From a virus, in the IMG/VR virus record IMGVR_UViG_3300008262_000400, positions 1 through 27,558 of that record: a DNA stretch of 27,558 nt, one strand, 5' to 3'. The translations under genes and the position numbers were made by a program. The notes under the pieces were generated by a model that saw only the letters and a program-made list of their open reading frames with translations, had not been told where the DNA came from and did no database searches. Shown one piece after another: positions 1 through 27,558 of this stretch (positions are counted from its first letter, which is position 1; each line of letters starts with the position of its first letter).

Positions 1-102
1 TGTTCCCTTGTAGGTTGTTGGTAGCTTGCTCACATAAAGCAGTGTTCGTTAGCTGTGCATACGATGGCGCTCCAAATCGGCGCTAACCCGATCGACATAC
101 TA

Positions 103-284
103 CCAACACGGCTGAAGACTGACATAGGAGCAACCCTACTGTACCGTTTCCCAATGCCTTGGGGACTGCAATCTCCATGCGTGTTGATTGTTGGTGGCTC
201 CCATGAAGCAGGGTCTGGGCGCAATCCAACAACGAAAAACTCCCAACGGAGCTAAACCGTTTCCACCAACACGGCTGGAGACTG
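103..284 (+). repeat. 19-bp direct repeat pair
   Basis: Positions 103-121 and 266-284 are identical except for one base; the shared core is CCAACACGGCT followed by (A or G)AGACTG. A second shared word, ACCGTTTCC, lies downstream of the first copy and just upstream of the second. Two copies are too few to call iterons. Confidence 0.5.
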
Positions 285-402
285 TTGCGCTACCCCGAGA
301 ACCCCCGAGATCAATCCCCATGCGTCTTGAGATGGTTTGTCCATCATTGGCATGGAATATACCTACTTGATCCGCAATATGCAACACCCTTTCCAACGAT
401 TC

Positions 403-530
403 CTGTAATCAGAACTGATCTCAGACCCTCCCTCCAGTAGAGTGGGTTATTGGGTTTATGGGTTTATGGGTTGCATCCTGTTTTCAGCTCTGATTTCAGA
501 ACTGATTTCAGAGAAATTGAGTATTTTGTA
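403..530 (-). pseudogene. Decayed fragment related to the DUF1376 protein linker
   Basis: Read on the minus strand, this stretch resembles the linker-coding part of the DUF1376 gene (about 12850-12960). Both have repeated CTGAAATCAG words, then a GCAACCC word, then tandem 8-mers beginning ACCCA, then a similar stretch ending near a GGG-rich word. By eye about 17 of 25 bases match even in the last part. The open frame stops right after the CTGAAATCAG repeats, and the N- and C-terminal domains of the gene are absent. I read it as a relic of duplication or recombination; convergent low-complexity sequence is the alternative. Confidence 0.45.
444..475 (+). repeat. 8-bp tandem repeat (GGGTTTAT-like)
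   Basis: There are four consecutive 8-mers: GGGTTATT, GGGTTTAT, GGGTTTAT and GGGTTGCA. The same type of array recurs at 12885-12916 inside the DUF1376 gene. Confidence 0.7.
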
Positions 531-1079
531 GAAAAATTTAGTAGCGGTGTTTGTATAGACCCCGTGGTTTTTGAGATGAGTGTAAGAAAAATGGACTTGT
601 TCTTGTGTGGTACCCATAAGTAGAGGCTCAGGACGCACGTCACGCGACGCACGGCCACGCCACCCCGTCACCCGTCATAGCACCCGCATCGCACTCCGCG
701 CCCGCACAGTCCCTATGGGACAGAGATCGACAGATTTTGTGGTTTGATGATGAGATGGATGGCACGGGGTAAATGTACGTATTTCCTAGGGAAACGTGCG
801 TGATTTACTGAAATCTGTTTTCGTCATATCCAAAACTTCAATTGTTTCAACACCTTGCATAATGCGTATATTGACTATCCCTACCTATTTATCCCTTATA
901 TGAAACCCTGTAAGGGTCGTGTGTGGGATGTCGTGCCAAGGGCTTTTCCGGCTTAACCTTCGATTCAACCCCAAAACAACACCTATTTTCAACTTTTTTA
1001 CGTAGTAATACCGGCCAAATCGAAAAAAGTACTTGACACAGCATCAACTTTCTGTTCAACTTCAAATCGTCAATTCGGC

Positions 1080-1499
1080 AACAAACCGAAAGCAGACTCA
1101 GTAAGTGCTAAAGCACTGTGTGGCAGATAGGCCGAGACCCTTCGGGGAGTAAGCAAAACCACAAAGTGACGCATCGAACAAGTCTCTTGACCCCAACGGC
1201 GGGATGTAGCGTCGGACTCCGGAGGAGTTGTAGCACGGTGTGAACCGTCCATCAAACAACACCGAAGGGTCGGTTCAAGGCTTTAGCCTTGTGTCCTAGA
1301 GGCCTCGACTTCATGCAGGTAGCTTCCCTTAAGGAAGAGGTTGCATCGAGCATCGAGATAAACACAGACTTTAGTCTGTCAACACTCAACAGAGTTTCAA
1401 CGGTATGGCAGTCTCTGACTGCTATGCACTGGACGCTCTGTCCTGTCCTTAGAGGCTCTGCCTCTATTTCGCAACTAATCGCATTCGAAAGGAAATCCC
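1080..1499 (+). promoter_or_regulatory. Hairpin-rich leader upstream of the ATPase gene
   Basis: This untranslated stretch contains a run of short perfect hairpins: 1104-1117 (loop TAAA), 1138-1147 (CCC stem closed by a TTCG tetraloop), 1276-1291 (loop TTTA), 1323-1337, 1364-1379 (loop TTTA), 1384-1395, 1408-1422 (loop TCT) and 1451-1465 (loop TCT). It ends in AAAGGAAA just before the ATG at 1500. It looks like a structured 5' leader or a processed RNA. The chain of hairpins continues without a break into the coding sequence. No ligand-binding riboswitch class is recognisable. Confidence 0.5.
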
Positions 1500-2657
1500 A
1501 TGCGTGACCATCTCCTGACTCTCGGCAAAGCCGAAATCATTTGGATTTTTCGCCAACTTAACGGCGGTACTGCCGGTTTCAACTTCGACCCAATTCAGAA
1601 ACCTGAATTGATCGACCGTCTCTTTTTGACCTACTCCGAAGATCAAATCCAATCAGCCATTTCTAATGGCTTTCCTGCCAACTTGACCCCTAAAGGGGTC
1701 GCTATCGACGACGAAGGAGTCCCTGTGCCGCCACTCACAAAGCCTACGGCTTCCAAAGCATCCGATTCTGATGCTCTCGATGCTCTCCGTAAATTACTGT
1801 CTCCGACAGTAGACGAAGCAACTGTTCGACAGATTGTCATGGCCGAAGTCAAGAAAGCGATGGACGATAGTCCAGTCGTCAAGATCGAGGTCGTAAGACC
1901 TGACGGCTCAACCCACAAAGTGGAAGGTCACGTCAGACCAGAATTTAAGAAAATTCTGACCAGAGCATCCATCGGTATCAACATTCTGTTGGTCGGCCCT
2001 GCCGGATGCGGCAAGACTCACTTAGCTCACCAAGTAGCTGAAGCTCTTGGTAGACCCTTTGCTTCGGTGTCTTGTACTGCCGGAATGTCAGAGTCAGCCC
2101 TTCAGGGCTGGTTGATTCCCGGCGAAAACAACGGTGCTTTTGAGTATCTGTCCTCTGACTTTGTCAGAATGTATGAGCAGGGCGGTGTCTTTCTGTTCGA
2201 TGAAATCGACGGCTCAGACAGCAATACCTTGCTGTTCATGAATCAGGCTCTCGCCAATGGATCGTTCTTTTTGCCGATCCGGAAAGGGGCTTCACTGGTC
2301 AAACGTCACCCCGATTTTGTCTGTATGGCCGCCGCCAATACCTTCGGTACTGGAGCAAATCAGACTTATGCCGGTCGTGAACGACTCGATGAGTCGACAC
2401 TGGACAGATTTCGTGCCGGTGTCGTTTCACTGGACTATGACCAAACTTTCGAAAGAAAGTCTGTAGCACCTGACCTGTTGGCTTGGGGTTGGGCGATTCG
2501 TAAACGAATCAGCGAGTCACGTCTCCGTCGGGTTATGTCAACTCGATTCCTCCTTGATGCAACTAAGTTGCTCAAGGCCGGTGAGACTGTCGAAGAGATC
2601 AAGGCTACCTTCTTTGAAGGTTGGTCGTCCGATGAAATCAAGAAAGTAGAGGTCTGA
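1500..2657 (+). CDS. MoxR/CobS-like AAA+ ATPase
   Basis: This 385-residue protein is an AAA+ ATPase of the MoxR/CobS type. Walker A is GPAGCGKT (about residues 166-173), Walker B is VFLFDEID (230-237), a sensor-1-like AANT follows at about 279, and LDRFR near 301 fits an arginine-finger region. Residues 1-130 form an unrecognised N-terminal domain with a helical stretch. Such ATPases typically remodel a VWA-domain partner, and the next gene encodes a VWA-like protein one base downstream. CobS-like ATPases occur in other phages, where their role is unclear. AAAGGAAA at about 1488-1495 supports this start. The coding sequence is full of synonymous-compatible hairpins, which is highly unusual. 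Family assignment is sure; the substrate is unknown. Confidence 0.92.
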   Translation: MRDHLLTLGKAEIIWIFRQLNGGTAGFNFDPIQKPELIDRLFLTYSEDQIQSAISNGFPANLTPKGVAIDDEGVPVPPLTKPTASKASDSDALDALRKLLSPTVDEATVRQIVMAEVKKAMDDSPVVKIEVVRPDGSTHKVEGHVRPEFKKILTRASIGINILLVGPAGCGKTHLAHQVAEALGRPFASVSCTAGMSESALQGWLIPGENNGAFEYLSSDFVRMYEQGGVFLFDEIDGSDSNTLLFMNQALANGSFFLPIRKGASLVKRHPDFVCMAAANTFGTGANQTYAGRERLDESTLDRFRAGVVSLDYDQTFERKSVAPDLLAWGWAIRKRISESRLRRVMSTRFLLDATKLLKAGETVEEIKATFFEGWSSDEIKKVEV

Positions 2658-2671
2658 AATGCTCCGCATTT
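2657..2671 (+). promoter_or_regulatory. Hairpin enclosing the start codon of the VWA-like gene
   Basis: AAATGC and GCATTT form a perfect 6-bp stem around loop TCC. The 5' arm contains the ATG at 2659 and the last base of the upstream stop codon. AGAGG at about 2648-2652 is the likely ribosome-binding site and lies just outside the stem. Folding would occlude the start codon unless ribosomes finishing the ATPase gene open it, which suggests translational coupling. Confidence 0.6.
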
Positions 2672-3534
2672 ATGATGAATCACAGCACCTGACTACTGTC
2701 CTTTGGGACAGTGTGACAGAACCCGAGGCTCTGCTTAAAGCAGACGGTTGGAACCACGAAGCAAATAAGTCCTCTGGACTTAATCACTTCACTAGAAAAG
2801 CTGAGACATCATGGCTCGGTGTCCCATCTGTCGATGCTCTCCGTAAGGTCTTAACCAAAGGTTGGAAGGCCGGTGTCGAGCGAATCGAGAAGATTCCCCT
2901 TGGGGAATTGCCCGAACCGACAAGCATCCGTCGTCGTCGAGTCCGCGCCGATCAAGGCGACGAGCTTGATATGCAGGCCGTGTACCGAGGTGACATGAGC
3001 AGGGCTTGGTCTAAGACCAAGCGACAGAGCAGAACATCTGTCCGATCTGTCTCGATTGTGATCGACCTTGCCGGAAATGCCGGTGTCTCTTCAGAACAAT
3101 TGTTCTGGAGAGGTGCATCCGGTCTTCGACTGGCCGACGAATTGACCAAGGCGGGCTACTCTGTAGCCATCTACGGTGCGGCTGGTGCGGCGAACGTATC
3201 CAACGAAGGCCATGAGGACTTGGTGCAGTTTGTCGAAATCAAGGCAGAGGATTCTCCTCTGGACATGGACAGATTGGCCGCTCTGACTGGACTGGCTGGG
3301 TTCTTTAGAACCTCACTGTTTGCCGGTATCTACTGGTCTTGTGACCAACTCGGCAAGCATGCCGCTGGCGGTCTCGGTCAATCAGATAACACGCTGATTG
3401 CCAAGGCAATTAAGCAGATGCCGATTCCACAGAATTCGATCATCCAACCTCCGGTTAAGACTCAGGAACGGGCTGAGGAATGGTTGAAATCTGTTCTCGA
3501 ACAGATCGCCAACCCTGAACAGCAGGCCGCATGA
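2659..3534 (+). CDS. VWA-like partner of the MoxR/CobS ATPase
   Basis: This 291-residue protein has a basic middle segment (about 87-125, rich in Arg and Lys). A beta-strand VSIVIDLAGNAG (131-142) then resembles the first strand and metal-site loop of a von Willebrand A fold, although the classic DxSxS is degenerate to DLAGN. A helix (ADELTKAGYSVAIYGA) and second strand follow, as expected for VWA. The C-terminus is helical and charged. Gene order (ATPase then VWA, one-base gap) matches MoxR-VWA and CobS-CobT pairs, in which the ATPase acts on the VWA protein. The gene is at least as hairpin-dense as its neighbour. The VWA assignment is inferred from the strand pattern plus context; a structure prediction would decide it. 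Confidence 0.72.
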   Translation: MLRIYDESQHLTTVLWDSVTEPEALLKADGWNHEANKSSGLNHFTRKAETSWLGVPSVDALRKVLTKGWKAGVERIEKIPLGELPEPTSIRRRRVRADQGDELDMQAVYRGDMSRAWSKTKRQSRTSVRSVSIVIDLAGNAGVSSEQLFWRGASGLRLADELTKAGYSVAIYGAAGAANVSNEGHEDLVQFVEIKAEDSPLDMDRLAALTGLAGFFRTSLFAGIYWSCDQLGKHAAGGLGQSDNTLIAKAIKQMPIPQNSIIQPPVKTQERAEEWLKSVLEQIANPEQQAA

Positions 3535-3540
3535 TGGGAT

Positions 3541-3595
3541 GGCAGGGGTAACCCTGCCCCTCTGCCTGTCCATTCAATGAGTGGATAGACAGAGG
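3541..3595 (+). promoter_or_regulatory. Two back-to-back hairpins between genes
   Basis: The first hairpin, 3541-3558, has perfect 7-bp GC-rich arms (GGCAGGG and CCCTGCC) and a GTAA tetraloop of the GNRA type. The second, 3559-3595, pairs CCTCTG with CAGAGG and continues, after one mismatch, through about nine further pairs including two G-T wobbles, closing a 7-nt loop. Neither is followed by a T-tract, so a classical terminator is unlikely. They may act as an RNA-processing or stability element that closes the hairpin-dense segment. Confidence 0.7.
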
Positions 3596-3623
3596 CATCC
3601 CGCCTCACATGAAAGGAACATAC

Positions 3624-3887
3624 ATGATTAGCGATCACGTTCACATCACAAAGCACATAGCTTTGTCTCTGACAGCGGATGACTGGGAGCTTTACCACAT
3701 CGACGGTAGAGAGGATGCCGCCAACTGTTTGAATCAAGCAGTGGCCGTAGCCTTGAACAGATCTGTCCTGAAAAGTCAGGCTAGAACACAAATCGAAGCG
3801 GCTCTCAATGAGTACCGTCAATGGGGTGCTGATGACACCGAAGGTCATGCCACGGTGCAACGGATTTGGGATTTGTTCTACAAATAA
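3624..3887 (+). CDS. Small hypothetical phage protein
   Basis: The 87-residue product is not recognised. It is mildly acidic, with a helical middle (LNQAVAVALNRSVLKSQ) and a C-terminus ending in IWDLFYK. The start at 3624 is chosen because AAAGGA lies six bases upstream, whereas the earlier in-frame ATG at 3609 has no ribosome-binding site. It is the first small gene after the hairpin pair and precedes a zinc-ribbon gene by nine bases. Confidence 0.7.
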   Translation: MISDHVHITKHIALSLTADDWELYHIDGREDAANCLNQAVAVALNRSVLKSQARTQIEAALNEYRQWGADDTEGHATVQRIWDLFYK

Positions 3888-3896
3888 GGAGCGACT

Positions 3897-4187
3897 ATGA
3901 AAACCTACAAAGGAACGGTAGTCTTTCGATATTACCAACAGGTAACTATCGATGCTGAAAACGAAGACCAAGCAAAGCGAATGATGCTTGATGCCCCCTT
4001 TATATGCAAGATAAAGGATGGGGAAAGCGAGGTACTCGACCTCACTGTGGCGAGTGAAAAGGTCGAGTGTCCATGCTGTGACCCATGCAATCCAGAAATG
4101 GATGAGCAAGGCCGCCCGTATACATGCTTTGCCTGTGGAAACACTGGCTGGGTCAACGTCGAACCAACAGAAAAGGAACAGATATGA
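3897..4187 (+). CDS. Small zinc-ribbon-like protein
   Basis: This 96-residue protein has a beta-rich N-terminal half (KTYKGTVVFRYYQQVTI) and a C-terminal cysteine cluster. CPCC with a further Cys (about residues 59-65) is followed by CFACG (about 77-81), which would make a compact zinc ribbon. AAGGAG five bases before the ATG is one of the best ribosome-binding sites in the window. Its stop overlaps the next start (ATGA). The coding sequence contains a long hairpin at 4034-4068. Function unknown; nucleic-acid binding is possible. Confidence 0.78.
   Translation: MKTYKGTVVFRYYQQVTIDAENEDQAKRMMLDAPFICKIKDGESEVLDLTVASEKVECPCCDPCNPEMDEQGRPYTCFACGNTGWVNVEPTEKEQI
4034..4068 (+). repeat. Bulged long hairpin inside the zinc-ribbon gene
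   Basis: ACTCGACC (4034-4041) pairs with GGTCGAGT (4061-4068), and inner TCACT (4042-4046) pairs with AGTGA (4053-4057). This leaves a 6-nt loop and an AAA bulge, giving 13 base pairs in all. A further hairpin with 7-bp arms and a 7-nt loop lies just upstream at 3997-4017. Confidence 0.65.
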
Positions 4188-4381
4188 GAGTGAATATTAT
4201 GTTTGGCTTAGGCCATGTCCATTCGGTGGAGCAGTACATGGAGACCGTCCGCTTATTGCAGTCTGCTATTGCAGAACTCACACAGCACCCCGACCCAATG
4301 AAACCTAAGACCGCAATTATTTTGCGAGACACCAACGGTAACCGCGTTGGTGTGATTGACATACTGGAGGACAGGCAATGA
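4184..4381 (+). CDS. Small hypothetical protein
   Basis: This 65-residue product begins at the ATG overlapping the previous stop (ATGA), with AAAAGGAA upstream. The N-terminal half is helical. The C-terminal part, TAIILRDTNGNRVGVIDIL, looks like two beta strands joined by a turn. No family is recognised. It is likely translated by coupling with its neighbours. Confidence 0.68.
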   Translation: MRVNIMFGLGHVHSVEQYMETVRLLQSAIAELTQHPDPMKPKTAIILRDTNGNRVGVIDILEDRQ

Positions 4382-4638
4382 AGTATTTCACTCAAGCGCA
4401 ACTCATTGTTGCGTCCCTACTTGCAGAGAAGAGGGGCTACAACCGACAGATCGAAACAGATTTGCTCTGGAAAAACACGAAGGCCACGGATAAATTCCCT
4501 GTGCTTTTCTCGATGTCACATGAGCATGCCGGTGGTGTGCCATGTGATCTCCACATGCGGTGCATCATCGAGATCGATGGTGAATCTGTTCAGATCGACA
4601 CCGACATGGAAATTTACGAAACACTGGAGGATGTGTGA
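4378..4638 (+). CDS. Small hypothetical protein
   Basis: The 86-residue product starts in an ATGA overlap with the upstream gene, preceded by GGAGG. The N-terminus is helical and the C-terminal half is beta-rich and acidic (CIIEIDGESVQIDTDM). No family is recognised. Confidence 0.66.
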   Translation: MKYFTQAQLIVASLLAEKRGYNRQIETDLLWKNTKATDKFPVLFSMSHEHAGGVPCDLHMRCIIEIDGESVQIDTDMEIYETLEDV

Positions 4639-4639
4639 C

Positions 4640-4891
4640 GTGTGGCTGACCCCACATGAGGTAGTGGGTAGGCTCGTGCTTGTGCTGGCTCTGGCTGGCG
4701 TAGGTGCGAACCTACTGGCAAAGCCTGATACACAACTCACGACCGAGCAACTACAAAAGATCGGGAAGCAACGCTCAAAGGACAAAGCGAACGCAAGACT
4801 AGAGCGAAAAAAACAAAAACTTAAAAGGAAAAAAGATGACAATGCAAAGCATTCAATTGGCTACTGTAAGCGGTGTGGTATCTATGATTGA
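4640..4891 (+). CDS. Small single-pass membrane protein with basic tail
   Basis: The predicted protein of about 83 residues has one hydrophobic segment near the N-terminus (VVGRLVLVLALAGVGANLL). A very Lys/Arg-rich helical stretch (about residues 40-68) and a terminal CKRCG motif follow. I prefer the GTG at 4640, which lies nine bases after GGAGG; the ATG at 4631 directly abuts that GGAGG and would add three residues. The 3' end overlaps the next gene by 56 bases, which lowers confidence. It could be a small inner-membrane effector; no family is recognised. Confidence 0.5.
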   Translation: MWLTPHEVVGRLVLVLALAGVGANLLAKPDTQLTTEQLQKIGKQRSKDKANARLERKKQKLKRKKDDNAKHSIGYCKRCGIYD

Positions 4892-5078
4892 GAAGGTCGC
4901 TGACGAAGCCATCAAGAACAACACGAAGACACCCGAAGGAATGATGTCTGCGATGGATGCAGTGTGCAATCTACTCGAGGCCAAGGGCAAGGATGACAAA
5001 CAGATACTCGCTGTGGTTGCCAAGGTAAGACAAGCATGTAACCTGAAGAAAGGAAAGTCCAATGACTCACTCGTCTAA
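4836..5078 (+). CDS. Small helical hypothetical protein
   Basis: This 80-residue protein is predicted to be largely helical, with a regular pattern around IEKVADEAIKNN and ILAVVAKVRQACN and a basic C-terminus. AAAAGGAAA precedes the ATG; a second ATG two codons later is an equally good start. It overlaps both neighbours. No family is recognised. Confidence 0.66.
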   Translation: MTMQSIQLATVSGVVSMIEKVADEAIKNNTKTPEGMMSAMDAVCNLLEAKGKDDKQILAVVAKVRQACNLKKGKSNDSLV

Positions 5079-5283
5079 AAGAACCATCACCATCGACGCT
5101 GACTATGAACCTCCGTCTGTCAACAGATGGACTCCCGAAGATGACCTAGCGCAGAAACTCTATGCCCCTCATCCAATTGATGAAGAGCATGTAGCCAATG
5201 CGTCGTGGTCTGATGACCTGTTCCTTGGTGTGCTACTGATCGCAGTCATGCCGGTTGCAGTATTTGTTCTCCTCGCTTACTGA
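5062..5283 (+). CDS. Small C-terminal-anchored membrane protein
   Basis: The 73-residue product has a polar N-terminal part of about 50 residues followed by one hydrophobic segment at the very C-terminus (LFLGVLLIAVMPVAVFVLLAY), so it is probably tail-anchored in the inner membrane. AGAAAGGAAAG lies upstream of the ATG. It lacks holin or spanin hallmarks and sits among early-type genes, so a lysis role is not supported. Confidence 0.66.
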   Translation: MTHSSKRTITIDADYEPPSVNRWTPEDDLAQKLYAPHPIDEEHVANASWSDDLFLGVLLIAVMPVAVFVLLAY

Positions 5284-5294
5284 AAGGAAATCAC

Positions 5295-5648
5295 ATGCGA
5301 GCTTTTTTAATTGACCCATTCCGTCAAGAAGTTACCGAAGTCGAATACTCCGGAGACTACAAACAGATTTGCAAACTGATTGACGCAGATCTGTTCGACG
5401 TTGCTCGACTCAACGCAAAGGGCGATGGCATATTTGTGGATGACGAAGGTCTGTACGCTGAAGATCAGCGGTTCTTTCAACACAAGTTTTACCCCAACCC
5501 ACTGGCTGGCAAGGGTCTGGTGCTTGGCTGTGACATGGACACTGGGGAATCTGCCCCTGCATCCATGACACTGGAGCAATTGGTAGATGACATTGAATGG
5601 GTGATGCCCATTCGAGTAAACGGGGAGGTCGTATGGATAAATGCTTAA
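5295..5648 (+). CDS. Hypothetical phage protein, possibly DUF3846-like
   Basis: This is a 117-residue acidic protein. The pattern of an N-terminal strand (MRAFLIDPF), IFVDDEGLYA in the middle, and YPNPLAGKGLVLG after it recalls small phage/plasmid proteins of the DUF3846 type. I assign this only by pattern memory. GAAAGGAAA precedes the ATG. No catalytic motif is visible. Confidence 0.68.
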   Translation: MRAFLIDPFRQEVTEVEYSGDYKQICKLIDADLFDVARLNAKGDGIFVDDEGLYAEDQRFFQHKFYPNPLAGKGLVLGCDMDTGESAPASMTLEQLVDDIEWVMPIRVNGEVVWINA

Positions 5649-5671
5649 ACAAACTCACAGGAGCAAACACA

Positions 5672-6364
5672 ATGAACTTTGTTACACACAATGAACGCGA
5701 GTCTCTCGCTGATGAAACCAGTGGCTCATCACTGGTCGGCACTGTCGACGCAAGTTACAAGGAGATCTGTTCTCTGTTCGGTAAGCCAATACGCTATAAG
5801 GAAGGGAAGGTAGACGCTATGTGGGTCGTGAAGTTTAGCGACGACACTGTCGCCTCGATCTACAACTGGAAAGATGGCATGGCTTTTCTTGGGACAGATG
5901 GTTTGCCTGTCGAGAAGATCAAGCACTGGCACATTGGTGGCCTCGACAAAGCGGCAAGCACACTGGTGCAGATCACGTTAGACCTGAAGCGAGAGTCGAA
6001 GGAGCAGACAGATAACGGCCCATTCGAGGGGGCTTTCTCCATGATGGAGAACATAGTCAAGACCAAGGGCGATAAGTATGCCGCATTGGTGGAGTTGACC
6101 ATGCTCACCATGAAGCGCAAGCAACTGTTGGAAATGGTGATCGAGTTTCTGGAACAGAAAACAGACATGCCAAAGAGGGTGAAAAGGATTCTCGAAGAGA
6201 TGGACACAGAGCTTTGTGTCCGCACAATCTCAAGAGCATGCCACGCATCCGGCATCGACTTTGACGACAGAGACAAGGCCAACGAACTGATGGAGTGGGC
6301 GGCACAGATCGTCGCCCAAGAAGTCGACGGCATCAAAGAGGTACTTAAGAAAGAAGGCAAGTGA
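5672..6364 (+). CDS. Hypothetical phage protein with helical C-terminus
   Basis: The product is 230 residues when started at 5672, which has AGGAG nine bases upstream; an earlier in-frame ATG at 5597 lies inside the preceding gene and lacks a site. The N-terminal third (about 25-95) has the pattern YKEICSLFGKP, then WVVKFSDDTVASIYNWKD, then a WHIGG word. I have seen this arrangement in phage proteins of unknown function. The remainder is helical. Without a named family or catalytic signature I give no role. Confidence 0.75.
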   Translation: MNFVTHNERESLADETSGSSLVGTVDASYKEICSLFGKPIRYKEGKVDAMWVVKFSDDTVASIYNWKDGMAFLGTDGLPVEKIKHWHIGGLDKAASTLVQITLDLKRESKEQTDNGPFEGAFSMMENIVKTKGDKYAALVELTMLTMKRKQLLEMVIEFLEQKTDMPKRVKRILEEMDTELCVRTISRACHASGIDFDDRDKANELMEWAAQIVAQEVDGIKEVLKKEGK

Positions 6365-6365
6365 G

Positions 6366-6563
6366 ATGATTGACCTCCGCTTAGAGCGGGGTCATGTCTC
6401 TTTGACTGTCGCATCACAACTCATGGGTGTGTCGCGCCAACGTGTGCATCAGCTACTCAAGGCTGGGCGCATTGTTGGCGCGTTCCTCATGGACTGTGGC
6501 GATGGTCGGGAGATATGGTGCATCCCTCGCAACTCACTAAAAATAAAGGACAGGCCATGCTAG
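6366..6563 (+). CDS. Small helix-turn-helix DNA-binding protein
   Basis: The central segment SLTVASQLMGVSRQRVHQLL of this 65-residue protein is a clear helix-turn-helix, followed by a wing-like stretch (GREIWCIP) as in MerR/excisionase-type small proteins. It is probably a phage regulator. It starts one base after the preceding stop and overlaps the next small gene by seven bases. Confidence 0.75.
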   Translation: MIDLRLERGHVSLTVASQLMGVSRQRVHQLLKAGRIVGAFLMDCGDGREIWCIPRNSLKIKDRPC

Positions 6564-6688
6564 ATGTTATTGGCGTGATATTCATGCTGTTCATGGGCGC
6601 ATCCATTGTCATTGTCATTGGGGCAGTGGCTATATGGCTGGGCGAAACAACATACAAGCGCAACAAACGAAAGGGGAAAGTCTGGTGA
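6557..6688 (+). CDS. Tiny single-pass membrane protein
   Basis: This 43-residue frame has AAAGGA about eight bases before its ATG. It encodes one long hydrophobic segment (VIGVIFMLFMGASIVIVIG and onward to AIWLG) followed by a basic tail (KRNKRKGK). Inferred topology: N-terminus out, positive tail in the cytoplasm. The stop overlaps the next start as GTGA. It may be a small membrane toxin-like or exclusion peptide, but nothing proves that. Confidence 0.62.
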   Translation: MLDVIGVIFMLFMGASIVIVIGAVAIWLGETTYKRNKRKGKVW

Positions 6689-6861
6689 TTGAAAAGATTC
6701 GCACATTCTTCGGGAAGGTTCGTGGTCAACACGAAAACAAACGGACAGTGGTCATCGAATCTGTTGCTTGGTATTGTGCCAAGTGCAAACAAGTCTGGCT
6801 CGACAGAGACGAGGCTTACTTCCATACATGTAAAGGAAAACAAAATGCAAGCAGAACTTAG
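6685..6861 (+). CDS. Small Cys/His protein, zinc-finger-like
   Basis: Started at the GTG overlapping the previous stop, with GGGGAAAG upstream, the product is 58 residues. It contains WYCAKCKQVW followed about 15 residues later by FHTC, a C2HC-type zinc-finger spacing. The basic N-terminus would suit nucleic-acid binding. An upstream in-frame ATG at 6634 lies deep in the preceding gene and is less likely. Confidence 0.62.
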   Translation: MIEKIRTFFGKVRGQHENKRTVVIESVAWYCAKCKQVWLDRDEAYFHTCKGKQNASRT

Positions 6862-7267
6862 AGTTGGTGGCACTGCTCACCGTGTGCTATCTGTGCTGGC
6901 GGCCAAAGGAAACATGAGTGCGCCTATGATTAAGAAGACCGGCATCATTGCCGGTAAGACCTTGGTCGACATAGAGAACGCGATTGTTTATGAACTACTG
7001 CCGAAAGGCTTTGTGATGTTGGTCAATGAAATGTTCTACGGCCTCACACAAAAAGGACTCGACATGAAGATCGAGCTTGGCGGTTTGGATAAGTTGTTCA
7101 AGGCTCCACGCAAAACTGTCTTGGCACAACAGAACGATCTGTTCGCAAGAGGAACATACGAAGGGACAGAGTTACGTAGTACCTGCATGAGGCGGGGTGC
7201 GTATGACGCATACAACCTGCCGTCCCTGACTTTCTCCGGCCTCACATACAGAAAGGTTCCTCTATGA
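6845..7267 (+). CDS. Phage protein with winged-helix-like N-terminus
   Basis: Started at the ATG at 6845 (AAAGGAAAA upstream) it is 140 residues. Residues 10-70 (AHRVLSVLAAKGNMSAPMI, then NAIVYELLPKGFVMLV, then YGLTQKGLD) follow the helix-helix-helix-wing order of a winged-helix fold. The C-terminus STCMRRGAYDAYNLPSLTF matches a tail I associate with other phage proteins (a GA-D-A-LPS pattern). It may be a DNA-binding regulator. It overlaps both neighbours slightly. Confidence 0.7.
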   Translation: MQAELRVGGTAHRVLSVLAAKGNMSAPMIKKTGIIAGKTLVDIENAIVYELLPKGFVMLVNEMFYGLTQKGLDMKIELGGLDKLFKAPRKTVLAQQNDLFARGTYEGTELRSTCMRRGAYDAYNLPSLTFSGLTYRKVPL

Positions 7268-7455
7268 ATACCGACAGAGAAGTCTACATCGAGAAGGTGC
7301 TTGAAGAATTCAGGCCGAAGACTGGGACGCTGATGATCATGCTCTCTCTGAAAGAGTACGAGGACTTGGTCAGACTCATTGGCGACCGAGCATACGAGTA
7401 CGGCTGGATTGAGGGAATGGCTGACGCAAGGTACGCGAAGAAGTCAAACGCTTAA
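7264..7455 (+). CDS. Small hypothetical protein, last gene of the left operon
   Basis: This 63-residue acidic, mainly helical product starts in an ATGA overlap. Its 3' end overlaps the converging minus-strand gene by 12 bases, and no terminator hairpin is visible between the two operons. No family is recognised. Confidence 0.66.
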   Translation: MNTDREVYIEKVLEEFRPKTGTLMIMLSLKEYEDLVRLIGDRAYEYGWIEGMADARYAKKSNA

Positions 7456-7938
7456 CTCGAACCCACCCTCAGCAAACATCTGTCCATGTAATTTTTCTAT
7501 GGCTCTGATCTGCACTGGCATCCAAGCACGAAGGACAGCGTTGCGCCAGTTGCAGACTTGCCTATAACTTACACCCCTCTCCTCTGCAATCTTCCGTATG
7601 CTTGGTCGTTTTGTAGACCAGTGCAACAGAATGATCTGCAACTCACGGACACTAGGCACAGTACCACGCACAAAGTAGTGCAAGTAATTAGCGAAACCTC
7701 TTATCGCATCTGACCTAGCCCGACCTCTCCCATACATTGAAAGTATTGAGTCCCTCTCCACCTGATGCAATCTGTTCAGCATCGAATGAATCATTGCGGC
7801 CTGAGCATGCAAGTCCATCGGGGATAAGTCATCCTGACTGGTTCCCCGAGTCCCGAGTAAGTCTGTTCGGCTGAACTCTTCCCTCTCGCTCACGTTGAAC
7901 GAGAACTTGATCGCCTGTTCGACACTGTGGAATTTCAT
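7444..7938 (-). CDS. Phage HTH protein, antiterminator/regulator-like
   Basis: The 164-residue protein is helical with a C-terminal helix-turn-helix (SIRKIAEERGVSYRQVCNW, about residues 111-129). The LSPMDLHAQAAMI stretch at about 38-50 and the overall build recall small late-gene regulators found after RusA in phage replication operons. The position, last in the operon right after a RusA gene, supports a role in delayed-early to late control, as with Q-type antiterminators, but this is inference. The start is in an ATGA overlap with RusA. Confidence 0.7.
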   Translation of the reverse strand: MKFHSVEQAIKFSFNVSEREEFSRTDLLGTRGTSQDDLSPMDLHAQAAMIHSMLNRLHQVERDSILSMYGRGRARSDAIRGFANYLHYFVRGTVPSVRELQIILLHWSTKRPSIRKIAEERGVSYRQVCNWRNAVLRAWMPVQIRAIEKLHGQMFAEGGFELSV

Positions 7939-8330
7939 ATCCAGTCTTTGTCCTCTGTGATCGTTACATGAAGGCCGCCACCTGCAATGGGCTGTCCAAG
8001 TTTAATGGACAGAAAAGTTATCTGTCTGTCGTTCTCATACACGATACCCTGTAGCGCATCTAGCGCAACCTTCTCGGCGTTATCAATATCAATCCGCCGC
8101 ACAGTCAATCCCCACAATCTGTCCTTCTTCTCTCGCTTCTCTGCATCTGCTGGCCTCACTGGATGGAGAACCAGCATCACCATCACCGGCACTGTGAACA
8201 GAGTCAGCCCGTTGGATCGGGCGATCCATCCCACCTCATCCTTGTACGCGATTGCCGCGCTACTCCTGACCATGCGACCTCGGAAGTTTCTCCAGTAGAC
8301 ATTGGTGCTGATGGGGTAGGGAAGCATCAT
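7935..8330 (-). CDS. rusA: RusA-family Holliday-junction resolvase
   Basis: This 131-residue protein has the RusA layout. The N-terminus MLPYPISTNVYWR matches the family's PPS-N-YWR opening. The metal-binding set RIDIDN (Asp81, Asp83, Asn84), a Lys at about 87 and the Asp of ENDRQI (about 101) are all present. RusA cuts Holliday junctions and branched replication intermediates as a dimer, and in phages it resolves recombination and replication structures. The start lies in an ATGA overlap with the upstream gene. No expected key residue is missing. Confidence 0.93.
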   Translation of the reverse strand: MMLPYPISTNVYWRNFRGRMVRSSAAIAYKDEVGWIARSNGLTLFTVPVMVMLVLHPVRPADAEKREKKDRLWGLTVRRIDIDNAEKVALDALQGIVYENDRQITFLSIKLGQPIAGGGLHVTITEDKDWI

Positions 8331-8851
8331 GCCGTCTGTTCTTTCTTTGGCCTGCCTGACTTCTTCTTCGAGGCTTCGATCTTATTCATCACCTCCTCCA
8401 TTGCCTTCGTACTAGGCAACGCAACTACCGAACCAAGCATTCCCATCATTGCTTGTTCCCATCTCCTTGGGTCTTTCTTATTGTTCATGGGTATCCCAAC
8501 CACACCAACATTACTGTTGTCCGGTCGGACAAAGACTGTCTCTGGATGCTCGCACTTACCAGCCGCATGTTGCTCGTCCCTGTACGACGGAGTGCAATCC
8601 CGACAGTGTTCAACACGAACGCTCGACCTCCTGTCTGGCGCACTGCTCCACACGAATGCGACCACGTACTCAACCCACTTGCGATCACTCTCGTAGCACG
8701 ATGGCCGGGAGGGATTTGCTACCCCGGCGCTAACCAATCTGTCGAATTCTGTTCGGACAAACTCAGGCTCGTGACCAAGGCAGTATCCATAGAACCCAGC
8801 CGGATGCTCGCAGTAAATGAAACTGCATCGACGTTTCTTATTGATTTCCAA
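8327..8851 (-). CDS. Cys-rich hypothetical phage protein
   Basis: The 174-residue protein has two Cys/His clusters: RRCSFIYCEH with CLGH at the N-terminus, and HCRDCTPSY followed by GKCEHPE at about 82-104. This suggests two zinc-binding knuckles. The C-terminus is basic (KKKSGRPKKEQ, AT-hook-like GRPKK), pointing to DNA or RNA binding. The likely start is a TTG at 8851 with AAGGAG nine bases upstream; the first ATG in frame is far inside. It sits between HNH and RusA genes, so a replication or recombination role is plausible but unproven. Confidence 0.72.
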   Translation of the reverse strand: MEINKKRRCSFIYCEHPAGFYGYCLGHEPEFVRTEFDRLVSAGVANPSRPSCYESDRKWVEYVVAFVWSSAPDRRSSVRVEHCRDCTPSYRDEQHAAGKCEHPETVFVRPDNSNVGVVGIPMNNKKDPRRWEQAMMGMLGSVVALPSTKAMEEVMNKIEASKKKSGRPKKEQTA

Positions 8852-9179
8852 GATGAAGCACTCCTTCTCTTATTGCTTGCAGTAGTGTTAAGGCAACGTG
8901 TTCCAGTTGCATCCCGTTCTCTTCTTCCCAGACATGAACGTCATGGTGAAGTACGTCGTGGCATGTCCGACAGATTGGTATTACCCACCAGTCAGGAACC
9001 TTTGTCCCCATGCCCTTGAACCCTGATCCATGCGGGTGGTGCGGGTCGTCTGCCGGTGCATTGCAACTCACGCACCTCAAGGTCTTGACCCATCTTGTGT
9101 ACACGGGCGACTCCATGCGCTCGACGTACCCATTGGTCAGTGCCTGTTTGAATGTCAGGTATGGGGGAATGACTTTCAT
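8838..9179 (-). CDS. HNH/DUF968-like zinc nuclease
   Basis: This 113-residue protein has CVSC (36-39), a His-rich DDPHHPHGSG (44-53), then ICRTCHDVLHH (69-79). This matches the small DUF968/HNH type found next to RusA and helicase genes in phages, where the paired CxxC motifs hold zinc and the histidines form the active site. It may nick or process DNA during replication or recombination. The start lies in an ATGA overlap with the upstream gene. Confidence 0.82.
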   Translation of the reverse strand: MKVIPPYLTFKQALTNGYVERMESPVYTRWVKTLRCVSCNAPADDPHHPHGSGFKGMGTKVPDWWVIPICRTCHDVLHHDVHVWEEENGMQLEHVALTLLQAIREGVLHLGNQ

Positions 9180-9409
9180 TTGATGAGGGTTCTGTCGATG
9201 TTGCGCCTTCTGTCTGCGAAGATCATCTTGTCTGCCTTGTCACTGAGGCCGATGATTGTTCCGTGATAAGGATTCTTATCCTGAATCTTTTGTACGTTCC
9301 TTGTTATCTTCTTGCTCATCTCTGCTGAGTGCTTAATCTGTTTGAATGGATCACCGTTCTTCGCGTGTTCTTCATCTGTGTACTTCTTCCAATCAAATGC
9401 GTTTGTCAT
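9176..9409 (-). CDS. Small hypothetical protein
   Basis: Started at the ATG that overlaps the preceding stop (ATGA at 9406-9409) the product is 77 residues, hydrophilic and basic toward the C-terminus (FADRRRNIDRTLIK). A longer reading to 9496 would start inside the upstream gene and has no site. No family is recognised. Confidence 0.68.
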   Translation of the reverse strand: MTNAFDWKKYTDEEHAKNGDPFKQIKHSAEMSKKITRNVQKIQDKNPYHGTIIGLSDKADKMIFADRRRNIDRTLIK

Positions 9410-9744
9410 GCCCCGTATCCTTTTCTTTCCGTGCGCTCGTTTGCTTGTGTGGTTTGCCAGACAGCTACTCCTAGCTTGAGTATCTCCAGTTCCCATCGAA
9501 GTTTCTCTGAGATTTCTGTCGCTGTTCTTAGGCTCTCCAGAACCAAGATATATTTTGCGTCAGCGCGAGCCTCTCTCTCCTGTGCCGCCGCCGTCTTGTG
9601 TCCAAGAGTTTCATACTCTTTCATCAAGATCGCAAGCTGAGACTCACGAAACTTTTCGAGATAGTTCTTTTCTGCGACCGCCTCTGAATAGATAGCGGAC
9701 TTCTCTCGCATCTCAGCGAGTCTTGCCTCTGCCTTTTCGTACAT
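9406..9744 (-). CDS. Coiled-coil hypothetical phage protein
   Basis: This 112-residue protein is almost entirely helical, with heptad-like spacing through EKNYLEKFRESQLAILMKE and onward, so a coiled coil is likely. GGAGGAAATCA immediately upstream is a strong ribosome-binding site. The pattern EKFRES-LAILMKE and GHKTAAAQEREA resembles small conserved proteins of phage replication regions. Role unknown. Confidence 0.72.
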   Translation of the reverse strand: MYEKAEARLAEMREKSAIYSEAVAEKNYLEKFRESQLAILMKEYETLGHKTAAAQEREARADAKYILVLESLRTATEISEKLRWELEILKLGVAVWQTTQANERTERKGYGA

Positions 9745-9973
9745 TGATTTCCTCCGTTGGACGATAGTTATCTGGGATTACAAACACGTTCTTCTCTACT
9801 GACCTCTTGCCAATCTCCTTGCCTGTCAACAGATCATGTGCCCAGATCAACTTAGAGCCGGGATACTTTTCGTTAACCTCGTCCATAAGTTTTGCAGCCC
9901 ACGGCATCTCTTCTCTGTTCTTTTTGCGTTGCTCTTCGCGTAGCTGGTCTTTGATGTCCGCAATATCTTTCAT
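9713..9973 (-). CDS. Small hypothetical protein
   Basis: The 86-residue product has a charged helical N-terminus (DQLREEQRKKNREE), a globular middle (KLIWAHDLLTGKEIG) and a basic tail. Its start overlaps the preceding stop (ATGA) and its 3' end overlaps the next gene by 32 bases. No family is recognised. Confidence 0.68.
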   Translation of the reverse strand: MKDIADIKDQLREEQRKKNREEMPWAAKLMDEVNEKYPGSKLIWAHDLLTGKEIGKRSVEKNVFVIPDNYRPTEEINVRKGRGKTR

Positions 9974-10290
9974 CGCTTCTCCTTAAAGGCAATGTCCATT
10001 TCATCAAGCGCCCTACGAACACCCGCCATTTTTGTTTCAGGTAGTTCCTTAATCTGTTTGCATAGCTCAACAAGGTTACCTCCTGACTTTGGCACACCCC
10101 AGTCCATGACAAACTCAGCCGCCTGTTTGAGCGCATGCTTGCGTATGGTCATAACAGTTCGGTGTGGTGCGACAGGCGTTGCTTGTTTGTCCTTCAGCAT
10201 CTCAAGCTGGAATGAAAGCTGATGCACGGCTTGCTTGTAACTAAGAAGCTCCGCATAAAGCTCTTCCGCACTCGGTAATGGGGTGCTCAT
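9970..10290 (-). CDS. Hypothetical protein, helical
   Basis: The 106-residue protein has an N-terminal amphipathic helix (ELYAELLSYKQAVHQLSFQL) that could form a coiled coil. A second helical part contains AAEFVMDWGVPKSGGNLVEL. It lies directly downstream of the helicase with a 4-base overlap, so an accessory role in replication is possible. No family is recognised. Confidence 0.7.
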   Translation of the reverse strand: MSTPLPSAEELYAELLSYKQAVHQLSFQLEMLKDKQATPVAPHRTVMTIRKHALKQAAEFVMDWGVPKSGGNLVELCKQIKELPETKMAGVRRALDEMDIAFKEKR

Positions 10291-11270
10291 ATCTCTACCC
10301 CCTCGCTGGACATGTATCTGTCGTAGTTGTAGTAGGTTTTATTTGTCGGGGACTGTGAGTAAGAGCAAGCTCCTGACTGATAGAACAAACCTACCCGCCC
10401 CTCCCAATCGCCATGTCTGTTCTTGTCGCAAACCAACAGCGCATCAGGCGAACCCTCATCTACCTCTTTGCCAGCCTGAATCTGTTGCTCTTTGCGTTTG
10501 TTTCTCCACACAGTAAAGCACTGATCCACCTGATCAACTATGGCTCCACTGCCCTTGGCATCCATCTTTCCGGGAACTTGCATCTCATCTCCAAGTTTCC
10601 TGCTGTGATGAATGATGTGTACGTGTATGTTGAAATCCAAAGCAAAGGCACACACGCTGTCAACGAAATTCTTTTGTCCGTTGTAGTCATCCTCCCCCTT
10701 AACAACCTTCATAAGAGAGTCGATCACGAAGTGTTGCACCCCAAGTTTCTTTGCGGCGTACCGCATGATTGCCAACAGATGGTTGGGATCTGTCTGTCCC
10801 ATCTTGTCGTATAGCCAGAGCCGGTTCGTTGCATGAGACAAAACCCCATCGACAAACCTTGCTGTCGGCATAGAACTGCCAGCGGCTTGCTTACACATGC
10901 GAGCGAGCGTTGCCCGTGGCTTCATCTCAAAACTAGCGACGCAGACCTTTTGGTTTTGATGAAGAAAGTCAAGCATGACGTGGCTGGTTAACAGACTCTT
11001 TCCATGTCCATTGATGCCCATCCATAGGCTCACCTCGCCCGGACGGAATCTGATGTGGTCATGGGTCTTAAGCCAAGGAAGTCGTGCGCCACTAACCATC
11101 TCGCCACCACTCAACAGAGCAATGGTTTCATCCCTGTATGCCTTGGGCGCAACGATCTTGTCTTTGTCGTGCGGCTCGCTCGCGTACTCCGCAAAGTCTA
11201 CGCTGTCTGCTGTAAAGATCATTTCATTTAACACTGTCGACCCCCAATAAAAATTCCAACTCATAGTCAT
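10287..11270 (-). CDS. DnaB/T7 gp4-type replicative helicase (RecA-fold ATPase)
   Basis: This protein of up to 327 residues has Walker A GINGHGKS (about 85-92), the catalytic-Glu strand SFEMKP (114-119), Walker B HFVIDSL (about 180-186) and the HIIHHSRK motif (218-225), in DnaB/gp4/Twinkle order. It lacks a primase domain and the DnaB N-terminal domain, so it is helicase-core only, about as long as the C-terminal half of gp4. It should unwind the fork as a hexamer. The start is uncertain: 11270 overlaps the upstream gene by 47 bases with only weak GAAGAG, whereas the ATG at 11222 (16 codons later) sits two bases after the upstream stop. Confidence 0.9.
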   Translation of the reverse strand: MTMSWNFYWGSTVLNEMIFTADSVDFAEYASEPHDKDKIVAPKAYRDETIALLSGGEMVSGARLPWLKTHDHIRFRPGEVSLWMGINGHGKSLLTSHVMLDFLHQNQKVCVASFEMKPRATLARMCKQAAGSSMPTARFVDGVLSHATNRLWLYDKMGQTDPNHLLAIMRYAAKKLGVQHFVIDSLMKVVKGEDDYNGQKNFVDSVCAFALDFNIHVHIIHHSRKLGDEMQVPGKMDAKGSGAIVDQVDQCFTVWRNKRKEQQIQAGKEVDEGSPDALLVCDKNRHGDWEGRVGLFYQSGACSYSQSPTNKTYYNYDRYMSSEGVEI

Positions 11271-11694
11271 AGACTCTTCTGTAAACAGTCTGTGCTGGAT
11301 GTGTTGTTAGACCAAGCTCAATGTCTCCGTATATCTCTGGCGAGTATGTGAGATGCGCCCCAGCTTGCTTGTCCACATTCCACAGGTACAGGTAGCCATG
11401 AAACTTATCGCCCAACATATAGCCGCCGTTAGGCTTGGCCTTTGCAATAGTTTCTGCAAGATGCTTGACCGAATCTCTATGAACAGATGCGTCGTAGACC
11501 AAACAGATTTGCAGGTTCCATGCCCAGATCCAGTTGTAGCTTTCTGGATTTCTGTTTGGATCAACATAAACAATCCAGTTGCCGTCGACCAAGTCTCCAA
11601 TCATGGACACAAAAACAATTTCATTCGGAACCATCTTCTTGTTTATACGTAAATCATAGATCTCTCCGGCTCCATCTGGTAGTGGATTTTTCAT
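11224..11694 (-). CDS. Hypothetical phage protein
   Basis: The 156-residue product is rich in aromatic residues and beta-prone stretches (NEIVFVSMIGDLVDGNWIVYV, in two parts, and YLYLWNVD). No nuclease, polymerase or binding motif is visible. It lies between the helicase and another unknown gene, with a 4-base overlap at its start. Such beta-rich proteins in replication operons are usually uncharacterised. Confidence 0.7.
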   Translation of the reverse strand: MKNPLPDGAGEIYDLRINKKMVPNEIVFVSMIGDLVDGNWIVYVDPNRNPESYNWIWAWNLQICLVYDASVHRDSVKHLAETIAKAKPNGGYMLGDKFHGYLYLWNVDKQAGAHLTYSPEIYGDIELGLTTHPAQTVYRRVYDYELEFLLGVDSVK

Positions 11695-12059
11695 GTGTTC
11701 TCCTTTATGCCGTGGGCGGCTTCAACGGCTCTGACAAGACCCATAATCACCCCCTCTCGAACGTCAAGATTTTGCCAAATGATTTTGACGTCCCCTATCG
11801 TTAGCGGCTTGCGCTGTGGTGGCTCTGGCTGTGTCACAGGCTTTGGCATTTGAAAAAAGAACCCAGTAGGTCGCACATCTGCTTCTCGTCCAGCAGTGCC
11901 GTTGCCTGAATAAGCCACAGGCTCTTGCGTCTGTGCCAAGGCTTCTTTGGTAAACAATGGAATTCGATCTAGATTTGCAACAGTAGGTGTATACCATTTG
12001 ATCGGCTCTGCAAATTCCAGTGTGCGCTTCTCGACATTGATGTATGCGATTGGTTTCAT
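11691..12059 (-). CDS. Hypothetical phage protein, Pro-rich middle
   Basis: This 122-residue protein has a beta-prone N-terminus (IAYINVEKRTLEFAEPIKWY), a proline/glutamine-rich linker (about 75-85) and a helical C-terminal segment (LTIGDVKIIWQNLDVREG and onward). The KPIAYINVEKRTLEFAEPI opening is a type I associate with proteins of phage replication regions, without known function. It is separated by 72 bases from the upstream HTH gene, the largest gap in this operon. Confidence 0.7.
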   Translation of the reverse strand: MKPIAYINVEKRTLEFAEPIKWYTPTVANLDRIPLFTKEALAQTQEPVAYSGNGTAGREADVRPTGFFFQMPKPVTQPEPPQRKPLTIGDVKIIWQNLDVREGVIMGLVRAVEAAHGIKENT

Positions 12060-12131
12060 GCTTGCTCAGCCGTGTAGTTTGTGGATGCTGGTAAAGAGAT
12101 TACTTTTTCGTTGTTCACTTCTTCATTCCTC

Positions 12132-12398
12132 TTAGTTTTCTCTTAAGAATTTAATGACGTATCTCAGTTTTGTAAGTTCTTCTTCAAGCTGTTCTATCTG
12201 CTTTTTCAATTCTTCGTTTTGAGCAAACTGATATTGAAAAGCCTTTTGATAGTCTTCCTTCTTTTTATGCGGAGTGGTAGACCTCCACAATATGTGAGAC
12301 ACATAATTACTGGCGACACCAACAGCCTTGGCAATATCCATGCTTTTCAAAGATGGGTCTTTTTCTTTCATCTCTCTGATTAACCTTGCTTTGTTCAT
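12132..12398 (-). CDS. HTH protein with C-terminal coiled coil
   Basis: Started at the ATG overlapping the upstream stop (ATGA; GGGAGATGAAG upstream) it is 88 residues. SLKSMDIAKAVGVASNYVSH (about 14-33) is a helix-turn-helix. The C-terminal half (NEELKKQIEQLEEELTKLR) is a clear coiled coil, so it probably binds DNA as a dimer. It sits next to the replication initiator-like gene and could regulate the operon or help origin binding. Confidence 0.76.
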   Translation of the reverse strand: MNKARLIREMKEKDPSLKSMDIAKAVGVASNYVSHILWRSTTPHKKKEDYQKAFQYQFAQNEELKKQIEQLEEELTKLRYVIKFLREN

Positions 12399-12613
12399 TT
12401 CTTCATCTCCCTGATAAATATTGCAATGCTCGATAGAGTGTCTTTGCCGAATGCTTTGGCAAATCCATGCTCGATATTGAAGGCCGCCATCTCCAGCGCG
12501 GCATTCCATCCAGATTCGTAATGTCTTTCAAGTCTTTCCTGTACGGTGCTGAGCTTTTGCTCAAGGCCGCTGAGCTTCTCGTCAATATCTGTCTGTCTGT
12601 TGAAATCTGTCAT
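12395..12613 (-). CDS. Small hypothetical protein
   Basis: This 72-residue product starts in an ATGA overlap with the DUF1376 gene and has GAGGGG upstream. Residues 10-32 (DEKLSGLEQKLSTVQERLE) form a probable coiled coil and the rest is helical. A longer reading to 12661 lies inside the DUF1376 gene and is unlikely. Confidence 0.68.
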   Translation of the reverse strand: MTDFNRQTDIDEKLSGLEQKLSTVQERLERHYESGWNAALEMAAFNIEHGFAKAFGKDTLSSIAIFIREMKK

Positions 12614-13269
12614 AGCATCCCCTCGAATTGGATTGATGGTTCGGTACTCTCGTCTTCCCACCTACGCTGGTTCAACCATGTACTTGGGAATGGAATGAAT
12701 TGGCCGTTGTCTTTCAGCCAGTCTGTGGATTCGCATGACCTCGCAATGGACGAGATCATCTGCGCCAGCACGTCAGCATCAGGCTTGATCTTGTTGAACG
12801 CCTTCTGTGCCTCAGCCTTTGCTACCTTGCGCGGGTATGCTTTCCAGAAGGAATCAAACCCCTCAACCACAGGAGTAGGTTTATGGGTTTTTGGGTTCTT
12901 GGGTTCTTGGGTTGCGTTCTGAATCGGTTCTGATTTCAGTTCTGATTTCAGAGTTTTCTTTTCAATCTTGGCTTTGTTTGCTCGTCGTGCTGACTCGGCT
13001 TTGCCGTGATACTTCTCGATCTCGTAGTCGCAACGGTCGTTCTTCCAGCCGCCATCGGATAAGACAAAGAATTCCTCAAGCACACGAGCAACGTCATCAG
13101 CGTACTCGCGCATGGCAATCAGGCGAGCGCAAAGTTCTGGGTCAGATGGGAGTGGGGTTTCTTCTGTGTAGTACACGTCCATCAAACGACGGTACGCCAA
13201 GTCTTCTGTCAGGCTGAGATGCCTTGTCTTCGTCAGGTAGTCCCTGATATGAAATTGATAACTGAACAT
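12610..13269 (-). CDS. DUF1376-family replication protein
   Basis: This 219-residue protein opens with YQFHIRDYLTKTRHLSLTED and continues AYRRLMDVYYTEE and PLPSDPELCARLI, the hallmark N-terminal DUF1376 domain of phage replication-initiation or helicase-loader proteins. A basic Lys/Ser/Pro linker (about 95-135) is encoded partly by 8-bp tandem repeats. The C-terminal domain (FWKAYPRKVAKAEAQKAF to PSTWLNQRRWED) is also typical of such proteins. It is the first gene of the replication operon, upstream of HTH and helicase genes, which fits a helicase-loading or origin role. Confidence 0.88.
   Translation of the reverse strand: MFSYQFHIRDYLTKTRHLSLTEDLAYRRLMDVYYTEETPLPSDPELCARLIAMREYADDVARVLEEFFVLSDGGWKNDRCDYEIEKYHGKAESARRANKAKIEKKTLKSELKSEPIQNATQEPKNPKTHKPTPVVEGFDSFWKAYPRKVAKAEAQKAFNKIKPDADVLAQMISSIARSCESTDWLKDNGQFIPFPSTWLNQRRWEDESTEPSIQFEGML
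12885..12916 (+). repeat. 8-bp tandem repeat inside the DUF1376 gene
   Basis: On the plus strand the 8-mers GGGTTTTT, GGGTTCTT, GGGTTCTT and GGGTTGCG follow each other. Because 8 is not a multiple of 3 they encode a shifting Pro/Lys/Asn/Thr linker. The same array type is at 444-475. Confidence 0.7.
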
Positions 13270-13451
13270 GGAGTCCTTTCTCGCCTTTCTTTTGAAACCC
13301 CGAAGGGACAGGGAACACTGGTCGAAAGGAAAAAACTACCAATGCTTTCAGCCCTCGGAGCGACCAAGAACCTACCCTGCGGAGCGAGTGTCGCTGATTG
13401 ACAAATAAAATGCAAGCAGGGGAAACCATTACCCATTTGGTTTAGTTGGTC

Positions 13452-13463
13452 TTTGTTAACAAA
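13452..13463. promoter_or_regulatory. Palindromic operator candidate
   Basis: TTTGTTAACAAA is a perfect 12-bp palindrome between the divergent operons. On the minus strand it would lie between the possible -35 (TTGACG) and -10. It is a plausible dimeric repressor site, and several HTH proteins are encoded nearby. Confidence 0.5.
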
Positions 13464-13470
13464 CTCGTCA

Positions 13471-13488
13471 ATTGATTGCATAATCAAT
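13471..13488. promoter_or_regulatory. Inverted-repeat operator overlapping the -35
   Basis: ATTGATT-GCAT-AATCAAT has perfect 7-bp arms. It covers the proposed -35 hexamer of the plus-strand promoter. An alternative inverted repeat, TTGCAT and ATGCAA around AATCA (13476-13492), uses the same bases. Repression by occlusion of the -35 is the inference. Confidence 0.55.
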
Positions 13489-13504
13489 GCAAATAATGTA
13501 TACT
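13476..13504 (+). promoter_or_regulatory. Sigma70-like promoter of the recombination operon
   Basis: TTGCAT (13476-13481), a 17-bp AT-rich spacer and TATACT (13499-13504) give a good -10 and a weak -35. Transcription would begin near 13511, leaving a leader of about 45 bases with AAAGGA before the ATG at 13557. Confidence 0.55.
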
Positions 13505-13556
13505 TGGCAAGCCTCGCAAGCAAATTACTTTACACATCATCAACGAAAGGAACACA

Positions 13557-14333
13557 ATGTCAGAGCAGAGCAATGAGTTTTTGAGTGTCTGGAATGACAC
13601 ATGCACCACAGACCCACGGCACGTTAAGGCGTTCAGTAGGGGCGGTGGCTTCTCCGGCACGGCCATCAACCACACCTACCAAGTCCGCAAGGCAACAGAG
13701 TTGTGGGGGCCAATGGGCCACCTCTGGTCTGTCAAGATTATTGAGCAGGGCTTGATGCCGGGGACTCCTATCATTGTGGAAGACGTAGCACAAGAGTGGG
13801 AAACGAACGAAAAAGGAGAGCGAGTTTTGATTATGGAAACCACCAAGAGGCACATGGTGGCGCAAGAGTCCATCCACTTTGTCCGTATCCACCTGAGCTA
13901 CCCAGTCTTTGCAACGAACGGGAATGGCGACCGTGTCCACACCGGAACCGGAACAGTCGAACACTTCGGACAAACAACCTTTGTCGGCAAGAACAAGAAC
14001 GGCTACTTCACGGACGAGGAAGCCCCGAAGAAATCCTTAACAGATGCTATCGGCAAGGCTCTGTCAATGCTGGGATTCTCTGCGGACATCTACCTCGGGT
14101 TGTACGACGACAACAAGTACGTCAATGACCGCAAGGCAGAAGCTGTCAAAGCTGGCACAGCCAAGCCAGAGATCAAGGCCAAGATGACCGCAGAGCAGGT
14201 CGATGATTTGAAGCGCAAGCTGTCTGAGTGCAAGACCAAAGAGTCCTTGCGCGGTCAGTTTGCTTTGCTGAGCAACGACGAGAAGGCTGTGACAGAGGAG
14301 TTCTGCAAGGCTTTGGCGGCGGGGTTGGAATGA
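13557..14333 (+). CDS. Single-strand DNA annealing protein (Rad52/ERF/Sak-like)
   Basis: The 258-residue protein carries GTAINHTYQVRKATELWGP near residues 34-52 and KKSLTDAIGKALSMLGF followed by ADIYLGLYDDNKYV at 158-189. These are hallmark blocks of phage Rad52-like annealing recombinases of the Sak/ERF type. Such proteins form rings that anneal complementary single strands in phage recombination and usually work with a 5'-3' exonuclease and SSB, both encoded just downstream. The C-terminal 60 residues are helical and probably bind a partner. AAAGGAAC precedes the ATG. Confidence 0.9.
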   Translation: MSEQSNEFLSVWNDTCTTDPRHVKAFSRGGGFSGTAINHTYQVRKATELWGPMGHLWSVKIIEQGLMPGTPIIVEDVAQEWETNEKGERVLIMETTKRHMVAQESIHFVRIHLSYPVFATNGNGDRVHTGTGTVEHFGQTTFVGKNKNGYFTDEEAPKKSLTDAIGKALSMLGFSADIYLGLYDDNKYVNDRKAEAVKAGTAKPEIKAKMTAEQVDDLKRKLSECKTKESLRGQFALLSNDEKAVTEEFCKALAAGLE

Positions 14334-14515
14334 CAGAGCATGAATCATCTGTTGATGCCGTAATCATCAGGGTCGTTCTTCCCATGACCTACAGCATCAT
14401 TGACCAGTTGATTGATCTGGACGGGAAGCCGATACCAAAGAAGCTCTTGGCTGACGCAAAGAAACTTCTGCCAAGCAACTACAAGAATTCATTTCAGTTC
14501 AAGGGAGAGGCATGA
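14330..14515 (+). CDS. Small hypothetical protein between recombinase and exonuclease
   Basis: The 61-residue product starts at the ATG overlapping the recombinase stop (ATGA). It resembles no known family. The C-terminus is basic (KKLLADAKKLLPSNYKNSF). It overlaps the exonuclease start by four bases, so the three genes are probably translationally coupled and it may be an accessory recombination factor. Confidence 0.66.
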   Translation: MTEHESSVDAVIIRVVLPMTYSIIDQLIDLDGKPIPKKLLADAKKLLPSNYKNSFQFKGEA

Positions 14516-15132
14516 ACCCGCACCAGAGAACAGATCAATGGTTTAAAGACAGAGAGGGGAAGCTGACAGCCTCCTCTTTCGGACAGGCCGCTGGCCTCGG
14601 CCCCGGTTCTCGCCAACAACTTTGGCGAAGACTCATGGGATTGGAAGATCCGTTTGAAGGCAATGCCGCATCACAATGGGGAGAGGAACATGAAGCTCAC
14701 GCAGTTGGTGAGTACAGCACGAGGTGCGTTGATGACCCTACATCTGTCAGTCTGGTGGGGTTCGTATCGCATCCGGAGATGGCTTGGCTTGGTGGTTCAC
14801 CCGATTTTCTTATTGGGGATAAGGGGGTGGCTGAGGTCAAGTGTCCGTATTCGCAGGTTGTCTACCCAGAAGTCCCGCCCTATTACATGGCGCAAATGCA
14901 GGGGCTTATGGAAATCACGCAAAGGGACTACTGCGAGTTCGTAGTATGGACACCCGACGTTATGGCTGTCACAAGGATTGACAGATCGAAGGAGTATTGG
15001 GACTGGTTGCATCTGCGACTGGCTGACTTTTGGTGTTGGGTGGTAGCCCAAGTCGAGCCACCAAGAGAAAAGAAATCCCAACCACCAAAGCTCGAGTTAA
15101 CTGCAACAACTCTTTACAAATTGAAGGATTAA
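14512..15132 (+). CDS. YqaJ/lambda-type exonuclease
   Basis: This 206-residue protein has the YqaJ viral recombinase core: LTASSFGQAAG near 18-28, WGEEHE (56-61), GGSPDFLIGD (94-103) with Asp98, AEVKCP (107-112) with Glu108 and Lys110, then YYMAQMQGLM with the conserved Gln residues. These form the PD-(D/E)xK active site that degrades 5' ends of duplex DNA to give single strands for the annealing protein. Gene order with the annealing protein and SSB is the classic phage recombination module. Confidence 0.93.
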   Translation: MNPHQRTDQWFKDREGKLTASSFGQAAGLGPGSRQQLWRRLMGLEDPFEGNAASQWGEEHEAHAVGEYSTRCVDDPTSVSLVGFVSHPEMAWLGGSPDFLIGDKGVAEVKCPYSQVVYPEVPPYYMAQMQGLMEITQRDYCEFVVWTPDVMAVTRIDRSKEYWDWLHLRLADFWCWVVAQVEPPREKKSQPPKLELTATTLYKLKD

Positions 15133-15134
15133 CA

Positions 15135-15527
15135 ATGGCAAATTTATCAGGTGTATTTCGTATTGGCCGCGACGCAGAAGTCCGTACTGCTGGGACTGGA
15201 GACGCTGTATGTAATCTGTCCTTGGCTTACAACCACGGGCGCAAAGGCGAAGACGGCAACCGGCCAGCACAATGGATTGATGCCAGCCTGTGGGGTAAGC
15301 GAGCAACATCACTGGCTGAATACTTGGTTAAGGGGCAGATGGTCTACGCCGTCATCAGCGACCCACACATCGAAGAGTTCAAGAAGGCAGACGGATCTAA
15401 AGGCATCAAGATGGCCGGATCTGTCGGAGAGATTGAGCTTATCGGAGGTGGTCAGCGCAAGTCGGTCGAAAAGAAAGAGCCACCCAAGGCAGACTTAGGT
15501 GACCTCGGCGACGACATCCCATTCTGA
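15135..15527 (+). CDS. ssb: Single-stranded DNA-binding protein
   Basis: The product is 130 residues from the ATG at 15135, two bases after the exonuclease stop. It has the OB-fold pattern of SSB: FRIGRDAEVRTAG, then VCNLSLAYN, then AQWIDASLWGKRA and KGQMVYAVISDPHIEEF. It ends with an acidic tail and DDIPF, the C-terminal tip that recruits replication partners. It coats ssDNA made by the exonuclease and helicase. A start upstream inside the exonuclease gene is not supported. Confidence 0.93.
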   Translation: MANLSGVFRIGRDAEVRTAGTGDAVCNLSLAYNHGRKGEDGNRPAQWIDASLWGKRATSLAEYLVKGQMVYAVISDPHIEEFKKADGSKGIKMAGSVGEIELIGGGQRKSVEKKEPPKADLGDLGDDIPF

Positions 15528-15529
15528 TC

Positions 15530-15850
15530 ATGCACCCAATTGTCGAGGTAATGACAAGCAATAAGGAGTTGTTCTGTGATGAGTTCACAGGATGGCTCCC
15601 CAACAACCTCCACGTATGGGACGCATTCGTTGGAGAAGCGATGAAGGTTCGACACAAAGGGTTTAGGCATTACTCTGCGCGGACAATCATCCATGTGTTG
15701 AGACACCACTCAGCCATTCAAGAGAACGGTAGCGAGTGGAAGATCAACGATCACCACAGTCCATATCTTGCGAGACTGTTCGACCTTATGTTCCCAGCCT
15801 TTGCTGGGATGTTTGAATACAGAGAAACAAAGAAAGCAAACCGCAAATGA
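15530..15850 (+). CDS. Conserved-type hypothetical phage protein
   Basis: The 106-residue protein shows WLPNNLHVWDAFVGEA, then YSARTIIHVLRHHSA, then KINDHHSPYLARLFDLMFP. I associate this arrangement with small uncharacterised proteins encoded near recombination genes in phages and related elements. It has a His-rich helix and no visible catalytic motif. It follows SSB by two bases and overlaps the next start. Confidence 0.74.
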   Translation: MHPIVEVMTSNKELFCDEFTGWLPNNLHVWDAFVGEAMKVRHKGFRHYSARTIIHVLRHHSAIQENGSEWKINDHHSPYLARLFDLMFPAFAGMFEYRETKKANRK

Positions 15851-16053
15851 AACAACAGAGAATCTACATCGTCGGCCACGGCCAAACAATCCGTCTGGTT
15901 CGTGCCGCACATAGATCACAAGCACTGAGCCACGTCGCCAGATCAATCATCAACGTCAAGGTAGCCAGCCAAGAAGAACTGGTTGACGCAATCAGCCGAC
16001 AGATCAATGTCGAGAATGCTACTGAAGGCGAGCAAGGAGAGTTAGAGGTATGA
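15847..16053 (+). CDS. Small hypothetical protein
   Basis: This 68-residue product starts in an ATGA overlap. It has a beta-strand start (RIYIVGHGQTIRLVRA), a helix, and an acidic C-terminus. The pattern recalls tiny phage proteins of the type that display strand-loop-helix around a RAA-R-QAL stretch. No function can be given. Confidence 0.68.
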   Translation: MKQQRIYIVGHGQTIRLVRAAHRSQALSHVARSIINVKVASQEELVDAISRQINVENATEGEQGELEV

Positions 16054-16268
16054 AAGAAATCATTGGGGTCGGTGAGATCGCCAAGATGCTTGGTGTTACG
16101 GGGGAGACTGCCAGACAATGGAGTGCCTCTGGAAAGATTCCGGCATTTAGGTTTGATGAGAATGGGAGATGGAAAGCCTATCGTGAAGACATCATCGAGT
16201 GGATTGAATCTCGCAAGTCGGCCTCCATGACTAGCGGAAAGTCTTCGCCTTCTGAGCAATCTTCTTAG
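16050..16268 (+). CDS. Excisionase/MerR-like HTH protein
   Basis: The 72-residue protein GVGEIAKMLGVTGETARQWS followed by GKIPAFRFDENGRWKAYREDIIEWIESR is a winged helix-turn-helix of the excisionase/AlpA/MerR type (helix 17-type DNA-binding domain). It is the last gene of the recombination operon and may regulate neighbouring operons; no integrase is visible, so excision is not implied. Its 3' end overlaps the converging DUF5872 gene by 38 bases. Confidence 0.8.
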   Translation: MKEIIGVGEIAKMLGVTGETARQWSASGKIPAFRFDENGRWKAYREDIIEWIESRKSASMTSGKSSPSEQSS

Positions 16269-16614
16269 GTTGCGGGACGAATTGCTTTCCTTGCTTGTTG
16301 CCCTGCGATTTGGCCTTGTTTGTTGCGGCCTTCTCGCTGGGTGACAACGCATCCCACGCCTTCGCAGGAAGGTATCTCTTCTTACCTTCGGATGGCTTAC
16401 CGTCAGATGTCTTCCAGTCTTCCTTCGTCCACTTGGACAGAGACTTCTGTTCGGATGACTTGCCACCAGAGTAGCCACCACCAGCCGCCTTGTACTTCTG
16501 AGCAACAAGCTGTGCCTTGCGAGCAGACCACTCGCCCGGATCTCCCCCACTTCCTCCAGCCATCACCTGTTTCTTGATGCGCTCACGCAAAGCTGGCTTC
16601 GTATACGTAGTCAT
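16231..16614 (-). CDS. DUF5872-type protein
   Basis: From the ATG at 16614 (GGAGGAG upstream, ATGA overlap with the methyltransferase stop) the product is 127 residues. It has the pattern KPALRERIKKQVMAGGSGG, WSARKAQLVAQKYKAAGGGY, WTKEDW and LSPSEKAATNKAKSQG, which I recognise as the DUF5872 family found in phages, giant viruses and some bacteria. It is very basic, so DNA association in the virion is conceivable. It is the last gene of the late operon. An ATG at 16629 is possible but fits the ribosome site less well. Confidence 0.8.
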   Translation of the reverse strand: MTTYTKPALRERIKKQVMAGGSGGDPGEWSARKAQLVAQKYKAAGGGYSGGKSSEQKSLSKWTKEDWKTSDGKPSEGKKRYLPAKAWDALSPSEKAATNKAKSQGNKQGKQFVPQPKKIAQKAKTFR

Positions 16615-17237
16615 TCTGGTCTCCTCCATCTGCCTCTGTCGGCAAGCTCTTGGACTGTTCTCTTCCGCACAATAAACTCAATTGCACATTCTGTTCCGGG
16701 GAACATTGTCTGATCAACTCTGTTCGCACTGTACTGGTAGTTCTCAGTTAGGAGTTCGATCTTGATTAACTCAGCCAACTCACCAAGACCAATGACTACA
16801 TCTGTTACGCAAATGCACTGGTCTGACCAAGAGTATTTCTTGTATGGAGTGAATGTCCATCTGTGATCTGAGTTGTATGTGCTAGGGAATGTGCCTTGCT
16901 CATACAAGTCCTCGTCAGGAACAGTCACGATGAGGTGGCCGTTTGGCTTCAGCAGATTAAACCAAGCCTTCAAGCCTTGTCGTGGATTAACTAGATGCTC
17001 GAGGCAGTGACTGCTGTGTACAAAGTCCAATGACTCAGCCGCAAGGCCGGACATGAACTGAGCGTCGCCGTCTTCCAAGTCCCATATCTTTACATTGCCC
17101 ATCGCACTGAACATATCCCTGTGCGCTGTGATTGGGTCTGGCCTACCGCCAATATCTATGCCATCACCAACAAAGTAACGTCTCGCAAAATTCGGATCAC
17201 GAACCCTGCGGGACATGGACTTACTGCACTCTTGCAT
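16611..17237 (-). CDS. Class I SAM-dependent methyltransferase
   Basis: This 208-residue protein has a glycine-rich motif I (GDGIDIGGRPDP, about 24-35), an LDFVHSSHCLEHL motif (about 70-82) typical of Methyltransf_11-type enzymes, and LLKPNGHLIVTVPDED after it. The target cannot be read; there is no NPPY/DPPY motif of DNA adenine or cytosine-N4 enzymes, so a small molecule, glycan or protein target is more likely. It sits at the end of the virion operon, a common place for accessory genes. AAGGGGATTTAA precedes the ATG. Confidence 0.85.
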   Translation of the reverse strand: MQECSKSMSRRVRDPNFARRYFVGDGIDIGGRPDPITAHRDMFSAMGNVKIWDLEDGDAQFMSGLAAESLDFVHSSHCLEHLVNPRQGLKAWFNLLKPNGHLIVTVPDEDLYEQGTFPSTYNSDHRWTFTPYKKYSWSDQCICVTDVVIGLGELAELIKIELLTENYQYSANRVDQTMFPGTECAIEFIVRKRTVQELADRGRWRRPE

Positions 17238-17247
17238 TTAAATCCCC

Positions 17248-20200
17248 TTACTCTTTAGGAACAGAATAGTAGCGATCACCTTTCTTGACAATCTCTGCAC
17301 CGCGCTCTCGCTCCGCTTCCTCGGCCTTATCCCACGTTTCGTGCTTCCTGCCTTTTAAAACAACATAGCTTTCATCGGGCAGTCCATATTTTTTTCTGTC
17401 TTCAGCACTTGCCCTAGTCACAGATCCCCAGTGACCAGCGTTCTCATCTTTACCATCAGGGCCAAGGCCAGCGGCAACAGCAGTATCGTAATCATAGTCT
17501 TCCGACTCTGGGTCAAACTTCGCTTTTACTACGCCGCCATCAGCAAACTTCTTCTTGTTCCCAACACGCATGTCCTCTACGCTCTTGGCGATCTGGATGC
17601 GGACTTGCTGGAGCCTCTCGATCTCGAGGCGCTTCTCTGCACCGCTCATTGTCTTGTCAGCCTCAACCATTTTGATCTGGTCACTGACAGATGACATCAT
17701 GTTTGTGCCTTTGGTGTACAGCTTTGCAAGCGCCAGCTTGTCTGACTTCTCTTGGTAAATGTCTCTGGCTTTGTCGAACTGACCTGCATTTAAGAAGTGA
17801 CTGACATCTGCTGATGCTGTTGCAATGTCCTTGGCGTTCTCATAGAACGACGTGACATAACGAGACTGAGCTTGTGGCACTGTCTTCACATAGTTACCAA
17901 CAACCAAGAAGTCATCAATGCGCTCATACCGTGATGACTCACCATCCTTGAATGGGGTTGCCATCATGTTTGATGTTGTCTGAATTCCTGCGCCTACCCA
18001 GCCAAGGTATCCCTTGATCATGTAGTCGTACTGGATCGCTGACAGTTGAACAGATTGTGAGTTGATCGCTCCACCAGTTGCCTTAGATGCAAACTCAGCA
18101 AACATGCTGTTGACTGTCCCAATAGCTACGGCGGCGGCAGATGTTCCTGCGTTGACTCTATTCTCAACAGACAGTCTTTCCATGCCCATCGACTCGATTG
18201 GCCGATCCGTAAACCCATCCTTGTTGCGAGCAACATCGTAGAGTGGACGGATGAACTGAGGGATTGGGTTGATCGCAAACGTGTCGTGCAGAACAGCCGC
18301 TAAACGCTTGCCAAACACTTTACCCTCTACGCTCGAATCAACCATCTGTTCCAACGCACGCTCAAAAATGGTGGCTATTGCGCCCATCTCGAATGGCTTT
18401 GGAATGCGGACAGCTTTATCTGTTCCGGGAATCTTGAACCAGAAGAAGGCATCACGATCCCAGTCTTCGCGCTTCTTCCAATCCTCATCATCCTTCTGCG
18501 ACAGATACAGAATAAAGGCAGTGGCGACCACAGCGCCAGCAACGGTGGCAAACTTGGCCGCCTTCTGTCTCTCGGTGTCAGATGCTTTGCCTGTTAGGAC
18601 TTGCATGGTTGGATCGAGGCCGTCTCTGCCCAGCTTGTACATACCCTGCAATCGAGCATTGAAGTACGGCAGAACCATAGCCGCATAGCGAATTGCTGTC
18701 CAGCTACCCTGCAAGCTGAAGTCTTGCAAGTCTCTAGCGGCATAGGCCGCCTCAAGATGGGACGCTCCCTTGGCCCGAAGCTGTTGGTACAACGCAAGGC
18801 GGTTCGCGTTCTCCGACGCATCACTGACTTCGTCGTACTTATCCTGAGCAGACCGGAAGAACGCAATTGCTTTTTCTTGAGTGTCGAGGATGGTGGCCTT
18901 GTCCACGCCACTCTTAAGTAGGCGCTTCACAGATGCAGACTGATCTCCATCAAAGGCATTGCCCATAGCGAACAGGCCGCCACCAGCTAAAGCCTCGGCT
19001 CGCTCATTCTTGTACGCTCTCCATCCCTGCATCACGTTACCTATTGGACTGCGGCTCAGTTCAGACAAACCGATAGACTGGATAGAGTCTCGGATCAAGT
19101 TGTTGATCTTAAAGGTTGGAGACAAGGAGATGAATCTGGTCAGGGTGGTTTTAAATCCACGGGCTGTGTCCCAGAAAAACCCATAGGTTGGCATCTGAGA
19201 TACAGCGACAAGAGACTGCATCAAGAACTCGTCATCTATTTGGTAATAGGTTTCTTTGCCGCTCTCCATCACCTTGACCGCGCCCTTCACCTGAGCCGGT
19301 AACTTGGTGACAATGTCGCCCATGTCTGTTGCGGCTCTCAGTGTTTCGACAGCGGCCTTGTTCTTCATCGAGGCTGACAGGATGTGCGACCAGTTCATCA
19401 AGACGTTTTCCATCAGGTCGTTCAATGGACGGTCACTGCCCTTCAGCTTCTTAGACAGATACTGACCCACTGCGCCGGAAGATGTTTGAGCGGCGGACAA
19501 ACTTCCGTCGTCCTCCATCTGTCTGTAGAACGGCACGTACCAGATGTCAGCAGAGAAGCGTTTGTATGCTTCAGCGTCAATCAGCCCGGTGGTTCTGGCA
19601 ATATCGAGAACAGATCTGTTCAGTTCGTTCATGTTCTTCAGGGCCTCGGCATACACACCGATACGGGACTTGCCGTTGGTCATGGTTCCCATATTCAACT
19701 TCTGAAGTACGCGAATATCTTCTTGGCTGAAGAAACGCTCGCGCTCATCCTTGGATAAGTTGGCCGCACGGTTGGCCGCAATCCAAAGAAGGAAGCGATC
19801 AACCTCACCACCCACTGGGTCTAAGGCTTCGAGCAATCCCTTCGAACCCTTCTTCACATTCAACGCACCGTCGTCATCGAACACCTGACCGTAGTGCAAG
19901 AGTGCAGAGACTGCGCCATCCTGTGAACCAGCAGACATACGCAACATCATGTATGCCTTATTGCTGATGCCTTTGACTGCGCGGAACTTGTCGAACGTAC
20001 CTTGAATGACCCGATCCCACAGACGTGGCTTCAGATGGTCGAGCCTCTCCTTGATTGTTGGAGGGGAGTAGTAGCCCTTACGGATGGCCGCATCTTTTGT
20101 TTTGTCATCGACATCAGAGAACTGTTCTTCGTAACGCTTGCGACTGAACATCGGCAAGCCAACTTCCTCGGTTTGCGTAATAAGAGATTCTGGAATAGCA

Positions 20201-20325
20201 AAGCCCGGTTGATCCGCAAATTTACCGTTGCCAATGTTTACGTTTATCTTGGCCGACTTACCGCCAAAATCTTTCAAGAACTTGTCTGCAACCAAGGGGA
20301 CAATGTCTTCATAGAATTTAACCAT
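17248..20325 (-). CDS. Giant polyvalent virion protein, C-terminal part (LPD38-like)
   Basis: The frame encodes 1025 residues. Its first 60 residues (KFYEDIVPLVADKF to PMFSRKR) complete a domain begun in the upstream giant gene, so it looks like that gene's continuation in another frame. A helical central body follows (100-590), then one membrane-like segment (592-607) and a FWFKIPGTDKAVRIPKPFEMG block (about 628-648) of the LPD38 type from polyvalent phage proteins. The C-terminus (GLPDESYVVLKGRKHETWDK to GDRYYSVP) is a tail I associate with podovirus virion proteins. It is probably packaged and ejected with the DNA. The ATG at 20325 has only a poorly spaced ribosome site, which supports frameshift over independent start. 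Confidence 0.85.
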   Translation of the reverse strand: MVKFYEDIVPLVADKFLKDFGGKSAKINVNIGNGKFADQPGFAIPESLITQTEEVGLPMFSRKRYEEQFSDVDDKTKDAAIRKGYYSPPTIKERLDHLKPRLWDRVIQGTFDKFRAVKGISNKAYMMLRMSAGSQDGAVSALLHYGQVFDDDGALNVKKGSKGLLEALDPVGGEVDRFLLWIAANRAANLSKDERERFFSQEDIRVLQKLNMGTMTNGKSRIGVYAEALKNMNELNRSVLDIARTTGLIDAEAYKRFSADIWYVPFYRQMEDDGSLSAAQTSSGAVGQYLSKKLKGSDRPLNDLMENVLMNWSHILSASMKNKAAVETLRAATDMGDIVTKLPAQVKGAVKVMESGKETYYQIDDEFLMQSLVAVSQMPTYGFFWDTARGFKTTLTRFISLSPTFKINNLIRDSIQSIGLSELSRSPIGNVMQGWRAYKNERAEALAGGGLFAMGNAFDGDQSASVKRLLKSGVDKATILDTQEKAIAFFRSAQDKYDEVSDASENANRLALYQQLRAKGASHLEAAYAARDLQDFSLQGSWTAIRYAAMVLPYFNARLQGMYKLGRDGLDPTMQVLTGKASDTERQKAAKFATVAGAVVATAFILYLSQKDDEDWKKREDWDRDAFFWFKIPGTDKAVRIPKPFEMGAIATIFERALEQMVDSSVEGKVFGKRLAAVLHDTFAINPIPQFIRPLYDVARNKDGFTDRPIESMGMERLSVENRVNAGTSAAAVAIGTVNSMFAEFASKATGGAINSQSVQLSAIQYDYMIKGYLGWVGAGIQTTSNMMATPFKDGESSRYERIDDFLVVGNYVKTVPQAQSRYVTSFYENAKDIATASADVSHFLNAGQFDKARDIYQEKSDKLALAKLYTKGTNMMSSVSDQIKMVEADKTMSGAEKRLEIERLQQVRIQIAKSVEDMRVGNKKKFADGGVVKAKFDPESEDYDYDTAVAAGLGPDGKDENAGHWGSVTRASAEDRKKYGLPDESYVVLKGRKHETWDKAEEAERERGAEIVKKGDRYYSVPKE

Positions 20326-23300
20326 CCCTTCGCCACTAGACTTAAGACCCTCTCCAGATAGCTCTTGGTATCCGCCATCTTTCTTTGGTGAGCTACCTCT
20401 CTCACCTCTGGCGCTTCACGACCGATAAATGTCATGGACAGGTCTTTGCCATCGTATTTAATACTGGAGACATCTTTGCTTATGTCATAGCGCTCTGACT
20501 GTTGCCAGCCAGTAGTCCAAGCTATCTGTTTAACTCCTTTGTTAACCGCAATACCAATCGCTCTTTTTAACAAAAGCGAAACCCAAGACTGGGTCTCTTT
20601 TATAAATGGCGCTGGCGGCACGTTGTATTTGTTTAGCTCAAAAAGTTTTGTAGACAGCTTGTCTGCCTGCTTTTGGAGTTTATTTTTTTCTTCAACAGAA
20701 TCTGTTGCGTTGATTCTTTCGACGAGCTTGTTGAACTTATCTACATCCTCATCTCTTTGACCAGAAAATCCATACTTAAGTGCATCTTGCGCTCGTTGGC
20801 TTTGTATCTCCTCGAGAAACAAAACGTCTTCTCCATTACTGTCCTTGCGAATGTTGTGGCGAAGCCATCCAACGTGCTGTCCTTGTGCCACATCACCAAA
20901 GTGAACATTGTCGCCAGATTTGTATGGGTCTATTGTCGGAACAACTAGAACAGTCTCCTCATACTCCTTGCCGTCTGGAAGAACATACTTGCCGTCACCA
21001 TGTTTTGTTGCGCCTTGTCTGGCAGACCTAGACCACTTATACATAAAGTTGGTGAGGCCGTAGTTTTCAGCAATGAATGATTCATACTCGTTGTCAGCAA
21101 GGTTTTCAATGCCGCCTTCAGGGTCATCAACCAACCCTTGATTAACTAATCGCTCAGCAAATTCCCTGTAGTCATCTTCAGTTGGGCGAGAATTAACTTC
21201 CGTTAAGTTGATCGTGTTTACTCTTACATTATTCATTGCAATGTAAGAAAGCACATCCTCTTTTTTTACTCTGTTTTGGTTTGGGTATAAAGATAGCCAA
21301 TCCACAATCCCAGAGTAAGAAACCTCCTCTGCCTTAATGCCCATCTTCTTCCCGTTGGATGAGAGCCAGCTTTTCCACTGCTCTGCTGGCATTACATTTT
21401 GGGCATTACGTTCGATGTTGTCATACATCACTGAATAGAATAACTCTCCCGGCTTTTTGCGAGAGAACATTGGGGATGTGTCCTCCCCTACTGGCTTACC
21501 GTACTTGTCTTTAACGTACTGGACAGCCAGCTTGTAGTCTCCCTCGAGATCATCAAACTCGCCAGCCAAGGCTTTTTGCAAAATAGAAGCGTTACCCTCA
21601 TCTTCAAGGTAGCGAACTCTTCTGTGCCAAGGGTAGTGAGCCGCAATGATTTGATCTGGCTGTACGTCCTGAAGAACAAACGGAGCATCCCACTGTTCTT
21701 TTGGAACAATGAACTCCAGCGTTGGTCTTGTTTCTACTGGGCCATAGAAAGGAGTCTCACCAGCATAAATGGCCCTTGGGCCTTCAATGCCTTTTGCGTA
21801 TTTAATGGACAGTCCTTCTTTGGCTATCTTGTCCAGAGACTCTGTATCCGTCTGGTGATATAAACGTACATATCCATTAGGTATGGCCTGAGTCCCCGGC
21901 TCTGCTGGCAAATCCATTCTCTTTTGAGAGAAAGCCGGAATACCTGTTGGTTGAGCTACGGCTTCTTGCGCGGCGGCTGGCTGGATGTTTCCAAGAACAT
22001 CAGCAACAGCACGGCGAACAGCATTCAAATCTGTTATCAGATTCTTTGAGCCGAGACTCTGGTCTCCACGCAACTTTGCGATGACGTTGTCAAGGAAGTC
22101 CATGACAATGCGAGCAACTTGTTGGAACATTGTTGGGTTGTCATCAGCAAGCATTTGCCAGAAGGCTGACTCACCAAATCTGTCTCCAACAATATCTCCG
22201 ATGGCTTCTTCAAGAATCAAGGCGGGATCTTTCACTCCCTCTTTGCTCATGATCAGCCTGTAATCAAACATGCCGGCCTGATCGAGCAATGGAGTTAATG
22301 AGTTGACCAGCCTTTGATATGTCGCGTTATTGGATGCACGAAGCGAATGCACAAGCTCATGCCCGAAGATGCGGATATGAGGTCTAGTGCTGTTTATGTT
22401 GATGAAGATGGTGTCCGACCCCGAGAGGACTGCCCCGTCGAAGTCATTGACACTTCCCTCCTCCACTGCAAAATAGATAGGCTTTTTTCCGAACAGAGCG
22501 GCAACCCGTTGGACGGCAGAGATGCCGGGAACCTTTCCAACAATATCGCCGAGAGGAACTCTCTTCGCTGAGAATGTTGCTGTGCTTCCTTGTCTCTTGA
22601 GGTAGGCTCCGACTTCTCTGTTGAGGTCGTCGACTGTTTTGAGTTTGGCATAACTAAAGTCCCTTCCGGTAGTGGTTGGTTGCTCTTTACTCATGCTGAA
22701 TTTAGCGCCAGCACCAGCACCCAGATTGTCTTCAACAATCTTCTTCATGCCACTAACAGCACCGACTAAGTCGCCGTCGTCGACCATCTTGCTCAGCCTG
22801 ACTACGTCTTCTAGGTCAAGCCCACTCTCTTCGTATGCCTTGTTAATGCGCTCCTTAACACGAGCCTGCATCGCAGGGTCAACGGCTGGCTTTACTTCTT
22901 GCGGCTGAGTCCCGCCTTCGATAGGCTGATCGCCACGGCCTGCTTCACCGCCGCCTGTTTGTTCTTCGGCTTTGACTCCCCGATCTTCCCCGACTGCTGG
23001 AACTTGTTCACCAGTTCCTTCACGTTTCGGCTGACCACCTTTTGTGACTTGCCTTTTTTGAGTGGCATCTGCTTCTCCTTGTTTTGATTTGTAGTCGTTG
23101 ACCAATCTATCGAACGCATCACCGGCCTGCTGAAGAACAACCTGATCTGTCTCTCCGTTGTCAGTGAGGGTGTCAATCGTGTTTTGTCGATATGCACCCA
23201 GAGCCTCATCTAATGAAGCGTACTCCCCAACTTGGTCAATTGCTGTATCAAAATTTGTTTTGACGACACCAGCAACTTCGGCTCTTTGTGGTTGAGCCGG

Positions 23301-25523
23301 GGCAACCGCCTCGACAGCGGGGGCTGTGACAGCAGGGACTACTGCGGCAGGAGCTTTTGCCGCCTTACCTTTTTTTGTTTTCTCTGTCTTCGTTGTGGCA
23401 ACAGGTGCAACAGGAGTTACAGCAGGCGTAGCAGGGGTAACGGCTGGCGTTACTACTGGAGCGGCAGGGGTTGCAACAGAAACCTCTGGCCTCTTGCGTG
23501 TCTCTACGAAGAAGAACGTGCCACCGCCTTCAGCCTTAGAGCGTTTGCCCTGACGGATTCTGGCCTCGAGTCCTTGTCCAAGGAGATTTGTTTGGGCGTA
23601 CCCGCCACTGCGCTGGTTGGTCTTCTTGTCGACCGGGCCAAGCAGGAAAGTCTCAGCGGCCTGCAATGACGGGAATCTGTTCCCGACTGGGCCTTTGTCT
23701 GTCGTGATGCCGACCAAAGGCTCGAAGCCTTCTTGTCTGGCAACCAAGTCTTCTGGAGACAAAGCCACCGTACCGGCCTGACCACCAGTGGTTTCCGGAA
23801 GGATGACTGGCTGAGGAGTTCCTTCTAAAGTGCGGGTCTCCAAGTTGGGTGTGACGCTTGCTCGCTGGATGACAGGTTCAGTTGCACCTGTGCTACCACC
23901 AACGGCCGTGGATGCAGTCTCGCCGAATGCCGCGAGGATGTCTGCTTCACGTTGCTTTCTGGTTTCAGCCCTGACTTCAGGAGTTGGAGCCTCGAGGTCA
24001 ACCAGCATGCGCTGTGTCGCCAAGGCTTTGACAATAACGTCTTGGAATCTTGGGTCGTCGCCAGACTCAATGCCGTTGGCCTGAAGGATTGGGCCAATCT
24101 TTTCGTCGTCGAACATAGCGTCGAACAGTTCCTGACGGCCATCGTCGGATGTCATGTCCGCACGGGCCTGATCCAGAATCTGTCTCACTCTGTCAGGAGA
24201 TGTCTTGCCATCCCGGAATGCACCGACCACTGCACCGACCGTACCGCCACCTAAGCCACCAAGCGCAAAGGCATTGATGTACTCGTTCATGGCATCTTCG
24301 CCAGTCAGAGTCTTGCCTGCGCCGAATCTTTCGATGGCTGTTTGGAACAACTCCTGACCACCTTCGATACCAACACCTGCCGCACCACCAATCAGCGCAC
24401 GACCCGGACGACCAGCACCCGGAATGTTGATCTTGCCTGCAGCCACATCCAAGCCAAGTCTGTCGACAGCCGCTTCAGATAAGCCAGCAACCACGCCTGA
24501 GCCAAAGATGCGAGCCAAGTCACCGCCGGTTAATTCACGACCCTCAGCCTTCGCCTGTTCCTCTGCCTCACCGTATATGCCGCCAGTAGATTTGATGATT
24601 CCAGAGCCAGCCAATGCAGTAGCAGAGCCAATGTTCTTTGCCACATTCTTTGTGGCTTCCTTCATCATCACATCCGTCGCTACATCTACCCCTGCCTTTT
24701 CAGCAATACGTGCGGCTTCCTTCGCAACCATGCCTTCAATCAGGTTCTTGGCTACGCCCTTGACGGCTTCCTTACCGACAGCGCCAGCAGTTGCTCCGGC
24801 AATAGCACCAGCGGGAGCGGCAGGGCCAGCGGCAACACCACCCGCAAAAGCACCAAGAGCAGACGTAGCAACAGTCTCAACGATGTTCCCACCGAGGTAG
24901 CCAACACCATACTGCGCCCAGTCAACCAGTGCGCCAAGATCACCCTGCTTTGCTTTATCCCAAGCCTTGGTTACGTCATCTGTGTCTTTGGCTTTTGCGC
25001 CAATCTCTTTCATGCGACGACCGTACTCACTCAGTCCAAAGTTCTTCAAAGCGGATGATGCTCCGCCAGTGCCAAATGTTTTCTCGGCAGTGGCTCCAGC
25101 AAACCCGAGCGCACCGTACAGCAATGCAGGGGTTTGCTCTAGCGCAGTTGTAAAGCCACGACCTGTGTCGCCAGATTCTTCGGCAGGCTTAACAGCAGGG
25201 GTTGGCTCGACAGGTTTTGATCCGGGCCAAACATAAGTAAAAGAACCATCCTTAGATTCTTGCTTGGGCTGTTGCACAGACTGCTCAGTGCCGGGCCACT
25301 TATACAAAAAAGGCTGTGACGTTGGCTCTGTTGGAGGCGCAGAAGAAGTCGGCAAAGCAACCCTTCCAGATTTTGGAATGACTGCTTCAGCCTGCGGACG
25401 AGATCTAGGAAGAACATCCTCAGTTAACGCCTCCTCCGATGTCTTGTAAATATTTAATTTATCAAGCTCATCTTCTTCAGTACCCATTTGACCCAAGCGA
25501 CCTAGACGCAAAGATGTTTCCAT
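20274..25523 (-). CDS. Giant polyvalent virion protein with zincin and ART-like domains
   Basis: The frame encodes 1749 residues. Residues 1-120 are a Pro-rich linker; 200-260 and 340-440 are Ala/Gly-rich, membrane-interacting-like. Residues 670-740 are Pro/Ala/Val repeats. HELVH (1055-1059) with EE at 1105-1106 is a zincin metallopeptidase active site. YVRLYHQTDTESLDKIAKEG (1218-1237) with AIYAGE resembles an ADP-ribosyltransferase-like fold of polyvalent proteins. A C-terminal domain with VLFLEEIQSQ (1567-1576) and IAWTTGWQQSERYD (1667-1680) breaks off at the frame change. Such proteins are injected with phage DNA and act early in the host. ACAGGAAAACAA precedes the ATG. Confidence 0.88.
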   Translation of the reverse strand: METSLRLGRLGQMGTEEDELDKLNIYKTSEEALTEDVLPRSRPQAEAVIPKSGRVALPTSSAPPTEPTSQPFLYKWPGTEQSVQQPKQESKDGSFTYVWPGSKPVEPTPAVKPAEESGDTGRGFTTALEQTPALLYGALGFAGATAEKTFGTGGASSALKNFGLSEYGRRMKEIGAKAKDTDDVTKAWDKAKQGDLGALVDWAQYGVGYLGGNIVETVATSALGAFAGGVAAGPAAPAGAIAGATAGAVGKEAVKGVAKNLIEGMVAKEAARIAEKAGVDVATDVMMKEATKNVAKNIGSATALAGSGIIKSTGGIYGEAEEQAKAEGRELTGGDLARIFGSGVVAGLSEAAVDRLGLDVAAGKINIPGAGRPGRALIGGAAGVGIEGGQELFQTAIERFGAGKTLTGEDAMNEYINAFALGGLGGGTVGAVVGAFRDGKTSPDRVRQILDQARADMTSDDGRQELFDAMFDDEKIGPILQANGIESGDDPRFQDVIVKALATQRMLVDLEAPTPEVRAETRKQREADILAAFGETASTAVGGSTGATEPVIQRASVTPNLETRTLEGTPQPVILPETTGGQAGTVALSPEDLVARQEGFEPLVGITTDKGPVGNRFPSLQAAETFLLGPVDKKTNQRSGGYAQTNLLGQGLEARIRQGKRSKAEGGGTFFFVETRKRPEVSVATPAAPVVTPAVTPATPAVTPVAPVATTKTEKTKKGKAAKAPAAVVPAVTAPAVEAVAPAQPQRAEVAGVVKTNFDTAIDQVGEYASLDEALGAYRQNTIDTLTDNGETDQVVLQQAGDAFDRLVNDYKSKQGEADATQKRQVTKGGQPKREGTGEQVPAVGEDRGVKAEEQTGGGEAGRGDQPIEGGTQPQEVKPAVDPAMQARVKERINKAYEESGLDLEDVVRLSKMVDDGDLVGAVSGMKKIVEDNLGAGAGAKFSMSKEQPTTTGRDFSYAKLKTVDDLNREVGAYLKRQGSTATFSAKRVPLGDIVGKVPGISAVQRVAALFGKKPIYFAVEEGSVNDFDGAVLSGSDTIFININSTRPHIRIFGHELVHSLRASNNATYQRLVNSLTPLLDQAGMFDYRLIMSKEGVKDPALILEEAIGDIVGDRFGESAFWQMLADDNPTMFQQVARIVMDFLDNVIAKLRGDQSLGSKNLITDLNAVRRAVADVLGNIQPAAAQEAVAQPTGIPAFSQKRMDLPAEPGTQAIPNGYVRLYHQTDTESLDKIAKEGLSIKYAKGIEGPRAIYAGETPFYGPVETRPTLEFIVPKEQWDAPFVLQDVQPDQIIAAHYPWHRRVRYLEDEGNASILQKALAGEFDDLEGDYKLAVQYVKDKYGKPVGEDTSPMFSRKKPGELFYSVMYDNIERNAQNVMPAEQWKSWLSSNGKKMGIKAEEVSYSGIVDWLSLYPNQNRVKKEDVLSYIAMNNVRVNTINLTEVNSRPTEDDYREFAERLVNQGLVDDPEGGIENLADNEYESFIAENYGLTNFMYKWSRSARQGATKHGDGKYVLPDGKEYEETVLVVPTIDPYKSGDNVHFGDVAQGQHVGWLRHNIRKDSNGEDVLFLEEIQSQRAQDALKYGFSGQRDEDVDKFNKLVERINATDSVEEKNKLQKQADKLSTKLFELNKYNVPPAPFIKETQSWVSLLLKRAIGIAVNKGVKQIAWTTGWQQSERYDISKDVSSIKYDGKDLSMTFIGREAPEVREVAHQRKMADTKSYLERVLSLVAKGWLNSMKTLSPWLQTSS
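20345..20418 (-). other. -1 frame junction between the two giant virion ORFs
   Basis: On the minus strand the -1 frame relative to the 1749-residue protein opens after a TGA at 20418-20416. It reads GSSPKKDGGYQELSGEGLKS and then GEGMVKFYED, joining in frame with the 1025-residue protein. This restores the expected SGxGLK-GEGM-FYD block of the domain. No canonical X-XXY-YYZ heptamer lies in the interval; only A-rich CAAAGAAAG and a GAGAGAG run are seen. An indel, a sequencing error or a non-canonical shift are all possible. Confidence 0.75.
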
Positions 25524-25534
25524 TTGTTTTCCTG

Positions 25535-26836
25535 TTAGGGTAAGGCTACTCGTGTGTTGCCAATCTTGGTGTATGTGCCGTCTTTATCTTTGAAAGCCTG
25601 AAGCGTTCCGTTTGTAACAAGCCTTGCCGCATTAGCAAGAGTCTGTATATCTACCTTTGGATTCAGGCCGGAAAGTTGCGATGTTTTCTCAAACAGATCC
25701 ATGTTCCTGACTGCCTCTTGTTTTTTCTGTTCTTGCTCTTCCTTAGAAAGCATGCCGATTTTTTCCATACTTAAATCTGGCACAGGGAACATTTTTATCA
25801 TTGCCTCGACCTTGGCTTTTTGCTCTGAGCCTTTGGCGGCGGTTTGCTCAGCGTTGGTCAATGACTTGTATCTTGCAATCTGTGCATTTGCAACAGACAT
25901 AGAAACATCGAGCTTCTTCTGCTCCATCTTCTGAGTGTCCGCAAACCTTTTATCTTCTCTTTGAATGTCTTCAGCACGTCTATCAGAGCCAATGTTGGCC
26001 TCTATAACTTTTAGTGGGTCTGCTAGGTTTAGTCCTGTCGCCAGTTGCATCTGATTCAAAGTGCGGCTATCAGTCTGACCTGTTTTTTGGTCAACAAAAG
26101 CTAGACTATATGAGCGGGTTTTTGGATCATACGTTGACTTATCAATATCAATGTCTTTGCCATCGTCAATAAATCCATAAACTTTTCTTAAGGCCGGAAT
26201 CACTGTAGACGGCGGCGCTCCGGCAATAATGAAGGCAAGAGCTTTTTTGCGTTGTAGGTCATAGCCCTCATCAATCATTTTTTTAATGTCTCTGTCGACC
26301 AGCATAGCCTGACCAAACTCACCCTTGGCAATAAGTGATTCTTTCATTGCCTCGCCAATTAACTGATACTTCAAGTTATCAGAGGCACGTTGATCTGGGT
26401 ACAAGCCTTCTCCCCCAGACTTAAACATGTTCTCTTCTTCAGGAGTAACAGAGTTTGTCTGGGCCTCAGCGGGTGGCCTCACTCCAAGTCTCTGCATTTC
26501 CTTTTGGTCATAACTACGAGCGCCCTTCTCTTCAACAGATTGGGCGGCCTGCTGGACGGCTTGAATCTTGGCTGGATCTGCGAGTTTCGCAAAAGCGCCG
26601 CGCCCAAATTTTTGATCGTCCATAACCTGAAGCGCTTTTTTCTTTGCTTCATCAGACAATCTTTCTTGCTCTGCTAGGCGCTCTGCTCTTGTCTTCTCCA
26701 TAGCGAAACGCTCTCGCTCCATAGCATAGCGTTCGTCGTCCCGCTTCTGGAGAGCTTCCCTACGTTGCATCTCCTGAACTGTCGAGTAGCCTTTGACAGC
26801 GCCTTCAACAAAACTTCCTAATCCTGTTGCCATCAT
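25535..26836 (-). CDS. Coiled-coil virion protein (internal protein candidate)
   Basis: This 433-residue protein is mostly helical and highly charged. Residues 20-75 (QEMQRREALQKRDDERYAME and onward) and 280-375 form long coiled coils. The middle contains AFIIAGAPPSTVIPALRKV. The C-terminal 70 residues end with KDGTYTKIGNTRVALP, a small beta domain. Position between the partial upstream virion protein and the giant protein, with an ATGA overlap, indicates an internal virion or ejection protein. No family name is certain. Confidence 0.8.
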   Translation of the reverse strand: MMATGLGSFVEGAVKGYSTVQEMQRREALQKRDDERYAMERERFAMEKTRAERLAEQERLSDEAKKKALQVMDDQKFGRGAFAKLADPAKIQAVQQAAQSVEEKGARSYDQKEMQRLGVRPPAEAQTNSVTPEEENMFKSGGEGLYPDQRASDNLKYQLIGEAMKESLIAKGEFGQAMLVDRDIKKMIDEGYDLQRKKALAFIIAGAPPSTVIPALRKVYGFIDDGKDIDIDKSTYDPKTRSYSLAFVDQKTGQTDSRTLNQMQLATGLNLADPLKVIEANIGSDRRAEDIQREDKRFADTQKMEQKKLDVSMSVANAQIARYKSLTNAEQTAAKGSEQKAKVEAMIKMFPVPDLSMEKIGMLSKEEQEQKKQEAVRNMDLFEKTSQLSGLNPKVDIQTLANAARLVTNGTLQAFKDKDGTYTKIGNTRVALP

Positions 26837-27558
26837 GCGCTCTTAACGCCGATTGCTTTGACGGTGTCTGCTGGTAAGACGTACTCTCCGTCGGACAGCA
26901 TGGCTGGTATCTTGTCGTCGACTGGCCCACCGGGGCCAGATACTTTGCCGCCACGTCCGAGGCGTTTTATTTTTCCTCCATCCGCTGCGAACGGCATTTT
27001 GAATCCGCCGCCAGCCCACATACCAGCGCCTTGCCCTATAGCACTCATAGTCGCGGCCTTGCTTGCTTGTTGGGATTCGTATGCGCCCATCCTTGCGTTG
27101 AACTCTTGGCCGTAAATGTTTCCGGCTGTCCCAAAAGATGAAGAGGCTCCACCCAGCATGTTCCCGGTCTGTCCATAAGATTTACTCATGTACTCTGCTG
27201 GTGCTTGGAATGATGAGCCTGCGGCTGTGCCAGCACCGACTGCTGTTCCTGCGGCGGCGGTTGCGTTTGAGGCTAGGCCACGGCCAAGAGCGGCGGCATC
27301 ATACAAGCGAGCGCGACCCATCTCCTCTGCGGCAATCCTTGACTTGGTGGCTACACCAGCACGAGCGGCGGCCTCACCCTGACCAAGCTGAGCATTGATG
27401 GCCGCGAACCTTGCTGAGTTTGGATTGATGCCGTACTTCGCCATCGTGTCCAATGCCTGTTGACGTTGCATCTGGTAAGCCTGAGCCACGTCAGCCATAC
27501 CTTGCGATGCCAACTCTTCTTGTTTGGCAGAGGTTGAATATCCTTCTGCCTCAGCGAC
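26833..27558 (-). CDS. Internal virion/structural protein, N-terminus beyond the window
   Basis: The frame stays open to the window edge, so this is the C-terminal part of a longer protein (at least 241 residues shown). It is Ala/Gly-rich and helical in the first 150 residues, with glycine-rich segments (GTAVGAGTAAGSS) that could insert in membrane. It ends with GGKVSGPGGPVDDKIPAML and SDGEYVLPADTV, a C-terminal block I associate with phage virion proteins made for DNA ejection. A TTG at 27513 and an ATG at 27498 are internal and need not be the start. Confidence 0.8.
   Translation of the reverse strand, partial: VAEAEGYSTSAKQEELASQGMADVAQAYQMQRQQALDTMAKYGINPNSARFAAINAQLGQGEAAARAGVATKSRIAAEEMGRARLYDAAALGRGLASNATAAAGTAVGAGTAAGSSFQAPAEYMSKSYGQTGNMLGGASSSFGTAGNIYGQEFNARMGAYESQQASKAATMSAIGQGAGMWAGGGFKMPFAADGGKIKRLGRGGKVSGPGGPVDDKIPAMLSDGEYVLPADTVKAIGVKSA

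Follow-up and report, generated by a model that had tools for sequence, protein, structure and literature searches.

A selected array of small RNA hairpins over the start of a putative early operon in a largely uncultured group of bacterial viruses

Known hairpin systems and the locus under study

In the nut/boxB–N antitermination system of phage lambda, hairpins in the early RNA counter termination, boxB having a fixed loop bound by the N protein. RNA viruses possess ordered RNA structure on the scale of the genome and packaging-signal hairpins, dispersed in the coding sequence and kept by compensatory change. The action of lambda N is described as directed against Rho (PMC3526286). The put RNA of phage HK022, an early-leader RNA which folds as it is transcribed and needs no phage protein to suppress pausing and termination, is a single defined element binding RNA polymerase directly (PMC9378689).

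The window analysed here, i.e., the whole stretch of 27,558 nucleotides of the IMG/VR virus record IMGVR_UViG_3300008262_000400, carries a locus whose closest known functional analogue is put. The two share the early-leader location (a conserved TTGACA, from which transcription is presumed, immediately precedes the onset in the window), but the locus consists of dozens of unrelated tiny hairpins spread over 2.5–6 kb, coding DNA included, with no conserved sequence or compact fold. Unlike in boxB, no fixed loop was found, an N-like partner having been considered via gene-content comparison only. The hairpins resemble those of RNA viruses in being many, dispersed through coding sequence, and subject to compensatory changes, but they belong to a dsDNA phage, occupy the start of one transcript only, and have perfect stems of 6–8 bp with loops of 2–5 nt. 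An open-literature search for comparable hairpin arrays found nothing similar, and to our knowledge no selected RNA structure this dense has been described inside the genes of a dsDNA phage. With a probability of about 0.4, we take the locus for an array of tiny hairpins which fold fast, are under selection in the sense RNA of an early operon, and act as co-transcriptional armour for early transcription or for the mRNA.

The following features of the window are relevant:

1033–1061, + strand: putative early promoter, with TTGACA (1033–1038), on whose conservation the assignment is based, and a weak –10 box TCAACT (1056–1061)
1074–1499, + strand: untranslated leader with about 11 hairpins, the first at 1074–1090
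1104–3595, + strand: core of the hairpin array
1500–2657, + strand: array-carrying gene for a MoxR-type AAA+ ATPase (AAA_5, E 3e-18; phrog_249, E 6e-59)
2659–3534, + strand: array-carrying DUF7192 gene (PF23822, E 1e-28), the VWA gene of the initial annotation
3596–6500, + strand: fading tail of the array across small early genes, including a DUF3846 gene at 5295–5648
1685–1700, + strand: example hairpin GACCCCTaaAGGGGTC, with compensatory forms AACCCCaaaGGGGTT and CAATCCCaagGGGATTG in relatives
2218–2235, + strand: example hairpin ACAGCAAtaccTTGCTGT, compensated in relatives as ACAGTAATacATTACTGT

The VWA metal site of the DUF7192 protein appears from its sequence to be degenerate, IVIDLAGN standing in place of DxSxS. 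A 6-bp hairpin at 2657–2671 spans the start codon of this gene and may couple its translation to that of moxR.

Hairpin density in the window

Positions 1104–3595 contain 30 perfect non-overlapping hairpins with a stem of at least 6 bp and a loop of 2–5 nt, while 2.3 are expected (maximum of 8 in 500 dinucleotide shuffles). With loops of 3–5 nt the count is 27 (shuffle mean 1.95, maximum 7), and with stems of at least 5 bp and loops of 2–5 nt it rises to 45 (mean 9.1, maximum 17). These values agree well with the initial annotation, which had noted about 45 short inverted repeats, about 26 of them with perfect stems, and had estimated a random expectation of about two for loops of 3–5 nt; all ten hairpins that it named as examples are present at their exact coordinates. 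The span it gave, 1104–3595, describes the core correctly but not the limits, as the array starts near 1074 and its weaker tail reaches about 6500. In 500-base bins the excess is limited to positions of ca. 1000–5000 and this tail, the window being elsewhere at or near baseline (1.31 hairpins per kb in 7001–27558).

The count is likewise not reproduced by synonymous-codon shuffles: moxR has 12 hairpins against 1.5 and the DUF7192 gene 11 against 1.5, and an excess is also found in 24 gene copies from relatives, the weakest being that of L017. The overall folding energy, which the initial annotation had proposed as a further measure, is only moderately low, with a mean z of about –2 equal on both strands; selection on global folding energy was therefore rejected, and what stands out is local, namely the tight hairpins.

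Geometry, loops, and spacing of the hairpins

Stems are chiefly 6–8 bp long, and the enrichment depends on loop length, being 23-fold for 3-nt, 15-fold for 2-nt, 8-fold for 4-nt, and 4-fold for 5-nt loops, with no consistent enrichment for loops of at least 9 nt. Judging by loop energies, thermodynamics alone would not favour loops of 3–4 nt so strongly. The majority of triloops have a 5′C–G3′ closing pair and T as the first loop base, and the 2-nt loops are mostly closed by T..A, hence they form TNNA-type tetraloops. The loop bias reported initially is thus real, and it is strand-asymmetric (TCT occurs 19 times and AGA never). UUCG, the strongest RNA tetraloop, is not preferred in the window clade.

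Across the leader and the first pair of large genes there is one hairpin per ca. 60–80 nt. Hairpins of the window clade are seldom adjacent and the gaps between them are more even than random, the evenness being significant in some genomes only; G-poor linkers between hairpins were sought and not found.

No stem, loop, or flank motif is shared across genomes, and the loops differ between clades. A single common hairpin or flank motif was consequently rejected, and the initially suggested protein-binding array is not supported in a form with a single recognised sequence; the selected trait is a tight perfect hairpin at a given place rather than a protein-recognition motif. That the geometry is shared while the sequence is not argues for a generic physical role. 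Two other identities were discarded. Intrinsic terminators, in either direction, do not account for the hairpins, since a T-run follows 11 of 448 of them against a background of 7.8, and none was found on the + strand within 1104–3595. A known RNA family was not recognised either, Rfam covariance models giving only a sub-threshold chance match (E 0.55).

Distribution among relatives and independence from the carried genes

The array-bearing phages are bacterial viruses most of which are uncultured, and relatives of 48–100% identity display the same enrichment with different sequences. At 55–65% MoxR identity the array is found in L102–L107, L110, L111, L113–L115, L118, and L121, while it is absent from L109, L112, L119, L120, and the Limnohabitans-MAG contig L136 (52–60% MoxR identity) as well as from MoxR phages further removed. 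It was not seen in the cultured phages checked, several of which were scanned in part and the first three of which are relatives: Acinetobacter phage Mithridates, phiM5, Staphylococcus G1, Achromobacter CF418P1, Pseudomonas AF and phi1, Methylophilales MEP401/402, and Mycobacterium Marvin, nor in the environmental record ctgrD200 from the same set.

Some further structures were observed in these genomes. L053 (G005) has a second, weaker cluster of 7–9 hairpins per kb at about 8000–9000 (contig 48001–49000), in a divergent gap and in genes not far from the Erf/replication genes, and L282 (G021) shows a mild excess of 4–7 per kb at about 4000–8000, downstream of a hairpin-free distant moxR. Positions 1–250 of L057 (G006) comprise short direct repeats with varying spacers, resembling a CRISPR-type array, and their translation contains the repeated peptide LRSTLNRLCSPP.

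The array and the genes that carry it are separable in both directions. A scan with the DUF3846 gene yielded L157/L158, L160, and L162–L167, with arrays over 4–10 kb and no MoxR or VWA match, and G012–G014 possess the array and no detectable moxR. In G013/L165 it covers amidoligase-like and GATase-like genes and in other moxR-less relatives genes without identification; these phages share backbone genes with the window, e.g., that for a 1749-aa protein. Conversely, moxR/VWA without the array occur in G015, G016, L119, and L120, and moxR without it in L136. G015 shares with the window both the backbone and moxR/VWA (on a contig that stops shortly before moxR, leaving the leader out of view). 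What the array goes with is thus the promoter-proximal transcript rather than its genes, and the earlier proposal that the two proteins act on the transcript is not supported.

Variation in presence among relatives with the same backbone is what a host-dependent pressure would produce. Such a pressure could come from defence systems that are guided by RNA or cleave it (type III or VI CRISPR, toxin RNases), in which case the hairpins would put early mRNA out of reach of hybridisation or of endonucleases that attack single strands. The earliest messages are indeed those covered, and the tight loops leave almost no single strand exposed, but the linkers of 20–80 nt stay single-stranded and targetable, and we regard this explanation as unlikely, though it fares best among the alternatives.

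More doubtful is a role in trans, in which the RNA folded from the leader and first genes, present in abundance, would draw off a host RNA-binding protein as a decoy or sponge, or would itself be bound by a phage protein. The preferred closing pair and first loop base speak in its favour, as do the leaders of array-bearing relatives, which look long (ca. 0.4–2 kb, judged in the ORF listing from the gene-poor stretch ahead of the first early gene). It is at odds with the lack of a common stem or flank sequence, with loops varying by clade, and with a hairpin density in coding genes equal to that in the leader. Furthermore, no gene tracks the array, as no gene family was present in all array-bearing phages and absent from the array-free ones, the contigs compared being incomplete.

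Onset of the array and the RNA strand signature

In the window the array begins right behind a TTGACA box invariant in nine of nine aligned relatives, the distant L014 among them, and TTGACA also lies upstream of the onset in G001–G003; in genomes further removed, a clear consensus promoter was not seen at that point. Its promoter function is given as putative, because a generic promoter-consensus scan of the window did not list the site at 1033. When 13 genomes are oriented by the early operon, the density is about 2 hairpins per kb upstream, 12.6 at the onset, 11–12.5 for the next 2.5 kb, 4–5 by 4 kb, and at baseline by 6–7.5 kb; the onset was picked from the data, so the step arises partly by construction, while the long one-sided tail does not.

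Among stems of 8–9 bp with one interior non-Watson–Crick pair, G–T is enriched 3.9- and 6.9-fold, compared with 1.7- and 2.2-fold for A–C and 1.3–1.6-fold for G–G and A–G. Together with the one-sided density profile, this pattern indicates that the sense-strand RNA, not DNA, is the selected level, which favours RNA where the initial annotation had spoken of the RNA/DNA level. Substitutions in stems mostly of 6–7 bp give a different picture, G–U being disfavoured as much as A–C; we read this intolerance as a stability threshold, but nothing else strains the RNA reading as much. It is also an argument for selected hairpins in single-stranded non-template DNA (in R-loops, during replication, or on entry of a genome end), to which may be added the position of the array near a possible genome end, like that of moxR in phiM5. 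DNA, however, would treat G–T, G–G, and A–G mismatches alike, whereas the longer stems single out G–T, and the sharp onset and one-sided decay track the early transcript, which makes structure at the DNA level improbable, somewhat more so than a decoy.

Selection on the stems

At four-fold sites the stems diverge about four times less than the sequence outside in pairs more than 90% identical (0.041 versus 0.174), and 0.134 versus 0.312 in pairs 80–90% identical. Double changes restoring pairing number 11 in the closer pairs, where about 0.8 double changes of any kind are expected, and 83 against about 38 in the more divergent ones. These counts come from non-independent pairs of related sequences, but the effect sizes leave little doubt. 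In codon alignments many hairpins keep their position with an altered sequence, e.g., the two example hairpins listed above, and others are lost at orthologous positions with new ones arising nearby, so that the density is kept. Stem loss, which the initial annotation had regarded, if uncompensated, as evidence against its proposal, is thus common, but it is accompanied by replacement hairpins and a large excess of compensatory change. Given this excess and the slower synonymous evolution, the stems are selected RNA secondary structure.

Of the two processes initially considered, selection exploiting synonymous freedom stands, and a purely mutational one (hairpin-templated correction), although it could yield perfect stems and compensatory changes, is very improbable, as unbiased correction would leave the substitution rate unchanged and the array is restricted to one transcript start.

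Possible role of the array

The preferred reading, protection of the early RNA as it is made, may be outlined as follows. The early operon with its untranslated leader would be the first target of Rho and nucleases. The array starts at or near the putative transcription start, takes in the leader together with the two large genes behind it, and dwindles over some 6 kb; each hairpin would close behind RNA polymerase, leaving no long single-stranded stretch exposed. Tight loops fold fastest and expose the least single strand, and hairpins behind the polymerase resist backtracking. The early RNA of freshly entered phage DNA, long leader included, would thereby be protected from Rho, both its loading and its translocation, or from backtracking of the polymerase and, in second place, from attack by endonucleases, the array being a passive, protein-free route in cis to processivity and integrity of the transcript.

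That Rho or RNA decay is the process warded off is our inference. Rho loading takes place on unstructured, C-rich, G-poor RNA, along which Rho must translocate (PMC9160355), and a hairpin every 60–80 nt leaves few long unstructured stretches for either step. RNase shielding, shelter from RNA-guided defence, and decoy RNA are possible roles as well. Against a barrier to Rho it may be said that mean gaps of this size still leave it room in places, and that the coding part should already be shielded by translation. Against the protective reading in general, G015 does without the array on the same backbone, the loss of G–U from 6–7 bp stems as readily as A–C means that stability must act near a threshold, and neither the neglect of UUCG nor the uneven significance of the spacing is what it would lead one to expect.

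If this reading is true, phages own a protein-free protection of early transcription or mRNA. Because the array outlives the replacement of its carrier genes, gene annotation is blind to it, but a simple hairpin count detects it, and rules for designing robust synthetic transcripts could be drawn from it. Hairpins conserved regardless of the encoded genes point to an undescribed way to protect or tune a viral message. A strongly selected array, independent of gene and sequence, over the first kilobases of an early transcript would probably represent passive armour that guards nascent RNA from termination, from decay, or from immunity directed at RNA, and thus a viral RNA architecture of a new class, acting in cis.
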